Assembly (NCBI GenBank): GCA_039944855.1
Contig: JBDUXZ010000008.1
Location: forward strand, 1-64,000
Length of the DNA: 64,000 nucleotides
Direction of reading: 5' to 3'
DNA from: Rhodothermales bacterium
GTDB lineage: Bacteria; Bacteroidota; Rhodothermia; Rhodothermales; JANQRZ01
Position numbers and translations under genes: made by a program. The notes under the pieces were generated by a model. It did not search any database. It was given only the letters and a program-made list of their open reading frames with translations, and had not been told where the DNA came from. Positions 1 to 64,000 of this stretch are shown piece by piece. How positions within the stretch are numbered: position 1 is the stretch's first letter; every line of letters begins with the position of its first letter.

Positions 1-705
1 AACCACGACTACCAATACGAGATGGGGGAGGTGCTCGAAGCCCTGTCGCGTCGGCTTGTCGAGGCGATTGCGGAGTGGATCGGTGGCGTGCCTATACCAA
101 ACCCCGGCCATCTCCCTCTCCTCTTGAGGGTAGAACCCGACTCTAGATTCATCTCTTTTAATTACACGAGCACGCTAGAAAAACTTTACGGCGTCGACCC
201 GCGCCGTGTGCTATACATCCATGGATCGAGCGAATCGGGTGGGGGGCCTATCGTACTGGGACACGGCTGGAAGCAGGAATCCGTCGGGCATTCTGACGAA
301 TGGGATGAGGAACTCCGTGAGCGGGACCCGAGGGTGCAAGAGGGTGAACAAATCATCCAACAGTACTTCCAAGACACGCTCAAGCCGACGGCGGCCATCA
401 TCGAGCAAAACCAGGCTTTTTTCGATTCACTCGCAGGTGTAGGAGAGGTTTACGTCTTAGGCCATGCTCTCTCGCCGGTCGACCTCCCATACTTCAAATC
501 GATCGTAGACGCGACCAGCGGAGCTCCGCCCCGCTGGCTCGTCTCCTATTATGCACCCAGCGAAAAAGAGAGCCACACCGAGGCTCTCCGATCCATCGGA
601 GTCGAGGGAGATCGACTTGACCTTTATCCGATCCGTAAGTTCATCCGTACCTCGTGCGCAGACCGGGTTATCGAAGGGGACCTGAGCACACTCTGGAACG
701 GCTGA
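1..705 (+). CDS. AbiH-family phage abortive-infection protein, C-terminal part (5' end outside window)
   Basis: The frame is open from the first base, so this is the 3' part of a gene entering from the left; the first ATG at 22 is probably internal. Visible AbiH-type motifs are FISFNYTSTLEKLYG, then YIHGSS, then VLGHG, and late VYVLGHALSPVDLPYF. These match the usual order of conserved blocks in AbiH proteins (Pfam AbiH), which are single-protein abortive-infection factors of unsettled biochemistry. The N-terminal nucleotide-binding-like block of the family is not in view. The gene ends 48 bp before the 3' end of a convergent integrase gene. A defence role is family knowledge, not shown here. 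Confidence 0.78.
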   Translation, partial: NHDYQYEMGEVLEALSRRLVEAIAEWIGGVPIPNPGHLPLLLRVEPDSRFISFNYTSTLEKLYGVDPRRVLYIHGSSESGGGPIVLGHGWKQESVGHSDEWDEELRERDPRVQEGEQIIQQYFQDTLKPTAAIIEQNQAFFDSLAGVGEVYVLGHALSPVDLPYFKSIVDATSGAPPRWLVSYYAPSEKESHTEALRSIGVEGDRLDLYPIRKFIRTSCADRVIEGDLSTLWNG

Positions 706-752
706 GGTGTGGCGATAGGCGAGCGGACTGCAACGGCGGGGGGCTTCTCCGG

Positions 753-1784
753 TCAGAGCCCGAGGTCATCGGTGGGGTTCTCGTCGAAGAGCTGCCCCTC
801 GCGGATGTACTCCCGGAGCACGCGCTCGCTCTTGTGCCGGGTGTGCCGCATGATCGAGCGCTCGTGGGCGCCCGCCTTCGCCGCCTGCGTAGCGAACCCG
901 GCGCGGAGCGAATGCCCTGCGTAGGCCGTAGGGTCGAGCCCAGCGCGGCTCGCGGCCCGCTTCACGATGCGCGCCACGGACCCCGGCGCGAGCGCCGTGT
1001 CGCCTACGTTGCCGTGGCGGTCGACGGCACGGAAGAGGGGACCTTCCGTTATTGCAAAAAACCGTATCCACTCCCGCACGGCACGCACCGGGCACGACAA
1101 AGGCCGCTCCCCGTAGTGGATACCCAGCACGGCCCCCGCCCCCTCCTGGTCCGCCTTCGAACGCCGGAGCCGCACACGGAGCCCGTCGGCCCCGAAAGCG
1201 AGGTCACTTACGGTGAGTGCGGCGAGCTCGCTCCGCCGCAGCGCCCCGGCGAACCCGAGCAGCAGTAGGGCGCGGTCGCGCCGCGCGCTCACCGTCGGCT
1301 CCCACGTACCGTCCGGACGCTCTAGCGTTGGCAGCGCCTCGACCATCGCCACGACGTCGGCGGTCAGCGCCGGAGCCACCTTATCCTTCGCCCGCCCGAG
1401 CGTGCGGACGAGCCCGGCCCACACCGAGTGCAGCGGCTCCTCGCGCGTGGAGGCGGGGGAGGGGAGCCCGCTCATCCGGTGCGCCTGGCTGATGGCGGCG
1501 AGCCGCCGCTCCAGCGTCGACACCTTCAGCGCCTCGCTCCCGTCGGAGGGGGCCGCTTTATCCGCTATATATAACGTGACCGTCTCCGGGCTCGCCGGCA
1601 GCGCGTCCCGCCCGTGCTCGCCGCACCACGACCGGAAGCATCGCCAGTCGGCGCGGTAGGCCCGCTTGGTATTCTCGGCCTTCGCTTGCTCTGCAAAGGC
1701 TTGGGCGGTGCTCCTGACGGCCGAGAGCGCGGTCTCAACCGGGTGGCTCAGTTCGCCGTTGTGAACGGGATCAGCTTTGCGCAT
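753..1784 (-). CDS. Tyrosine recombinase / phage-type integrase
   Basis: A 343-residue site-specific recombinase. The N-terminal third is a SAM-like core-binding domain (ENTKRAYRADWRCFRSWC). The catalytic domain shows the first arginine in GALRRSELAALTV, a HSLR box (AGHSLRAGFATQAAKAG), RHTRHKS, and a tyrosine in REYIREG. All catalytic positions therefore look intact. The start at 1784 was chosen because earlier in-frame ATGs (1859, 1817) overlap the upstream gene by more; this one overlaps it by 14 nt. The gene is cotranscribed with and downstream of a large unknown protein. It may move that gene, the neighbouring AbiH or the whole island. No att repeats or tRNA target were recognised nearby. 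Confidence 0.9.
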   Translation of the reverse strand: MRKADPVHNGELSHPVETALSAVRSTAQAFAEQAKAENTKRAYRADWRCFRSWCGEHGRDALPASPETVTLYIADKAAPSDGSEALKVSTLERRLAAISQAHRMSGLPSPASTREEPLHSVWAGLVRTLGRAKDKVAPALTADVVAMVEALPTLERPDGTWEPTVSARRDRALLLLGFAGALRRSELAALTVSDLAFGADGLRVRLRRSKADQEGAGAVLGIHYGERPLSCPVRAVREWIRFFAITEGPLFRAVDRHGNVGDTALAPGSVARIVKRAASRAGLDPTAYAGHSLRAGFATQAAKAGAHERSIMRHTRHKSERVLREYIREGQLFDENPTDDLGL

Positions 1785-3912
1785 CGGTCCAGGTGTGACA
1801 GAAGAAGCGTGCCGCATTAGTGTTAAACGAGAAACCCTCGTCGAGCACGGTGCAACCACACGTCAGATAGTCTTCGCTGCAGATCGTGCATACGACGTCG
1901 TCGAGGATCCAGGATGTCGCGACCGTGATGGCTCCCGATTTGAGCGCGGATTGGAGCACCATAGCACCGGGCGGGGCGGACGCCTTCGTGTCGACCGCGA
2001 TTGACCAGCGAAGTCGTTCCTCCGCCTCGTCGAACCACGTCCGAGCCTGGAACGCCTCGCCGACCACCTCCCGCTCGATGAACAGCCCGCTCGGCGTATC
2101 CAGTACGAGTGGATCGACGTCAGAACAGCTCCGTCCGGACTGGTGCGCTGCGGTTCGCCCCGCCCAGTCGGCGACCTCATCTTGGGTTTGTGGCACGGTG
2201 AACCCGACGGCATCGAGCCAGTCAACGAGATCCGAAACCGGGCCGGCCGCGGAAATAGAGACCTCACGGTCGCCAACGGGGTAGGCGACTGTGAAGGAAA
2301 GCACCGTCCTGCTGTGACGCAATCCATGGGCGTCAGCGCACTCCCGGATGGCCTGGAGAGTGTGGGACACCAACGCCGGATCCTCGACCTCGTGGACTAC
2401 GGGCGTCAGGTTGATGTAGTCGTCTCGGTACTGTACCCACATCTCCTGCGCTGGCAGACCAACGACGCCCCCGTTTCGCTTGATGATCTTCCTGAGGTGC
2501 AGCGTGCCTAGCTCCATCAACGAATGGAGATGCTCTGGGTGCTCAGGGTCTGGGACGAACTGGAATGGACGGAACCACCTGTCGCACCCTGACGGCTCCG
2601 GTCGAGGACGCATCGCTATGCGGACGTACACCCCGTCACCCGGCTGCATCGCGTACGGGACTAAAAGCGACGTCAACTCCCGTTCGTTCGTCACCCTCAT
2701 CACAGGATCCATCTCCACGTCGGCCTCCGAGGGAGCCGAAGGCTCATGGGCCTCGGTGACCCCCTCGGCTCCTTCAAGATCGCCTCGGCCCCCACCGAGG
2801 TACTCGCCCACGAGGTAGTTGTCCCGGTAGTAGTCATTGACGACGCGCTTCCATAGCGCGATGGGGAGAGGGTGGTCGGTCCTCCACAATTTCGTGTACT
2901 CCGTTTGTTTGGGCGCGGCGTCGAGGTTCACGTCGAGCCGCGCCACCATGCCCTCATCGTCGTACATGCGTACGGCGCCGTCCAGGTGCACCACCTCGCC
3001 GGTGGCCTCGCCCACGATCGAGTGGACGTAGCGGCACCCGTACCGGTCACCGACGGCTGCGGACGGCGAGTCGCGTACCTCCTCTACTTCGAGCGTGTGC
3101 TCCCCACCCCGCGAGTACCAAAAAAAGTCGGTGTGGTCGATCTGGCTGAACAGCTTCTCGCGCGGCGTGCTCCCGTGTCGCGTGACACCGGTCGGAATGG
3201 AGGCGAGGTCGTCGGTGAAGGCGGGTCCCCACCAGAACTGGAATTCGGATCGTCGCCCGTAGGTCTCAGCCAGCCCAACCAAGTCCCGGTCCAGCGCGAG
3301 CCGCACCTCGACCCCCTCGGCGAGGAGGAGGTCCATCGTGTCGAAGAACGCGTCGTTGAGCGTGTTATACCGTGAGTACGACCGACGGAAGAAGGGGTGT
3401 GCGAAGACAGCGAGCCCGTCGACGTCGAACACTCCGCCGCCGAGGTGATTCAATCCATTCACGACGACGAGTCCGTCTTTGTCCTCGGACGCGTACAAGT
3501 CGGGGCGCACGTCCCCGAGCAACCCCTCGCGCAAGAGGCACGCGGCGTCGGCGTAGAACAGAGATGCCTCCACGCCTGCATCCGGCATCAGTCGGCGCAA
3601 CTTGCCCTCGTGCGGGCGGCATTCGTCCTCAACCCGTCGAGCGAGGTGGTTGTAAAACCGATTCTTGAGCTCCGTCTTGTCCTCATCGGTCTCCGCGAGG
3701 AGCGACTGCCCGAGTGACCACGTCCGGCCGGGCTCGAAGATGAGCGCGTAGGGCCACGACCAGCCCATGAGACGCTGATGATCGTGGGCGATCAGCTGGG
3801 GGACGCCGTCGTCCCACGACGACCACTGGGCCCCAGCGTAGGCGCCGGCCGTGACCTTGATGCCGTACCGGTTGACAGCGTCGGTCCCATAGGGAAAGAT
3901 GCGTTGCTTCAT
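1771..3912 (-). CDS. Large protein of unknown function (713 aa) beside an integrase and AbiH
   Basis: I do not recognise the family. The start at 3912 (MKQRIFPYGTDAVNRYG) was preferred over 3990 because a strong dyad lies just upstream and would otherwise sit in the coding sequence. There is no signal peptide or clear membrane helix. The protein is rich in Trp, Tyr, His and Asp. Notable stretches are NGLNHLGGGVFDVDG, FAHPFFRRSYSRYNTLND and a C-terminal region with FSFTVAYPVG-like strands. Near the end are two Cys pairs (CTICSEDYLTCGC) that could bind a metal. The 3' end overlaps the integrase gene, suggesting one transcript. Position between an abortive-infection gene and an integrase makes a defence or cargo role possible; this is inference only. 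Confidence 0.65.
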   Translation of the reverse strand: MKQRIFPYGTDAVNRYGIKVTAGAYAGAQWSSWDDGVPQLIAHDHQRLMGWSWPYALIFEPGRTWSLGQSLLAETDEDKTELKNRFYNHLARRVEDECRPHEGKLRRLMPDAGVEASLFYADAACLLREGLLGDVRPDLYASEDKDGLVVVNGLNHLGGGVFDVDGLAVFAHPFFRRSYSRYNTLNDAFFDTMDLLLAEGVEVRLALDRDLVGLAETYGRRSEFQFWWGPAFTDDLASIPTGVTRHGSTPREKLFSQIDHTDFFWYSRGGEHTLEVEEVRDSPSAAVGDRYGCRYVHSIVGEATGEVVHLDGAVRMYDDEGMVARLDVNLDAAPKQTEYTKLWRTDHPLPIALWKRVVNDYYRDNYLVGEYLGGGRGDLEGAEGVTEAHEPSAPSEADVEMDPVMRVTNERELTSLLVPYAMQPGDGVYVRIAMRPRPEPSGCDRWFRPFQFVPDPEHPEHLHSLMELGTLHLRKIIKRNGGVVGLPAQEMWVQYRDDYINLTPVVHEVEDPALVSHTLQAIRECADAHGLRHSRTVLSFTVAYPVGDREVSISAAGPVSDLVDWLDAVGFTVPQTQDEVADWAGRTAAHQSGRSCSDVDPLVLDTPSGLFIEREVVGEAFQARTWFDEAEERLRWSIAVDTKASAPPGAMVLQSALKSGAITVATSWILDDVVCTICSEDYLTCGCTVLDEGFSFNTNAARFFCHTWTDAQS

Positions 3913-3929
3913 GAGGTGAAGGTAACGCC

Positions 3930-3962
3930 TAGCGCCCGATAAGATTCCCTTATCGAACGCTA
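3930..3962. promoter_or_regulatory. 33-bp interrupted dyad upstream of the 713-aa gene
   Basis: The arms are TAGCG-2nt-CGATAAG on the left and CTTATCG-2nt-CGCTA on the right, around a 5-nt centre (ATTCC). That is 12 paired positions with one symmetrical 2-nt interruption. It lies 18 to 50 nt before the chosen start at 3912. This spacing fits an operator or promoter-overlapping regulatory site. A hairpin in the transcript is the alternative, since the loop would carry GGAAT. No poly-T follows, so a terminator is unlikely. From 3963 to 4236 I see no gene. Confidence 0.6.
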
Positions 3963-4236
3963 GAAAATAGCTCCTCTGGACCCCAGGCAAGATCGTCTAA
4001 TCAGGTGTAACAGTCGCGGGCCGACTGCGCATCTCGTAGCGAGAGCTGCTGCCTGCCGAGTGCCCGTTCGCGCTCCTATCTCTTCACAGCGTGACGACGA
4101 GCAGGTCGCCAGCCTGCTTCCACCGCGGCGACGTGGCCGAGACTCCTTGAGCCCTGCGCTAACGCGTCGAGATAGGATAGCGGGCAGATCGGTGCAAAAT
4201 CTCGCAGTCGTGACGATCCTCCTCTTCACCTCCCCG

Positions 4237-4671
4237 CTACTGCGAGGAGACCCGCCCCTCAAACGCCTCCCCGCCCGTCTCTGCTACGGGCACCGTCGTC
4301 ACCAGGTACCGCCGCACGAACACGGCCCCCGTCCGGCGGATCGACTCGAACTCCTCTTTCAGCGGCCCCGCCACGTCCTCGCGCAACCGCGTCGCGATCA
4401 CGTTCGGCGAGAGCATTGGCGATGCCTCCACGTGGACGACCACCACCGAGGGGTACGCCCTCAGAAAGGTGATCTCGCACGCCAGCCCCGCCGCGGTCGC
4501 GCGCATCAGTTTTTCCACCCGAGCATTCGCCGCCGCATCGGCGAAGAACGGCCGGCGACGCCTCGTATAGAAGACGAAGTAGTACTTCACGTAGTGGACG
4601 GCCCACCCGTCGTCACGGAAGTCGGGCGACGGCGGACTCGGTGCGGCAGGAGGATCGGACGTGGCTGTCAT
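4237..4671 (-). CDS. IS200/IS605 TnpA-like (Y1) protein lacking the catalytic HUH and tyrosine residues
   Basis: A 144-residue protein of normal TnpA length. It aligns by eye to IS200 TnpA along its length: HYVKYYFVFYTRRRRPFF near the start, SPMLSPNVIATRLRED where the family has PP.mS...lKG, and VFVRRYLVTTVP where the family has W.rGYfv.TvG. The His-hydrophobic-His site expected just before the SP dipeptide is replaced by Val residues (PSVVVVHVEASP). The C-terminal helix that should carry the nucleophilic Tyr (as in IS200 QDYIKHQ) has none (EAFEGRVSSQ). The reading frame is otherwise uninterrupted, so this looks like a maintained but non-transposing nucleic-acid-binding protein, not decay. 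It is divergent from repA, with a perfect inverted repeat between them. The start at 4671 is the ATG giving family length. Confidence 0.72.
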   Translation of the reverse strand: MTATSDPPAAPSPPSPDFRDDGWAVHYVKYYFVFYTRRRRPFFADAAANARVEKLMRATAAGLACEITFLRAYPSVVVVHVEASPMLSPNVIATRLREDVAGPLKEEFESIRRTGAVFVRRYLVTTVPVAETGGEAFEGRVSSQ

Positions 4672-4775
4672 CGCTCGGGGATTCCAGAGATCAACCCTAT
4701 AAGGTACCTCTTCCTCCACCGTCGCCCCCACTTCAGCCTGGCGAGTACGGCGAAGGCTCCTTGCTAGACACCTCA

Positions 4776-4802
4776 TTGTCAAACAACTTATTTGTTTGAC
4801 AA
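4776..4802. promoter_or_regulatory. Perfect 11-bp inverted repeat between the TnpA-like gene and repA
   Basis: Left arm TTGTCAAACAA, 5-nt centre CTTAT, right arm TTGTTTGACAA. It lies in the AT-richest part of the divergent gap between the TnpA-like gene and repA. The right arm contains a TTGACA hexamer and is followed about 20 nt later by TACCTTTC, which resembles the Bacteroidota -7 element TAnnTTTG, so it may overlap the repA promoter. A second copy with the same 27-bp geometry occurs at 51947-51973. An operator controlling repA, or a hairpin bound by the neighbouring TnpA-like protein, are the readings I favour. The rest of 4672-5044 shows nothing else. Confidence 0.65.
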
Positions 4803-5044
4803 AAATTACCGACCACTCCTTACCTTTCCCCGACCGGCTCTCACGACGAGCCGGGGGCGGTTCGCCGCATGGCCCTGTCATCACAGCGCGGCCGAACTCC
4901 TCGTCGTAAGGAGTCCGACCTCGATTCCATCCACGTCGGGACCCCGAGTCCAGCGACGGTCCGCCGAACGAGCCCTCCGGGATAGGTCGCAGCGGAGGGG
5001 ATGCAGGCGTCGCAGGGTGAGGGTCCGCCTCTACCCCTTCGACC

Positions 5045-6163
5045 ATGAGCCGCCTCTCCCACGTCGGCGACCGCTCCGCCGCCGGACGCGAACCCGCACG
5101 CGCCGCCGACACCCGTAAGGCGAACCGGACCCGCCGCCTCGAACGCATCCTCTCCCTCGGTGCACGCGAGGACGGCGCCGTCGCCATGAACCCGAGCCTC
5201 TTCGTCCAGGCGATGCTCCCCCACCGGGAGGTCTACCTCCTCGACGCCGACGGACGCCCCGTCGAGGCCCGCACGGGGAGCACCCTCGCCGACGGCTCGC
5301 CCGAGACGGTACGCCTCCTCGCCACGCACTACAGCGCCACCAACGGCGAGTTCACCCTCACCGTCCGCGCCGGGATGACGAAGGGGCCGTCGGTCGCGCA
5401 CCCCCAGATCTCCCGCGGCGTCCCCTACGGCGGACTCGCCCGACTCCTCCTCTGCTTCGTCATCACCGAGGCTCGCAAGCAGGGCACCCCCTCCATCGAC
5501 CTCGGCCGCACGCTCACGGCCTTCTGCGAGCGCGTAGACATCACCCCCTCCGGCGGCAACAACGGCCGCATCCGCTACGTCCTCGACCAGCTCCAGCGCC
5601 TCGCCACCTGCGTCGTCACGTTCGAGTGGGAAACCGCAGGGCCGGGCCGCCGCGACCTCCGCGGCGAGAACGTCCTCGTCGTGGACGCCTACCACTTCTG
5701 GCACCAGGCCTCCAGCACAGCGCAGGACATCGGGGGATCGAACGCGATCCGCGAACCCGCCGAGGGCGGCACGATCACGCTCGCGGATAAGTTCTGGAGC
5801 GAGGTCGTCACGTCGTGCTTCCCCCTCGACTTCCGCAAGGCGCAGTTCTTCCGCGCCCACCCCACCGCCTACGACCTCTACCTCTGGCTCACCTACCGCC
5901 TCGGGAGCCTCCAGCGGCAGGGCCGCCCCTCCCTCGCCGTCTCCTACGACGACCTCCACGCCCAGCTTGGCAGCCACTACCGGACCGACGAGCACGGCGC
6001 GCTCACCCGCGCCGGCAAGAGCGAGTTCGGCCGCAGCGTCCGCCACGCCCTCGACACCGTCCGCCAGGCGTGGCCCGAGCTCGACGTCGCGACCCCCCGT
6101 GGCCGCCTCGTCGTCCGCGCCACCGGCCCCGACGTCGAGCACCGCCCGCCCCGGCATCGATGA
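5045..6163 (+). CDS. repA: Plasmid replication initiator, RepA_C family
   Basis: A 372-residue protein. The central and C-terminal parts match the plasmid RepA_C family: ISRGVPYGGLARLLLCFV, then LGRTLTAFCERVDITPSGGNNG, then FWSEVVTSCFPLDFRKAQFF, then PTAYDLYLWLTYRLGSL and a C-terminal winged-helix-like segment ending VATPRGRLVV. This family initiates theta replication of plasmids by binding origin repeats. The gene is preceded by a perfect inverted repeat that could be its operator. No iteron array was found in the flanking 400 bp on either side. The only clear array lies at 50885-51048, so the origin used by this protein is unproven. Confidence 0.85.
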   Translation: MSRLSHVGDRSAAGREPARAADTRKANRTRRLERILSLGAREDGAVAMNPSLFVQAMLPHREVYLLDADGRPVEARTGSTLADGSPETVRLLATHYSATNGEFTLTVRAGMTKGPSVAHPQISRGVPYGGLARLLLCFVITEARKQGTPSIDLGRTLTAFCERVDITPSGGNNGRIRYVLDQLQRLATCVVTFEWETAGPGRRDLRGENVLVVDAYHFWHQASSTAQDIGGSNAIREPAEGGTITLADKFWSEVVTSCFPLDFRKAQFFRAHPTAYDLYLWLTYRLGSLQRQGRPSLAVSYDDLHAQLGSHYRTDEHGALTRAGKSEFGRSVRHALDTVRQAWPELDVATPRGRLVVRATGPDVEHRPPRHR

Positions 6164-6540
6164 GGTGAAGCCACTACAGGACCGCAGGAACGCCCTTACA
6201 ACATCAGGCCCTAGCGTGGGACCCCACTACCAGATAGCGCGGTCCCGAACGCGCATCGACGGGCACCTGGAGCGCCGGGATTGCTGCCGGCCTCACCGAC
6301 CACGTACTTGATTCTCCGAACCTGCCCGCACACGACTCGCGGTGGTCTGTTTCGGTCTTACTCTGAAAGGAGGGAGGGCGTAACGTGGCACCGAACGACT
6401 TCGATTTCGATATCCGACCCGTGCCGGCCACCGCCGCCAGAGCTGTACGGAGTACACGATCAAGCCGGGGAGAAACTGGCCCGGAAGCCCCGTCATCCAT
6501 ACCCGCGACAAGGAGCCTTACCAGAGATCCGATAGCACAT
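6164..6540. other. Gene-free gap after repA
   Basis: About 380 bp without a convincing coding region. It holds a weak inverted pair GGGACC / GGTCCC (around 6219-6246). Part of that (GGGACCCCACTACC) loosely resembles the iteron core found at 50.9 kb but is too diverged to count as a copy. No terminator with a T tract was seen. Confidence 0.4.
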
Positions 6541-7536
6541 TCAGCTGACGACGCTCCAATCCCATCCCGTGTCGCGGACGAGCGCGTGGAGCAACCGACC
6601 TTCTTGGGCGTCCGCTCTCTGGGCCTGGTCAAACTCCCCTGCGTCGACGACAGGGATCCCCGCGTCCGCGAGGTCCTGGAGGCTCGGGTGGGGCAGAGGG
6701 TCGGCGGCGGCGGTGACAAACCCTCGGCGGAGCGTGCCGAGGTAGCCCTCTACGGCGCGGTGGGCGGGGACGAGCACGGCCGGCGCGGGACGCACGTCGG
6801 GCGCGACCGCGTGGGAGAGCAACCCGAGCGCCTCGGCGAAGGCTACGATCGCGGGGCCCGCGGCCGTCCGTCGTTCCGTGCTGTGGAAGTAGTGGACGAC
6901 GGGGTAGGCGAGGTGCCGCTGCGTGTGCATCTCCAGCTCGGGTATGATCTGGCCGAGGTGCTGCTCGAACGACGAGAAGCCGCTGCCGTCCCACGCCGTG
7001 AGGACGATCTCTACGGGCGACCGACCGAGGTCATCGAGGTGGGCGGCGAGCTTCCGCTTCGCCGCCACGGCCGACACCACGGGCACGAGGTACGTGATGG
7101 CGAGGGTGACGACGAAGAGCCCGCTGAGGGCGGCTACGGCCGTCGCGATCTCCCACCCGTCCGTCGTCGGGACGTAGTCCCCGTTCCCCATCGTGAAGAG
7201 GGTGAAGCCTACGAAGTAGACCGTGCTGGCGAGGTCGGCAGGCTCGCCGGTCTGGGCGCGGGCTACCGAGCCGTCGGCGGACTCGAAAACGAGGACCCAC
7301 CCCGTCCAGAGCCCCGCCACCCACCACAGGAAAGCGAGGAAGAGGAGCGCCGGGCCGACGACGGCGAGGAGACGGTGGGTGCCGCCGGCGGCCCGGTGAA
7401 CGGCGAGCGCCAGCGACCACAGCCCCCGCGCCAACCCCTTCGTGACCGGTCCCGCCCCGTGCGGGGCGAGCGTGGTCCAGAGCGCGTCGAGAAGGACCAG
7501 GAGCAGGAGCGCGATGCCCGCGAGGAGTAGCAGCAT
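6541..7536 (-). CDS. Two-TM potassium-channel-like membrane protein (Ion_trans_2 type)
   Basis: A 331-residue protein with N-terminal membrane helices, a re-entrant pore loop and the selectivity-filter-like sequence FTLFTMGNGDYVP, followed by a long helix (VVTLAITYLVPVVSAVAAKRKL). The GNGD filter is a variant of the canonical GYGD, so ion selectivity is uncertain. The cytoplasmic part of about 200 residues contains WDGSGF and VVHYFHSTERRTA, which recur in a truncated paralogue at 49030-49530. The gene is last in a minus-strand run with a cytochrome c (4-nt gap), DUF305 and copper-storage genes. A role in compensating membrane potential during metal stress is speculative. Confidence 0.75.
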   Translation of the reverse strand: MLLLLAGIALLLLVLLDALWTTLAPHGAGPVTKGLARGLWSLALAVHRAAGGTHRLLAVVGPALLFLAFLWWVAGLWTGWVLVFESADGSVARAQTGEPADLASTVYFVGFTLFTMGNGDYVPTTDGWEIATAVAALSGLFVVTLAITYLVPVVSAVAAKRKLAAHLDDLGRSPVEIVLTAWDGSGFSSFEQHLGQIIPELEMHTQRHLAYPVVHYFHSTERRTAAGPAIVAFAEALGLLSHAVAPDVRPAPAVLVPAHRAVEGYLGTLRRGFVTAAADPLPHPSLQDLADAGIPVVDAGEFDQAQRADAQEGRLLHALVRDTGWDWSVVS

Positions 7537-7540
7537 GGGG

Positions 7541-8113
7541 TCAGTGGACGTGGTCGTGTCCGTCGTCAGCGCGGGGCCGGGCCGCGGAGGAGTCCGCGGC
7601 CGTCCCGGACCGAGGGGTTGTCAGGGCCGCATACTCCGCCTCCGTCATCTCCGGGAGCCGCTCGGCGAAAGCGACGATCTCCCAGAGTTCCTCGTCGCTG
7701 TGCGTCGGGCCGAAGGCGGGCATCCCCGCCATCTTGATCCCGTGCGCGATGATCCAGTAGACCTCCTCCGGCTCCCACTCCTCGGCCTCCTCGCTCAGCC
7801 GGGGAGGCTTGGGTGCCATCCCCTCGCCGATCACGCTCCGCTCGTGGCCCGGTGCCCCGTGGCAGGTCTGGCACATCTCGGCGTACGCCACGGCCCCGCG
7901 CGCTACCCGGGCCGAGTCAGCGTAGCCGTCCGGCACGGCGATGTCGCCTGCACGGGCTCGGATCGAGGTCTCGGAGGTAGTGTCGAGGTACCACCGTTCG
8001 AGCGCGCTATGGCCCTCGTCCGCGGCGACATCGTAGAGCCCGGTGTAGGGGAAGACGAGGGCGAGCGCGGTGAGGACGGTGAGCGTGGCGAGGACGGTGA
8101 GGGCATACCGCAT
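7541..8113 (-). CDS. Membrane-anchored c-type cytochrome
   Basis: A 190-residue protein with an N-terminal signal or anchor (MRYALTVLATLTVLTALALV) and one heme c site, CQTCH, preceded by RGAVAYAEM. A plausible axial methionine is in KMAGMPAFG, as in class I cytochromes c. The C-terminus ends in His and Asp (DDGHDHVH), a possible metal-binding tail. It should act on the periplasmic face as an electron carrier. It lies between the channel and the DUF305 gene, whose annotated 3' end overlaps it by about 210 nt, although that overlap may reflect a frameshift in the DUF305 gene. Confidence 0.85.
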   Translation of the reverse strand: MRYALTVLATLTVLTALALVFPYTGLYDVAADEGHSALERWYLDTTSETSIRARAGDIAVPDGYADSARVARGAVAYAEMCQTCHGAPGHERSVIGEGMAPKPPRLSEEAEEWEPEEVYWIIAHGIKMAGMPAFGPTHSDEELWEIVAFAERLPEMTEAEYAALTTPRSGTAADSSAARPRADDGHDHVH

Positions 8114-8973
8114 GAGAGGGAGGGGCCTTGCTTCGAGAGCGGCGGAGACTGTCGGCGGGTCGGGGCTACCGAGACGACGGGGTTACCGAGGCGACACGGT
8201 TCGGACGACGGGCGTGCCGTGTCGTGGAGCATGACGTGGAGCGTCGCCCCCGGTGGCATGGCCGCGTCGAGCGCGAGGGGCACCCGCTCCGTCACCCCGT
8301 GCATGACGAACGAGCGGCCGAGGATCGTCGAGGCGTCGGGGCCACCCTCTGCGGCTTCGGGGTGAACGACGACCCAGGCGTCCGACTTCACCTTCACCGA
8401 GTCGAGCACGAGGACGTCGCCCCGCAGGGGGCTCGGCCCGAGAAAGAGAGCGGGAGCGCCGGGCACGTCCTCGTCGCCGCCCTCGACCGGAGGGACAGAC
8501 GGCGGGATCGGCTCGCCGCCCTCGTAGTCCGAGCCCTCCAGGTCGGCGATGAGCGCCTCCATCTCGGCGATCTCGGCCCGCTGCGCCCGGATGATCTCGT
8601 CGGCGAGGCGGCGCGCGCGGGGGTCGGAGATCTCGGCCCGCTCGCTCGTCAGGATCGCAATCGAGTGGTGCGGGATCATCGCCTTCATCCACCCCAGGTC
8701 CTGCACCGTCGTCTGGCTCCGGGCAAAGAAGAGCGCGAGGGCGAAGACGACGGCGCTGCCGACGAAGATGGCGACGTTCTTCCGCTTGTCGTCGTACATC
8801 TTCAGCATGAAGGCGAGCATGATCACGGCCATCGTGGCGCCCATGTAAAGCGCCATCCAGAACCGCGTCTCGCTCCACCACACGTGGGTGAACTTGTACG
8901 CCGTAGAGTACATGAGGACGAACATCACCACCGTCGAGGTGGCGATCATGGCGAGGAAGCGCTTGTAGGACAT
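7903..8973 (-). CDS. DUF305 membrane protein with C-terminal DUF7282-like domain; 3' end doubtful
   Basis: Starting at MSYKRFLAMIATSTVV (8973), the protein has three to four N-terminal helices. A DUF305 helical domain follows (WMKAMIPHHSIAILTSERAEI), then a beta-rich segment (LVLDSVKVKSDAWVVVHPEA) resembling DUF7282. DUF305 proteins often sit beside copper genes and the PHHS motif may bind metal. After about 8220 the frame becomes Ser/Pro/Arg-rich and overlaps the whole start of the cytochrome gene. In another frame the sequence reads GTPVVRTVSPR and stops at 8183, which suits the domain end better. I therefore suspect a -1-type frameshift near 8215-8230, real or from sequencing. Confidence 0.65.
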   Translation of the reverse strand: MSYKRFLAMIATSTVVMFVLMYSTAYKFTHVWWSETRFWMALYMGATMAVIMLAFMLKMYDDKRKNVAIFVGSAVVFALALFFARSQTTVQDLGWMKAMIPHHSIAILTSERAEISDPRARRLADEIIRAQRAEIAEMEALIADLEGSDYEGGEPIPPSVPPVEGGDEDVPGAPALFLGPSPLRGDVLVLDSVKVKSDAWVVVHPEAAEGGPDASTILGRSFVMHGVTERVPLALDAAMPPGATLHVMLHDTARPSSEPCRLGNPVVSVAPTRRQSPPLSKQGPSLSCGMPSPSSPRSPSSPRSPSSSPTPGSTMSPRTRAIARSNGGTSTLPPRPRSEPVQATSPCRTATLTRPG

Positions 8974-9111
8974 GGGAGCGGGCGCTACGGGTGGGGACGG
9001 GTGAGAACGTGCGGGACATACAGCGACAGCCCCCGCCCTGCCGAGGAGATCACGGCGGAGCGGGGACCGCTCGACCTTCACGTCGGGCGAAGACGTGTCC
9101 TTACGTGCGGG

Positions 9112-9522
9112 CTAAGCAGTAGCCTTCGGCAGCGCGTCGAGGAGCCGGTCGCACGACTGCTCGCAGCGGCGGCAGGCCTCGGCGCAGATCCGGCAGTGCT
9201 CGTGCTTGTCCTTGTGCTTCTCACACTCCTCGGCGCAGGTCCGGCAGGCGGTCCGGAGCGAGGTGACCTGGTCGCGGATGAGCCCCCACGTCGGCTCGGT
9301 CTGACGGGAGAGGACGCGGCCCGTCGTAGCGCAGATGTCGGCGCAGTCGAGGTCCGTGCGGATGCAGCGGCGGAGCATGTCGAGCTTCTCCTCGGCGAGG
9401 CACGCATCGGCGCAGGCCGTGCACGCCTGCTCGCACTCGAAGCAGTCCTCGATGCAGGCGACGAGGGCGTCGAGGTGACTGGCAGGGGACGGATGGGCGG
9501 AGAGGATCTGCTGGGTAACCAT
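9112..9522 (-). CDS. Cys-rich four-helix-bundle copper-binding/storage protein (Csp-like)
   Basis: A 136-residue protein with about 17 cysteines spaced along amphipathic helices: CIEDCFECEQACTACADAC, CIRTDLDCADIC, CRTCAEECEKH and HCRICAEACRRCEQSC. This is the pattern of the Csp1/Csp3 copper-storage family (DUF326-type repeats), in which Cys residues line the bundle and bind many Cu(I) ions. No signal peptide is evident, so a cytosolic, Csp3-like form is likely. A 9-bp-arm inverted repeat and a candidate CusR box lie just upstream, supporting copper-responsive expression. Confidence 0.88.
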   Translation of the reverse strand: MVTQQILSAHPSPASHLDALVACIEDCFECEQACTACADACLAEEKLDMLRRCIRTDLDCADICATTGRVLSRQTEPTWGLIRDQVTSLRTACRTCAEECEKHKDKHEHCRICAEACRRCEQSCDRLLDALPKATA

Positions 9523-9540
9523 GAGCTGCGAAGGGAGAGG

Positions 9541-9569
9541 TGTAAGAGGAGAGGTGTCCCCCTCTTACA
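9541..9569. promoter_or_regulatory. Inverted repeat upstream of the copper-storage gene
   Basis: Arms TGTAAGAGG (9541-9549) and CCTCTTACA (9561-9569), perfectly complementary, with an 11-nt spacer. It lies 18 nt before the start of the copper-storage gene (9522). It may be an operator or a 5'-UTR hairpin; without a T tract it is not a convincing terminator for the upstream kinase gene. Confidence 0.45.
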
Positions 9570-9598
9570 GGGTAGCCCCGGAGGAGTGCCCGGCCTAA

Positions 9599-9617
9599 CC
9601 TTAAATGCCGCTAAGGT
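9599..9617 (-). promoter_or_regulatory. Candidate CusR-type box (copy 1)
   Basis: Read on the minus strand the 19-mer is ACCTTAGCGGCATTTAAGG. It matches two boxes in the cusR/lipoprotein intergenic region at 17 or more of 19 positions (consensus ACCTTWGCGGSATTTMAGG). Its ends form the dyad AACCTTA / TAAGGTT (9597-9618). It sits 77 nt upstream of the copper-storage gene and at the very end of the sensor-kinase gene. Confidence 0.6.
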
Positions 9618-11053
9618 TCGCTTGCCGCACCCGACCGCGGACGGCATGCGAGGCACGGGAGGACCACCTCGAACTCGGCCCCCTCCCCTACCCCCGGGCT
9701 TTGGGCGTGAACGTGACCACCGTACCCCTCGGCGATGGCACGGACGATGGCGAGGCCGAGCCCGCTGCCCGGCTCGGATTGGACGGCCGCGTCGTCGGAG
9801 CGGTAGAACCGGTCGAAGAGCCGGGCGGCCTCCTCCGGTGAGAACCCGACGCCGTTGTCGCGCACGACGAAGCGGGCCGCCCCGTCGCCGTGGGAGAGGC
9901 GTACGTCGACACGCCCGCCCTCCGGGGTGTACTTCACCGCATTCGCGAGGAGGTTGTCGGCGACCTCAGCGATGGGGGACGCCTGAGCCGCGATCACGAC
10001 GCCGGGAGCGACATCGCCGTGGAGAGCGAGGCCTTTGGCTTCGGCGATGGGCCGTGCCCGAAACAGGCGATCCTCGACGAGGGCGGAGAGGTCGAGGCGG
10101 TCCTCGGCCCGCTTCGTGAGGGTGTCGGCGCGGGCGAGCTGGAGGAGGCCCTGCACCGTCGCCGTCATGCGCTCGATGTCGAGGAGGAGGCGGCGGAGGG
10201 CGTCGCGGTAGTCGGGGGCCTCGCGGTCGCGGCGGAGGGCGACCTCGGCCTCGCTGCGGAGCGTGGCGAGCGGCGTGAGCAGCTCGTGGGCCGCGTTCGC
10301 CGTGAACCGCCGCTCGCGCTCGACGGAGCGTTCGAGCCGGTCGAGGAGGCCGTTGAACGTCTCGGCGAGGTCGGTCAGCTCGTCGCGCGGGCCGAAGTCG
10401 GCGGGGAGCCGGGCCGAGAGGTCGCGGGCCCCCATCTGTCCTGCGGCCTCCGTCATCGTCGAGATCGGCCGGAGCGTCCGCCGCGCGAGCCACCACCCCG
10501 CCCCGAGGGCGAAGCCGACGCCGAGGAGGACGCCGAGGGCGAGGGTCACGGCGAGCCGGTGGAGCTCCCGGTGGAGCGACCACTCGAAGCCGGTGAGCTC
10601 GAGCCAGCCGAGGACGGGGCCGTCGTCGCCGCGCCGGAGCGGGACCGTGCGCGTCCGCGCCGGGAGCCCATCCCACACGATGCTCGCCGACGTCTCTTCG
10701 GCCTGGCCCGGGAGCGCGACGGGGAGCGACGGGTACGCCTCGAAGTTCGGGCTCCGGTAGCGGACCTCGCCTTCGGGCGTGAGCAGACGGACGTACGTGC
10801 CGTAGACGCCTTCCGATTGGTACGCCACCGACGTCAGCTCGTCGAGCCCCTCGAAGTGTGGTCCCGCGGCGTCGACGGCGACGAAGGGGAGGAGCTCGCG
10901 CTGCTCGTGCGTGAGGTGGCGGTCGAAGTCGCGGTGGAGGGCGACGTGGAACCCGGTGTAGCAGAACGCGGCGAACGCGCTCAAGAGGAGGAACAGCGTC
11001 AGGCTGTACCAGAGCGTGAGGCGGAGCGAGATCGGGAGGGGGCGGCGGAGCAT
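9611..11053 (-). CDS. Copper-responsive-type sensor histidine kinase (CusS-like)
   Basis: A 480-residue inner-membrane kinase. It has a first membrane helix at residues about 14-36, a periplasmic sensor region, and a second helix near 170-190. A HAMP domain follows (LRPISTMTEAAGQMGARDLSARLP), then a HisKA H-box (FTANAAHELLTPLATL), then ATP-binding N and G boxes (NLLANAVKYTPEGG, DNGVGFSPEEA, GSGLGLAIVRAIAEGYGG). The response regulator gene lies 3 nt upstream on the same strand, forming a two-gene operon. Sensing of copper or silver is inferred from the flanking copper genes, not from a specific ligand motif. Confidence 0.88.
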   Translation of the reverse strand: MLRRPLPISLRLTLWYSLTLFLLLSAFAAFCYTGFHVALHRDFDRHLTHEQRELLPFVAVDAAGPHFEGLDELTSVAYQSEGVYGTYVRLLTPEGEVRYRSPNFEAYPSLPVALPGQAEETSASIVWDGLPARTRTVPLRRGDDGPVLGWLELTGFEWSLHRELHRLAVTLALGVLLGVGFALGAGWWLARRTLRPISTMTEAAGQMGARDLSARLPADFGPRDELTDLAETFNGLLDRLERSVERERRFTANAAHELLTPLATLRSEAEVALRRDREAPDYRDALRRLLLDIERMTATVQGLLQLARADTLTKRAEDRLDLSALVEDRLFRARPIAEAKGLALHGDVAPGVVIAAQASPIAEVADNLLANAVKYTPEGGRVDVRLSHGDGAARFVVRDNGVGFSPEEAARLFDRFYRSDDAAVQSEPGSGLGLAIVRAIAEGYGGHVHAQSPGVGEGAEFEVVLPCLACRPRSGAASEP

Positions 11054-11056
11054 GGC

Positions 11057-11785
11057 TCAGGCCTCGTCCGAGGTCGCGGCGCTCGCGCTCGTGAGCCGGT
11101 ACCCCACGCCGCGCACGGTTTCGACCTCCGGGGCGCGGGCACCCGCCTCGCGCTCGGCGTCGGCGAGCTTCTGGCGGAGGCCGGAGACGGTCACGTCGAG
11201 GGCGTTGTCGGTGACGTAGAGCGCGTCGCCCCAGACCCGCTCGGCGATGACGGTCCGCGAGAGGACAGCGCCGGTGCTGCGGAGGAGGAGCTCGAGGAGG
11301 GCGTGCCCCTTCGGGCGGAGGTTGAGGAGAGCCTGGCGGTCCGGCCCCGCGAGCGTGACGCGGCGGCTCACGGTGTCCATCACGAGGGCGCCCTCACGCA
11401 GGGTAATCTCCTGTTGCTGGAGCGGAGGGCGTCGGAGGAGGGCCCGGAGCCGCGCCACGAGCTCCTCGAAGGCGAACGGCTTGGGGAGGTAGTCGTCGGC
11501 GCCGGCTTCGAGCCCGGCCACGCGGTGTCCGACGTCGCCGAGCGCCGTGAGCATGAGGACGGGCTCGGAGCGCCCGTCCGCCCGTAGCGCCTCGACGATG
11601 GACTTCCCGTCGCCGTGGGGGAGCCGCCAGTCCACGACGAAGGCGTCGTAGCCGTTCGCGAGCGCCTTCGCCTCACCCTCCGCCGCTTCGCGGGCGAGGT
11701 CCACGGTGAACCCCTCCTCTTCGAGCCCGCGCTTCACGCTGTCGCCGAGGCGGACTTCGTCTTCGATGAGGAGGATCCAGGCCAT
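11057..11785 (-). CDS. OmpR-family response regulator (CusR/CopR-like)
   Basis: A 242-residue two-domain regulator. The receiver domain starts MAWILLIEDEVRLGDSVKRG, with acidic pocket ED, phosphoacceptor Asp in FVVDWRLPHGDG, LMLTALG and the Lys of YLPKPF. The C-terminal winged helix carries ARLRALLRR, RPKGHALLELLL and VDNALDVTVSGLRQKL-like features of the OmpR class, ending VRGVGYRL. The start at 11785 matches the usual family beginning. It is divergent from the copper lipoprotein operon. Two copies of a 19-bp repeat in the shared intergenic region are its probable binding sites. Confidence 0.88.
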   Translation of the reverse strand: MAWILLIEDEVRLGDSVKRGLEEEGFTVDLAREAAEGEAKALANGYDAFVVDWRLPHGDGKSIVEALRADGRSEPVLMLTALGDVGHRVAGLEAGADDYLPKPFAFEELVARLRALLRRPPLQQQEITLREGALVMDTVSRRVTLAGPDRQALLNLRPKGHALLELLLRSTGAVLSRTVIAERVWGDALYVTDNALDVTVSGLRQKLADAEREAGARAPEVETVRGVGYRLTSASAATSDEA

Positions 11786-11848
11786 AGCGGGTGAGGGTGT
11801 GGGCCTCAAGGTAGGGGTCTTCGGGGTGACGCCTCTGATTAGGAGCTC

Positions 11849-11867
11849 ACCTTTGCGGGATTTCAGG
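11849..11867 (+). promoter_or_regulatory. Candidate CusR-type box (copy 2)
   Basis: ACCTTTGCGGGATTTCAGG, nearly identical to copies at 11948-11966 and 9599-9617. It lies between the divergent response-regulator gene (start 11785) and the copper lipoprotein gene (start 12030). It is closer to the regulator gene, which suggests autoregulation. Confidence 0.6.
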
Positions 11868-11947
11868 GGACGCTCAGGTTGGCGACAGGGAGCGCGGCGT
11901 AGGCTTCAATCGCCCTTAATCGCCCGCCGAACGTGTGCCCGGATGAC

Positions 11948-11966
11948 ACCTTTGCGGGATTTAAGG
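11948..11966 (+). promoter_or_regulatory. Candidate CusR-type box (copy 3)
   Basis: ACCTTTGCGGGATTTAAGG, 99 bp from copy 2 and in the same orientation, 64 nt before the copper lipoprotein start. The ends CCTT / AAGG give partial dyad symmetry. Spacing suits activation of the downstream lipoprotein-tolC-multicopper oxidase genes. Confidence 0.6.
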
Positions 11967-12029
11967 CCGCGCGCAGCAACGTCGGTGGGGCCGCGCCGTT
12001 TCCCTACCGCCCACCACACACCCAACGCC

Positions 12030-12863
12030 ATGCGCTCCTCCCTCTTCCTCGCCCTCACCGTTCTCCTCGCGGCGTGCGCCTCCCCCGGCACCGTCTCCGT
12101 CCCCGACGACCACCCCGCCTCGCTCTCCGCGGCGCCGTCTCCGCACGTCGTAACGGTCGCATCGCTCGATCCCGTTCGCCCTCCCGTTCTTCCGGCCCCG
12201 CTCCGCCCAGACGGCCATCCCCCGGCGGGCAGCGAGGCGGGGATGGACCACGGCGCGACCTCGCACACCCCGGCCGCGACGATGGAAGCGGACGAGGCCT
12301 CGATGAGCCACACGGCCCGCCACCACATGTCCGGACGCTGGGGCGACGACGACGATGACGCCCCGGAGATGACGCCTGCCGCCGGGGACCTCACCGCCAC
12401 GCTCGACGCCTACCTCGCGGCCCAATCCGCGCTCGCCTCCGATGACCTCGGCGCTGCCACCTCCGCTGCTCGCACCCTCGCCGAGGGGCTCGCCACGCTC
12501 GATGCTAGCGAGGCAGGGGCGATGCGGGCCCACGCCCGAGCACTCGCCGGGGCCGACGACCTGGCGTCCGCTCGCGTTGCCTTCGGGAAGCTCAGCGCGC
12601 CGTTCGTCGCCTTCGTCGAGGCGACAGGCGTGCCCGAGGACTACGACGTCGCTCGGTTCTCGTGCGGGATGTTCCGCGACGTGCCGGAGGGAGGCGTGTG
12701 GCTCCAGCGTGGGGACGAGGTGCGCAACCCGTACTACGGGAGCGCGATGCTGACGTGTGGCTCCCACGATCACGCGATGCCGGAGATGGAGCACGGGGCG
12801 ATGCCGCACTTGGGCGGCGGCTCGACGGACCACAGCGAGATGAACCACGACCACCGCCCCTGA
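12030..12863 (+). CDS. Copper/silver-binding lipoprotein with DUF3347-like domain
   Basis: A 277-residue lipoprotein; the start at 12030 places a lipobox (LLAAC) at about residues 13-17. A His/Met/Asp-rich stretch follows (MDHGATSHTPAATMEADEA, HHMSGRWGDDDDD). Next comes a helical DUF3347-like domain (LDAYLAAQSALASDDLGAATS) and a CusB-tail-like motif: CGMF, then WLQRGDEVRNPYYGSAMLTCG. It ends in more His and Met. DUF3347 modules bind metal and hand it to RND adaptors. Here no RND pump is adjacent, so it probably buffers periplasmic copper. It is the first gene of a plus-strand operon, 3 nt before the TolC gene. Confidence 0.82.
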   Translation: MRSSLFLALTVLLAACASPGTVSVPDDHPASLSAAPSPHVVTVASLDPVRPPVLPAPLRPDGHPPAGSEAGMDHGATSHTPAATMEADEASMSHTARHHMSGRWGDDDDDAPEMTPAAGDLTATLDAYLAAQSALASDDLGAATSAARTLAEGLATLDASEAGAMRAHARALAGADDLASARVAFGKLSAPFVAFVEATGVPEDYDVARFSCGMFRDVPEGGVWLQRGDEVRNPYYGSAMLTCGSHDHAMPEMEHGAMPHLGGGSTDHSEMNHDHRP

Positions 12864-12866
12864 CCC

Positions 12867-14339
12867 ATGCCCCTCCCCCGCACCGCCTTCGCCCTTCTCA
12901 CCACCGTCGTCATCGCCGGGTGCGCGACGGTCCGCCCGCAGGAGGCGTTCGACGACGTCGAGGCGATCGTCGCTGAGCGGTCGCCGTACCGCGTAGCCTG
13001 GACGACGGACTCCGACGAGGACGGTGCCGCGGACACCGCCGTGGCGGACCTCCTTGCCGACTCGCTCACGGCCGACGAGGCCGTCCAGATCGCCCTCCTC
13101 AACAACCGACGTCTGCAGGCGACCTACGAGGATCTCGGCGTGGCGCAGGCGAACCTCGTCCAGGCCGGCCTCCTTTCGAACCCCGTCTTCGGCGCCCGCG
13201 CGCTCTGGCCGCTCGAAGAGAGCGGTCCGCCCGACCTCGGCTTCAACGTCGCCGTCGAGTTCCTCGAGGTGTTCTACCTCCCGCTCCGCAAGCGGATCGC
13301 CCGGAGCGAGCTGGAGGCCGCCCAACTCCGCGTGGCCTCGGCCGTGCTCGACCTCGCGGCCCGGACGCGCTCGGCCTACGTCCGCGCCCAGGCCGACGCC
13401 GCCCGCCTCGCCATGCAGCGTCGCGTGGTCGCGAACGCCGAGGCTGGGTACGAGGCCTCCCGCCTCCTCCGCGAAGCGGGCAACGTCCCGGCGACCGACC
13501 TCCTCGCCGAACAGGCGCTCTACGAGCAGGCCCGCCTCGACCTCCTCGTAGCCGAGGGCGCGGCCGTCGAGAGCCGCGAGGCCCTCGTCCGGCTGATGGG
13601 GCTCTTCGGCGAGGCCGCCGACCTCCGCCTCGCAAGCACACTCCCGCCCGTTCCCGAGACCGAGCCGGAGCTCGTCCGCGTCGTCGAAGGCGCTGGCGAG
13701 TCCCCGAACCCTGAGGCGTTCGACACCGCAGCGCTCGAACGAGCCGCCCTGGAGGCGAGCCTCGACCTCGCGGCGGCCCGGCAGGACCTCGTCACGTTCG
13801 GCCACCGGATCGGCCTCGCCACGCCCGAGGCGCTGCTCCCCGAGCTCGAGGTGGGCGGCGAGATCGAGCGCGAGGAGGGCGAGTGGGAGGCCGGTCCCGA
13901 AGTCGAGATCGTGCTCCTACTCTTCGACCAGGGGCAGGCCCGCCGGGCCGCCCTCCGCGCCGAGCTCCGCCGTCGGCAGGCGCTCTACTACGCCGTCGGC
14001 GTCGAGGTCCGCTCGGCAGCGCGGACCCTCGCCCAGCGCCTCGCCACGACGCGGCGCACGGCGCTCCAGTACGAGCGCGTGCTCCTCCCGCTGCGGGCCG
14101 AGCTCGTCGCGCAGACGCTCCTCCGCTACAATGCGATGCAGACCGGCGTCTTCGGCCTCCTCCAGGCGCAACAGCTGGAGATTGACGCGGCCCGCCGCTA
14201 CTTCGACGCCCTCGCCGCCTACTGGGAGGCCCGCGCCGACCTCGACCTCCTCCTCCAGGGCCGGATGCCCGCGCTCGACGGGACCGGCCTCGCTCTCCCG
14301 TCCGGCGGAGGCCCCGCCATGCGCGACGCGGGCCACTGA
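12867..14339 (+). CDS. TolC-family outer-membrane efflux protein (CusC-like)
   Basis: A 490-residue protein with a lipoprotein-type signal (TTVVIAGCATV). It has two OEP-type repeats of long helices: LTADEAVQIALLNNRRLQATYEDLGVAQA in the first and a second copy from about residue 270, with SNPVFGARALWPL strand sequence between helices. It should form the outer-membrane duct of a tripartite pump, but no copper RND gene is in this cluster, so its inner-membrane partner is unknown. It is tightly spaced after the copper lipoprotein. Confidence 0.85.
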   Translation: MPLPRTAFALLTTVVIAGCATVRPQEAFDDVEAIVAERSPYRVAWTTDSDEDGAADTAVADLLADSLTADEAVQIALLNNRRLQATYEDLGVAQANLVQAGLLSNPVFGARALWPLEESGPPDLGFNVAVEFLEVFYLPLRKRIARSELEAAQLRVASAVLDLAARTRSAYVRAQADAARLAMQRRVVANAEAGYEASRLLREAGNVPATDLLAEQALYEQARLDLLVAEGAAVESREALVRLMGLFGEAADLRLASTLPPVPETEPELVRVVEGAGESPNPEAFDTAALERAALEASLDLAAARQDLVTFGHRIGLATPEALLPELEVGGEIEREEGEWEAGPEVEIVLLLFDQGQARRAALRAELRRRQALYYAVGVEVRSAARTLAQRLATTRRTALQYERVLLPLRAELVAQTLLRYNAMQTGVFGLLQAQQLEIDAARRYFDALAAYWEARADLDLLLQGRMPALDGTGLALPSGGGPAMRDAGH

Positions 14340-14388
14340 CCCGGGCCGTCCAGACGGCCCTCTCCGTTCTCACTCGACCCCGACCCCG

Positions 14389-15771
14389 ATGTCTTCCTTC
14401 TCCCGCCGCGACTGGATGAAAGCGAGCGCCGCCGCGCTCGGTGGCGCCGCGCTCGGCTCGGTCCGCCGCGCCGCTGCACTCCCCGCCGAGTGGGACGGCG
14501 AAGCCGCCGCCCGGGCGCTCGAACCCGCCGCCGGCGGGGCCGTCCGCCCCCGCATCCCCGACGACCTCTCGACGCCCTACGTCGGCGACCGGCCGCCGCG
14601 TGTGCACACGCCCAACGGCTCGTCCATCACCGGCCGCCGGGCCGACGACGGGGCGTGGGTCTACCACCTCGTCGCCGAGGAGGTGCAGCACGAGTTCGCG
14701 CCCGGCCTCACGGCCACGTGCTGGGGCTACAACGGGCAGGTCCACGGCCCCACCTTCGAGGCCGTCGAGGGCGACACCGTCCGCGTCTACGTCACGAACC
14801 GGCTTCCCGTCGCCACGACGGTCCACTGGCACGGGTTCTTCCTCCCCAACGGGATGGACGGCGTGGGCGGGCTGAACCAGCCCGTGATCCCGCCCGGCGA
14901 GACGTTCGTCTACACCTTCCCGATCCGCCAGAACGGGACGTTCATGTACCACAGCCACCACGACGAGATGACGCAGATCGCGCTCGGGCTGACGGGGATG
15001 TTCGTGGTGCACCCGAACACCCGGGGCGAGATCCCGGAGGTCGACCGCGACTTCGCCATCATGCTCCACGAGTGGGCCGTCGACCCGGGCACGAGCCGGC
15101 CGGACCCCAACGAGATGAGCGACTTCAACGTGCTCACGATGAACGCGAGGGCGTTCCCCGGCACCGACCCCCTCGTCGTCGGGCACATGGACCGGGTGCG
15201 CCTCCGCTTCGGCAACCTCTCGCCGATGGACCACCACCCGATCCACCTCCACGGGCACTACTGGAAGATCGTCGGCACCGACGGCGGGCGGATCCCCGAG
15301 GCCGGGCAGTGGCCTGAGACGACGGTGCTCGTCCCCGTCGGGAGCACGCGGACCGTCGAGTTCACGGCCGACGCGCTCGGCGACTGGGCCATGCACTGCC
15401 ACATGACGCACCACGTCATGAACCAGATGGGCCACGAGTTCCCCAACATGGTCGGCGTCGACGCCGCCAAGCTCGACCGCGAGGTGCGCCCGCTCGTCCC
15501 GGGCTACATGACGATGGGGCAGGTCGGCGGCGACGACATGGGCGCCCACGTCGAGATGGGCCACATGCCCGTCCCCGAGAACTCGATCCCGATGGTCGGC
15601 GCTGCCGGGCCGTTCGGCTACATCACGATGGGTGGGATGTACACGAACATGCTCGTCCGCCCTCGGCCCGTCGACTACGACCGGTTCCCCGGCTGGTACG
15701 AGCACCCGCCTGGCACCGTCGCACACGCGGTCTCGGCCGAGGTCGCCGCCCGCGACGGCGTCCGGGTCTGA
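14389..15771 (+). CDS. Multicopper oxidase (CopA/PcoA-type, Tat-exported)
   Basis: A 460-residue protein starting with a twin-arginine signal (SFSRRDWMKASAAALGG). All copper-binding clusters are visible: HWHG, HSHHDE, HPIHLHGHYWK and the C-terminal HCHMTHHVMNQM with its axial Met. The C-terminal third is Met-rich (MTMGQVGGDDMGAHVEMGHM), typical of cuprous oxidases that oxidise periplasmic Cu(I). The start is set by the Tat signal. It lies 49 nt after the tolC gene, probably in the same operon, and is followed by a promoter for the sigma factor gene. Confidence 0.9.
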   Translation: MSSFSRRDWMKASAAALGGAALGSVRRAAALPAEWDGEAAARALEPAAGGAVRPRIPDDLSTPYVGDRPPRVHTPNGSSITGRRADDGAWVYHLVAEEVQHEFAPGLTATCWGYNGQVHGPTFEAVEGDTVRVYVTNRLPVATTVHWHGFFLPNGMDGVGGLNQPVIPPGETFVYTFPIRQNGTFMYHSHHDEMTQIALGLTGMFVVHPNTRGEIPEVDRDFAIMLHEWAVDPGTSRPDPNEMSDFNVLTMNARAFPGTDPLVVGHMDRVRLRFGNLSPMDHHPIHLHGHYWKIVGTDGGRIPEAGQWPETTVLVPVGSTRTVEFTADALGDWAMHCHMTHHVMNQMGHEFPNMVGVDAAKLDREVRPLVPGYMTMGQVGGDDMGAHVEMGHMPVPENSIPMVGAAGPFGYITMGGMYTNMLVRPRPVDYDRFPGWYEHPPGTVAHAVSAEVAARDGVRV

Positions 15772-15806
15772 GAGATCTCGGACGATCAATCTCGGAGGGC
15801 AGCGGG

Positions 15807-15835
15807 TGTAACCGGCGCGGGGGCGCGGCGTCTTC
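15807..15835 (+). promoter_or_regulatory. ECF-type promoter of the sigma factor gene
   Basis: TGTAACC (15807-15813), exactly 15 nt, CGTCTTC (15829-15835). The same pair with identical spacing and matching flanks (GG after the first box, GGC before the second, CGGT after it) occurs upstream of copA at 16781-16809. The form fits ECF -35 AAC and -10 CGTC elements. Transcription would begin near 15843, which supports translation from the later ATG at 15879. Confidence 0.75.
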
Positions 15836-15878
15836 TCGGTAGATGACCTCTTCCCCGCTGCCTACACGCCCTACCCCC

Positions 15879-16427
15879 ATGCCGCCCTCCGATCCCATCC
15901 CCGACCTCGTCGAGCACCGCCGCCGGCTCGTCCGCTACGTCCGCTCGCTCACGAACGATCCGGACCTGACGGAGGACGTGGTGCAGGAGGCCCTCCTCAA
16001 GACCCTCCGCGCCGCCCCCGACATCACGGACGAGGACGCCCTCACGGGCTGGCTCTTCCGCGTCGCGAAGAACACCGTCATCGACCTCCATCGGAGCCGA
16101 CAACGGGAGGCAGAGCGGCTCAATCGCCTAGCCTGGGAAGTGGAGGGTGCCGACATCCAACCACCTCCGGAGGACGAAGACGTCCTCTGCGCCTGCTACG
16201 AGGCGCTCCTCCCGACGCTCAAGCCCGAGTACGCCGAGCTCATCTCGGCCGTCGAGCTCGGGGACGAGGCACCGGAGGCCGCCGCCGACCGGCTCGGCAT
16301 CACGCGGAACAACCTCAAGGTCCGTCGCCACCGGGCACGGCAGCAGCTCCGCCAGCGTCTCGAGGAGTCGTGCCGCGCCTGCGCCGAGCACGGCTGCCTC
16401 GACTGCACCTGCACCACCCTTTCCTGA
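15879..16427 (+). CDS. ECF sigma factor with C-terminal Cys-rich domain (CorE-like, copper-responsive)
   Basis: A 182-residue ECF sigma factor. Region 2 is HRRRLVRYVRSLTNDPDLTEDVVQEALLKT with TGWLFRVAKNTVIDLHRS. Region 4 is LPTLKPEYAELISAVELGD with helix-turn-helix EAADRLGITRNNLKVRRHRAR. The tail CRACAEHGCLDCTC is a Cys-rich domain like that of CorE (ECF44) of Myxococcus, where it senses copper directly without an anti-sigma factor. No anti-sigma gene is adjacent here either. The start at 15879 is chosen from the promoter position; an ATG at 15843 would be leaderless. It probably transcribes itself, the copZ-like gene and copA. Confidence 0.88.
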   Translation: MPPSDPIPDLVEHRRRLVRYVRSLTNDPDLTEDVVQEALLKTLRAAPDITDEDALTGWLFRVAKNTVIDLHRSRQREAERLNRLAWEVEGADIQPPPEDEDVLCACYEALLPTLKPEYAELISAVELGDEAPEAAADRLGITRNNLKVRRHRARQQLRQRLEESCRACAEHGCLDCTCTTLS

Positions 16428-16444
16428 ATCCAATCCCCACTGCC

Positions 16445-16702
16445 ATGAACACGAACACCCAGCACGACCTCACCGAAGACTCTGTCTCCACCGAAGACTC
16501 TGTCTCGGAAACCATCACCATCGAAGGGATGAGTTGCGGCCACTGCGTCGGCGCCGTCCGCCGCGAGCTCGTAGCGCTCGACGGCGTCGAGGTCGAAGGC
16601 GTCGCCGTCGGCGAGGCCCGCATCCGCCGCGATCCCACGCGGGCAGACCGCGAGGCCGTCGAGGGTGCTATCGAGGACGCCGGCTTCACGCCCCGCGGAT
16701 AG
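16445..16702 (+). CDS. Heavy-metal-associated domain chaperone (CopZ-like)
   Basis: An 85-residue protein with one ferredoxin-like HMA domain carrying GMSCGHCVGAVRREL, the Cu(I)-binding CxxC with an extra His between the cysteines. The N-terminus contains a short tandem duplication (TEDSVSTEDSVSE). As a cytosolic copper chaperone it would deliver Cu(I) to the HMA domains or core of CopA, encoded just downstream. It lies 17 nt after the sigma gene and is probably cotranscribed with it. Confidence 0.88.
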   Translation: MNTNTQHDLTEDSVSTEDSVSETITIEGMSCGHCVGAVRRELVALDGVEVEGVAVGEARIRRDPTRADREAVEGAIEDAGFTPRG

Positions 16703-16728
16703 CCCACCCAGAGCGCGAGCCTGTCCTG

Positions 16729-16758
16729 CCGCCCCGGAGCCTCCGTGCCCCGGGGCGG
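16729..16758 (+). terminator. GC-rich hairpin between copZ-like gene and copA
   Basis: Arms CCGCCCCGG (16729-16737) and CCGGGGCGG (16750-16758) with a 12-nt loop. It lies 27 nt after the copZ-like stop and before the copA promoter. There is no strong T tract, so termination or mRNA-end stabilisation is inferred from position. Confidence 0.45.
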
Positions 16759-16780
16759 TCGCCGTGTAGGCGAGGTGCCC

Positions 16781-16809
16781 TGTAACCGGTGGGAGAGGGT
16801 GGCGTCTTC
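16781..16809 (+). promoter_or_regulatory. ECF-type promoter of copA
   Basis: TGTAACC (16781-16787), 15 nt, CGTCTTC (16803-16809). It is a near copy of the promoter of the CorE-like sigma gene. The predicted start near 16817 leaves a 17-nt leader to the copA ATG at 16834 and rules out the upstream in-frame ATG at 16789. Confidence 0.75.
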
Positions 16810-16833
16810 CCGGTGAACCTACCATCTACGACC

Positions 16834-19377
16834 ATGGTTACCCTGCGCTCCGCCCCGCCATCTCCGTCCGCCGATGCGTCGTCTGACGCCGAGGGCCTCT
16901 CGCTTTCGCTCCCCGTCGAGGGAATGACGTGCGCCTCGTGCGTCGGTAGTGTCGAGCGTGCACTCGGCCGGACCCCGGGTGTTACCGAGGCTTCAGTCAA
17001 CCTCGCGACGGAGCGGGCTACGGTCCGCGTCCGGCCCGGCACCGAGGCCGGGGCGCTCGTGGATGCCGTCGAGGCGACGGGCTACCACGTTCGCACCGAG
17101 GAGCGGGACCTCGGCATCCGAGGGATGACGTGCGCGGCCTGCGCCACCCGGGTCGAGCGGGCGCTCCGGCAGATCCCCGGCGTCCTCGACGCGACAGTCA
17201 ACCTCGCGACGGAGCGGGCACACGTCGTGCTCATCGCAGGGGCCGTGTCCACGCCGACGCTGGCCGAGGCCGTCGCCGAAGCGGGATACGAGGCGCTGAG
17301 GCTCGACGAGGCGGACGATCCGGCCGACGCAGAGCGCGCCGCTCGCGAGGCCGAGCGCTTGCGTCTGCGGCGACGCGTGCTGATCGCCGCCGCGCTCACG
17401 GCCCCGCTCTTCCTCCTAGAGATGGTGCCGATGCTCGTGCCCCCGCTCCATCACTGGCTGGCGGCGACGGTCCCCATCCAAGCGCTTCGGGCCGTCGCCT
17501 TCGTGCTCGCGACGGCCGTGCAGTTCGGGCCGGGGCGGCCGTTCTACCGCCACGGGCTCGCCGCCGTCCGCCACGGGAGCCCCGACATGAACACGCTCGT
17601 CGCGCTGGGGACGAGCGCGGCCTACGGCTACTCCGTCGTCGCCACCTTCCTCCCCTCGCTCCTGCCGGCGGGGACGGCCCACGTCTACTTCGAGGCCGGG
17701 GCCGCCGTCATCACCCTCGTCCTGCTCGGGAAGTACTTCGAGGCGCTCGCGAAGGGGCGGACGAGCGAGGCCGTCCGCCGCCTCCTCGACCTCCAGGCCA
17801 AGACGGCGCGCGTCCTCCGAGACGGGCACGAGGTCGAGGTCCCCATCGAGGCCGTCGCCCTCGACGACCGCGTCCGCGTTCGCCCCGGCGAGCGCATCCC
17901 CGTCGACGGCGTCGTTGAGACCGGGGCCTCGTTCGTGGACGAGTCGATGGTGACGGGCGAGCCCGTGCCCGTAGAGAAGGGCGAGGGCGACGAGGTGGTC
18001 GGCGGCACCGTCAACGGGACGGGCTCGTTCGTCTTCCGCGCCTCCCGTGTCGGGGCCGACACCGTGCTCGCGCAGATCGTCCGCCTCGTCGGCGAGGCGC
18101 AGGCGTCGCGGCCCCCGATCCAGGCGCTCGCCGACCGCGTCGTGGCCGTGTTCGTCCCGGTCGTGCTCGTCGTCGCGGCTCTCACGTTCGGGCTCTGGCT
18201 CGGGTTCGGGCCGGAGCCGGCCCTCCCGTTCGCGCTCGCCGCGGCCGTCGCCGTCCTCATCATCGCCTGCCCGTGCGCGATGGGCCTCGCCACGCCGACG
18301 TCGGTGATGGTGGGGACGGGGAAAGCGGCCGAGCTCGGCGTGCTCTTCCGCAAGGGCGAGGCGCTCCAGACGCTCCGCGAGGTCAGCGTCGTCGCCTTCG
18401 ACAAGACGGGGACGCTCACGATGGGCCGCCCCACGCTCACCGACCTCACCGTGATGACCGGCTTCGACCGCGACGCCGTACTCGGCCTCGTCGCAAGCGT
18501 GGAAGCCGCGAGCGAGCACCCCATCGCTCGGGCCATCGTCGAGTCGGCGGGGAGCGAGGGGCTCCCCACGCATACGGTCGACGGGTTCGAGGCCGTCCCA
18601 GGGCGCGGGGCGGTCGGGGTCGTGGCCGGTCGATCGGTGGCGGTGGGGTCCGGGCGGTTTCTGCGGGAACGCGGCGTCGATCCGGCCCCGCTCTTGGCCG
18701 AGGCCGAACGGCTCGCTGCTGAGGGCAAGACCCCGCTCTTCGCCGCCCTCGACGGTCGGCTCGCCGCCGTCCTCGCCGTCTCCGACCCCGTGAAGGAGGA
18801 GGCCGCGGCCGTCGTCGGATCGCTCCACGCGCGTGGCATCCGCGTCGCCATGATCACCGGGGACAACCGCACGACCGCCGCCGCCGTCGCCCGCCGCCTG
18901 GGGATCGACGACGTGCTCGCCGAGGTGCTCCCCGGCGAGAAGGCCGAGGCCGTGCGCCGTCTCCAGCATGCCGGCGGGAGCCGCCCCGTCCGGGTCGCCT
19001 TCGTCGGCGACGGGATCAACGACGCCCCCGCCCTCGCGACGGCCGACGTCGGGATCGCCATCGGCACCGGCACCGACGTCGCCGTCGAGGCGGCCGACGT
19101 CGTCCTCATGGCGGGCCACCTCGGCGGGATCCCCCGTGCCCTCGCCGTCTCGCGGGCGACGCTCCGCAACGTCAAGCAGAACCTGTTCTGGGCCTTCGCC
19201 TACAACGCCGCCCTCATCCCCGTGGCGGCCGGCGCGCTCTACCCGGCGTTCGGCCTCCTCCTCTCGCCCGTCCTCGCCGCCGCCGCGATGGGCCTCTCCA
19301 GCGTGTTCGTCCTCACGAACGCCCTCCGGCTGCGCCGATTCGAGCCGGAGACCGCTGCGGCCGGCCCGTTGGCTTAA
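16834..19377 (+). CDS. copA: Cu(I)-exporting P1B-1-type ATPase CopA
   Basis: An 847-residue ATPase with two N-terminal HMA domains ([15 protein letters not shown] and [15 protein letters not shown]) and eight predicted helices. The transmembrane copper site is [11 protein letters not shown]. Other landmarks are the [11 protein letters not shown] actuator loop, the phosphorylated Asp in [11 protein letters not shown], an HP motif ([10 protein letters not shown]) and [14 protein letters not shown]. It exports Cu(I) or Ag(I) from the cytosol. It has its own copy of the ECF promoter. The gene is followed by a CACCTT-TT-AAGGTG dyad and then copB. Confidence 0.95.
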
Positions 19378-19391
19378 CACCTTTTAAGGTG
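19378..19391. promoter_or_regulatory. Short dyad upstream of copB
   Basis: CACCTT, TT, AAGGTG immediately after the copA stop and 68 nt before copB. The half-sites resemble the ends of the CusR-type boxes (ACCTT / AAGG) but with much closer spacing. It is therefore either a compact variant operator or chance similarity. Confidence 0.35.
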
Positions 19392-19458
19392 AGGGGATGC
19401 GACGTTCTCCGACGGGCGTCGTACCTACGGCTAGCGCATCCACCCAACCCTACGAACG

Positions 19459-21666
19459 ATGGATCGTCACCCGCACCACGACCCTAGCGATGAGCCTGGG
19501 CTGAAGCAGGCCGAGCTGCGCGAGGCTGCCCACGAAGGTCCCCACGGCTCCCACGCCGACGGCCACAAGAGCGCCGTCGAGGAGCACGACCCGGCCGAAC
19601 ACGCCCACGAAGCCCCCGACCACGCCCCGGCGCCCCACGACGGGCACGCGGGCATGGACCACGGCACGATGGATCACAGCGGGCGCGCTGGAGGGGGCGG
19701 GCATCACGAGCACCACGCGATGATGGTGGCCGACTTCCGCCGTCGGTTCTTCGTGAGCCTCGCCCTCACCGTCCCCATCGTCGCGCTCAGCCCGATGATC
19801 CAGGGCTGGCTCGGGTTCACGCTCACCTTCCCCGGCGCCGTGTGGGTGCTGGCCGCGCTCTCCGCGTTCGTCTACGTGTACGGCGGCTGGCCCTTCCTCA
19901 CCGGGTTCGTCGAGGAGGTGCGCGAGCGGCGGCCGGGGATGATGACGCTCGTGGCGATGGCGATCACCGTCGCCTTCGTCTACTCCCTCGCCGTCGTCCT
20001 CGGCGTCGAGGGGATGCTGTTCTTCTGGGAGACGGCCACCCTCATCGACCTCATGCTCGTCGGGCACTGGATCGAGATGCGGAGCGTGATGGGGGCGTCC
20101 GCCGCGCTCGAAGAGCTCGCCCGGCTGATGCCCGACGAGGCCCACCGCCTCACCCCGGACGGTTCCATCGAGGAGGTCCCCACCGCCTCGCTCCGCGCGG
20201 GCGACCGCGTCCTCGTCAAGTCGAGCGAGAAGGTGCCCGCCGACGGCGTCGTGGTCGACGGACGGAGCGCGGTCAACGAGGCGGCGCTGACGGGCGAGTC
20301 CGTTCCGGTCGAGAAAGGCGACGGCGATGAAGTCATCGCCGGGAGCATCAACGGTACGGGGGCACTCACGGTCGAGGTTCGGCGGATGGGGGAAGAGGCC
20401 TACCTCAGCCAGGTCATCGGGCTCGTTCGCGAGGCGCAGGCGTCGAAGTCGAAGACCCAGGACCTCGCCAACCGCGCCGCCTTCTACCTCACCGTCGTCG
20501 CGCTCTCCGTCGGCGCCCTCACGTTCGCCGTGTGGTTCTTCTTCACCGACGCCGGCCTCGGGTTCGCCGTCGAGCGCGCCGTGACGGTGATGGTCATCGC
20601 GTGCCCCCACGCGCTCGGCCTCGCCATCCCCCTCGTCGTCGCCGTCTCGACGAGCCTCAGCGCGAAGAACGGGCTCCTCATCCGCGACCGGGCCGCCTTC
20701 GAGCGGGCGCGGCTCCTCGACGCGCTCGTCTTCGACAAGACGGGGACGCTGACGGAGGGCCGCTTCGGCGTGACCGACGTACTCGTCGCCGAAGGCGTCG
20801 CGGAAGACGACCTCCTCGCGACGGCCGCCGCCGTCGAGGGCGGGAGCGAGCACCCCATCGCCGCCGGCGTCGTCCGCACGGCCGAGGAGCGAGGATTGGC
20901 GGTACCCGCCGTCGCTGACTTCGAGGCCATCACGGGCAAAGGCGTCCGAGCGACCGTGGGCGGCACCGAGGTCCAGATCCTCAGCCCCGGGGCCGTCGAG
21001 GCCGAGGGCCTAGCAGTACCTCCTTCACTCCACGACCGGGCCGAGGCGCTCGGCCGCGAAGGGAAGACCGTCGTGTGGGTGGTGCGGGGCGGGGCCGTGC
21101 AGGGCGCACTCGCGCTCGCCGACGTTGTTCGGCCCGAGTCGAAGGAGGCCATCGATCGTTTGCACGAACTCGGCGTCGAGGCCATCATGTTGACGGGGGA
21201 CAAGCGCGAGGTGGCCGAGCACGTCGCCCGCCAGATCGGCATCGACCGCGTGCTGGCCGAGGTGCTACCCGACCAGAAGGCGGCGGCGATCCGCGCGCTC
21301 CAGGCCGAGGGGAAGGTCGTCGCGATGACGGGCGACGGGGTCAACGACGCCCCAGCCCTCGCGACCGCCGACGTCGGGATCGCCGTCGGGGCCGGGACGG
21401 ACGTGGCCGTCGAGACGGCCGACGTGATCCTCGCCCGGAGCGACCCCCGCGACGCCGTCCGCATCGTGGCGCTCGCGCAGGCGACCTACCGGAAGATGGT
21501 GCAGAACCTGTGGTGGGCCGCCGGCTACAACGTCGTCGCGATCCCGCTCGCGGCGGGCGTGCTGGCGTGGGCAGGGATCGTGCTGAGCCCCGCCGTCGGC
21601 GCCGTGCTCATGAGCCTCTCGACGGTGATCGTCGCCATCAATGCCCGGTTCCTCCGCGTCGACTGA
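19459..21666 (+). CDS. copB: CopB-type copper ATPase (P1B-3, CPH motif) with His-rich N-terminus
   Basis: A 735-residue P-type ATPase. The first 90 residues are His-rich (EHDPAEHAHEAPDHAPAPHD, HAGMDHGTMDHS, GHHEHHAMM) and replace HMA domains. The membrane metal site is IACPHALGLAIP, the CPH signature of P1B-3 ATPases that move Cu(II), Cu(I) or Ag(I). The phosphorylation site [20 protein letters not shown] and [16 protein letters not shown] are intact. It follows copA by 81 nt and probably shares its transcript. Confidence 0.93.
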   Translation: MDRHPHHDPSDEPGLKQAELREAAHEGPHGSHADGHKSAVEEHDPAEHAHEAPDHAPAPHDGHAGMDHGTMDHSGRAGGGGHHEHHAMMVADFRRRFFVSLALTVPIVALSPMIQGWLGFTLTFPGAVWVLAALSAFVYVYGGWPFLTGFVEEVRERRPGMMTLVAMAITVAFVYSLAVVLGVEGMLFFWETATLIDLMLVGHWIEMRSVMGASAALEELARLMPDEAHRLTPDGSIEEVPTASLRAGDRVLVKSSEKVPADGVVVDGRSAVNEAALTGESVPVEKGDGDEVIAGSINGTGALTVEVRRMGEEAYLSQVIGLVREAQASKSKTQDLANRAAFYLTVVALSVGALTFAVWFFFTDAGLGFAVERAVTVMVIACPHALGLAIPLVVAVSTSLSAKNGLLIRDRAAFERARLLDALVFDKTGTLTEGRFGVTDVLVAEGVAEDDLLATAAAVEGGSEHPIAAGVVRTAEERGLAVPAVADFEAITGKGVRATVGGTEVQILSPGAVEAEGLAVPPSLHDRAEALGREGKTVVWVVRGGAVQGALALADVVRPESKEAIDRLHELGVEAIMLTGDKREVAEHVARQIGIDRVLAEVLPDQKAAAIRALQAEGKVVAMTGDGVNDAPALATADVGIAVGAGTDVAVETADVILARSDPRDAVRIVALAQATYRKMVQNLWWAAGYNVVAIPLAAGVLAWAGIVLSPAVGAVLMSLSTVIVAINARFLRVD

Positions 21667-21679
21667 CTGGGTGCACAAC

Positions 21680-22156
21680 ATGCTCCGGGGCTACCCCTCG
21701 CTCCCGCTGAAGCGCATCGCCCTGTGGGGCCTCGTCCTGAACGCCGTGTGGGAGTTCGGGCAGTGCACCGTTTTCTACGACATGTGGGACTGGGGCTTCT
21801 GGCGAGCGACGGCGTGGATGTGGGGTGCCATCCTCGGCGATGTCGTGATCGTCCTCGGCGTCGCGCTTGGCGCCGCGCTCATCGTCGGATCTGATCGGCT
21901 CCGTCCTCCGGACGTCGTCGGGTGGGCCGCGCTGCTCGGGGTCGGGTTCGTGGCGAGCGTCGGGCTCGAGTGGGCGGCGCAGGCCCTTGACTTGTGGGGC
22001 TACAGCGAGCTCATGCCGACGGTCACGGTCTTTGGGCATACCGTTGGGCTCTCGCCCGTCGTACAGGTGACCTTCATCCCTGCGATCTCCTTCTGGGGCG
22101 GCTCCAAGCACGTGCTCGAATCGGCCAACGAACGCTCTGGTCGTCAGGGCCCATGA
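21680..22156 (+). CDS. Small integral membrane protein of unknown function
   Basis: About 158 residues with four predicted membrane helices and a conserved-looking N-terminus (YPSLPLKRIALWGLVLNAVWEFGQC, with Trp, Glu and Cys at the first helix). Similar proteins are, to my recollection, often found beside metal-resistance genes in Bacteroidota and other groups, but I know no assigned function. An in-frame ATG at 21641 would overlap the copB end by 26 nt; the start at 21680 leaves 13 nt. It is probably the last gene of the copper operon. Confidence 0.65.
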   Translation: MLRGYPSLPLKRIALWGLVLNAVWEFGQCTVFYDMWDWGFWRATAWMWGAILGDVVIVLGVALGAALIVGSDRLRPPDVVGWAALLGVGFVASVGLEWAAQALDLWGYSELMPTVTVFGHTVGLSPVVQVTFIPAISFWGGSKHVLESANERSGRQGP

Positions 22157-22159
22157 CTA

Positions 22160-22180
22160 GGGCCTCAGGCCCGTCCTCTT
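22160..22180 (+). terminator. Candidate terminator at end of copper operon
   Basis: GGGCC-TCA-GGCCC hairpin followed by a pyrimidine-rich GTCCTCTTTA, 3 nt after the last copper gene and before the convergent ATPase fragment. The stem is short, so this is a weak call. Confidence 0.4.
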
Positions 22181-22211
22181 TAGGCACCTTCGACTCGTTC
22201 TTATAGCGCCC

Positions 22212-22717
22212 TCACTCTCGATAGGCGAGCAGCCGGAGCGCGTTGAAGACGACGAGGAGCGTGCTCCCCTCGTGGAGCGCCACGGCCGGGCCGATGCCGA
22301 GCCCGAAGATCGTCGCCGGGACGAGGAAGACGACCATGCCGAGGCTCATCCACAGGTTCTGCCGGATGATCCCCCGCGTCTTCCGGCTCAGCCCGACGGC
22401 GAACGGGAGGTGCCGGAGGTCGTCGGCCATCAGCGCCACGTCGGCCGTTTCGAGCGCTACATCGCTTCCCGCCGCGCCCATCGCGATGCCGACGGTCGCG
22501 TTCGCCATCGCGGGCGCGTCGTTGACGCCGTCGCCGACCATCGCGACCTTCGCCTCTCGGCTGAGCCGTTTGATCGTCTCGACCTTATCGTCGGGCATGA
22601 GGTCGCCGCGCGCCTCGTCGAGCCCAACGGCCTTTGCCACGGCGTCGGCCACGCGCTGGTTGTCGCCCGAGATCATCACCATCCGCTCGATGCCTATCGC
22701 AAGGAACCGAGCAATCG
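22212..22717 (-). pseudogene. 5'-truncated P1B-4 ATPase gene fragment
   Basis: It encodes the last 165 or so residues of a metal ATPase: MVMISGDNQRVADAVAKAVG, GDGVNDAPAMANATVG and the final HEGSTLLVVFNALRLL. It is nearly identical in protein sequence to the end of the intact ATPase at 28053-30548. Similarity extends upstream only to about 22717 (PIARFLAIGIER against TIARLRAIGIER in the intact copy), then stops abruptly. Without the membrane metal site and phosphorylation site it cannot pump. It forms a direct repeat with the intact copy around the mercury genes. Confidence 0.88.
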
Positions 22718-22809
22718 GGGTGCCACCTAGAATAAAACTGTTGGCGAATCTCGGAGAGCGGCCCTACATGCTCGACTAGGTCGCGTCGCTCGCGCATCGG
22801 CGGGTGGCG

Positions 22810-24168
22810 TCATACCATGTAGGGCACGTCGGAGGCGTGGGTGGGGTAGGCCCAGATCGTCTCGCGGAGCGCGCTCACAGGGATCCCGTGGCGGACTGCG
22901 AGCGCGAACACGTTGACGAGGTCGTCGACGCCCGGCCCGAGGAGGTGGGCTCCGACCACACGGTCCTCATGTGTGAGCACCTTGTATCCGGCCACCTCGG
23001 CCCGTACCCGGCGGTACGTGTACCAGGCGGCTGTGTCGCCCGCGTGGACCTCGACGTCGAGCTCGCGCTCGGCGGCCTCGGCCTCGGTCAGCCCGACGCG
23101 GGCGACGGGCGGGCCGGTGAAGGCGACCGACGGGACGCCCTCGTGGTTCGGCGTCCGGTGCAGGCCATCCAGGAGGTTCGAGGCGACGACGTGGGACTCG
23201 TGCGAGGCCACGGGCGTAAGCGGCGCACCGCCTGAGGCGGCACAGTCGCCGGCGGCCCAGACGCGCTCGTTCGAGACACTCCGGAGGTGGGCGTCGACGG
23301 TGACCCCGGCGTCGGTATGCTCGACCCCTGCGGCGCCGAGGTCGAGGTCCGTGATCTCGGGGACCCGTCCCGCTCCATGCACGACGAGGTCGGCCTCGAG
23401 CGTCTCGCGCTCACCGCCGTCCGTCTCGACGGTCACGCGGAACGCGTCACCCGAGCGCTCGACGCCGACGACCGACGTGCCGACGCGGAGGTCGACGCCG
23501 AGGTCGCGAGTGTGGTCGGCGAGGCGGCCCACGAGGTCAGGGTCGAACGCTTCGAGCGGGCGGACCCCGCGGTGGACGACGGTCACGTCGGCGCCGGCCC
23601 GGACGGCGATGTGGGCGAACTCCATCGAGACGTACCCGCCGCCAACGAAGAGGACGCGGCGCGGGAGCGCGCGGAGCCGGAGGAAGTCGGTGCTCGTCGC
23701 GACGTGCTCGGCGCCGTCGAACGGGAGCGGGACCGGGCGGGCGCCGGTCGCGACGAGGAGGTGCTCGAACGCGAGCCGCCGCTCGCCGCCCTCCGTCTCC
23801 ACGACGACGGCGTCCTCTGCCACGAGGCGGGCCCGGCCGTGGAGCGTCTCGATCCCCTTCTTCTGGAACCCGGCCTCCTTCGACTCGGGGACCGGCTCGG
23901 TGAACGTCAGCTTGAACGCCATGAGGTCGGCCCAGTCGACGCCGACGCGGCCGGCGGTCCCGTGCCCCTCCATCCTCCGGGCGAGGTCAGCGACGTGGGC
24001 GGCCCCGACGAGGACCTTCTTGGGGTCGCACCCGCGGAGGGCGCACGTGCCGCCGTAGGGCCGCGAATCGACGACGGCGACGCGCCAGCCGGCCGCGGCC
24101 GTCTTGTTGGCGGCGGTGGTGGCGGCGGCGCCGGTGCCGAGGACGACGAGGTCGTAGGGATCGGGCAT
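22810..24168 (-). CDS. FAD-dependent pyridine nucleotide-disulfide oxidoreductase (glutathione-reductase-like)
   Basis: A 452-residue flavoprotein. It has an N-terminal FAD dinucleotide fold (VVLGTGAAATTAANKTAAAG), a redox disulfide in GGTCALRGCDPKKVL, an NAD(P)H fold (RVLFVGGGYVSMEFAHIAVRAGADV), VWAAGDCAASGG for FAD, and a C-terminal dimerisation domain. It lacks the HMA domain and the C-terminal Cys pair of MerA, so direct mercury reduction is unlikely. It may keep thiols reduced or act on another substrate. It lies 12 nt after merA at the end of the mer operon. Confidence 0.85.
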   Translation of the reverse strand: MPDPYDLVVLGTGAAATTAANKTAAAGWRVAVVDSRPYGGTCALRGCDPKKVLVGAAHVADLARRMEGHGTAGRVGVDWADLMAFKLTFTEPVPESKEAGFQKKGIETLHGRARLVAEDAVVVETEGGERRLAFEHLLVATGARPVPLPFDGAEHVATSTDFLRLRALPRRVLFVGGGYVSMEFAHIAVRAGADVTVVHRGVRPLEAFDPDLVGRLADHTRDLGVDLRVGTSVVGVERSGDAFRVTVETDGGERETLEADLVVHGAGRVPEITDLDLGAAGVEHTDAGVTVDAHLRSVSNERVWAAGDCAASGGAPLTPVASHESHVVASNLLDGLHRTPNHEGVPSVAFTGPPVARVGLTEAEAAERELDVEVHAGDTAAWYTYRRVRAEVAGYKVLTHEDRVVGAHLLGPGVDDLVNVFALAVRHGIPVSALRETIWAYPTHASDVPYMV

Positions 24169-24180
24169 AGGGAGTCGGGT

Positions 24181-25968
24181 TCAGGCGGCGCAGCAGCTTA
24201 ACTGCCCGACGTCCTTCCGGAACGTGAGCGCGGCGAGCTTGACGGCCTCGGAGAGCGTGAGGTAGGCGTGGAAGGCGTCAGCGAGCTGCTGGGTCGTGAC
24301 GTCGTGGCGGATGGCGAGGGCGATCTCCATCAGGAGCTCCGACCCTTCGGGCGCCAGGACCCGGGCGCCGACGAGCCGGTCGGACTCTCGGTCGCGGATG
24401 AGGGTGATCGAGCCACGCGTGTCGCGGGCGGCGATCGCGCGCGGGACGTGCGCCATCGCGAGCGTCGTCGCCTCGGCATCGATCCCGGCCGCCTCGGCCT
24501 GGGCGAGGTCGAGGCCGACGCCCGCGAGTTGGGGGTCGGTGAAGACGACCCAGGGGAGCGCCGTGTAGTCTGCCTCCACCAGGGCCGCTCCCGAGCCGAG
24601 CCCTTCGCGGGCGTTACGCGCTGCGAGAGCACCCTCGTAGGCCGCTGTGTAGACGAACATCTTGTCGCCGAGCACGTCGCCGGCCCCGAACACGCCGTCG
24701 GCCGCCGTCCGGAGCGTGGCGTCGACAGGGAGGAAACCGCGGGCGTCGGGCGACACGCCGAGGGCCTCGAGGCCGAGGTCGTCCGTGTTGCCGCGGCGCC
24801 CGGTCGCGAGGAGGAGGTGCGAGCCGCGAACCTCGCCGGCCTCTCCGCCCCTCTCGAATGCCACGACGGTTTCGGCGTCCTCGCGGCGGACGGACCGGAG
24901 GGCCACGCCCGTGCGGACGTCGACGCCGTCGGCCTCCAGGTGATCCGTGAGCGCGTCACTGAGGGCCGTGTCTTCGCGCGGGAGGATCCGGCCGGACCGC
25001 TGGAGGAGCGTGACGGGGACGCCGAGGCGGGCGAACGCCTGGGCCACCTCGACGGCCACATACCCGCCGCCGAGTACGACGAGGCGGTCCGGGGCCGCCT
25101 CCAAGTCCCACAGCGTCTCGTTCGTGAGGAAACTCGCATCGGCGAGGCCAGGCACGTCGGGAACGAACGTCCGGGCACCGGTCGCGACGAGGACGGCCCG
25201 GGCGCGAAGGGTCCGGGCTCCGCCGTTGACCTCGACCGTGTGGAGGCCGTCCGCACGCCCCGCCAGCCGGGCGCGGCCAGCCACGAGCGTAACAGCGTCA
25301 TCGGCGCCCGCGACGTCGACGTACTTCGTCTGCCGGAGCTCGGCGGCGAGGGCGCGAACCTGGGCGAGGACGGAGCCGAAGTCCGTGACCCAGCCCGAGG
25401 TCTCGATGCCGTCGAACGCGGAGCGCTTGGCGCGGTGGACGGCCTCGGCTGCGCGGATCGTCGCCTTTGACGGCACGCACCCGACGTTGACGCACGTGCC
25501 GCCGATGGGGAGGCCGCCCTCGGCGTCGTTTACGATGGCGGCGCGCCCGCCGAGTTCACTCGTCTTGAGCGCGGCAGCGAACGCGGCCGAGCCGCCCCCG
25601 ACTACGATGAGGTCGTAGGCGTCGGGCGGGAGGTCGGAGGGCGCGGGCGGCTCGGGCAAGGGGGCGCCGTTGCCGGAGGGCGCGGGCGGCGCGTCGGACG
25701 GCGCGCCGTAGCCCGTGGCAGGACCGTCGCTCGGCGGAGCAGGCGGAGCCTCGCCGTCAACCGCGGCACGGTAGCCGGCGGACTCGACGGCCGCGACGAG
25801 GTCGGGGGGGGCGGCGGGGGCGTCCGCGTCGAGTGCGACGTCAGCCCGGCCGGACTCCCAGCCGGGAACGTCGGCCGAGATCACGCCGGGGACGGATTCG
25901 AGGGCATGGGAGACGTGGCGGGCGCAGCCGGCGCAGGTCATCCCGCCGATGGTGAGAGTAAGCGTCAT
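24181..25968 (-). CDS. merA: Mercuric reductase with N-terminal HMA domain
   Basis: A 595-residue enzyme reducing Hg(II) to Hg(0) with NADPH in the cytosol. It has an N-terminal HMA domain (GGMTCAGCARHVSHALE), a Pro/Ala/Gly-rich linker of about 45 residues, and an FAD fold (LIVVGGGSAAFAAALKTSELGG). The active disulfide is GGTCVNVGCVPSKATI, the NADPH fold is VVLGGGYVAVEVAQAFARLG, and the C-terminus ends SCCAA, the vicinal Cys pair that receives mercury. Start codon and upstream stop overlap by 4 nt (ATGA), so it is coupled to the upstream small mer gene. Confidence 0.95.
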   Translation of the reverse strand: MTLTLTIGGMTCAGCARHVSHALESVPGVISADVPGWESGRADVALDADAPAAPPDLVAAVESAGYRAAVDGEAPPAPPSDGPATGYGAPSDAPPAPSGNGAPLPEPPAPSDLPPDAYDLIVVGGGSAAFAAALKTSELGGRAAIVNDAEGGLPIGGTCVNVGCVPSKATIRAAEAVHRAKRSAFDGIETSGWVTDFGSVLAQVRALAAELRQTKYVDVAGADDAVTLVAGRARLAGRADGLHTVEVNGGARTLRARAVLVATGARTFVPDVPGLADASFLTNETLWDLEAAPDRLVVLGGGYVAVEVAQAFARLGVPVTLLQRSGRILPREDTALSDALTDHLEADGVDVRTGVALRSVRREDAETVVAFERGGEAGEVRGSHLLLATGRRGNTDDLGLEALGVSPDARGFLPVDATLRTAADGVFGAGDVLGDKMFVYTAAYEGALAARNAREGLGSGAALVEADYTALPWVVFTDPQLAGVGLDLAQAEAAGIDAEATTLAMAHVPRAIAARDTRGSITLIRDRESDRLVGARVLAPEGSELLMEIALAIRHDVTTQQLADAFHAYLTLSEAVKLAALTFRKDVGQLSCCAA

Positions 25969-26333
25969 GGGGCTACGTGAGGGGATACACGCGTGAGACG
26001 GAGGCGGAAGCGGGTCTCGCGCTCGACGTGGGCGCGGACGGCGGCGGGCGAGGTCTGCGCGTCGTCGAAGGTGACGTCGAGCGTGGGTCCCTCGAGGTCA
26101 ACGGCCGCCTCGCGAACGCCGGCGACAGCCTCGGCCGTCTCGACGAGGGTGTCGACGCACCCCGAGCAGAACGGGGCGGCGATCTCGAAGTGGGCGGTCC
26201 GGGCGGTGTCCGCGCGGGCTTCGAGCATGTGGGCGTCGGCCGTACGTGCGGCGACCGTGAACGAGGCTGGGCCGAGGCAGGGAACGCAGGCGAGGCCGCC
26301 CAGCGTGGCGGCGAACACGAGCGGACGGAGCAT
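25965..26333 (-). CDS. MerP-like exported HMA protein
   Basis: About 122 residues with a signal-like N-terminus (MLRPLVFAATLGGLACVPC) and a ferredoxin-like metal-binding domain carrying FCSGCVDTLVETAEAVAGV, a CxxC site. The likely role is periplasmic capture of Hg(II) for the MerT membrane part. The start at 26333 is chosen from the signal peptide; 26348 is an alternative. It overlaps merA by 4 nt. The 110 nt upstream, before merTP, contain a short hydrophobic reading frame without a start and no convincing gene. Confidence 0.75.
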   Translation of the reverse strand: MLRPLVFAATLGGLACVPCLGPASFTVAARTADAHMLEARADTARTAHFEIAAPFCSGCVDTLVETAEAVAGVREAAVDLEGPTLDVTFDDAQTSPAAVRAHVERETRFRLRLTRVSPHVAP

Positions 26334-26442
26334 GGCTAGGGGGAGCATGGCGAGGATGGGAGTGGCTAGGAAGGGCGGGCGCGCTGCCGGCGGCGGACGC
26401 CGAGGAAGACTGCGCCGAGGGCGACGGCTAGGCCCAGACGGC

Positions 26443-27093
26443 CTAGCCATCAGTGACAGGGCGTGTAGGGTAGCCGACGGCGGCGGTCGCGGCCGTGAGG
26501 TCGGCGACGGTCGTCCGCGTAGGATCGAACGAGACGACGGCCCGAGGCGGCTCGAACGAAACAGCCGCATCCTCGACGCCGTCCACGTTCAGGAGCGCGC
26601 GGCGGACCGTCGCGTCACACGACGCGCACGTCATGCCCTCGACCGCGAGCGTGACGCGGGCCGTCGCTAGCGAGACGGCTGGATCGGCGTAGGCGAGGGC
26701 CGGGTCGGTCGGCGCCCCGGAGGCCCGGATGAGGTACGGCGAAGCCAGGAGGAGGGCGGCCGCGAGCACGCCGACCGCCAGGAGCGCCCGCCGCGTGCGC
26801 GGGGACACCACCTCCTCTTCGCAGTCGCAGTCAATGTCCGAGGCCGCGAGACGGGCGGCCCGCCACTCCCGCCAGCCGACATAGCCGAGGGCGAGGACGG
26901 CGACGGCCACGAAGAGGGGCCGGTAGGGCTCGAACGCCGCGAGCGAGCCGACCCAGGCTCCGCCCACACCGAGCGAGACGAGGAGGAGCGGGATCGTGCA
27001 GCAGGCGCTGGCGGCGACGGCCGCGCCGAGCGCGACGGCGAGACCGCGGCGGGCGCCTGGATCAGGGGTTGGGTCGATCGGCCGGTTCGTCAT
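26443..27093 (-). CDS. merTP: MerT-MerP fusion mercury transporter
   Basis: A 216-residue membrane protein. The first part is MerT: a helix with the vicinal Cys pair (ASACCTIPLLLVSLG), more helices, and a cytoplasmic loop with a second pair (DIDCDCEEE). A further helix (LLAVGVLAAALLLASPYL) leads to a C-terminal HMA domain with GMTCASCDATVRRAL. Mercury would pass from the HMA domain through the membrane Cys pairs to MerA. It lies 25 nt after the arsR-type regulator. Confidence 0.9.
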   Translation of the reverse strand: MTNRPIDPTPDPGARRGLAVALGAAVAASACCTIPLLLVSLGVGGAWVGSLAAFEPYRPLFVAVAVLALGYVGWREWRAARLAASDIDCDCEEEVVSPRTRRALLAVGVLAAALLLASPYLIRASGAPTDPALAYADPAVSLATARVTLAVEGMTCASCDATVRRALLNVDGVEDAAVSFEPPRAVVSFDPTRTTVADLTAATAAVGYPTRPVTDG

Positions 27094-27118
27094 GGCGGAG
27101 TCCGTGTCGTGGACGTGA

Positions 27119-27574
27119 TCAGGCGTGGGAGGAGCCGCCGGGCGTGGTGAGTCCGTCGAGGTGGAGGGTCACGCCGCTCGCGGCTTGCTCCTCAAAGAGC
27201 CGGACGAGGAGGCGGGCGAACGGGTTGTCGGTGCAGACCGAGTAGTACAGGGTCTGGGCATCGCGACGGGCCACGACAATGGCCTTCTCGCGGAGGATCT
27301 TGAGGTGGCGCGAGACGGCCGGCTGCGTGATCTCGAAGAGGTCGGCGAGGTCGCAGACGCAGAGCTCCCCGGCCCGCCAGAGGACGTAGAGCATCCGGAG
27401 CCGGGTCTCGTTGGAGGCCGCCGTGAAGTAGGCCGAGAGGGCGACGAGGTGGTCGTTGCCGAGGGCGTCGCGGTGGATGGCCTGGAGCTCGTCGGCACGG
27501 CTGTGCGAGGAGTCGGGCCGAACGCAGTTCCGGTCGGAGACGGCGAGGCGGGCGGGAGACTTGGGCATGGCCAT
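27119..27574 (-). CDS. ArsR/SmtB-family repressor of the mer operon
   Basis: About 151 residues. Its winged helix includes TAASNETRLRMLYVLWRAGELCVCDLADLF and recognition helix TQPAVSRHLKILREKAI. The CVC in the third helix is the metal or metalloid site of ArsR-type sensors. Starts at 27574 or 27568 are equivalent candidates. It is the first gene of the mer transcript and no MerR gene is present, so Hg(II)-responsive derepression by this protein is the likely control. A perfect palindrome lies 17 nt upstream. Confidence 0.85.
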   Translation of the reverse strand: MAMPKSPARLAVSDRNCVRPDSSHSRADELQAIHRDALGNDHLVALSAYFTAASNETRLRMLYVLWRAGELCVCDLADLFEITQPAVSRHLKILREKAIVVARRDAQTLYYSVCTDNPFARLLVRLFEEQAASGVTLHLDGLTTPGGSSHA

Positions 27575-27590
27575 GATGTTTAAACGCATC

Positions 27591-27602
27591 GGTTATATAA
27601 CC
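27591..27602. promoter_or_regulatory. Palindromic operator candidate for the mer repressor
   Basis: GGTTATATAACC, a perfect 12-bp palindrome 17 nt before the arsR start, inside an AT-rich patch (AAAC on one side, TTTTG on the other) that stands out from the GC-rich surroundings. It could be both operator and promoter core. Confidence 0.6.
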
Positions 27603-27642
27603 ATTTTGTTTGCAGGTTCCCGCTCCTCTGTGAGGTAATCAC

Positions 27643-27986
27643 CTTGACGGTCCCCAGGCCTGACGACCTCTCGCCCGTCTTCCGCATCGCCGGCACCCGC
27701 GAGCGGCCGCGTGGTACAGCCGGTTCGGGTTCGAGGTAGAGGGCGAGCACCGGTTCGCGCCGGGCCTCCCACTCTACCCCTCCGCTGGCACGGAGCCTCG
27801 CTCTATCTCTCCGAGCACACCAGCGACGCGCGGCCGGGCACGTTGTTGTACCTCCGCGTGGACGACAGCGATGACATCGCTACCGAATTCGGATTGGGCA
27901 TCACGGACCAGCCGTGGGGACATGAGGTCAAACTGACGGACCCAGATGGAAACCGCCTCCGGATCGGTGAGCGATCGAGCGAGTAA
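27643..27986 (+). pseudogene. VOC (glyoxalase/bleomycin-resistance) family gene with two frameshifts
   Basis: The protein can be followed across three frames: DLSPVFRIAGTRE, then AAAWYSRFGFEVEGEHRFAPG, then WHGASLYLSEHT...LYLRVDD...HEVKLTDPDGNRLRIGE. Together these make a typical VOC domain of about 115 residues with the usual late DPDGN motif. Frame changes fall near 27700-27710 and 27775-27790. Only the last piece is open from an ATG. It is either a decayed gene or contains two sequence errors. Confidence 0.75.
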
Positions 27987-28052
27987 GGCAGGGGGCGCCT
28001 CAGCCCCATCGACTACTTGGTTTCCCTGCGAGTGGGTTGGGGCGCGGTGACC

Positions 28053-30548
28053 CTACATTTCCTCACGGTAAGCGAGGAGTCGGAGCGCGTTGAACACGAC
28101 GACGAGGGTGCTCCCCTCGTGGAGTGCGACCGCCGGGCCGATGCCGAGCCCGAAGATCGTCGCGGGAACGAGGAACGCCACCATCCCCAGGCTCATCCAC
28201 AGGTTCTGCCGGATGATCCCCCGCGTCTTTCGGCTCAGCCCGACGGCGAACGGGAGCTGCCGGAGGTCGTCGGCCATGAGCGCCACGTCGGCCGTCTCGA
28301 GCGCGACGTCGCTCCCGGCCGCGCCCATCGCGATCCCGACCGTCGCGTTCGCCATCGCGGGCGCGTCGTTGACGCCGTCGCCGACCATGGCCACCTTCGC
28401 CTCCCGGCTGAGGGCCTTGATCGTCTCGACCTTGTCGTCAGGCATGAGGTCTCCGCGCGCCTCGTCGAGCCCTACGGCCTTCGCTACGGCCTCGGCCACG
28501 CGCTGGTTGTCGCCCGAGATCATCACCATCCGCTCGATCCCGATCGCGCGGAGCCGAGCGATCGTCTCCTTCGCCGCCTCGCGCGGCGTGTCCATCAGCC
28601 CGACGACGCCGAGGTAGCGGTCGCCCCGGCGGACGATCATCGTCGTCCGGCCCTCGGTCTCCAGCCGCTCGACCGTCTGGCGGACGGCCTCGGGGAGGGG
28701 CGGTCCCTCGACTTCGGCGAAGAGATCGTCCTTACCGATGTAGACGGGCTCCGCCGCGGCATCCGCGCCGGCGAGGTCGGCGCGGATGCCGCGCCCGGTG
28801 ATGCTCTGGAGGTCTGTCGCTTCGGCGGATGAGACGCCTTCGGCTTCGCCGTGGCGGACGACGGCCTTTGCGAGCGGGTGATCGCTCAGCCGCTCGACGG
28901 CGACGGCAGTCGCGAGCAGCTCCTCGGCCGTCGCGCCCTCGGCGGGCACCACGTCCGTCACGCGCGGGGAGCCCTCGGTCAGCGTCCCCGTTTTGTCGAA
29001 GGCCATCGCCGTGAGCTGTCCGAGGTTTTCGAGCGGCCCACCGCCTTTGACGAGGACGCCGCCGCGCCCGGCCCGCGCCACGCCCGAGAGGACCGCGCTC
29101 GGCGTCGCAATCGCGAGCGCGCACGGGCTCGCGGCCACGAGCACCGCCATCGCCCGGTAGAAACTCTCGGCGAACGTCTCGTCCACAACGACCCACGCGA
29201 AGAGGAGCAGGACTACGAGGGCGAGCACCGCCGGGACGAACACCCGCTCGAAGCGGTCGGTGAACCGCTGCGTAGGCGAGCGCTCGGTCTCGGCCTCGGT
29301 CACCATCTGCACCACGCGGGCCAGCGTGGACTCGTTCGCCGTCTTCGTCACGACGATCTCGAGGGCGCCGCTCCCGTTGATGGTGCCGGCGAAGACGCGG
29401 TACTCGGCGTCGAGCGCCTGCGGATCGGCGAGGGCGGCCTCGGCGTCGTCCACGGGCCGCTTATCGACGGGCACGCTCTCGCCAGTGACGGGGGCCTGGT
29501 TGACGGCGCTCGTGCCCTTCACCACGAACCCGTCGGACGGGAGCCGCTCGTTCGTCCTGACGATCACGGTATCGCCGACGGCGAGGTCTTCAACGGGCAC
29601 CTCGTGCTCCGCACCGTCCCGCCGGACGGTAGCCGTATCGGGGGCGAGCTCGGCGAGGGCTTCGATGGCCTTCCGCGCGCGCCCCATCGCGTAGCCTTCG
29701 AGCGCGTGGCCAATGGAGAAGAGGAAGAGGAGCAGCGCCCCTTCGAACCACTCGCCGAGGGCGGCAGCACCCGCCGCAGCCACGAGCATGAGGAAGTCGA
29801 TCTCGAACCGCCCGGCCCGGATGGAATCCCACGCTTCGCGGACGGTGAACCACCCGCCGAAGAGATACGCCCCGATGAAGAGGGCGAGCGGCACCCACTC
29901 GGCGACGCCGGTGAACGCCGCCAGCACCCAGCCGAGCGCGACGCAGACGCCGGAGAGCACGGCGAAGATCACCTCAGTCCGCTCGCCGAAGATGCCGCCG
30001 TGCGCGTGGTCGTGCGCGCCGCCTCCCTCCTCGTGGTCGTGCCCTTCGCCCGGGGCATGGTCGTGGCCCGCGTGGTCTACCGCGGCGACCTCGGCGGGCT
30101 CGGGGGCGACGGTCACGCCGAGGTCGGCGAGCGCTCGCCGGAGTGCCGCCTCGTCGGTCGCCTCGCGGTCGAACTCGATCCGGATCGGGCCGGTGGCGTT
30201 CGCCTCGGCCTCGACGACACCCGGCTGCTGCTTCAGCCGCTCCGTCACGGTCCGAGCGCGGCGCTGGTGGGCCAGTCCGTCGGCCTCCCAGAGCACGTGG
30301 CCGTAGCGCCCCGTGATGCGGGCTCCGGCGCGCTCGGCGATCCGCCGGATGCGGGGGAGGGCGAGCTGGTCCGGGTCGTAGTGGATGCAGACCTGGGCCG
30401 GCTCGCCGTTCTCGGCCGGTACGACGTGGGCGCGCTCGACGCCCTCGGTAGCCGCGAGCTCGTCGGTGAGGCGGGTCACACAGGCGTCGCGGGCGTCGGG
30501 GACTTCGGGGAGGACGACGGGGAGGTCGAAGCGGAACGTTTCAGGCAT
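28053..30548 (-). CDS. P1B-4-type metal ATPase (SPC motif) with two N-terminal HMA-like folds and a His-rich linker
   Basis: An 831-residue ATPase. Residues 1-155 form two ferredoxin-like repeats without CxxC (DACVTRLTDELAATEGVERAHV; TERLKQQPGVVEAEA). Then comes a His/Asp/Glu linker (DHAGHDHAPGEGHDHEEGGG). The membrane site is AASPCALAIATP rather than CPC, and the last helix has ALHEGSTLVVVFNALR. SPC plus HEGxx is the P1B-4 signature, a group exporting Co, Zn, Fe(II) or Cd. DKTGTLTEGSP, SDHPLAKAVV and GDGVNDAPAM are intact. Its 3' 510 bp are duplicated at 22212-22717. Confidence 0.9.
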   Translation of the reverse strand: MPETFRFDLPVVLPEVPDARDACVTRLTDELAATEGVERAHVVPAENGEPAQVCIHYDPDQLALPRIRRIAERAGARITGRYGHVLWEADGLAHQRRARTVTERLKQQPGVVEAEANATGPIRIEFDREATDEAALRRALADLGVTVAPEPAEVAAVDHAGHDHAPGEGHDHEEGGGAHDHAHGGIFGERTEVIFAVLSGVCVALGWVLAAFTGVAEWVPLALFIGAYLFGGWFTVREAWDSIRAGRFEIDFLMLVAAAGAAALGEWFEGALLLFLFSIGHALEGYAMGRARKAIEALAELAPDTATVRRDGAEHEVPVEDLAVGDTVIVRTNERLPSDGFVVKGTSAVNQAPVTGESVPVDKRPVDDAEAALADPQALDAEYRVFAGTINGSGALEIVVTKTANESTLARVVQMVTEAETERSPTQRFTDRFERVFVPAVLALVVLLLFAWVVVDETFAESFYRAMAVLVAASPCALAIATPSAVLSGVARAGRGGVLVKGGGPLENLGQLTAMAFDKTGTLTEGSPRVTDVVPAEGATAEELLATAVAVERLSDHPLAKAVVRHGEAEGVSSAEATDLQSITGRGIRADLAGADAAAEPVYIGKDDLFAEVEGPPLPEAVRQTVERLETEGRTTMIVRRGDRYLGVVGLMDTPREAAKETIARLRAIGIERMVMISGDNQRVAEAVAKAVGLDEARGDLMPDDKVETIKALSREAKVAMVGDGVNDAPAMANATVGIAMGAAGSDVALETADVALMADDLRQLPFAVGLSRKTRGIIRQNLWMSLGMVAFLVPATIFGLGIGPAVALHEGSTLVVVFNALRLLAYREEM

Positions 30549-30603
30549 GGCGGTTTCTCTCAGGACGTTTGGAGGACGGCACGTCGGACGGCACGTTGGC
30601 GGG

Positions 30604-32238
30604 TCAGGTGAGCAGCCCCCACGGGCTGTAGAGGACGAGCCAGATCACCGCGTAGATCGGGAGGAGGATGGGGATGGCGTAGCGGAAGAGGTAACCGGCG
30701 AACGTGGGCGGACGGGCGCTGTGGGGCACCTCACCGTGGGGGACGCCGTCCGGGTAGTCCGGCGACGCCTCACCGTGGCCCTCAGCGATGGCCTTCACCA
30801 TGAAGTTCGGCGCGTTCCCGATGTACGTCATCGCCCCGAAGAACACGGCCGCCACCGAGATCGCCTGGAGGAACACCCCCGTCGGGACGCCGGCCGGGCC
30901 GAGGTCGGCTCCGCCCTCGGCGAAGGCGCGCACGGCGAGGGCGTCGTTCACGTCGAGCCCGAACTTCCCCATCGAGGCGGCGAGGAAGTTGAGGTAGGTC
31001 GGGGCGTTGTCGAGGAAGGCCGAGAGCGCGCCGGTCCCCCAGAAGAACGTCCCCGTCGTGAGGGCGTCGGCCTGCTCGCGCGCGTAGAGCCCGATGAGGC
31101 TCAGCGCCGGGACCATGCAGGCGAAGATGCCGAGGAAGAGCCACCCGACCTCGCGGATCGGCTCGAAGTTGAACTCGTTGCGGCGGAGCGCCTCCGGCTT
31201 CGCCGTCCGGTAGGCCAACCCGACGACGGCGAACATGACGAGCTCGCGGATCCCGAACGGGAGCTCGACCGCGCCGACGTGGAGTGCGGGCACGCCCGGG
31301 ATCACCTGGGGGTCCACGAACACGGCCGCCACCGTGACTCCGACCCAGAGCAGGCTCCGCGCCCCGATGACGCGGACGGCGGGGGCCCCCGCCTCCGGGG
31401 CGACGCTCACGGCCCGGTTCCGGCGGTCGAACACGTAGAAGACGCCGAGCAGGAGCGCCAGCGTCGGGAGCCACACGTACCACACATTCGCGAGCGTCCA
31501 GAAAAACGGGACCCCGCGCAGGAAGCCGAGGAAGAGCGGGGGATCGCCGATGGGCGTGAGCGCGCCGCCGACGTTGGCGACGATGAAGATGAAGAAGACG
31601 ACGTGGTAGGGCCTCAGCCGCCCCCGGTTGAGGTTGAGGAACGGGCGGATGAGGAGCATGGCCGCCCCCGTCGTCGCGATGAAGTTGGCGAGGACGGCCC
31701 CGACCGAGAGGAGGGCCACGTTCGTCAGCGGCCGGCCCCGCACGTTGAGGTGGACGTAGATCCCGCTCGCCGCCACGAAGAGCGCCGCCACGAGGGCGAT
31801 GAACGAGAGGAACTCCTCGAGCGCGTAGAACATCGCCATCGGGGCCTCGAGCACGAACACGTAGTAGAGCACGACGACGGCCCCGAGCCCGACGGCGTAC
31901 TTCGGGTAGTGGCGGTGCCAGTGGTGGATGTAGAAGAGCGGCCCCGTCGCGATCATGAGCAGGAGCACGACGAAGGGGAGCACCAGCCAGGCCGGCGGTG
32001 CCACCGTCGGCTCCTCCGACACGGCCGACGCGGCGGCGAGGCGGACGGGTGCGCCCCCCACGGCTTCAGCGGGTACGCCCGCCGCCGCGACGGCCGCGGC
32101 AGCATCGGCCACGCCAGACCCCTCTGCGTTACCCGCCGCCTGGACGGGGTGAGCGCACGCCGCCAGCACCACGAGCACGAGGCCCACCAGGGCCGGCCAC
32201 GGAGCGCGGCCTCGACGAATCGGAGCGGCATCAAACAT
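30604..32238 (-). CDS. Sodium:proton antiporter-like permease (NhaD/ion-transporter superfamily)
   Basis: About 544 residues with an exported or hydrophobic N-terminus, an Ala/Gly-rich stretch, then 11-12 membrane helices. Recognisable segments are FIATTGAAMLLIRPFLNLNRGR, VANVGGALTPIGDPPLFLGFL and SAFLDNAPTYLNFLAASMG, which match the repeated half-helix regions of the NhaD / CitMHS group. The start at 32238 overlaps the upstream gene by 8 nt. Transport of Na+ against H+ is the usual annotation. In this context a metal or anion substrate cannot be excluded. Confidence 0.8.
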   Translation of the reverse strand: MFDAAPIRRGRAPWPALVGLVLVVLAACAHPVQAAGNAEGSGVADAAAAVAAAGVPAEAVGGAPVRLAAASAVSEEPTVAPPAWLVLPFVVLLLMIATGPLFYIHHWHRHYPKYAVGLGAVVVLYYVFVLEAPMAMFYALEEFLSFIALVAALFVAASGIYVHLNVRGRPLTNVALLSVGAVLANFIATTGAAMLLIRPFLNLNRGRLRPYHVVFFIFIVANVGGALTPIGDPPLFLGFLRGVPFFWTLANVWYVWLPTLALLLGVFYVFDRRNRAVSVAPEAGAPAVRVIGARSLLWVGVTVAAVFVDPQVIPGVPALHVGAVELPFGIRELVMFAVVGLAYRTAKPEALRRNEFNFEPIREVGWLFLGIFACMVPALSLIGLYAREQADALTTGTFFWGTGALSAFLDNAPTYLNFLAASMGKFGLDVNDALAVRAFAEGGADLGPAGVPTGVFLQAISVAAVFFGAMTYIGNAPNFMVKAIAEGHGEASPDYPDGVPHGEVPHSARPPTFAGYLFRYAIPILLPIYAVIWLVLYSPWGLLT

Positions 32239-32686
32239 GGAAGCCCCCCGCCTGCGCCTGGCCGGCGAGCCCGCCCAGGACGGCGCGCACGGCGGCCTCG
32301 CTCGTCCGGTCCCGGTTGTACTCGACGTGGAGGCGGCCATCGGCCGTCGTATCGACGGTCCGCACACCGGGCGTGTGCCGGAGCCGCTCGGCCGCGGCGC
32401 AGGCCTGTGACGGGCCGGTCGCCTGCCAGTGGACGTGGCCGAAGTGGCTGCGGAGGCTGGCGGCGAGGGCGTCCACCAGCCCTCGCGCCTCCACGGTGGA
32501 CAGCACGTCCGGGTCGAGGTGGAGGCACAGGCGTGTCGGCGCAGCACCGTGGCCGGTCACGACGTGGACGTGGGCTACGCCGTCGTGGGATTCGAGCGTA
32601 CCGACCAGGCGGGTCAGGCAGGCGTCGTGGGCGTCCTCGACGTCCGGGAGGAGGTCGGAGAGGGGAAGGTCGAGCGTGTTGTTCAT
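32231..32686 (-). CDS. Stand-alone double HMA-like protein related to the P1B-4 ATPase N-terminus
   Basis: A 151-residue protein that parallels residues 1-155 of the ATPase at 28053-30548 in order and motif: DAHDACLTRLVGTLESHDGVAHVHVV against DARDACVTRLTDELAATEGVERAHVV, then CLHLDPD, HFGHVHW, and AERLRHTPGVRTVD. Both copies lack a CxxC, keeping single Cys and His residues. It may be a soluble metal-binding or regulatory partner of the ATPase. It is the first gene of a short overlap with the antiporter gene and is 30 nt after a ZIP gene. Confidence 0.7.
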   Translation of the reverse strand: MNNTLDLPLSDLLPDVEDAHDACLTRLVGTLESHDGVAHVHVVTGHGAAPTRLCLHLDPDVLSTVEARGLVDALAASLRSHFGHVHWQATGPSQACAAAERLRHTPGVRTVDTTADGRLHVEYNRDRTSEAAVRAVLGGLAGQAQAGGFHV

Positions 32687-32716
32687 GAGCCGGATGGTCT
32701 GGAGGCGGAGGGGAGG

Positions 32717-33454
32717 TCAGCCGAAGTAGACGGCGACGAGGGCGAAGAGGGCGAACCCGCCGACGAGCGCGAGCGAGTCCCAGCGGGAGTCCTCCGTCTG
32801 GTGGGCCTGCGTCACCATCTCCTCGATGGCGACGGTGAGGAGAACGCCGGCCGTGAGGGCCAGGAGCGACACCTTGTAGATCTCCGGGAGACCGCGGACC
32901 GCCCAGTAGCTCAGCGTCGCGCCAGCGAAGATGGGGATGGCGAGCGAGGCGGCGAGCAGGAGACGCCGCCGCCGGGGGAGCCCCTCGCGGCGGAACGTGG
33001 CGATCGTGGCGAACCCCTCGGGCACGTCGGCCGGCACCTGCCCGAGGGCCAGGAGGAGGCCCAGCCCGAGGCTGAGCGTCGAGCCGGTCCCGATCAAGAC
33101 GCCGTCCGAGAAGAGGTCCACCGACACGCCGAGGTAGATCATCCACGCACTCGCGCTCGAGGCGGCGTCGGCTCCGCCGAACCGGCAGCGGACGTACTCG
33201 ACAGAGCTATCGAGGCCTACGGCCACGGCACCCCCCGCCACGAGCGTCAGAATCGGGATCCACGGCCGGTCGACGCCGAGCACCTGCTCCATCAGCTCGA
33301 TCCCGACCACGCCGATGACGATGCCGGCAGCGAGGTGGAGCGCCAGGCGCAGCACGCGGTCGCTCTGGGGGAGCACCTCGGCCAGCAGGCCCCCGCCGAA
33401 GTTGGCAGCGGCCGGGAGTGCGGCGAGTAGGAGCACGGTGAGGAACTCATTCAT
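32717..33454 (-). CDS. ZIP-family metal transporter (copy 1)
   Basis: A 245-residue membrane protein with about eight helices. The conserved ZIP helix IV/V equivalents are LALHLAAGIVIGVVGIELMEQ (H...E) and IYLGVSVDLFSDGVLIGTGS (D..SDG). A further His, Glu and Asp near the end (IEEMVTQAHQTEDSRWDS) are characteristic. ZIP proteins normally move Zn(II) or Fe(II) into the cytosol, which is unexpected in an efflux island. A second, diverged ZIP gene follows 37 bp upstream at 33492-34247. Confidence 0.8.
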   Translation of the reverse strand: MNEFLTVLLLAALPAAANFGGGLLAEVLPQSDRVLRLALHLAAGIVIGVVGIELMEQVLGVDRPWIPILTLVAGGAVAVGLDSSVEYVRCRFGGADAASSASAWMIYLGVSVDLFSDGVLIGTGSTLSLGLGLLLALGQVPADVPEGFATIATFRREGLPRRRRLLLAASLAIPIFAGATLSYWAVRGLPEIYKVSLLALTAGVLLTVAIEEMVTQAHQTEDSRWDSLALVGGFALFALVAVYFG

Positions 33455-33491
33455 ACGGTGGACTCGGCTTCGGGGGCGCGAAGAATGGCGC

Positions 33492-34247
33492 TCAGAGCGC
33501 CATTTCGATGAGGAGGAGGACGAGGAAGCCGAGGAAGAAGGTGGCCGCTGCGAGTGGGGTGTCCGGCGTGTCGTGCGCCTCGACGAGGAGCTCCTCGGTG
33601 ACGAGGTAGAGCAGCGCCGCCACGCCGAAGGCGAGCACGCCGGCGAGGAGGCCGCCCGTGAGCGCGCCCGCTGCGAGTGTGCCGCCGATAGCCCCGGCGA
33701 GGAGGAGCACGGTCAGCCCGGCTGTCGTCCCCAGCACCCGGCCGCGCGAGGCCCCGGCCCCGACGAGGGCGGCGGCGGTCGCGAGGACAAGGAAGAGGAC
33801 CTCGAGCGAGAGCGCGATCGTGACGATGAGGCCGGCCTCGGCCCCCGCCGCGAACCCGACGCCGACGAGGAGCCCGTCCACCGCGATGTCTACAGCGACC
33901 GTCACGACCAGCCCTCGCGTCCCTCCCGCACCGCCCTCGGACGCACCACCCTCGGACGCACCGGCTTCGGGCACGGCGGTCTCGGACGGCTCCCGCTCGG
34001 TCAGCCGCTTGACGCCGAGCATGAGCGCGACGCCGAGCCCGAACCCGACGATGGTGGGGAGCGCCGCCGCCTCGTACATCAGCTCGGGCAGGAGCTCGCC
34101 CGCCACGGCGGCGAAGACGACCCCGGCTGCGAAGTGCTGAATCACGCTCTGGAGACGCCTCCCGGGCGGGCGGAACGCCGCCACGACCCCGCCGAGCACG
34201 GCGGCGACGGCGGGGATGGCGAGGAAGGGGAGAACGTCAACGAGCAC
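33492..34247 (-). CDS. ZIP-family metal transporter (copy 2)
   Basis: A 251-residue protein with eight predicted helices, including VIQHFAAGVVFAAVAGELLPE, VTVAVDIAVDGLLVGVGFAAG and VTEELLVEAHDTPDTP. The C-terminal EAHDTPD block parallels QAHQTED of copy 1, so the pair share this feature. The cytoplasmic loop has a short repeat (GASEGGASEGGAGG). Direction and substrate are unproven. Confidence 0.78.
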   Translation of the reverse strand: MLVDVLPFLAIPAVAAVLGGVVAAFRPPGRRLQSVIQHFAAGVVFAAVAGELLPELMYEAAALPTIVGFGLGVALMLGVKRLTEREPSETAVPEAGASEGGASEGGAGGTRGLVVTVAVDIAVDGLLVGVGFAAGAEAGLIVTIALSLEVLFLVLATAAALVGAGASRGRVLGTTAGLTVLLLAGAIGGTLAAGALTGGLLAGVLAFGVAALLYLVTEELLVEAHDTPDTPLAAATFFLGFLVLLLIEMAL

Positions 34248-34258
34248 GGGGTTGGGGG

Positions 34259-34657
34259 TCAGGCCTCGGTGCCGAAGTGGCCGGCGAGGTCGGTGGTGAA
34301 GGCGTCGTAGACGGCTCGGACGTCGCGGTCGTGGAGCGGTTCGCCCGGAGCCGTAGCCAGCGCGATGCGCTCCTCGAAGTCGGCTTCGTCGTTCACGGCG
34401 ACCGTGGTACGCCTGCCCTCCATCGTCGCGGAGAGGGTGTAGCGCTTCTCCACGCCGCCGGCAACGTGGAGCGCGAGCGCCGCCGAGCAGCGGCCGGGGC
34501 CATCGCTTTGGACCTCGCCGAGGGCGAGGCGGGTGATCCCCGTGCGCTGCGGGAAGGGGAGGCCCTCGTTCAGGACCGGGGCCGCCTCTTGTACGGCCCC
34601 GACGAGATCCGTCAGGAGGTCCGAGCAGGAGCTATCGGTAGAGGGAGTGGCGTTCAT
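34259..34657 (-). CDS. Small protein of unknown function
   Basis: 132 residues, no signal peptide or membrane helix. Two Cys lie near the N-terminus (SSCSDL) and one at mid-protein (GRCSAALALHVAGG). Predicted beta strands (ALALHVAGGVEKRYTLSATM, RTTVAVND) are followed by a C-terminal helix (DRDVRAVYDAFTTDLAGHF). No family recognised. It sits 12 nt from each neighbour in the metal operon, so it is probably cotranscribed with the ZIP and CDF genes. Confidence 0.55.
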   Translation of the reverse strand: MNATPSTDSSCSDLLTDLVGAVQEAAPVLNEGLPFPQRTGITRLALGEVQSDGPGRCSAALALHVAGGVEKRYTLSATMEGRRTTVAVNDEADFEERIALATAPGEPLHDRDVRAVYDAFTTDLAGHFGTEA

Positions 34658-34669
34658 GGATGCGAGTGT

Positions 34670-35050
34670 TCAGGTGGCAGACGACGACGCCCCTTCGCGC
34701 ACCCACGCCCACGCTTCGTCGAGATCGGCCTCGTCGAAGTAGCGGACGTCGCCGGGGGCGAAGAGGTCCGTCAGCCGCGTCATCCAGTCCTGCCACCGCT
34801 CCTCGCCGACCATCGCCAGCCGCTCGACGTCGCTGTAGTGCGCGGCGTCGAGCTTGAGGTCTTCCCAGGCGGCGTCGAGGTCGCCCCACCCGTCGAAGTC
34901 GTCCATGTGGATGAGGAGGCGGACCTTCCCGTACCGACGGGCCTTCTCGTCGATGACGGGGCGGAAGCGCTCGTAGTCGTCGCCGGTGATGGTGCCGCTC
35001 ACGCGGACGCCGAGGACGTTGCCTTCGGTCTGGGGGAGGAGTTCGTACAT
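34670..35050 (-). CDS. SpoIIAA/STAS-like domain protein
   Basis: 126 residues starting MYELLPQTEGNVLGVRVSGT. This matches the SpoIIAA-like (STAS/SEC14) family seen in many bacteria, with the usual strands and helices (RYGKVRLLIHMDDFDGWGDL, ERWQDWMTRLTDLF, VRYFDEADLDEAWAWV). Such proteins are small, soluble and of unknown role; some are stress-linked. It is located between the CDF gene and the 132-residue unknown. Confidence 0.78.
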   Translation of the reverse strand: MYELLPQTEGNVLGVRVSGTITGDDYERFRPVIDEKARRYGKVRLLIHMDDFDGWGDLDAAWEDLKLDAAHYSDVERLAMVGEERWQDWMTRLTDLFAPGDVRYFDEADLDEAWAWVREGASSSAT

Positions 35051-35088
35051 GGGAGTCTGAGCTCTGGGATGGTTACAGGGAAGCTGAT

Positions 35089-35913
35089 CTATTTCGAGAG
35101 GACGAGGATCCGCCGCGCCCCGTTCGCGACGACGACGAAGATGAGTGCGCCGGCCACGAGGTCCGGCACGGCCGAGGCCGTGGCCCAGACGACGAGGGCC
35201 GAGAGGATCACGAGCCCGTTCACCTTGATGTCGTTCGAGGTGAAGATCCAGGACGCCTCCACGTGCGCCTCGCCGGTCCTCGCGCGCCGGAGGACGAGGA
35301 GGGTCGTGATGTTGCCGAGGAGCGTGAGCGACGCCACGACGACCATCGTCGCCACGTCCGGCACCCCCTCGGCGAAGAGGAACCGGCGGACGACCTCGAC
35401 GAGCCCGAACACGGCGAGGCCGAGCTGGAGGTACCCGCTCCCGCGCGCGAGCCGCTTCTTGCGGAGGGCCGTGCCCCCGACGGCCGCGAGGCTCAGCGTG
35501 TAGACGAGGGCGTCGGCGAGGTTGTCGAGTGAGTCGGCGATGAGCCCCATCGAGCCGACGAGGATTCCGGCCGTGAACTCGACGACGAAGAACGTGGCGT
35601 TGATGCCGAGCGCGATCCGGAGCGGCCCGCGCTCCTCGGCCGGGGCCGCCTCGGGCTCGCCGGGCGGGGACACGACCCCGGCCTCCTCCTCCGTCAGCGG
35701 CTCCGTCGGCCCCGCCTGCCGGGCACCCAGCCCCAGCCCGGAGAGGGCGTCCGTGATGGCCTCGGCGTGGCCGACGTGGGTGACGGTGAGCCGGCGGGCC
35801 GACAGGTCGAACGCCAGCCGGCGGACGCTGCCCATGCCCTCCAGCCGCATCCGCACCACCTGCTCCTCGGCGGCGCAGTCCATCTTCGGGACGTGAAACG
35901 TGGTCCGGTTCAT
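35089..35913 (-). CDS. Cation diffusion facilitator with N-terminal HMA-like domain
   Basis: A 274-residue protein. The first 70 residues are an HMA-like fold with MDCAAEEQVVRMRLEGMG. The same MDC.xEEQ pattern starts the ZntA-type ATPase at 36555-38693. A CDF membrane domain follows, with GLIADSLDNLADALVYTLS (the metal-site helix, D and N/D ligands) and NDIKVNGLVILSALV. CDF transporters export Zn, Co or Cd by proton exchange. The start overlaps the upstream DUF411 stop (ATGA). Confidence 0.85.
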   Translation of the reverse strand: MNRTTFHVPKMDCAAEEQVVRMRLEGMGSVRRLAFDLSARRLTVTHVGHAEAITDALSGLGLGARQAGPTEPLTEEEAGVVSPPGEPEAAPAEERGPLRIALGINATFFVVEFTAGILVGSMGLIADSLDNLADALVYTLSLAAVGGTALRKKRLARGSGYLQLGLAVFGLVEVVRRFLFAEGVPDVATMVVVASLTLLGNITTLLVLRRARTGEAHVEASWIFTSNDIKVNGLVILSALVVWATASAVPDLVAGALIFVVVANGARRILVLSK

Positions 35914-36509
35914 GGCAGGACGCCGGCCTGGTCCGCGGCACCGTACCGGGCAAAGACGGTGGGTTGGCCGTCCTCGATGAGGAGGACCTCGTAGGGCTGG
36001 ACCGTGTCCCCCTGCTCCATGCCGGGTGAGCCGATGGGCATTCCCGGCACGGCGAGGCCGCCTGCCTCCGGTGCCCCCGCCAGGAGCCGCTTTACGTCTT
36101 CGGCAGGCACGTGCCCCTCGATGGCGTACCCGTCGACGACGGCCGTGTGGCAGGACTGCAATCCGGGGGGGATGCCGTACTGGCGCTTCACCGCGCTCAT
36201 GTCTCCCACGTCCACCGTCTCCACCGGGAACCCCGCCTCGCGCATGTGCTCGGCCCACGCCGTGCAGCACCCGCACGTGGGCGACTTGTACACGGTAACG
36301 ACCGGGCGGGCGGCATCCACGTCAGTGGCCGCCGAGGCGGTGGCCGGGAGCGACCCTGCCGGTGCCGTCTGGCGTACCGGCTCGGCATCTGCGGCGCTGG
36401 GGGCTGGAGGCGGGGTGGACGGCGCAGCGCCTTCACCAGTGCACGCGGCCAGGGCGAGGGTACTCAGGAGAGCGAGCATGAGGGTACGGATCATCACTGT
36501 AGCGTTCAT
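35910..36509 (-). CDS. DUF411 metal-binding lipoprotein (CopG-like)
   Basis: A 199-residue lipoprotein (LSTLALAACTG lipobox). A low-complexity Ala/Pro linker leads to a DUF411 thioredoxin-like domain: VTVYKSPTCGCCTAWAEHM, then GLQSCHTAVVDGYAIEGHVPA, then GLAVPGMPIGSPGME. DUF411 proteins accompany copper and czc systems. The CGCC site suggests metal or disulfide chemistry in the periplasm. It is coupled to the CDF gene by a 4-nt overlap and lies 45 nt after the ATPase gene. Confidence 0.85.
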   Translation of the reverse strand: MNATVMIRTLMLALLSTLALAACTGEGAAPSTPPPAPSAADAEPVRQTAPAGSLPATASAATDVDAARPVVTVYKSPTCGCCTAWAEHMREAGFPVETVDVGDMSAVKRQYGIPPGLQSCHTAVVDGYAIEGHVPAEDVKRLLAGAPEAGGLAVPGMPIGSPGMEQGDTVQPYEVLLIEDGQPTVFARYGAADQAGVLP

Positions 36510-36554
36510 GTTGGTAGCGGGGTAAGCCGGCGTCTGATCGTTCCTGGTTCGGCG

Positions 36555-38693
36555 TCAGAGGCGGGTGTGGAGGAGGCGGAGGCCGTTGAACGTGACGAGG
36601 AGGCTCGCGCCCATGTCGGCGAAGACGGCCATCCAGAGCGTCGCCACGCCGCCGACGGCGAGCACGAAGAACACGACCTTGATCGCGATGGAGAAGGCGA
36701 TGTTCTGCCACAGCACGCGCGCGGTGCGGCGGCTGAGCCGGAGGAAGGCGGGGAGCTTCCTGAGGTCGTCCTCCATCAGTGCCACGTCGGCCGTCTCGAT
36801 GGCGGTGTCGGTGCCCGCCGCACCCATGGCGAAGCCGACGTCGGCCTTCGCCAGCGCCGGCGCGTCGTTGATCCCGTCGCCGACCATCCCGACGGCGCCG
36901 TAGCGGGCGCGGAGGTCGTCCACGGCGGCGAGCTTGTCCTCGGGCAGAAGTCCACCGCGCGCGTCGTCGATGCCGACGGCGCGGGCGATGGCGTCGGCCG
37001 TGGTCTGGTTGTCGCCGGTGAGCATCACGGTCGTGATCCCGAGCGCGTGGAGGTCGCGGAGAGCGTCCACGCTCGTCGGGCGCGGTGCGTCGGCCACGCC
37101 GAAGGCCGCGAGCGCTTGGTGCTCCGTCATGAGCACGACGGTCGTCTTCCCCTCCCGCTCCAGACGTTCCAGGGCGTCCTCCACGACCGGCGTGCTCGTG
37201 CCCACCTCGCGCGCCAGGCGGTGGTTGCCGAGGAAGTAGAGGGCGGCTCCGACCCGGCCCCGCACGCCGCGCCCGGTGACGGCCTCGAAGCCCTCGACCG
37301 GCTCCGGCAGCGCGTCCGGCTCCTGCTCCCGGTACGCTCGGACGATGGCCGCCGCGACCGGGTGCTCGCTCGGCGCGTCGAGCGCGGCGGCCAGGCGAAG
37401 GGCTTGCCTCTTCGTGACGCCTGGCGCGAGCGGGACGACGTCGGTCACGCGGGGGCGGCCCTCCGTGATCGTCCCCGTCTTGTCGAGGGCGACGACGCGG
37501 AGGCGGTGTCCACTTTCGAGGTAGGCCCCGCCCTTGACGAGCATCCCGCGCCGGGCCGCGGCGGCGAGCCCGCTCACGACCGTCACCGGCGTCGAGATCA
37601 CGAGGGCGCAGGGGCAGGCGATGACGAGGAGGACGAGGGCGCGGTAGAGCCAGTCGAAGAACGGAGCGCCGAAGGCGAGCGGCGGCACGGCGGCCACGAG
37701 CACGGCGAGGAGGACCACGGCCGGCGTGTAGTACCGGGCGAACCGGTCCACGAACCGCTGCGTCTCGCCGCGCTCGGCCTGGGCCTGCTGCACGGCCCGG
37801 ACGATCCGGGCGAGCGTCGTGTCGCGCTTGCGGTGGGTCGCCTCCACCTCCAGCACGCCGCGCTCGTTGATGGTCCCGGCGAACACCTCGTCGCCCGGCG
37901 CTTTCTCGACGGGCATCGACTCGCCCGTGATGGGGGCCTGGTTCACGGTCGAGCCGCCGACAACGACGGTGCCGTCGAGGGCGATGCGCTCGCCGGGGCG
38001 GACGCGGAAGACCTGCCCCACACGGACGGCGGCAGCCCGCACCTCCTCCCAGCCCCCTACCTCCGTCTGCACGAGGGCGGTGTCGGGGGCTAGCTCCATG
38101 AGGCTGCGGATGGCGCCGCGCGAGCGATCGAGCGCGTACGCTTCGATCTTCTCCGCGATGGCGAAGAGGACCGCCACCATCGCCGCCTCGGGCCACTCTC
38201 CGATGAGGACGGCCCCGGCGACGGCGATCGTCATAAGGAAGTTGATCCCGAGCGAGAAGGCGCGGACGGCCCGCCACCCCTTCACCAGCATCTCACGCCC
38301 GCCGAGTGCGATAGCCGTCAGTGCCAGGGCTGCCACGACCAAGCTGCCCTCCTCCCCCGTCGCGAGGGCTACGACCTCGGCGGCGAGGGCGAGCGCGCCG
38401 GCTGCGCCGAGCTGGACCCACTCGGCACGGGAGACGACCGGGCGGCGCTCCCATGCCTTCTGCGGCACCGCTTCGTCTTCACCGGCCGAGACGGGCTCGG
38501 CGTCCATCCCCACGCTCGCCAGCGCAGCGAGGAGCGGGGCCGGGTCGCCGAGCCCGTGCGTGACGGTGAGCTCACGGCGGACGAGGTCGAAGTCGAGGCG
38601 CTCGACGCCGCCCACCCCCTTGAGGCGGCTGCGGATGAGCTGCTCCTCGGTGGGGCAGTCCATCTTCTCGACGCGGAAGGTGGTCTGGTTCAT
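36555..38693 (-). CDS. Zn/Cd/Pb-exporting P1B-2-type ATPase (ZntA/CadA-like)
   Basis: A 712-residue ATPase starting at MNQTTFRVEKMDCPTEEQLI, an HMA-like domain with the DCPTEE variant common in ZntA proteins. The membrane site is VIACPCALVISTPVTVVSGL, the CPC form with the following sequence typical of P1B-2 Zn/Cd/Pb pumps. DKTGTITEGRP, SEHPVAAAIV and [20 protein letters not shown] are present. The start overlaps the upstream lspA stop by 4 nt, so the two are translationally coupled. Confidence 0.92.
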   Translation of the reverse strand: MNQTTFRVEKMDCPTEEQLIRSRLKGVGGVERLDFDLVRRELTVTHGLGDPAPLLAALASVGMDAEPVSAGEDEAVPQKAWERRPVVSRAEWVQLGAAGALALAAEVVALATGEEGSLVVAALALTAIALGGREMLVKGWRAVRAFSLGINFLMTIAVAGAVLIGEWPEAAMVAVLFAIAEKIEAYALDRSRGAIRSLMELAPDTALVQTEVGGWEEVRAAAVRVGQVFRVRPGERIALDGTVVVGGSTVNQAPITGESMPVEKAPGDEVFAGTINERGVLEVEATHRKRDTTLARIVRAVQQAQAERGETQRFVDRFARYYTPAVVLLAVLVAAVPPLAFGAPFFDWLYRALVLLVIACPCALVISTPVTVVSGLAAAARRGMLVKGGAYLESGHRLRVVALDKTGTITEGRPRVTDVVPLAPGVTKRQALRLAAALDAPSEHPVAAAIVRAYREQEPDALPEPVEGFEAVTGRGVRGRVGAALYFLGNHRLAREVGTSTPVVEDALERLEREGKTTVVLMTEHQALAAFGVADAPRPTSVDALRDLHALGITTVMLTGDNQTTADAIARAVGIDDARGGLLPEDKLAAVDDLRARYGAVGMVGDGINDAPALAKADVGFAMGAAGTDTAIETADVALMEDDLRKLPAFLRLSRRTARVLWQNIAFSIAIKVVFFVLAVGGVATLWMAVFADMGASLLVTFNGLRLLHTRL

Positions 38694-39346
38694 GGTGCCG
38701 GAGGTCCGTTCGGAGTCCGCTCTCCGCGGCGGGGGGCCGAGCGGAAGGAGCCGAGCACGAGGAGGCCCACACCGACGACGATGGCGACGTCGGCGAGGTT
38801 GAACGTCGGCCAGCGGTGCGCGCCGAGGCCGAGGTCGAGGAAGTCGGTCACGCGGCCATCGGCGAGGCGGTCGAGGAAGTTGGCGGCCCCGCCGCCGAGG
38901 ACGAGCCCGAGCGCGGGCGGCGTCCACCGGGGCGTGGCCGGGTCCCGGAGCGCGATGACCGCCCAGACGGCCAGGGCGAGCACGACGAAACCCGTGAGGA
39001 GGAGGATGCCCAAGCCCTCGGTGGCGAAGAGCCCGAAGGCGATGCCCTCGTTGTAGCCCAGCGTGAGGCGGACCCACTCGCCGACGACCTCGACCGGCCG
39101 GTGGCGCTGGAGCGCGGCCGTAGCGAGCGCCTTCGTGGCGAGGTCCGCCGCAACGGCCGCGAACGCAGTCAGCCCGAACTCGGCCGCTCCGAGTGTGGCC
39201 GGGAGGGACGCGCGGGCGCGCGGGTCGCGGTGCCTGGGCTCGCCCGGCGACCCGACCGGGGTCCCCACCGAGGCGAAACGCTGCCCGGCCGGGCGTTTCA
39301 CCGGTGTTCCGTTCACTTCCGTATGGCGAGAGGTCGTCTGTTCCAT
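38690..39346 (-). CDS. lspA: Lipoprotein signal peptidase (signal peptidase II)
   Basis: A 218-residue four-helix membrane protease with the two catalytic Asp regions: GGAANFLDRLADGRVTDFL and TFNLADVAIVVGVGLLVLG. Conserved LTLGYNEGIAFGLF is also seen. It carries an N-terminal extension of about 55 polar residues not typical of LspA; a start further in is possible. lspA is known beside cadA and czcD on metal-resistance elements, where it may mature metal lipoproteins such as those encoded here. Confidence 0.88.
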   Translation of the reverse strand: MEQTTSRHTEVNGTPVKRPAGQRFASVGTPVGSPGEPRHRDPRARASLPATLGAAEFGLTAFAAVAADLATKALATAALQRHRPVEVVGEWVRLTLGYNEGIAFGLFATEGLGILLLTGFVVLALAVWAVIALRDPATPRWTPPALGLVLGGGAANFLDRLADGRVTDFLDLGLGAHRWPTFNLADVAIVVGVGLLVLGSFRSAPRRGERTPNGPPAP

Positions 39347-39362
39347 GACACGTTCAGGATGG

Positions 39363-40463
39363 CTAGAGCGCCCAGAAGTAAACGACGGCCGCCCAGACCG
39401 GCACCACGGCCGCGAGCGCGGCGACCTGCCACCGTCGGAACCCCTTCTCCGCCCCGCCCCACCAGATGAACGCGGCGTAGAGCGCCGGCACGACGCCCAC
39501 GAAGGCGAGGTTCACGGCGAAGAGCCGGAGGTCCTCCACGGGGAGCCCGACGAGGGCGAGCGGGACGAGGGCCACCGTCATCGTCACGGCGTGGTCGCCG
39601 ATCACGCTCGACGTCGCCGCCGTGACCTGCCCGCTCCGGGCGATGCTCCACGCCCCGAACAGCTCCGGGAGCGCCGTGGCGAGGGCGGTGATGAACAGGC
39701 CCGTCACGATCTCCGAGAGCCCGAGCCCGGAGGCCACGTTCTCGCTGGCGCGGACGACGAAGTAGGCCCCCACGCCCATCGCCGCCACGCCGGCCACGGC
39801 GAGCGCGATCTCCTTCTTCGACCACGACACGTCCTCGCCCTCGCCCCGCCCCCGCTTGACCGCCTGCGTGAGGTAGAGGGCGTAGCCCGCGAGCAGGATG
39901 ACAGCGTCGACGGGCTGGAGTCCGCGCCACGGCGCCGGGAGCGTGAGCACGGCCACGAGCGCGAGGAGCCCGAAGTAGGGCAGGGTGAGCACGGTGACGG
40001 TCTCCTTCGAGACGCGGAGGACGTGGCGCTCGACGTGGCGCCGGTGCTCCTCGGGGGCCTCGCCGTCCTCGGAGGCAGACTCGCTCTCGGAGCCCGAGCC
40101 GTCGGAGCCCGAGCCGTCGGACTCCGAACCGTTGGATTCCGAGTCTTCCCCCTCCTCCTCGCCGCTCCCGAGCCTGCGCTTCCGCGTGGCGAGGTACACG
40201 ACGACGACGGTGAGGGGGACGGCGAAGACGTTGGACCCGAGCGACATCCCGAGCCCGATGTCGGTGACGTCGCGGAGGGCGCTCGTGGTGTTGATGCCGA
40301 CCTCGGAGCCGGCCGTGAAGAGGGCGACGAGGGCGCCGCCGGCGGCACCCGTGATGCCCCACTGGCGGGTCAGCTTGCCGAGCGGCTTCGCGAGGCGCTC
40401 GGCGCCCCAGTGGGTGACGGCGGCGGAGGCCAGGAGGACGGCCGCCCAGATCCAGGTGCTCAT
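39363..40463 (-). CDS. CaCA-family cation/Ca2+ exchanger-like membrane protein
   Basis: A 366-residue protein with two homologous half-repeats: GGALVALFTAGSEVGINTTSAL with MSLGSNVFAVPLTVV in the first, and GLFITALATALPELFGAWSIARSG with SSVIGDHAV in the second. The first repeat deviates from the canonical GTS-PE alpha motif. The central cytoplasmic loop has a Ser/Asp/Glu-rich repeat (SNGSESDGSGSDGSGSESES). It exchanges a divalent cation for H+ or Na+. The operon position suggests metal export, and the substrate is unknown. Confidence 0.8.
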   Translation of the reverse strand: MSTWIWAAVLLASAAVTHWGAERLAKPLGKLTRQWGITGAAGGALVALFTAGSEVGINTTSALRDVTDIGLGMSLGSNVFAVPLTVVVVYLATRKRRLGSGEEEGEDSESNGSESDGSGSDGSGSESESASEDGEAPEEHRRHVERHVLRVSKETVTVLTLPYFGLLALVAVLTLPAPWRGLQPVDAVILLAGYALYLTQAVKRGRGEGEDVSWSKKEIALAVAGVAAMGVGAYFVVRASENVASGLGLSEIVTGLFITALATALPELFGAWSIARSGQVTAATSSVIGDHAVTMTVALVPLALVGLPVEDLRLFAVNLAFVGVVPALYAAFIWWGGAEKGFRRWQVAALAAVVPVWAAVVYFWAL

Positions 40464-40501
40464 TGGGATCGTAGTCTCTCAGGTGCGGGGGGGGGGCGGC
40501 G

Positions 40502-41254
40502 TCATGCCTCCGTCGGGGCTCGTCCGACGCAGAGGTAGACCGCACCGAGGAGGTCCTCCTCGTAGCGGGCGGCTTCGGTGTGGGCCTGGACGGAGCGCCA
40601 CGGCTGGACGTCCTCGTAGGCCCGCGTGACGCCGAAGGGGCGGTTGACGAGTTCGCCGAGGCGGACGGCCCACTCCGGCCAGCGCTCGGGGCGGCGGAGC
40701 CCACCGACGGCGATCCGGCGGCCGGGCGCGAGCTCGGCAACGGCACGCGCGACGACGGCGTCGTGCTCGGGGACCATCTCCAACCCAAACGTCGAGACGA
40801 CGCCGTGGACGGGCTCGGGGAACTCGAACGCACGGACGTCGGCCTCGACCAGCTCGACGTTCTCCCACCCGTTCGCCTCCGCACGCCGACGGGCACGTGC
40901 GAGCATCCCCGGCGAGAGGTCCACGGCGACGACGCGGCCCCCTCCCCCGACGGCGCGGGCGAGGTGCGGGAGGTTGACGCCGGTCCCGCAGGCGAGGTCT
41001 ACGGCCGTGTCGCCCGGCCGGAGGTCTAGGGCCTCGACCGCGCGCCGGTGGAAGCGGCCGGAGCCCGCGAGGTCGTAGGCCCAGGCGACGGCGTCGTAAA
41101 CGGGCGCGAGCCGGTCGTACAGATCGCGGACGGCCTCAGGACCGAGGATGCCGACCCTAGAGCGCTCGGGCAGGTCACCCCGCCCCGAGCGGTGCCGGAG
41201 GAGGGCGGCGGCCAGCAGGCCTGCGCCGGTGAGGAGAAGGGTGCGTGTGCGCAT
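40502..41254 (-). CDS. Membrane-anchored class I SAM-dependent methyltransferase
   Basis: A 250-residue protein with an N-terminal hydrophobic stretch (RTRTLLLTGAGLLAAALL), then a Rossmann-like methyltransferase. Motif I is AVDLACGTGVNLPHLARAVG, an acidic residue follows in VVAVDLSPGMLARARR, and VELVEADVRAFEFPEP and VVSTFGLEMVP come later. The general form resembles UbiE or phospholipid methyltransferases. The substrate is unknown. It lies between the exchanger and PII-like genes on the same strand. Confidence 0.8.
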   Translation of the reverse strand: MRTRTLLLTGAGLLAAALLRHRSGRGDLPERSRVGILGPEAVRDLYDRLAPVYDAVAWAYDLAGSGRFHRRAVEALDLRPGDTAVDLACGTGVNLPHLARAVGGGGRVVAVDLSPGMLARARRRAEANGWENVELVEADVRAFEFPEPVHGVVSTFGLEMVPEHDAVVARAVAELAPGRRIAVGGLRRPERWPEWAVRLGELVNRPFGVTRAYEDVQPWRSVQAHTEAARYEEDLLGAVYLCVGRAPTEA

Positions 41255-41271
41255 GGGGTCAGCGTTCGTAT

Positions 41272-41613
41272 TCAGACCGCCGCTTCGCCGCGCTCGCCGG
41301 TGGAGATGCGGACGGCGTCCTCGACGGGCGCGACGTAGATCTTCCCGTCGCCGCGGAGGCCCGTGTGCGCCTCGCGCCGGATCGTCTCGACGACCTCCTC
41401 CACGATCTCGTCGCGGCACACGGCTTCGAGGCGGACGTGGGGGACGTAGTCCACGAGGTCTTCGGTGATGGTGTGGGGGGCGTTCTTCGCACGTCCTCGG
41501 CCGAAGCCACGGACGTCGGCGGCGCTCATCCCCGTCAGCCCCTCGACGCGGTGGAGGGCGCGCGTGACGCCGGAGAGCTTGTGCGGCTTGATGAAGGCGG
41601 TGATCAGTTTCAT
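41272..41613 (-). CDS. PII-like signalling protein linked to an RND metal pump
   Basis: A 113-residue PII-fold protein: MKLITAFIKPHKLSGVTRAL, then GLTGMSAADVRGFGRGRA, then LVDYVPHVRLEAVCRDE, then TGLRGDGKIYVAPVEDAVRI, matching GlnB strand order and the C-terminal GDGKI signature. The T-loop lacks the RGAEY tyrosine uridylylated in GlnB, so it belongs with diverged PII-like proteins. Such proteins occur next to CzcA/CusA pumps, where they may sense a metal or nucleotide. It is 136 bp downstream of the RND gene, behind a strong hairpin. Confidence 0.82.
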   Translation of the reverse strand: MKLITAFIKPHKLSGVTRALHRVEGLTGMSAADVRGFGRGRAKNAPHTITEDLVDYVPHVRLEAVCRDEIVEEVVETIRREAHTGLRGDGKIYVAPVEDAVRISTGERGEAAV

Positions 41614-41668
41614 AGCGTTTGAGGCTGGGTGCCCTGGTGGGCGGGGAACCGGCGTGGTGGCGCTCCGC

Positions 41669-41696
41669 AGGGCCGGCGCTGCCGGGCGCCGGCCCT
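41669..41696. terminator. Strong hairpin between RND pump gene and PII-like gene
   Basis: Perfect 10-bp arms AGGGCCGGCG and CGCCGGCCCT around an 8-nt loop, in the 136-nt gap downstream of the RND gene. There is no T tract. It may attenuate or stabilise the pump transcript, giving separate control of the PII-like gene. Confidence 0.5.
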
Positions 41697-41749
41697 GGTG
41701 GAAGCGGTGCTCCGAGGAGCGGCCGGCCCCCGCCCGTGTGGGCACGGGG

Positions 41750-44917
<3,168 letters not shown>

Positions 44918-44973
44918 GAGGCGGGGGGTTCAGTCGTGCTTCGATGTGCGAGGAGGGCGGTAGGCAGGCGCGA

Positions 44974-46365
44974 TCAGTGACCGTGGCCGCCTTCCATCTC
45001 GCTCTTGCCGAGCTCGGCCTTGAGCGCGAAGGCTCCGGTGGCGACGTAGCGCTCGCCGGCCGAGAGCCCGCTCGTGATCGATACCTCGTCGGCCGTCCGG
45101 TCGCCGACCTCGACGGGGCGGGCCTCGAACCCCTCGTCCGTCTGGACGAAGACGGAGGGCGTGCCCTCGACGTCGATCACGGCCGTCTCGGGCACGACGA
45201 CGGCGACCTCGGCCTCGTCCACGGCGATGAGGCCGGTGACGAACTGGCCCGGGCGGAGCAGCCCGTCGGGGTTTTGGGCCACGACGCGGGCAATCGCCGT
45301 CCGCGTCTCCTCGCCCACGATGGGGCGGACGTAGGAGATCGTCCCGCGCGTGCGGGGCTGGTTCGGGCCGAGGTCGATCACGACGGTCTGCCCCTCGCGG
45401 ACGACGCCGAGGTCGCGCTGGTAGACGGAGAGGTCCACCCACACCGTCGAGAGGTCGGCCATCTCGAAGGCGTCGGTGGCCGCCTCGACGGCCTCGCCGG
45501 GGACGACGTTCTTCTCGAGGACGCGGCCTGAGAGGGGAGCCGTGAGGGGGTAGGTGACGAGGCTCCGCTCGCCCCGCTGCGGGAGCGACTCGATGTAGGC
45601 GTCCGAGAACCCGAGCGCGATGAGCTTCTGGTGCGCCGTTCGCGTGCGGATGCGGGCCTCGGCCTGCTCCTGCCGCGCCTCCAGGTAGTCGGCCTGCGAG
45701 GTGATCTCCTGCTCGTAGAGCCGCTCCTCGCGCTCGAACGAGGTCCGGGCCAGCTCCTCCCGTTCCACGGCGGCGAGGTACTCGGCCGAGAGGTCGGCCA
45801 GCTCGCGGCTCTCGATGACGGCCATCGTCTGGCCCTGCCGGACGTAGGAGCCCACGCTCACGCTCACGCTCCGGACGATGCCGGGGAGGCGGGGCGTGAC
45901 CTGGGCGTAGCGGTCCTCGTTGGCGCGGACCTCGCCCGGCAGCTCCTTCTCGACGGCCATCGTGCCCGGCCCGGCCGTCCGCACGTCGATCCCGAACTCC
46001 TCGACCTCGGCTGCGGTGAGGACGACGAGCTCTTCCTCGGCGTGCTCGCCCTCTTCCTCGGCGTGCTCTCCTTCCTCCTCACCGGCATGGTCCTCGTCGG
46101 CGTGGTCACCGGTCTCGATGGTGGCCTCGTCCCCGAGCGGCTCGCCGCTCCGTGCGACGAAGAACCAGACGAGGACGACGACGGCGAGGAGGCCGATGCC
46201 GAGCGCGAGCAGGCGGGCGCGGCGGTTCTCGGCCAAGTAGGCCCGCAGGCGGACGCGGGAGCCGAGCGCGGTCGGCTGCGATTCCGGGTTGGGAGGCCGC
46301 GGGATGGAACGGTCGGGCCGCGAGGGCGGCGTCACCGGCGGGGTGGGGTTCGTGTGCTCGTTCAT
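44974..46365 (-). CDS. RND efflux periplasmic adaptor (CzcB-like)
   Basis: A 463-residue membrane-fusion protein. It has one N-terminal helix (RRARLLALGIGLLAVVVLVWFF) and an acidic His repeat (DHADEDHAGEEEGEHAEEEG) that could capture metal. A lipoyl-like half follows (GIVRSVSVSVGSYVRQGQTMAVI), then a helical hairpin, and a second half with GRVLEKNVVPGEAVEA. The start at 46365 leaves 4 nt after the upstream tolC stop; a longer start at 46398 would overlap it. The C-terminus ends GGHGH. It links the RND pump to the outer-membrane channel. Confidence 0.9.
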   Translation of the reverse strand: MNEHTNPTPPVTPPSRPDRSIPRPPNPESQPTALGSRVRLRAYLAENRRARLLALGIGLLAVVVLVWFFVARSGEPLGDEATIETGDHADEDHAGEEEGEHAEEEGEHAEEELVVLTAAEVEEFGIDVRTAGPGTMAVEKELPGEVRANEDRYAQVTPRLPGIVRSVSVSVGSYVRQGQTMAVIESRELADLSAEYLAAVEREELARTSFEREERLYEQEITSQADYLEARQEQAEARIRTRTAHQKLIALGFSDAYIESLPQRGERSLVTYPLTAPLSGRVLEKNVVPGEAVEAATDAFEMADLSTVWVDLSVYQRDLGVVREGQTVVIDLGPNQPRTRGTISYVRPIVGEETRTAIARVVAQNPDGLLRPGQFVTGLIAVDEAEVAVVVPETAVIDVEGTPSVFVQTDEGFEARPVEVGDRTADEVSITSGLSAGERYVATGAFALKAELGKSEMEGGHGH

Positions 46366-46369
46366 GGCG

Positions 46370-47800
46370 CTACTCGTTGTCGGGGTTGGGGAGGACACCG
46401 CTCGCGGCGGCGTCGAGGGGGGTGGCGACGAGCCGCTCCACGGCGGCGCGGGACTGGGCGGCGTCGGCGAGGGCGTCGGCGAGGGCGTTCTGCGTCTCGA
46501 CGAGCGCGCGCTGCGCGTCGAGCACGGCGAGGAGGTCGTACTCGCCTTCCCGATAGCCCGTCTCTATGCCTTCGAAGGCAGCACGGGCGTTGGGGAGGGC
46601 GTCGTCACGGAGCGTTCGGGCCGCTTCGGCGGCGGCGGCGTAGGTGCCGTAGGCCTCGGCGAGGTCGCGCTCTACGCGGAGCAGCGCGGCCTCGGCCTCG
46701 GCCGCCGTCCCGCTCACCCGCGCGCGCGCGGCCTGGATCGCGCCCCGGTTCGTGTCGAAGAAGGGGATCGGGATCGAGACGCCCGCGGTGACAGCGGCCT
46801 CGCCCACCTCGTTGAAGTAGGTCCCGCCCGCCCGGAGCGTCGGGTCGGGGATGCGGCGGGCGCGCTCCAGGGCCACCTGCGCCTCGGCCTGCGCGAGCGC
46901 CGTCCGGTACCGGGCCACGTCGGGGTTGAGGGCTATGAAGGGGAGGAGTCGCTCGAAAGGCGGGACGTCGGTGAGGCGGTCGAGATCGCCCGCCACGTCG
47001 AGGCCGACCACTGACACCCCGAGGAGCGGGGCGAGGCGAGCGCGGGCGGCGTCGAGGGTGCGGCGAGCACGCCCCAAAGCAGCCTCGGACGTAGCGGCGG
47101 CCACCGCCGAGCGACGGGCCTCCAGCGGCGAGATGGCCCCCGCCTCGGCGCGGCGGGTCACAGCGTCGGCGAAGCGGGCCGCGATGTCGCGCTGCTCCAC
47201 CGCGAGGGCGAGCCGGGTCTCGGCCGCGAGCACGGACGCGAAGGCCTGGTGGACCCGCGTGACGAGGTCGAGGCGAGCGGCTTCGAAGCTCCACGCCCCG
47301 AGCTCCGCCCCGCGTGCGGCGACGGCGGCACGGGCGCGGCGGTCCCCGCCGAGCTCGATCGTCTGGGAGACCCCGGCCCCGACCTCGGCCGCGGCGGTGC
47401 CCGCGCGGTCGCCACTCCCACCGAACTCCTCTATGCCGGCCTCTAGCCCGGGGTTGGGCGGGCGAGCGGCCTGGTACGCCTCGCCCTCTCGGGCGCGCAC
47501 CTCGAAGGCCGCCGCGCGGAGGTCGGGGTTCTGCGCCAGCGCGAGGGCGACCGCCTCGTCCAGCGCGAGCGGCTCATTGAGCGCCTCGTGGTCGGCTGCG
47601 TCGACCTCGCCGGGTGGGTCGGCCTCCGATTCGGCACCCGTTGGGGGTGCATAAACGGGGGAAGGGAGGACCGGGCCGAGCGGGCGCGGTTCGGGATAGG
47701 TGAGGTCGTAGGGGGCGGCGCAGCCGGTGGCGAAGGCCACGAATGCGGCGGTGGCCCCGAGCCACGCCAGTCGGCGCAGCGCGAGCGGGGGGAATACCAT
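46370..47800 (-). CDS. TolC-family outer-membrane protein of the RND pump (CzcC-like)
   Basis: A 476-residue OEP-family lipoprotein (FATGCAAPYDLTYPEP). The first repeat includes LALDEAVALALAQNPDLRAAAF and the second YRTALAQAEAQVALERARRIPDPTLRAGG with SIPIPFFDTNRGAIQAARA, characteristic of CzcC/CusC. It forms the outer duct with the adaptor and RND pump encoded next. Gene order is channel, adaptor, pump on the minus strand. Confidence 0.9.
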   Translation of the reverse strand: MVFPPLALRRLAWLGATAAFVAFATGCAAPYDLTYPEPRPLGPVLPSPVYAPPTGAESEADPPGEVDAADHEALNEPLALDEAVALALAQNPDLRAAAFEVRAREGEAYQAARPPNPGLEAGIEEFGGSGDRAGTAAAEVGAGVSQTIELGGDRRARAAVAARGAELGAWSFEAARLDLVTRVHQAFASVLAAETRLALAVEQRDIAARFADAVTRRAEAGAISPLEARRSAVAAATSEAALGRARRTLDAARARLAPLLGVSVVGLDVAGDLDRLTDVPPFERLLPFIALNPDVARYRTALAQAEAQVALERARRIPDPTLRAGGTYFNEVGEAAVTAGVSIPIPFFDTNRGAIQAARARVSGTAAEAEAALLRVERDLAEAYGTYAAAAEAARTLRDDALPNARAAFEGIETGYREGEYDLLAVLDAQRALVETQNALADALADAAQSRAAVERLVATPLDAAASGVLPNPDNE

Positions 47801-47915
47801 GTGCCTGGATCTCCTGATCGTGGACGATGGCCGTACCGGACGGGCACGGCGGTCGGGGTCGGCTGCGGCTACGAGGACCGGGATCGGTCGTCGAGCAGCC
47901 GGGATCAGGAGCGGC

Positions 47916-48383
47916 TCAGATCAGCAGCACCACGCTGCGAAGGGGAGCCGGGTCGGATGGCAGGCTTGCCTCTCCTGCCTTAGACGTAGACGCTACCGAA
48001 GGCTGGACCGGGAGGCGGTCGAGCGGCGGGAGGAGAGCGGCGACGGACAGGAGCGTCTGTGCCGAAGGGCCAGTCTCCGTCTTGAACGAGGCGCAGTCCG
48101 CGTCGCCACCGCTCGGGAGCGGGACGTCGGTGCACGCGGTGCAGTGCGTGTCGTCGAAAGGGGCAGACTCGTCATCCCCGTCGGTGCAAGCCGAACCGAT
48201 AGCGCGCTCGACGGCTACCGCGCCGTCGGCCTCGATGCAGAACACGGCCCCGGCGGCGTGGGCACCCAGCGGCGCGAACAGCATCAGCGTGCTCAGCAGC
48301 CAGACGGCCGGAGCGGATTGCGCTTTGATGTGGTGGAGGCCGAGCATCAAGTGGAGACGGGGTTGCCACGTGTGAGCGTGCAT
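47916..48383 (-). CDS. Small Cys-rich periplasmic protein at the head of the czc-type operon
   Basis: A 155-residue protein with a membrane or signal helix (SAPAVWLLSTLMLFAPLG). A mature region follows with VFCIEADGAVAVE, SACTD, DTHCTACTDVPLPSG and a hydrophobic C-terminus. The Cys/His pattern (CIEADG, HCxxCTDVPL) is one I associate with small leader proteins of czc-like operons, but the function is unassigned. It precedes the CzcCBA genes by 115 nt. Its start codon overlaps a palindrome that may be the operator. Confidence 0.68.
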   Translation of the reverse strand: MHAHTWQPRLHLMLGLHHIKAQSAPAVWLLSTLMLFAPLGAHAAGAVFCIEADGAVAVERAIGSACTDGDDESAPFDDTHCTACTDVPLPSGGDADCASFKTETGPSAQTLLSVAALLPPLDRLPVQPSVASTSKAGEASLPSDPAPLRSVVLLI

Positions 48384-48392
48384 TCATATGAA
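48383..48392. promoter_or_regulatory. TTCATATGAA palindrome at start of the czc-type operon
   Basis: A perfect 10-bp palindrome overlapping the first codon. It recalls the TGAAnnnnnnTTCA cores bound by SmtB/CzrA repressors, and the gene for such a repressor lies just upstream. The surrounding 119-nt gap (48384-48502) has no other clear site. Confidence 0.45.
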
Positions 48393-48502
48393 AGATAGAC
48401 CGCCCGGTTCCCACCGGCAACCTCTTCACTGTTTACTCTCACGCACGTTCTGTCCACGCTCTCCGGCGCGCTGCAAGGTCGCTGCTCCTACTGCATGCCT
48501 GG

Positions 48503-48829
48503 TCACCTGACCTCCCGTCCGTGGTCGAGCGCGGCCGAGAGGATGTCGTGGACGTGGTCGTCGGTGAGGCGGTAGTATACGTAGCGCCCCGCTCGTCTCG
48601 TAGCGACAAGGCGGGCCTCGCGGAGGACGCGGAGCTGATGGCTCACGGCCGACTGCGTCACGTCGAGGGCGTCGGTGAGGGCGTGGACGTTCACCTCGCC
48701 CGCCCGTAGCAGGCAGAGGATGCGGAGCCGCGTCGGATCGGCTACGCCCTTGAGCAGACGCACCGATTCCTCGACCACGTCGGTCGGTGGAAGCTGCTCG
48801 TCGGAAGCTGCGGAGGGATCGGACACCAT
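48503..48829 (-). CDS. SmtB/CzrA-type zinc-responsive ArsR-family repressor
   Basis: About 108 residues from the chosen start at 48829. The winged helix contains GVADPTRLRILCLLRAGEVNVHALTDALDV and recognition helix TQSAVSHQLRVLREARLV. The last helix reads DDHVHDILSAALDHGRE. Asp, His two residues on, His eleven further, and Glu three further reproduce the alpha-5 zinc site of SmtB/CzrA exactly. No Cys-rich alpha-3 site is present. It would repress the downstream czc-type operon until Zn(II), Co(II) or Cd(II) binds. Confidence 0.88.
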   Translation of the reverse strand: MVSDPSAASDEQLPPTDVVEESVRLLKGVADPTRLRILCLLRAGEVNVHALTDALDVTQSAVSHQLRVLREARLVATRRAGRYVYYRLTDDHVHDILSAALDHGREVR

Positions 48830-49029
48830 CGAAAAAGGAGCGGGGTTACCCCCATAGTACGGTACGGAAGCCTCGGCGTTGCCGACTGGCCCCGCGTTCT
48901 GCTCTCGGCCGGCGAACTCCTTCACCGCGCCTCCGGGCGGGCTGAGGCGACCGCAGCCCACGACCACCCGCCGTCTTCTACCAGGCCCCGGAGCAGCCGA
49001 CGGCGGCGCGCCTCCCGCTCCACCGCCCG

Positions 49030-49530
49030 CTAGAAGTCGCCTGCTGCCTCCGTAGGCGCCCCGACCGAGGCCACGGCCGCGAGGTCCGACGTCGGAGGTA
49101 CTCTGTCCGAGGGTTCGGTTAACGCATCGCCGAGGGTGGTGAGGAAGCTGCCTACCGTGCGGCGGGTCGGCTCCACAATCGCCGGGGCGGGGCGTGCGTC
49201 CGGTGCCACGCCCTCGGTCAGGATCAGGAGTGCGTCGTCGAGGACGGCCACGGCCGGTCCCAGCGCCGTCCGCCGCTCGGTGCTGTGGAAGTAGTGAAGG
49301 ATGGGATAGGCAGCGTGCCGCTGGTCGTGGTGTTCGAGCGCCGAGCCGAGCGACGGGAGGTGCTGGTCGAGGCCCGCGAAGCCGCTTCCATCCCAGGCCC
49401 GGCGCACGACGTCCGACGGCGTCTCACCGAGGCTGTGGATGGACCCCGCGAGCTGCCGCTTCGCCGCGACGGCGGAGACGACCGACAGCACGTAGGTGAT
49501 GGCGAGCGTGACGGTCCCGACGACCCGCTC
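49030..49530 (-). pseudogene. 5'-truncated copy of the ion-channel gene
   Basis: It encodes only the last helix and cytoplasmic part of the channel seen intact at 6541-7536: VTLAITYVLSVVSAVAAKRQL, WDGSGFAGLDQHL, ILHYFHSTERRTALGPA and a diverged C-terminus. The pore and selectivity filter are missing. Similarity begins abruptly near 49530, 17 bp from the stop of the uppP gene, so the 5' part was lost at that junction. It has no credible start codon. From 48830 to 49029 no gene is seen. Confidence 0.8.
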
Positions 49531-49546
49531 CGGACCCCGCGCCGTA

Positions 49547-50353
49547 TCACGCGATCCACCCGTAGTAGAGCAGGAGGAGCCCGCCGAAGCCGATCCGGTA
49601 CCACGCGAACGGCACGAACGTGTGGTCGGAGACAAACCGGAGGAAGAGCCGGATCACGAGGGCCGCCGCCACGAACGACACCCCGAAGCCGACGGCGAAC
49701 ACAGGCACGTCGGCTGTGGAGAGGAGGTCGCGCCCCTGCCAGAGGTCGAAGAGCGTGGCCGCGACCATGACGGGGATGGCGAGGAAGAACGAGAACTCGG
49801 TGGCGGCGCGGCGGGAGCAGCCGAGCGCGTAGGCCCCCATGATGGTCGCCCCCGCGCGTGAGGTGCCGGGCACGAGCGCGAGCACCTGCGCCAGCCCGAT
49901 CCCCAGCGCCGTCCGCATGGGGATCACGTCCACGTCGGCGATCGGCGTCGGCGGCCCCCACCGCTCGATGAGGAGGATCACCACGCCGCCCACGACGAGG
50001 GCCACGGCCACCGTGAAGGGGTTGAAGAGGTACGCCTTGATCCACTCGTACGTGAGGAGCCCCACGACGGCGGCGGGGAAGAACGCCACGGCGAGGTTGA
50101 GCGCGAGCCGGCGGCTGGTCGGGCTCGACGGGAGCGTCCGCACGACGCGGCCGATCTTCTCGCGGTAGAGCCAGACGACGGCGAGGATGGCGCCGAGCTG
50201 GATCACGACGTCGAACACCTTGGCCGTCTCGCCGGTGAAGCCGAGCCAGTCGCCGACGACGATGAGGTGGCCCGTCGAGGAGACGGGGAGGAACTCGGTG
50301 GCGCCCTCGACGACGCCGAGCACGAAGGCCTTGAGGAGTTGGAGCAGGTCCAT
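49547..50353 (-). CDS. uppP: Undecaprenyl-diphosphatase (UppP/BacA)
   Basis: A 268-residue polytopic membrane phosphatase that recycles undecaprenyl diphosphate for cell-wall synthesis and can give bacitracin resistance. The signature blocks are VVEGATEFLPVSSTGHLIVV and LVPGTSRAGATIMGAYALG. Length and helix pattern are those of the family. It is next to the truncated channel gene on one side and the candidate replication origin on the other. An essential-type gene on an accessory element is unusual; it may be a second copy. Confidence 0.92.
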   Translation of the reverse strand: MDLLQLLKAFVLGVVEGATEFLPVSSTGHLIVVGDWLGFTGETAKVFDVVIQLGAILAVVWLYREKIGRVVRTLPSSPTSRRLALNLAVAFFPAAVVGLLTYEWIKAYLFNPFTVAVALVVGGVVILLIERWGPPTPIADVDVIPMRTALGIGLAQVLALVPGTSRAGATIMGAYALGCSRRAATEFSFFLAIPVMVAATLFDLWQGRDLLSTADVPVFAVGFGVSFVAAALVIRLFLRFVSDHTFVPFAWYRIGFGGLLLLYYGWIA

Positions 50354-50877
50354 GCGAGGGGGTGCGGTGAAGGAGCAGGAGGGGCGTAGTGAAGGGGGAG
50401 GGCCGCCGCATTGCGGCCGAATGATAAGGACAGGCAGGACGGGTAGAAGGTGCCGGGGCGGCTGGCCAGCTGTTCACGTCCCTGCCCTCGTGATCTGCGG
50501 GCTGCGGGTCCGGCCGGACCTGAAGGGGCGGGTGGCCTCGTGCGGTAGCGGTCGGTCCCGGTTCGATGGAGTACCATAAACGGCCCCCTGGCACGCCCAC
50601 GGGGACTCTGTCTCAATCGCCTCATCCGGGTCATCTGCGCCGGCATGGTCGTACCAGAACCCGTCCCGCTATCTACGTCCCGGTAACCCCGGCCACCTCG
50701 GCTTCCGGGAAACCCGCCGGACCCCATCCCGCTGGGGCGCGCAGCCAGCTAAGGGCCAAGGACAAGGAGCAACATTCGTGTTCGGCGTGGCATCGCTCGT
50801 TTTCCCTGTGCACGAGACCGCCCAGGGCCGAGCGACGGCGCATACCACGGATCACCGTCGAGACGATCTACCCTGTG

Positions 50878-51104
50878 TTATCCACGAATACGAACCCCAT
50901 CACGTCCCGAATAGCAGCCCCATCATCGAATACGGACCCCATCACCCTATATGTATGGGGTCCGCCGCTGCGCTGAATACGGACCCCATCACCTTCTAAC
51001 TATAGAGTCCCAACCCCCGCTCCGGCCGGCGAATACGAGCCCCACCATCCTGTAATACCCACCCTCTAATCCCCCTGTAACAGGTTCGCCTTCCTTGTGG
51101 ATAA
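50878..51104. other. Candidate replication origin (iterons flanked by DnaA boxes)
   Basis: DnaA-box-like TTATCCACG at 50878-50886 and a perfect DnaA box on the minus strand (TGTGGATAA, 51096-51104) bracket five iteron copies and AT-richer patches (TATATGTATGG, CTAACTATAGAG). A sixth, inverted part-copy (ATGGGGTCCG) lies at 50955-50964. This is the arrangement of iteron-controlled plasmid origins. The surrounding 50354-52067 contains no gene I can support. Confidence 0.72.
50885..51048 (+). repeat. Iteron array, five copies of a 19-bp repeat
   Basis: Consensus CGAATACGGACCCCATCAC. Copies are at 50885-50903, 50908-50926, 50927-50945, 50974-50992 and 51030-51048, each with at most five or so changes. 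Spacings between starts are 23, 19, 47 and 56 bp, so only the first three are close to one helical phase (near-tandem). Confidence 0.8.
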
Positions 51105-51946
51105 GACGACACCCGGCTCTCGCCGGGCGGCTCGATCCCGGATGAGAACACGGGGTTTGCAATAGCGGATATACCGGCCGCTCCGCTTCCCCTCCCGCTG
51201 TGCCGGCTGCGCCCTCCGCCGACCCCACCGGCCGGCCGCTCCGCGGCCTGCGCTCCCCTCCTCGCCTCGCCATCCCCCACCGGCGAAGAGCCTCGACGAC
51301 GGGGCGCTGCGAATCTCCCGCTCCCTCCTCCCCACCGTCCCACTCCGACCGACCGCTGGGCGACCGGCGACAGACCGGAGCGCCTATACCCTGATCGCCC
51401 CCCCGCCGGACCGAACCGGGGACAGGGGCACGGGGCGCGGCGACGGCACGCTGCGCAGAGCCAGCTCCACCGCCCGCGCGAAGAGCGACCCCAACCTCCT
51501 CCCCACCGCGCCCTTCGCCGAGTCATTCCCCAGCCCCGAGGCGCTCCCGATCACCAGGCCCGGAGCATGGACCGGGAGCCCGCGCGAGACGCGCCCCTCC
51601 CCTTTCGGTCGCCCCGCCCCAAACGGGCTGCCATGCTGGCAGCCGCCTCGACGCAGACCGAATCGCCGATTCCGTCTCAGCCGACGCGATCCCCACTCAT
51701 CGCCCGATACGGCCCGCAATCCCGCCCTCATAACAAAGGTTATGCGGACACCGCAGAAAAAAAAGCCCCCGGACCGACCGAGGAATCGCCTTATAAGGGG
51801 CACGCGCGAATCGGCGTAAACACGTTCCAATCCAAACTTTTGAGGCCCCGCCTTCACCCTCCCGCACCCCCCTCCCATCGGGCACCCGACGGCGTCGACG
51901 CCGAGACGGCTTGACAATGTCCCAGGCCGTTCCCCTTCTTTCCACC
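51105..51946. other. Gene-free stretch between origin and recombinase
   Basis: About 840 bp with no supported gene; open frames here have low-complexity Arg/Pro/Ser content. It holds a perfect CCTTATAAGG palindrome (51789-51798), a run of eight A followed by GCCCCC near 51756-51768, and a TTGACA half-site at 51911-51916 that matches one arm of the inverted repeat just downstream. Confidence 0.5.
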
Positions 51947-51973
51947 GTGTCAAACAGATCGGTTGCTTGACAC
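51947..51973. promoter_or_regulatory. Second copy of the 27-bp inverted repeat, upstream of the XerC/D-like gene
   Basis: Left arm GTGTCAAACA, 7-nt centre, right arm TGCTTGACAC; one mismatch between arms. Aligned with the copy at 4776-4802, both are 27 bp and share TGTCAAACA-N7-TG(T/C)TTGACA. It ends 94 nt before the recombinase start. The centres of the two copies differ, which argues for a shared operator more than a shared recombination core. Confidence 0.62.
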
Positions 51974-52067
51974 CCCTCGCGCCCCGTCCGGCCACTCCCC
52001 TCCTGCCGTGGAGCCTACCCGGTACCCCAGCGATCCACCCCGCTCCGATGCCCCTCGGCCGGTCCCG

Positions 52068-53096
52068 ATGACCTACGTGGAGGCCGTCGAGCTCTTCATC
52101 GCACGGACCGGCCACACCCGCACCGGCAGCGCCCACACCGCGAGCGCCTACCGCACGGACCTCCGCCACTTCGGCACCGCCCTCCACAACGCCCGCCTCC
52201 GCTTCGACGCCGTCTCCCGCCGTGAGGCCGAGCGCTACCTCGCCCGCCTCAGCGCCGAGGTCGCCCCCCGCTCCGTCCGCCGCCGCGTCTCGTGCGTCCG
52301 CTCGTTCTACCGCTTCCTCCGCGGCATCGAGGCCGTCTCCGCCAACCCCTTCGACGCCCTCGACCTCCCCGCCTTCGACCGCAAGAGCGAGACGCACAAG
52401 GTCCTCGACGACGACGAGTTGGCCGACGTCGTCGAGCTCCTCGGCCGCGACGTCCAGCACGCCGACCGCCGCCTCGCCGACGCCCCCAGGGGCCGGCGTA
52501 TGCGCGCCTTCGCTACGCTCTTCTCGGCCGCCCGCCGCCGCGCCGCCTTCAACCTCATGGCCTTCGGCGGCCTTCGCCGCGGCGAGGTCATAGGGCTCGA
52601 CCGCGACGCCATCGTCTCTCGCCCCGACGGCTTCGCCCTCTCGTTCGTCGGCAAGGGCGGCAAGTCCCGCACCGTCCCCCTCGTCGGGTTCGTCTACCCG
52701 GCCATGTTCGACTGGCTCACCGTCCGCCGCCACGTCCCGGCCTCCTCCAGCGCCGTGTTCGTCACGATGACGGGACGGCCCCTCGATCCCAAGCAGCTCG
52801 AACGCGACTGCGCCCGCATCGGCGAGCGCGCCTGCACCCGCCACCGCCTCACCCCGCACGTCCTCCGCCGCACCTTCGCCACCCGATCCCTCCGCGCCTC
52901 CGGCGACATCCGCGCCGTCCAGGTCCTCCTCGGCCACGCCTCCATCCAGACCACCGAGGTCTACACCCACGTCGACGAGGAGGGCCTCCGCGAGCTCGTG
53001 GAGGCCACCGCTCTCGCCTCCACCACCGGACGCGCGGCCGGCGCGCGCGAGCACGCACGCGGCCCCCTCCTCCGCTCCGTCATCACCTCCGTCTAG
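52068..53096 (+). CDS. XerC/D-like tyrosine recombinase
   Basis: A 342-residue recombinase starting MTYVEAVELFIARTGHTRTG; an earlier in-frame ATG at 51963 lies inside the inverted repeat and is less likely. The N-terminal SAM-like domain includes SAYRTDLRHFGTAL and SVRRRVSCVRSFYRFL. Catalytic residues are all visible: Arg in FGGLRRGEVIGL, Lys in GKGGKSRTVPL, HVLRRTFATR, LGHASIQTT and Tyr in VYTHVDEEG. It is unrelated in detail to the integrase at 753-1784. The likely job is plasmid multimer resolution or element integration. Confidence 0.9.
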   Translation: MTYVEAVELFIARTGHTRTGSAHTASAYRTDLRHFGTALHNARLRFDAVSRREAERYLARLSAEVAPRSVRRRVSCVRSFYRFLRGIEAVSANPFDALDLPAFDRKSETHKVLDDDELADVVELLGRDVQHADRRLADAPRGRRMRAFATLFSAARRRAAFNLMAFGGLRRGEVIGLDRDAIVSRPDGFALSFVGKGGKSRTVPLVGFVYPAMFDWLTVRRHVPASSSAVFVTMTGRPLDPKQLERDCARIGERACTRHRLTPHVLRRTFATRSLRASGDIRAVQVLLGHASIQTTEVYTHVDEEGLRELVEATALASTTGRAAGAREHARGPLLRSVITSV

Positions 53097-53101
53097 CTCC
53101 C

Positions 53102-53515
53102 ATGCGACCCGCTGCCCCCTCCCTCCTCGCGCTCCTCCTCGCCGCACTCCTCCCCCTCGCAGGGTGCACCCCGCCCGTCGGGGCGACCGACCTCGACGTC
53201 GTCTCGGGCTTCCGCGTCTCCCCCACCTTCAACGCCTTCACCCAGCCGTGCGAGATCCGCTACACCCTCGACGAGCCGGCCTACGTCCAGATCCGCATCA
53301 CGCGCACCGAGCCCGATGGCTCGACCGCCCTCGTCCGCACGATCACGGCCGAGCAGCGCGAGACCGCCGGCCCTCGCACCGCTGCCTGGCGCGGCGTCGG
53401 ACCCAACGGCCTCTTCGCTCCCCAGGGCGAATACACCGTCGAGCTCTACGCCCGCCTCGACGGCTCCGACCGCACGACCACGTGGACCCTCACCACCATC
53501 ATGTACCGAGCCTGA
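53102..53515 (+). CDS. Small lipoprotein with beta-sandwich (FlgD-Ig-like) domain
   Basis: 137 residues. The signal has a lipobox (LLPLAGCTPP). The mature part resembles FlgD-type Ig repeats: CEIRYTLDEPAYVQIRITRTEPDGS, then GPRTAAWRGVGPNGLFAPQGEYTVELYARLDGS. The start at 53102 is 5 nt after the recombinase stop. A surface-structural or adhesion role is possible but unproven. Confidence 0.68.
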   Translation: MRPAAPSLLALLLAALLPLAGCTPPVGATDLDVVSGFRVSPTFNAFTQPCEIRYTLDEPAYVQIRITRTEPDGSTALVRTITAEQRETAGPRTAAWRGVGPNGLFAPQGEYTVELYARLDGSDRTTTWTLTTIMYRA

Positions 53516-53627
53516 ACGCAACCCCGGTCCAACCCGAGAGAGCGGAGGTCGCGGGAACAGCGGCTCACCCCATCCCTCCCCGCTTCCCCCCTCGTCCTCC
53601 GCTCCTCACCCTTTCGCCTACGCACCC

Positions 53628-53879
53628 ATGCCCCGCCCGCCCCTCACCGTCCTCCTAGGTCCCAACAGCTACCTCGTCCACGACCCCGGCGTCGCCGAGC
53701 TCTTCGGGACCGACACCCTCCCCCTCCCCTTCACCCCGGACGCTGACCCCGACACCGTCCTCGCCCACCTCCGCCGCATCAACCCCCACCGACTCGTCCT
53801 CCTCGGCGACCCCGTCCTTCCCTCCTCTCCGCGCCCCTCCCCTCCACACCCCCATCCGCCCATACCCTCCCACCCGTGA
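53628..53879 (+). CDS. Small protein of unknown function, coupled to the YdjM-HlyD gene
   Basis: 83 residues: MPRPPLTVLLGPNSYLVHDP, a short helix (PDTVLAHLRRINPHRLVLLG) and a Pro/Ser/His-rich tail. The stop overlaps the GTG start of the next gene (GTGA), which supports it being real and translated. No family recognised and no signal peptide. Confidence 0.5.
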   Translation: MPRPPLTVLLGPNSYLVHDPGVAELFGTDTLPLPFTPDADPDTVLAHLRRINPHRLVLLGDPVLPSSPRPSPPHPHPPIPSHP

Positions 53880-55624
53880 GACTCGGCACCCACCTCGCCG
53901 GAGGCGTCCTCGCCTACACCGTCAGCGCCACGTTCTTCCAGCTCCCGTGGACCGCCACGGGCCTCGTCGCCGCGGCCACCGCCGCCGTCCTCCCCGACAT
54001 CGACACCCGGGGCTCCACCGTCGGCCGCGTGTGCACCCCCGTCGCCCGGCGCATCGAGCGCCGGTGGGGCCACCGCACCATCACCCACTGTTACGCCGCG
54101 CAGGGCACGGTCGCCGCCCTCGCCCTCCCGTTCCTCTGGCTCGGCCTCCCCCACCTCTACGCCGCCGCCGTCGCCGGCTACGTCTCCCACTGCTTCCTCG
54201 ACACGTGGACCGTCCAGGGCGTCCGCGTCTTCTGGCCGTGGTCCGACCGCCGGGGCGTATTCCCCTACTACAACCGCCAGGAGACGGCCTACCGCACCAC
54301 CACCGGCAGCCGCGTCGACACCTTCTTCGGCGTCGGCTTCCTCTGCCTCACCGTCCCCTTCGCCGTCGTCCAGATCGACGGCTACCAGCGCCTCGTCCGC
54401 CGCGTCCAGGCCGACGCCTCCGCCGCCGTCCGCGACTTCCTCGACTGGTCCGCCGACGGCTACCTCGTCTCCGTCTCCGTCGAGGCCTCCGACCCCCAGC
54501 ACCTCCGCCGCCTCTCGGGTACCTTCGAGGCCATCGGTACCACCGGCGCGAACACCCTCCTCGTCCGTGACTCCACCGACGGCCGGGTGTTCTCCCTCGG
54601 CCCGGCCTACTCCGCCAACTTCCAGCCCGACCGCGTCCTCGCCCACCGAGGCCCCCACGTCTCCGTCTCCCGACGCCGCGTCGACCTCGAAGGCCGCGTC
54701 CTCGCCGACCTCGAATCCCTCGTCCCGACCGGACCCGACGGCACCCCCCTCCGCCACCTCATCGACGGCCAGGTCACCGTCACCGAACCCGCCGGCGTCA
54801 CCCCCGACGACCACCGCTTCGATACCGTCACGGGCTCCGACCGCCGCCTCTCCCTCCAGTTCGCCACTCTCGCCGACCTCGAACGGCTGAACCTCTCGGG
54901 CCTCATCGTCGAGACGGGCACCGTCACGCTCCGCGTCTACACCCGCGACGGGGAGGCCGAGCGCTCCGACCCCGGCGGTGCAGGCTCCAGCCCCCTCTCG
55001 GCCTCCACCGTCCGCCGCGTCGCGTTCGCCCACAAACCCTCCGAACCGCCCCGCCTCCTCGTCTCCGAGGGGGATACCGTCGCCGTCGGAGACACCGTGG
55101 CCGTCCTCGCCCCCGCAGCCGCGCAGCACGCCCGCCTCGACATGGACGAGGCCCGCGCCGACCTCGACGCCGTCCGGGCCGAACCGACGCCGGCGACCTC
55201 CGACCCCGTTATCCTCCGCGCCCGCATCGCCTACGCCGAGGCTCGCTCCCGCCGCATCGCCGATCGCCACGCCGCAGGCTTCGAACCAGCCGCCGCCGTG
55301 AACGATGCCCGGGCCGAGGTAGACGACCTCCTCCAGCAGCTCGCCCAGGCCGAGGCCCGCACCGCCGACTGGCGACGCGACAAGGCCGAGCGCGTGCGGA
55401 AAGCCCGCGCCCGCCTCACCCGCGCCGAGCTCCGCGCCGCCCAGGCCGACCGCGACACCTTCGTCCGCTCCGCCGGGGCCGGCGTCGTCCGCCGCATCGA
55501 GCGCCACCCCCGCCCCGACCGCACCGAAGTCCGCGTCGTCCTCGTCGCTCCCCGCGCCACCGACGACCATGCCTCCGCCACCCCGCCCACCAACCCCCAC
55601 GCCGCCCGACCTCCCCGGCCGTAG
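53876..55624 (+). CDS. YdjM-like membrane hydrolase fused to an HlyD-like adaptor segment
   Basis: 582 residues with a GTG start. Residues 1-170 match the YdjM / metal-dependent membrane hydrolase family: MRLGTHLAGGVLAYTVSATF, LPDIDTRGSTVGR, RWGHRTITHCY and GYVSHCFLDTWT, with the family His/Asp ligands and 3-4 helices. Next is a beta-rich region. Near residue 400 a lipoyl-like half appears (LVSEGDTVAVGDTVAVLAP), then a long coiled coil (about 420-530) and the returning half (GVVRRIERHP), as in HlyD/membrane-fusion proteins. A TolC-like gene is encoded 1.6 kb downstream. I know no named protein with this pairing. Overlap with the 83-residue gene suggests coupling. Confidence 0.72.
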   Translation: MRLGTHLAGGVLAYTVSATFFQLPWTATGLVAAATAAVLPDIDTRGSTVGRVCTPVARRIERRWGHRTITHCYAAQGTVAALALPFLWLGLPHLYAAAVAGYVSHCFLDTWTVQGVRVFWPWSDRRGVFPYYNRQETAYRTTTGSRVDTFFGVGFLCLTVPFAVVQIDGYQRLVRRVQADASAAVRDFLDWSADGYLVSVSVEASDPQHLRRLSGTFEAIGTTGANTLLVRDSTDGRVFSLGPAYSANFQPDRVLAHRGPHVSVSRRRVDLEGRVLADLESLVPTGPDGTPLRHLIDGQVTVTEPAGVTPDDHRFDTVTGSDRRLSLQFATLADLERLNLSGLIVETGTVTLRVYTRDGEAERSDPGGAGSSPLSASTVRRVAFAHKPSEPPRLLVSEGDTVAVGDTVAVLAPAAAQHARLDMDEARADLDAVRAEPTPATSDPVILRARIAYAEARSRRIADRHAAGFEPAAAVNDARAEVDDLLQQLAQAEARTADWRRDKAERVRKARARLTRAELRAAQADRDTFVRSAGAGVVRRIERHPRPDRTEVRVVLVAPRATDDHASATPPTNPHAARPPRP

Positions 55625-55820
55625 GGCGCGGCCACAAAAAACGGCCACCGGGGGCTTACGGCCCTGCCCCGGTGACCGCCGGATCGACGATCTGTCGGAT
55701 CTGCGATCCAGACCGACCCTCAACCAGAGTAGCCGACCTGTCCGCATGATACGATGGGAAGGCCCCACACCCCACCCCGCGGGCGTCCCTCGCTGGGGCA
55801 GGACCAACCCCGACTTCCTC

Positions 55821-56732
55821 ATGCGACTCCATCGCTTCCTCCTCTTGACCGCGACCGCGGTCCTCCTCGTCCTCCCCCTCCTCCTCGCCGCCTGCGACAC
55901 GGCCGAGCCCGCCCTCGACCCCGTCGGCCCCGAGCCCATCGAGCCGATCTCGAGCGACCAGCAGGCCCTCGTCGCCGCTGCCTTCGCCGAGGTCGAGGAG
56001 CTCTTCGCTCTCGGCTTCGACGGCAGCGCCCGCAGCGCGGCAGCCACCGCAGACGGGGCGGGCGCTTCGATGCGCGCCCTCGTCGACACGACGACCTACA
56101 CCGGCGTCTACGACGCCGTCAACACGAAGGGCTACCTCGCCACGCTCCAGTACCGCGAGCCCCAGGGCGTCGGCGTCTGGACCGCCCGCGTCCAGCACGC
56201 CCGCCCCGTCACCTACGACGGCGCCACTCTCGACGCTGTCGAAACCGTGACCCTCACGTTCCTCACCTTTGCCGACCTCGAAGCCTTCCTCGCCGACCTC
56301 GCCGCCGGCGCCAACGCCTACCTCGTCGGGACCTCGACCGACCCCGAGGCCGCCTTCTCCGGCTTCGACACGTGGCGCGTCGCCCAGGTGTTCAGCCCCG
56401 GCGAGGGCCTCGCCGTCGTCGGCTTCACGAATGCCCAGCTCCGCGAGTCCGTCACCGTCCGCGAGCCCGTCGCTACGCTCAACGCGAACGGCACCGGCAC
56501 CGTCCGCGACGGCGGTGCCGCCGGCGCCATCCGCACCCGCTACTTCGGCGCCGACTTCGCCGTGGACGACGAGGGCAACGCGACCGGCACCGTCCTCCGC
56601 ACCCTCCTCTCCTCCGGCGACACCGCCGACGGCTCCGTCGTCTCGCGCTCGGATTACCCCGACGGCACCTTCCGCCAGACCCGCCAGCGCGGCGGCGACG
56701 GCGTCGTCGTCCGCGAGAACACGCAGGGTTAA
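55821..56732 (+). CDS. Lipoprotein of unknown function
   Basis: 303 residues with signal and lipobox (VLLVLPLLLAACDTAEP). The mature protein is beta-rich: TKGYLATLQYREPQGVGVWTARVQ, EAAFSGFDTWRVAQVF, and repeated Gly/Thr/Asp strands towards the end (NGTGTVRDGG, NATGTVLRTLLSSGDT). The start at 55821 gives the signal. No family recognised. It is followed by a strong hairpin. Confidence 0.65.
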   Translation: MRLHRFLLLTATAVLLVLPLLLAACDTAEPALDPVGPEPIEPISSDQQALVAAAFAEVEELFALGFDGSARSAAATADGAGASMRALVDTTTYTGVYDAVNTKGYLATLQYREPQGVGVWTARVQHARPVTYDGATLDAVETVTLTFLTFADLEAFLADLAAGANAYLVGTSTDPEAAFSGFDTWRVAQVFSPGEGLAVVGFTNAQLRESVTVREPVATLNANGTGTVRDGGAAGAIRTRYFGADFAVDDEGNATGTVLRTLLSSGDTADGSVVSRSDYPDGTFRQTRQRGGDGVVVRENTQG

Positions 56733-56774
56733 CCCCCCTGCTGATCTGATACGGTAGACCGCTCTCTCCTGCGT

Positions 56775-56801
56775 CCCCTCTCCCCATCCGGGGGAGAGGG
56801 G
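56775..56801. terminator. Strong hairpin after the lipoprotein gene
   Basis: Perfect 11-bp arms CCCCTCTCCCC and GGGGAGAGGGG with a 5-nt loop, extended by GCGT / ACGC outside a small bulge. It lies 43 nt after the stop. The C-rich/G-rich composition resembles the dispersed repeats at 58.2, 58.8, 59.3 and 62.6 kb, so it may be a repeat element serving as a terminator. Confidence 0.55.
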
Positions 56802-56840
56802 CAGGACGCGGGGACCGTCCTTCCCCCTACCCCCACGACC

Positions 56841-57188
56841 ATGCTCGACCACCTCGACCCCTTCCGCCGGCAGTCCGTCGCCCTCGCCCTCTACCGGATG
56901 CTCACCGGCTCCCGCTTCAGCATCTCCGTCGTCCGCGAGTGCCTCGACGTCGCCGCCATCGCTCCCCCCCGCGATCGGCTCGACGCCGTCGCCCTCCACC
57001 ACTGCGCCGACTACGCCGACCTCCCTCCCGGCTTCCACGCCGAACTCGCCAGTCAGACCCTCGCCCTCTTCGCCGGGCGACCCGTCCTCGGCGACGGCTT
57101 CCTCAAAGACCTCGCGGCCGCGGCCGGCATCGACCCCACCGATGCCCCGACCGTCCAGGCCCTCGTCCCGACCTCCGCCCGCGCTTGA
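56841..57188 (+). CDS. Small helical protein of unknown function
   Basis: 115 residues, mostly helical, no signal: SVALALYRMLTGSRFSISVVRECLD, LDAVALHHCADYADLPPGFHAELASQTLALFAG, FLKDLAAAAGID. The regular helices suggest a small soluble adaptor. It ends 12 nt before the TolC-like gene, so cotranscription is likely. Confidence 0.58.
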   Translation: MLDHLDPFRRQSVALALYRMLTGSRFSISVVRECLDVAAIAPPRDRLDAVALHHCADYADLPPGFHAELASQTLALFAGRPVLGDGFLKDLAAAAGIDPTDAPTVQALVPTSARA

Positions 57189-57199
57189 GCCCCGAACCG

Positions 57200-58075
57200 A
57201 TGTGCGCCTCCTACGCCGACCGCTTCAACGATGAGGCCGAGCTCGACCCCGACGATGCTCCCGAGGACGTCCTCTCCGGCCCCCTCTTCACCCTCGCGAT
57301 CCTCGCCGTACTCCTCGCAGTCTCTCCTGCACGTGCCCAGGTCCCCGGAGCCGACGGGCTCGCCCCCGCCGACGCCGTCGGAGCCCTCTACGCCGACACC
57401 TCCTCTGCGGCGGCCGAAGCCTCCCTCCACCTCGAACACGTCCGCCTCGACCTCGCCCGCCACGAGCTCCGCGCCGTCTCCGGCTGGCGCCGGCTCCGCC
57501 CCCAGCTCGACCTCTTCCTCTCCGTCTCCACCCGCGGCCTCGCCTTTCCCTCTATCAGCAGCCAGGGCTACGACCCCGCCTATGCCGCCATCTCCCGCTG
57601 GCCCGGCGACACGTGGGGCGTGACGCTCTCGTGGACCATCGACCAGGTCCTCGACCGCCGCCCCGTCCACCGAGCCCGCGCCGCCGTCGCGCTCGCCGAG
57701 GCCCGGATCGCCCTCACCCACGCCCGCCGCGAGCAGCACGAGGCCGCTCGGCGCGAGCGCCTCCTCGCTCGCGCCGAACGCGATGCCCTCATGCGCCGCC
57801 GGGCCGACCTCGCAGCCGCCCAGCTCCGCATCGAGGCCGCCTTCCTCACCCGCCGCCTCGACGCCCAGCGCGAGCTGCTCCGCCTCGCCCAGATGACCTA
57901 CGACCAGGGCGAGTCCGACTTCTCCGCCCTCGCCCGCCAACGCCTCGCCACCCTCAGCGCCGAACACGCCGTCGCCACGAACACGGCTCGCCTCGCCATA
58001 CTCGACGCCGGCGGCGACGTGGCGACCGCCTTCAGCACGGCATCCCTCACGCTCGACCCCCAGACCGACCGCTAG
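57200..58075 (+). CDS. Short TolC-like outer-membrane efflux protein
   Basis: 291 residues. An unusual acidic N-terminal extension (CASYADRFNDEAELDPDDAPED) precedes a hydrophobic signal (LFTLAILAVLLAVSPARA). The mature part has two long coiled-coil helices (EAEASLHLEHVR-like and QLRIEAAFLTRRLDAQRELLRLAQMTYDQGESDFSAL) around strand segments (LDLFLSVSTRGLAF, GVTLSWTIDQVLDRR). This is one OEP-type repeat set, shorter than the usual 430 to 480 residues. Together with the HlyD-like fusion it hints at an export duct. The start is inferred; a later start at the signal is possible. Confidence 0.65.
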   Translation: MCASYADRFNDEAELDPDDAPEDVLSGPLFTLAILAVLLAVSPARAQVPGADGLAPADAVGALYADTSSAAAEASLHLEHVRLDLARHELRAVSGWRRLRPQLDLFLSVSTRGLAFPSISSQGYDPAYAAISRWPGDTWGVTLSWTIDQVLDRRPVHRARAAVALAEARIALTHARREQHEAARRERLLARAERDALMRRRADLAAAQLRIEAAFLTRRLDAQRELLRLAQMTYDQGESDFSALARQRLATLSAEHAVATNTARLAILDAGGDVATAFSTASLTLDPQTDR

Positions 58076-58082
58076 CCCCTCC

Positions 58083-59753
58083 ATGCTCACCACCGCCCGG
58101 CCCATCTTCGAGAGCGTACCCGGATCGTTCTGCGATCCGGTCGGGCTGGCCGACCAGCAAGCCCAGGGCGTCGTCGCCCTCATCGTTGCCACCTACCCCG
58201 TCGAGAACCAACCAGCCTCCCCGTCTCAACAGAGCAACAACGCGCCCTCTCCCCCTTCTCAAGGAGGAGGACCGCGAGCCGACAGGCCGGCGAAGCCAAC
58301 CGGGGAGGGGGTTTCAATAGAGCCCCCCTCCTCCACACCCGTCCCACTCGGCCCCGTCTATGACGCCTTCGTCGCCGTCTCCGGCCAGCTCCTCGCCGTT
58401 GCCCGCTCCACCCCCGACTACCGCTTTCCCGTCCAGCCCGCTACCGCCCTCCGCCGCTTTATCGACGCCCGCGACGCCCACCGTCCCGTATTCCTCTCCC
58501 TCTTCGAGCTCGACGAGGACGACTGCGCCCGCTTCCTCGAGACGGTCTTTTTCAGCGAGTGCCTGAAGCTCCACGTGGACGGCGTCGCCGACCTCGACCG
58601 CTCCGCCGCCCTCATCGCCCACCAGATCACGCACGCCGGATGCGGCGACGGACTCCCATCGGGCGTCCTCGAGATCAACGACTTCTCCGACCCTACCGCC
58701 CCGCGCGTCCGCCTCATCGACCTCGCCTCGACAGGCATCGCCGGCGAGTTGTGCGATACAAACGATCTCCCCTTTGACAAGCGGGCGTCCCCGCAGGGGG
58801 AGGGGGCCCTCGCCGACGCGCTCCGCCCTCACCTCGACGGCGTCACCGGCCGCGTGCTCCTCTACGACCGCGCCAAGAACCACGCCGTACTCCCCGACCG
58901 CACGGGTCACGGCTTCGACCTCGGAGCCGCCATCGAGCAGGCCAACCGCCTCGCCCTCGCCCGTCGCGGAGACGCATCCATTGTCGCTTCCGGCGACACC
59001 CCCGCCAGGGCGATGCACCGGGCCGCCGCCGAGCTCCGCGCCTCAGCCGACGACGACCAGACCGAGGCCGTCGAAACCTACCTCCGCGAACGCGCCGAGC
59101 GCCCCTGCCTCGTCTCCCCCGACCACCCCCACGCCTCCGCCCTCGGCACCCTCGTCGCCGAACTCCAGGGCCGCACACCGAAGGCGACACTCCCCACCGC
59201 CGCCGCTCTCGAATCCAGCGCCACCGACCAGCTAAGCACCACCGAAACGCTCCCTTCTAACCCCTCCACGTCCACGCCGCTGGGAGAGCAGAGCGCAAAC
59301 GAGAACTCTTCCCCTTCCCAAGGGGGAGTACCGGCCGCAGGCCGGGGAGGGGGTCCCACACCCCCAAACCCCCACACTCCCACACCTGGACCGGAAACGG
59401 TCCGCCGACACACCCTCGCCACCGAGCTCGACCGCCTCCGCTGCGACGTGGTCGCCCTCTTCCAGGACGCCGTCACCCGCGAGCGCGCCCTAGCCCACGA
59501 ATCCCACATCCTCACCGAGCACGCCATACCCTCCCCCGTCCCGCCCGAGCGCACGCCCGAGTACCTCCGCGCCCTCCTCACCGACGACCCGCCGCGCCGC
59601 TGGCACTTCTTCAAACGCCAGCGCGGCAAGACCTATGAGGAGGTCGCCGGCAAGCTCCTCGCCTTCCACGCCGCCCACAGCCACCTCGACACCCCCGAGG
59701 CCCTCCGCGCCGTCCACGACCTCACGAAGCTCTGGACCCGCCTCCACAGATAA
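58083..59753 (+). CDS. 556-residue protein of unknown function carrying in-frame repeat insertions
   Basis: No family recognised, no signal or membrane helix. There are two ordered parts, residues about 90-350 (VYDAFVAVSGQLLAVARSTPDY, SLFELDEDDCARFLETVFFSEC, GVLEINDFSD, VRLIDLASTGIAGEL) and about 440-556 (Tyr/Phe-rich helices, WHFFKRQRGKTYEEVAGKLLAFH). They are separated and preceded by low-complexity Pro/Ser/Gly linkers. At three points the DNA of the linker is a dispersed palindromic repeat read in frame (58244-58313, 58766-58809, 59308-59357), giving peptides such as PSPPSQGGGPRAD and SSPSQGGVPAAGRGGG. It lies 7 nt after the TolC-like gene and 45 nt before the ATPase. Confidence 0.65.
   Translation: MLTTARPIFESVPGSFCDPVGLADQQAQGVVALIVATYPVENQPASPSQQSNNAPSPPSQGGGPRADRPAKPTGEGVSIEPPSSTPVPLGPVYDAFVAVSGQLLAVARSTPDYRFPVQPATALRRFIDARDAHRPVFLSLFELDEDDCARFLETVFFSECLKLHVDGVADLDRSAALIAHQITHAGCGDGLPSGVLEINDFSDPTAPRVRLIDLASTGIAGELCDTNDLPFDKRASPQGEGALADALRPHLDGVTGRVLLYDRAKNHAVLPDRTGHGFDLGAAIEQANRLALARRGDASIVASGDTPARAMHRAAAELRASADDDQTEAVETYLRERAERPCLVSPDHPHASALGTLVAELQGRTPKATLPTAAALESSATDQLSTTETLPSNPSTSTPLGEQSANENSSPSQGGVPAAGRGGGPTPPNPHTPTPGPETVRRHTLATELDRLRCDVVALFQDAVTRERALAHESHILTEHAIPSPVPPERTPEYLRALLTDDPPRRWHFFKRQRGKTYEEVAGKLLAFHAAHSHLDTPEALRAVHDLTKLWTRLHR
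58244..58313. repeat. Dispersed C/G-rich palindromic repeat, copy A (inside a gene)
   Basis: CCCTCTCCCCCTTCTC then AAGGAGGAGGACCGCG and a late CGGGGAGGGGG. It shares with copies C and D the pattern pyrimidine tract, AAGGGGGAG-like, TACCG or ACCG, then GGGGAGG(A/G)GG. It sits within the 556-residue gene without breaking its frame. Confidence 0.6.
58766..58809. repeat. Dispersed C/G-rich palindromic repeat, copy B (partial, inside a gene)
   Basis: TCTCCCCTTTGACAAGCGGG then a short variable part and CAGGGGGAGGGGGCC. It is shorter and more diverged than copies A, C and D, again in frame in the same gene. Confidence 0.45.
59308..59357. repeat. Dispersed C/G-rich palindromic repeat, copy C (inside a gene)
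   Basis: CTTCCCCTTCCCAAGGGGGA, GTACCGGCCGCAGGCC, GGGGAGGGGGTCCC in sequence. The most regular copy together with copy D at 62629. It is in frame within the 556-residue gene. Confidence 0.65.
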
Positions 59754-59765
59754 CCCACGTCGTAG

Positions 59766-59785
59766 GGGCGCAGCACGCTGCGCCC
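59766..59785. repeat. Palindromic repeat between the 556-residue gene and the ATPase gene
   Basis: GGGCGCAGC, AC, GCTGCGCCC: perfect 9-bp arms preceded by CGTAGG. It is the kind of short GC hairpin scattered as intergenic repeats in several phyla. It could act as a transcript hairpin between the two genes. Confidence 0.5.
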
Positions 59786-59798
59786 ACACACGCTTCCC

Positions 59799-60944
59799 AT
59801 GCCGACCTCCACAGCCCGCGTCCCCACGATCTCCCGGCCCGCCGCCCACGCTGCGGGCACGGCCGTCGGCTCGCTCCGGCCCGTCGGCGTCCCCGGTGCC
59901 CCCGACTCCACCGTCCTCACCGACCCCATCCGCCTCGGTAACGGCCACGTCCTCGCCGAACTCGTCGACCGCGCCGTCCTCGGCCGCCACACCCTCCTTC
60001 TCGGCCCCGAGGGCATAGGCAAGACCCGCCTCCTCGAAGACCTCGCCCGCGTCGCCGCCGGCCACCGGCTCCTCCTCGATGGCGACGCCCAGCGACGCGC
60101 CCGCCGCAAGCACGTCCAGATGCCGCAGCGGCCGGGCGAGGCGTTCACCCTCGTCTACGTCGCCGAAGCCGGACCCCACGGCCGCCTCGTGGACGCCCTC
60201 GCCCGCGCCTTCCACGAGCTGGCAATCCTAGCATTGCCAGGCGTGCCGCCCCCCCTCCGCGCTGGGGCCTGCGCCGAGCTTTCTTGGATCGAGGTCAAGA
60301 AGCTCCTCCGCACCGTCGACGAGCGCCAGACCGCCGTCGTCCAGTCCCTCCACGACCTCGCCGGCGGAGGCCGAGCCCCCCGCCTCCTCCTCGTCATCGA
60401 CGCGCTCGACCGCGCCTCTTCAACCCAGGGCCTCTTCCTCCGCGAGCTCCAGCAACGCGCCACGATCGTCGGCGCCGTTCGCTCTCTCCCCCCCTCACGC
60501 TCGCTCCGCACCTTCTTCGCCACCTTCGGCCAGCTCCGCGTCGAGCCCCTCCCGGAGTCCCACACCGCCGCCCTCTTCGAGTACTTCGTCGCGCGCTACG
60601 CCGTCGCCTGCGCCGACCACCGCCACTACCGCCGCGAGGTCCTCCGCCGCGCCGAGGGCAATCCCTCCATCCTCCGCGCCATGATGCACGACGGCGCGCA
60701 GTCCCGCCTCGTCACCGAGCAGGACGTCCGCGACCTCCAGGCCCGCGACGACGCGCCCTTCTTCAACCTCGGCCTCGTCTACGTCTTCTTCCTCATCGGC
60801 CTCGGCGCGCTCCGCGTCCTCATGATCGGCGTCCGCAACACCGACCTCTACATCGTCCTCACCCTCGTCACCGTCCTTGGATACCTGATTTTCAGGGTAT
60901 TCAGGACGTTTTTCATGTTCCAGCCCCGCCCCGAATCTAAATGA
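59799..60944 (+). CDS. Membrane-anchored P-loop (AAA/STAND-like) ATPase
   Basis: 381 residues. Walker A is GPEGIGKT (residues about 69-76) and Walker B LLLVIDALD (about 198-206), followed by an arginine-containing sensor region (TIVGAVRSLPPSR) and a helical lid (RRAEGNPSILRAMM). The last 60 residues contain two membrane helices (LGLVYVFFLIGLGALRVLMI and LYIVLTLVTVLGYLIF), so the ATPase domain is cytosolic and tethered at its C-terminus. No known family was assigned. Following the HlyD-like, TolC-like and 556-residue genes, it could energise or gate that set. Confidence 0.75.
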   Translation: MPTSTARVPTISRPAAHAAGTAVGSLRPVGVPGAPDSTVLTDPIRLGNGHVLAELVDRAVLGRHTLLLGPEGIGKTRLLEDLARVAAGHRLLLDGDAQRRARRKHVQMPQRPGEAFTLVYVAEAGPHGRLVDALARAFHELAILALPGVPPPLRAGACAELSWIEVKKLLRTVDERQTAVVQSLHDLAGGGRAPRLLLVIDALDRASSTQGLFLRELQQRATIVGAVRSLPPSRSLRTFFATFGQLRVEPLPESHTAALFEYFVARYAVACADHRHYRREVLRRAEGNPSILRAMMHDGAQSRLVTEQDVRDLQARDDAPFFNLGLVYVFFLIGLGALRVLMIGVRNTDLYIVLTLVTVLGYLIFRVFRTFFMFQPRPESK

Positions 60945-61030
60945 CCTCGTCCCGACCGAGCACGCTGCGGGGACCGCTCGGACGGCCCTCCTCTCCCCGC
61001 TTCACGCCCACACCCTCAACCCCCAACCCC

Positions 61031-61399
61031 ATGCGCCGCTCCCTCACGACGCTCCAGTCCCTGGCCCTCTCCCTGATGCTGTTCGGCCTCGCCGTCCAGA
61101 TCTCGGCCGGTGCCCTCATCGCCACCGACAGCCCCCCGAAAGCTTCGCCCGTCGAGCACGTCGACGGCGATGGTCACCCCGATCACGGTCACCCGAGCAC
61201 CCCGCTCACCGCCACACTCGTCGACGTCCACCGCGCCTCTATCGGAGGCGACGTACTCGACGCGCTCGCCGCCTTCTTCGGCGGCATCGTGGAGGTCCTG
61301 CGCGGGACGTACATCTGCGGCGACTGCAACCTCCCGAGCGACGACGGCTGCCAGTGCGTCTGCTGGAGCGGCAACCCCCGCCCCGGCGACTGCGACTGA
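61031..61399 (+). CDS. Small exported Cys-rich protein of unknown function
   Basis: 122 residues with an N-terminal export or membrane helix (LQSLALSLMLFGLAVQISAGAL). A His/Asp stretch follows (EHVDGDGHPDHGHP), then a hydrophobic segment and a C-terminal Cys cluster (YICGDCNLPSDDGCQCVCW, ending GDCD). The six cysteines may form disulfides or bind metal. No family recognised. Confidence 0.58.
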   Translation: MRRSLTTLQSLALSLMLFGLAVQISAGALIATDSPPKASPVEHVDGDGHPDHGHPSTPLTATLVDVHRASIGGDVLDALAAFFGGIVEVLRGTYICGDCNLPSDDGCQCVCWSGNPRPGDCD

Positions 61400-61463
61400 C
61401 CCACCCGCACGTCACCCCTGAACGTCCACACACCAACGCGTCCACACCCAAACCCCCGTCGCC

Positions 61464-61631
61464 ATGCTCACGTGCATTCCCCACGACCTCCCCGCTCCCT
61501 CCCCTGACGCCGACGACGTCCGTACCGCCCTCGGTCCCCTCGCCACCGACGGCCTCATGGAAGCCGTCGATCACTACATCCCCACCCCAGACGTGACCGG
61601 CCACAATCCGCCGCCGACCGGCGGAAGCTGA
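61464..61631 (+). CDS. Small paralogous protein A (55 aa)
   Basis: 55 residues starting MLTCIPHDLPAPSPDADDVR. It shares with the next small gene the core DVR.A.GPLAT..LM.AVD.YIPTPD and the ending PPP.GG. The two lie 100 bp apart on the same strand. Conservation of the core at amino-acid level, together with proper starts, supports real genes. Function unknown. Confidence 0.55.
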   Translation: MLTCIPHDLPAPSPDADDVRTALGPLATDGLMEAVDHYIPTPDVTGHNPPPTGGS

Positions 61632-61731
61632 CGGCCCCCAAGCCGGAGCCTATCGTCTCCCCGGCCCGACCGCGTGCGCCACGGAGAGCACGCAGCCGGT
61701 TCCCTTCCTCCGTGCCCAGATCCCCACCCTC

Positions 61732-61878
61732 ATGCTCCATCCCCCTGCCCGGAAAGCTGCCGACGCCGACGTCCGCGACGCCTTCGGCCCCCTCGCAACC
61801 GAACGGCTCATGGCGGCCGTCGACAGCTACATCCCGACCCCCGACGCGACGGAGAACCCGCCGCCGAGCGGCGGATGA
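61732..61878 (+). CDS. Small paralogous protein B (48 aa)
   Basis: 48 residues starting MLHPPARKAADADVRDAFGP, with core ATERLMAAVDSYIPTPD and end PPPSGG, paralogous to the gene just upstream. No signal peptide. It might be a small regulator or a toxin/antitoxin-like peptide, but nothing shows this. Confidence 0.55.
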   Translation: MLHPPARKAADADVRDAFGPLATERLMAAVDSYIPTPDATENPPPSGG

Positions 61879-61945
61879 CCCAGTGCCCCGGCGCATGCCT
61901 CATCGCGCCGGGGCATTGCTGAACCCCTCTCGCCTAGAGTAGACC

Positions 61946-62608
61946 ATGCGTGCTCCCGCCCACCGCCTCTTCCCGATCCTCTCGGCGAGCCTCCCCTTCG
62001 TCGCGGTCCTCGTGGCGTCCGCGCTCCTCGCCGGCTGCCGGGACGCGGACCTTGCCCCCGCCCGTTCCCCACGGACCGTCCCTCTCGCGGCCCCTCACGC
62101 GGAACGATATCCCGCCGTCGTCTGGCGTGTCATCGACGGCGACACCGTAGAGCTCGTCCTCGATGACGGGGACCCCATCGAAGAGGGCAAGTTCGTGAAG
62201 GTTCGCGTCCGGGGCATCGACACGCCGGAGCACCACGCCTCCTCGAAGCTCGACCGCGACGCCGAGCGCTCTGCCATCGACCGCCGGACCATCCGCACCC
62301 TCGGCACGGCAGCCACCGCGCATGCCGAGTCCCTCCTCCCCCTCGGCGCAGCCGTCACCATCGAAGGCTCGGACCGCGACCGCTACGGCCGCCTCGTCGC
62401 CTTCCTCTCGGCCGAAGACGCCGCCGGTCAGCCCTTCGACTTCGGCGGCCGGATGATAGGAGACGGCTACGCCCACGCCTACGACGGCGCCGGACGCTAC
62501 CCCCACCCCCGCATGAGCTACTACCGCGCCCTCCAGCGCCAGGCCCGCGAACACGGCCTCGGCCTGTGGGCCGCCGATCCGGACGCCACCGCCCGCCTGT
62601 CCCCCTGA
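61946..62608 (+). CDS. Thermonuclease-family (SNase) lipoprotein
   Basis: 220 residues with lipobox (VASALLAGCRDA). The staphylococcal-nuclease fold shows VVWRVIDGDTVEL (Asp for Ca2+), KVRVRGIDTPEHH (catalytic Arg and Asp region), GSDRDRYGRLVAFL (catalytic Arg) and DGYAHAYDGAGRYPHP. Length and motif order are typical. It would be a surface nuclease. An endonuclease I gene follows, 90 bp downstream, with a dispersed repeat between them. Confidence 0.88.
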   Translation: MRAPAHRLFPILSASLPFVAVLVASALLAGCRDADLAPARSPRTVPLAAPHAERYPAVVWRVIDGDTVELVLDDGDPIEEGKFVKVRVRGIDTPEHHASSKLDRDAERSAIDRRTIRTLGTAATAHAESLLPLGAAVTIEGSDRDRYGRLVAFLSAEDAAGQPFDFGGRMIGDGYAHAYDGAGRYPHPRMSYYRALQRQAREHGLGLWAADPDATARLSP

Positions 62609-62628
62609 GAACGCCCCGCGCAGCACAA

Positions 62629-62681
62629 CTCTCCCTCTCCCCCCGTCAAGGGGGAGTACCGCGTAGCGGGGAGGAGGTCCC
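62629..62681. repeat. Dispersed C/G-rich palindromic repeat, copy D (intergenic)
   Basis: CTCTCCCTCTCCCCCCGTCA, AGGGGGAGTACCGCGTAGCG, GGGAGGAGGTCCC in sequence. It fills the gap between the two nuclease genes and is the only full intergenic copy. Confidence 0.6.
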
Positions 62682-62697
62682 TGCCGATCACGCGCCC

Positions 62698-64000
62698 ATG
62701 CGATCCCCATCCCTACTCCTCCTCATCCTCCTCGCCTCCCCCACCGCTGCGCAGCCGTGCGAAGGACGGGGGTGGACGCTCCGCGCCTGCCTCCGCGCCA
62801 CCTACAAACCGGCCGACCTCGCCCTCGACTACGACGCCCAGCGCGACCGTCTCTTCGCCGACGTGTGGCTCGAAACCGACACAGCCGGCGTCGCCCGGAT
62901 CGAAGGGGCCTACGGCGGAATGACCGTCGTGATCGACCCCGACAGCGCCGCCTCCCCACGCGAGCAGGCACAGAGCCGCAGCTTCAACACCGAGCACGTC
63001 TACCCCCAGAGCCGCGGGGCCTCGAGTGGCAACGCCCGTGCCGACCTCCACCACCTCATGCCGGTGCAGGAGGCCATCAACTCCGCCCGCTCCAACTTCC
63101 CCTTCGATGAAGTGGGCGACGAGGCCGTGCTCTGGTGCCGGGTCGGAGGCTGCACCGCCACTCGGCCCACCACCTCCGGCGACGGCTCGTGGAGCCGGAT
63201 CTACCGCGAGGGCACCGGGCCGTTCTACCACGACGGCCGGTTCGAGCCCCGCGACGCCGTGAAAGGCGACGTGGCACGCGCCGCGTTCTACTTCGCCACC
63301 ATGTACCAGGTCGAGGCCGAGGACTCGATGACGTGGCCCGAGGGCCGCCGGTGGTTCCTCGACCAGCGCGACGTCCTCCTCGACTGGCACGAGGCCGACC
63401 CCCCCGACGCCGCCGAAACCGCGCGGACGTGGCGGGCCGCCGCCTACCAGGGCGACCGCCCGAACCCCTACGTCCTCTTCCCCCAGCTCGTCCGCGACGC
63501 CTTCTTCCGGGGGCAACAGCAGCAGGGCGGCGAGCCCGAGGTGTGGATCAACGAGCTCCACGCCACCAACGACGGCCCCGATACGGGCGAGGGCGTCGAG
63601 CTCGCGGGGCGCGCCGGGACCGACCTCTACGCCTGGCGGCTCGTCTTCTACGGCGGCCACGACGGCGAGCCCTACAACCCCATCGACTCCCTCGTCGCCG
63701 AGCGCGTGACGTTCGACCTCCCCATCCCCGACGAGGTCGGCAGGCTCGGGGCCGTCTGGCAGCCCGTGCGCGGGATGTGGAACCGCTGCAACGGCCTCGC
63801 CCTCTTCGACCCCGACCTCGAGCTCGTCCAGTTCCTCTCCTACGGCGGCTGCTCCTTCAACGTCGTCTCCGGTCCCGTCTACGACCACGCCCTCTCAAAC
63901 GGCGCATCCGGCGACCCCTCCGACGGACCCGACGCCGACACGCCCGACAGCCTCCTCTGGAGTACGCCCCTCCTCGGCCTCGGCGGACACGGACGGCCCC
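62698..64000 (+). CDS. Secreted endonuclease I with lamin-tail domain (3' end outside window)
   Basis: The frame is open from 62698 to the window end (434 codons). An N-terminal signal (SLLLLILLASPTAAQP) precedes an endonuclease I domain: SFNTEHVYPQSRGAS, ADLHHLMPVQEAINSARSNFPF, with His and Asn of the active site, and VKGDVARAAFYFATMY. From about residue 275 a lamin-tail-like domain begins (VWINELHATNDGPDTGEGVELAG). The C-terminus, where a type IX sorting domain would be expected in Bacteroidota, is outside the window. It is a secreted DNA-degrading enzyme. Confidence 0.85.
   Translation, partial: MRSPSLLLLILLASPTAAQPCEGRGWTLRACLRATYKPADLALDYDAQRDRLFADVWLETDTAGVARIEGAYGGMTVVIDPDSAASPREQAQSRSFNTEHVYPQSRGASSGNARADLHHLMPVQEAINSARSNFPFDEVGDEAVLWCRVGGCTATRPTTSGDGSWSRIYREGTGPFYHDGRFEPRDAVKGDVARAAFYFATMYQVEAEDSMTWPEGRRWFLDQRDVLLDWHEADPPDAAETARTWRAAAYQGDRPNPYVLFPQLVRDAFFRGQQQQGGEPEVWINELHATNDGPDTGEGVELAGRAGTDLYAWRLVFYGGHDGEPYNPIDSLVAERVTFDLPIPDEVGRLGAVWQPVRGMWNRCNGLALFDPDLELVQFLSYGGCSFNVVSGPVYDHALSNGASGDPSDGPDADTPDSLLWSTPLLGLGGHGRP

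Follow-up and report, generated by a model that had tools for sequence, protein, structure and literature searches.

The window, i.e. the whole 64,000-nucleotide stretch of DNA analysed here, codes for a 144-amino-acid TnpA-like protein which has lost, as judged by alignment, the catalytic residues of the IS200/IS605 transposases, and which belongs to a clade of similarly inactivated relatives encoded beside the plasmid replication gene repA. The domestication of this protein, its maintenance and its tie to repA are well supported by the comparison of sequences; nucleic acid binding, its target, the regulation of repA and the control of copy number are what we infer in addition. The best explanation of the whole, to which an even chance may be given, is that a captured TnpA now serves as a non-cleaving nucleic-acid-binding protein tuning repA expression and with it plasmid copy number.

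The TnpA length and fold motifs noticed in the first-pass annotation of this DNA were borne out by several approaches. The Pfam profile PF01797 (Y1_Tnp) matched residues 25-128 with a score of 32.3 bits (cut-off 23), the PDB search returned the solved TnpA structures 2ec2 (E 2e-6) and 2f4f, and the AlphaFold model, for which 12 homologues served as input, reached a mean pLDDT of 79.6 with a core above 90. The best 29 Foldseek matches of this model were all TnpA structures (Sulfolobus, IS608, ISDra2; E ~1e-7), followed in the ranking by E. coli TnpAREP (E 6e-3). Alignment to intact TnpA proteins (HVH, Y...Q) also agreed with the annotation in that Val residues (V76-V77-V78) replace the HUH motif and that the tyrosine of the nucleophile helix is absent, its position being taken by Phe137. 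Since Val141 is found four residues past the Tyr position, where intact proteins carry the Gln metal ligand, this alignment has the HUH motif, the nucleophile Tyr and the third metal ligand all lost. The same Tyr to Phe change was made in Y132F, the classical laboratory knock-out of ISDra2 (2xo6, present in the Foldseek list). Judged by its fold, the protein is a homologue of Y1_Tnp, but as it lacks the catalytic features by which active TnpA and TnpAREP are each defined, it is filed under neither. Moreover, active TnpA genes are expected in several copies with conserved ends; the gene studied here occurs once in its genome, and its relatives all lie at the same repA-linked place. The annotation had also regarded the clean reading frame as a sign of maintenance. 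While maintenance itself found support (see below), the frame means little, because the open frame around the gene extends over 331 codons as an effect of the G+C content; hence it is the homology that carries the case.

Table 1. Positions of the features discussed in the text (window coordinates unless a locus is given).
Feature	Position	Strand	Basis
Catalytically dead TnpA-like protein, 144 aa, Y1_Tnp fold	4237..4671	-	Pfam, PDB matches, AlphaFold/Foldseek
Phe137 codon, catalytic Tyr position	4261..4263	-	Alignment; Phe in 7/7 dead members and in the G180 protein
V76-V77-V78 codons, HUH position	4438..4446	-	Alignment to intact TnpA (HVH, Y...Q)
Perfect 11-bp inverted repeat, 5-nt loop	4776..4802		Exact; not conserved across loci
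Conserved leader element, ~120 nt, structured antisense to repA	4886..5006	-	Covariance model R1
Main hairpin of the leader (HP1)	4887..4923	-	~15 pairs on minus strand, interrupted on plus strand
repA, RepA_C-type replication initiator, divergent from dead tnpA	5045..6163	+	PF04796, 65.8 bits; RepA tree
XRE-type genes near dead tnpA	L019:9843-10151, L020:9701-9973, L021:10043-10351, L022:7854-8408, L023:8081-8641		

When 245 genomes of the class were searched, seven full-length proteins lacking the HUH pair and the Tyr were identified, that of the window included. They are distributed over six loci in five genomes; besides the window, these are G176:C10, G176:C11, G177:C191, G178:C10 (two genes in tandem) and G181:C11. 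An extra truncated dead tnpA copy is also present at G176:C10. All members come from one bacterial class, and most of the genomes are drafts. The dead relatives share 42-49% amino acid sequence identity with the window protein, as opposed to ~33% or less for the nearest intact TnpA, so that close homologues with an intact HUH and Tyr, looked for as a possible indication of recent decay, were not found among these genomes. The seven proteins are monophyletic (support 100/99), also when the catalytic columns are left out (92/98). At the two His positions the members carry unrelated residues (V.V, Q.I, H.V, T.T, T.L, T.L, W.R), with G178a retaining the first His but not the second, and Phe stands at the Tyr position in all seven. 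An HIH triplet of the G176:C11 member was considered as a possible HUH motif and rejected, as it is located four residues further on.

The sister of the dead clade (support 99/97) is a protein of genome G180, which has Cys-Val-His, Phe for Tyr and a retained Gln, and thus looks like an intermediate form. Its gene (L024:3551-4021; G180:C464) lies at the end of a 4.2-kb contig on which no repA was detected; the contig stops ~240 bases beyond the start of the gene. No relatives of the dead clade were found among described plasmids and viral contigs. The scan of genome contigs gave no match with the single window protein, and with the alignment as query it returned an intact Gemmobacter TnpA besides two loci already known. 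A 396-genome sample of the phylum yielded no clear new member; it gave two weak extra matches (G394 and G411).

The divergent arrangement of dead tnpA and repA described in the annotation was confirmed in the window and proved to be conserved: a RepA_C (PF04796) gene adjoins dead tnpA divergently at each of the six loci, a linkage to rep of the kind known for the regulator genes of CopB/CopG-type copy-control modules. The RepA proteins of these loci form one clade (support 100/99), every member of which is accompanied by dead tnpA. The latter is absent at 11 other RepA loci checked, namely that of G181:C15, the closest outgroup with 52% identity, and ten that are more remote (at one of the latter, G000:C8:78587, the contig ends at the gene). 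In G176, the gene pair is carried by two different plasmids of one genome, and the divergent linkage holds across 57-68% RepA identity, while the flanking genes vary. The sequence data are best fitted by a single acquisition followed by retention everywhere sampled; consequently, the six loci should not be counted as six independent events.

On the 79-kb contig of the window, ParA is encoded along with a ribbon-helix-helix protein and a second RepA, from which we infer that the contig is a plasmid. The second repA is only distantly related (L018:14374-15282; G000:C8:78587 to the contig end) and, together with the ParA and ribbon-helix-helix genes (L018:3886-5302), suggests a two-replicon plasmid. 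The metal-resistance cargo of the window includes a MerA-like reductase with a heavy-metal-associated domain and an AcrB/CusA-type efflux pump (24184-25968 and 41753-44917). Downstream of the repA of G176:C10, there are four 17-nt direct repeats (GAATAnnCGTnCGnCCn; L019:12372-12494), probably the iterons of the origin; near the window repA no convincing iterons, and none comparable to these repeats, were found. A frameshift and an in-frame TGA disrupt the repA of G178 (L021:10577-11824; G178:C10:80711-81797), with both tandem dead tnpA genes beside it intact. An XRE-type helix-turn-helix gene is located near five of the six dead tnpA loci, the window locus being the one without it; in three of the five it sits between dead tnpA and repA, and that of G178 has inverted repeats of its own upstream.

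All six loci (the window and its equivalents L019-L023) have in common a leader element situated between the promoter and the start of repA. In the 245 class genomes, the covariance model R1 of this element recovered exactly these six loci at E <1e-17; the other matches, some of them opposite-strand echoes of the same sites, were weaker than 1e-4. The model has one match in the window genome, and the element has none in Rfam. Its main hairpin, HP1, folds with -23.0 kcal/mol on the minus strand, antisense to repA, versus -12.7 kcal/mol on the plus strand, and the minus strand gives the better fold at all six loci. Across these loci, the minus-strand stems contain 16 G·U and 0 A·C pairs, so that on the plus strand an A-C mismatch stands in place of each of the former. 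The nominal p value of this strand bias (1.5e-5) is overstated, the six sequences being related and the stems having been taken from minus-strand folds, yet the direction is uniform. Such uniformity fits a countertranscript. Alternatively, the plus strand may be selected for mid-stem irregularities read by TnpA-type proteins, similar to the bulges of REP hairpins (PMC8266576); since the A-C mismatches are uniform and not mixed, the countertranscript is favoured. A terminator scan after the leader hairpin found none. The hairpin probably predates the association of TnpA with repA, because a distant repA without dead TnpA (G013) is also preceded by a hairpin that is stronger on the antisense strand. 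On its predicted structure, the leader element is a candidate copy-control antisense RNA in its own right.

One must bear in mind that the lost catalytic residues, the sole copy in the window genome and the truncated additional copy in G176 might all be expected of a decayed IS element on its way to loss. The substitution pattern points elsewhere: for the dead genes of G181:C11 and G177:C191, one close pair from two draft assemblies, dN is 0.067 and dS 0.34, a ratio of 0.20 (Fisher p 1.3e-8) and not the value near 1 looked for as a sign of decay. RepA (0.19) and the XRE gene (0.20) of the same pair give similar ratios. More distant pairs of the dead gene show ratios of 0.5-0.9, which were given no weight, as their third positions are saturated or constrained by G+C content. 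By these rates dead tnpA is under purifying selection in the close pair, and together with the seven full-length intact frames retained over deep divergence, the invariant Phe and the absence of close relatives with an intact catalytic site, this makes a relic highly improbable. At the level of the clade that reading is refuted, and recent decay of an IS copy is ruled out by the clade, the intact frames and the dN/dS ratio; the window copy alone could be in incipient decay. A maintained protein may still have a function other than replication, for instance in the host or in defence, and be carried beside repA merely as part of a syntenic plasmid backbone. The linkage does go back to a single acquisition, and the G180 intermediate lies on a contig where repA was not seen, although the end of that contig so close to the gene limits its weight. 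Such a passive association seems unlikely, however, given that wherever the dead gene occurs it lies near repA in divergent orientation, that this holds for both plasmids of G176 and over the whole range of RepA identities, and that the linkage stays where the flanking genes differ.

Another unlikely possibility, of about the same rank, concerns the palindrome between the two genes: a dimer of dead TnpA could bind it as duplex DNA over the -35 box and repress repA, perhaps along with its own gene. The perfect inverted repeat and its 5-nt loop are exactly as annotated (TTGTCAAACAA-CTTAT-TTGTTTGACAA). No other perfect 11-bp palindrome in the window is AT-rich, and as Markov shuffles produced 0-2 of any composition, this one is beyond chance for its composition. 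The right arm overlaps TTGACA (4796-4801), and TTACCT follows 18 nt further on (4820-4825); the two are likely the repA promoter, read by eye and absent from the consensus-scan list. Because of its overlap with the likely -35 box, the palindrome resembles an operator, at which RepA, dead TnpA or some other protein could act. In favour of dead TnpA, there is no XRE gene beside the window locus to which the operator might belong, and a related, though imperfect, repeat (GTCAAACGAG-cgct-CTCTTTTGAC) occurs in G178 at the equivalent place, upstream of the TTGACA of that locus. On the other hand, four of the five other loci have no such palindrome, autoregulation by RepA explains it equally well, and known TnpA proteins generally bind single-stranded hairpins and not duplex operators (PMC8266576). 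The annotation had proposed that the protein binds a hairpin at this very site. That claim is left unsupported by the absence of the palindrome at the four loci, its single copy in the genome and its position over the promoter, a double-stranded operator being at least as likely. As a conserved target the palindrome was likewise rejected, being unconserved and single-copy; the conserved hairpin is HP1 in the leader.

According to the explanation preferred here, an IS200/IS605-type TnpA would have been captured in a single event next to repA in a plasmid lineage, would then have lost its nucleophile and metal site and would have been kept since as a non-cleaving nucleic-acid-binding protein, which tunes the expression of repA and thereby plasmid copy number. 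Its target would be a regulatory nucleic acid of repA, with the leader hairpin, in RNA or single-stranded DNA form, as the likeliest candidate and the promoter palindrome as a less likely one, and it may limit replication together with an antisense RNA, as CopB and CopG do beside CopA and RNAII. Homologues of the TnpA fold bind imperfect hairpins in a strand-specific manner (PMC8266576), and two-tier control of rep by a protein repressor and an antisense RNA is a known design (PMC5717011). The narrower proposal, in which a non-catalytic hairpin-binding Y1 HUH protein controls replication by way of a structured RNA, or of a hairpin in single-stranded form, that is antisense to the repA leader, is put forward more tentatively, with somewhat less than even chances. 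At five of the six loci, the repressor proper could be the product of the nearby XRE gene. Of the domesticated hairpin-binding regulator of replication suggested in the annotation, a domesticated, maintained and repA-tied protein thus stands, whereas binding at 4776-4802 does not.

A large earlier census of the superfamily kept only the sequences with complete core motifs and took the others as probably non-functional (PMC6006769). By its pattern of substitutions the dead clade contradicts this as far as selection is concerned, though not yet as regards function: as it shows purifying selection and is tied to a single gene, a core-motif filter discards real genes. Domesticated TnpA proteins known so far (TnpAREP) retain the catalytic site that the dead clade lacks, and a search of the open-access literature gave no account of a TnpA without catalytic activity encoded next to rep. 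Should the protein indeed be a regulator, an HUH transposase would have been reused purely for nucleic acid recognition, in parallel to the dead TnpB repressors, and a new, directly testable kind of plasmid copy-number control would be at hand; if control is exerted through the hairpin, it would be the TnpA-derived counterpart of the TnpB-derived TldR repressors.

With IS200/IS605 TnpA (IS608, ISDra2, Sulfolobus 2ec2), the window protein shares fold, length and sequence family, but it is without HUH, Tyr and Gln ligand, single-copy and tied to repA. TnpAREP/RAYT proteins are similarly domesticated and TnpA-like, with no mobile IS and with a conserved hairpin nearby; they differ in keeping HUH and Tyr (PMC8266576), where the catalytic site of the window protein is gone, and in serving many dispersed REP hairpins, where the leader model and the palindrome each have one match in the genome. 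TldR is a nuclease-dead, RNA-guided repressor derived from TnpB. It is the nearest evolutionary parallel, since there too a gene of the IS200/IS605 kind lost its nuclease and was kept, likely as a regulator, albeit one derived from TnpB and equipped with a guide RNA, whereas the window protein is derived from TnpA. The nearest known design, by analogy, would be the copy-number control by a protein repressor and an antisense RNA in R1 (CopB with CopA) and pMV158 (CopG with RNAII) (PMC5717011). In both cases a small protein gene lies beside rep, the antisense RNA of the window being predicted from structure; there is no protein homology, however, and CopB and CopG are cotranscribed with rep, whereas dead tnpA is divergent from it.
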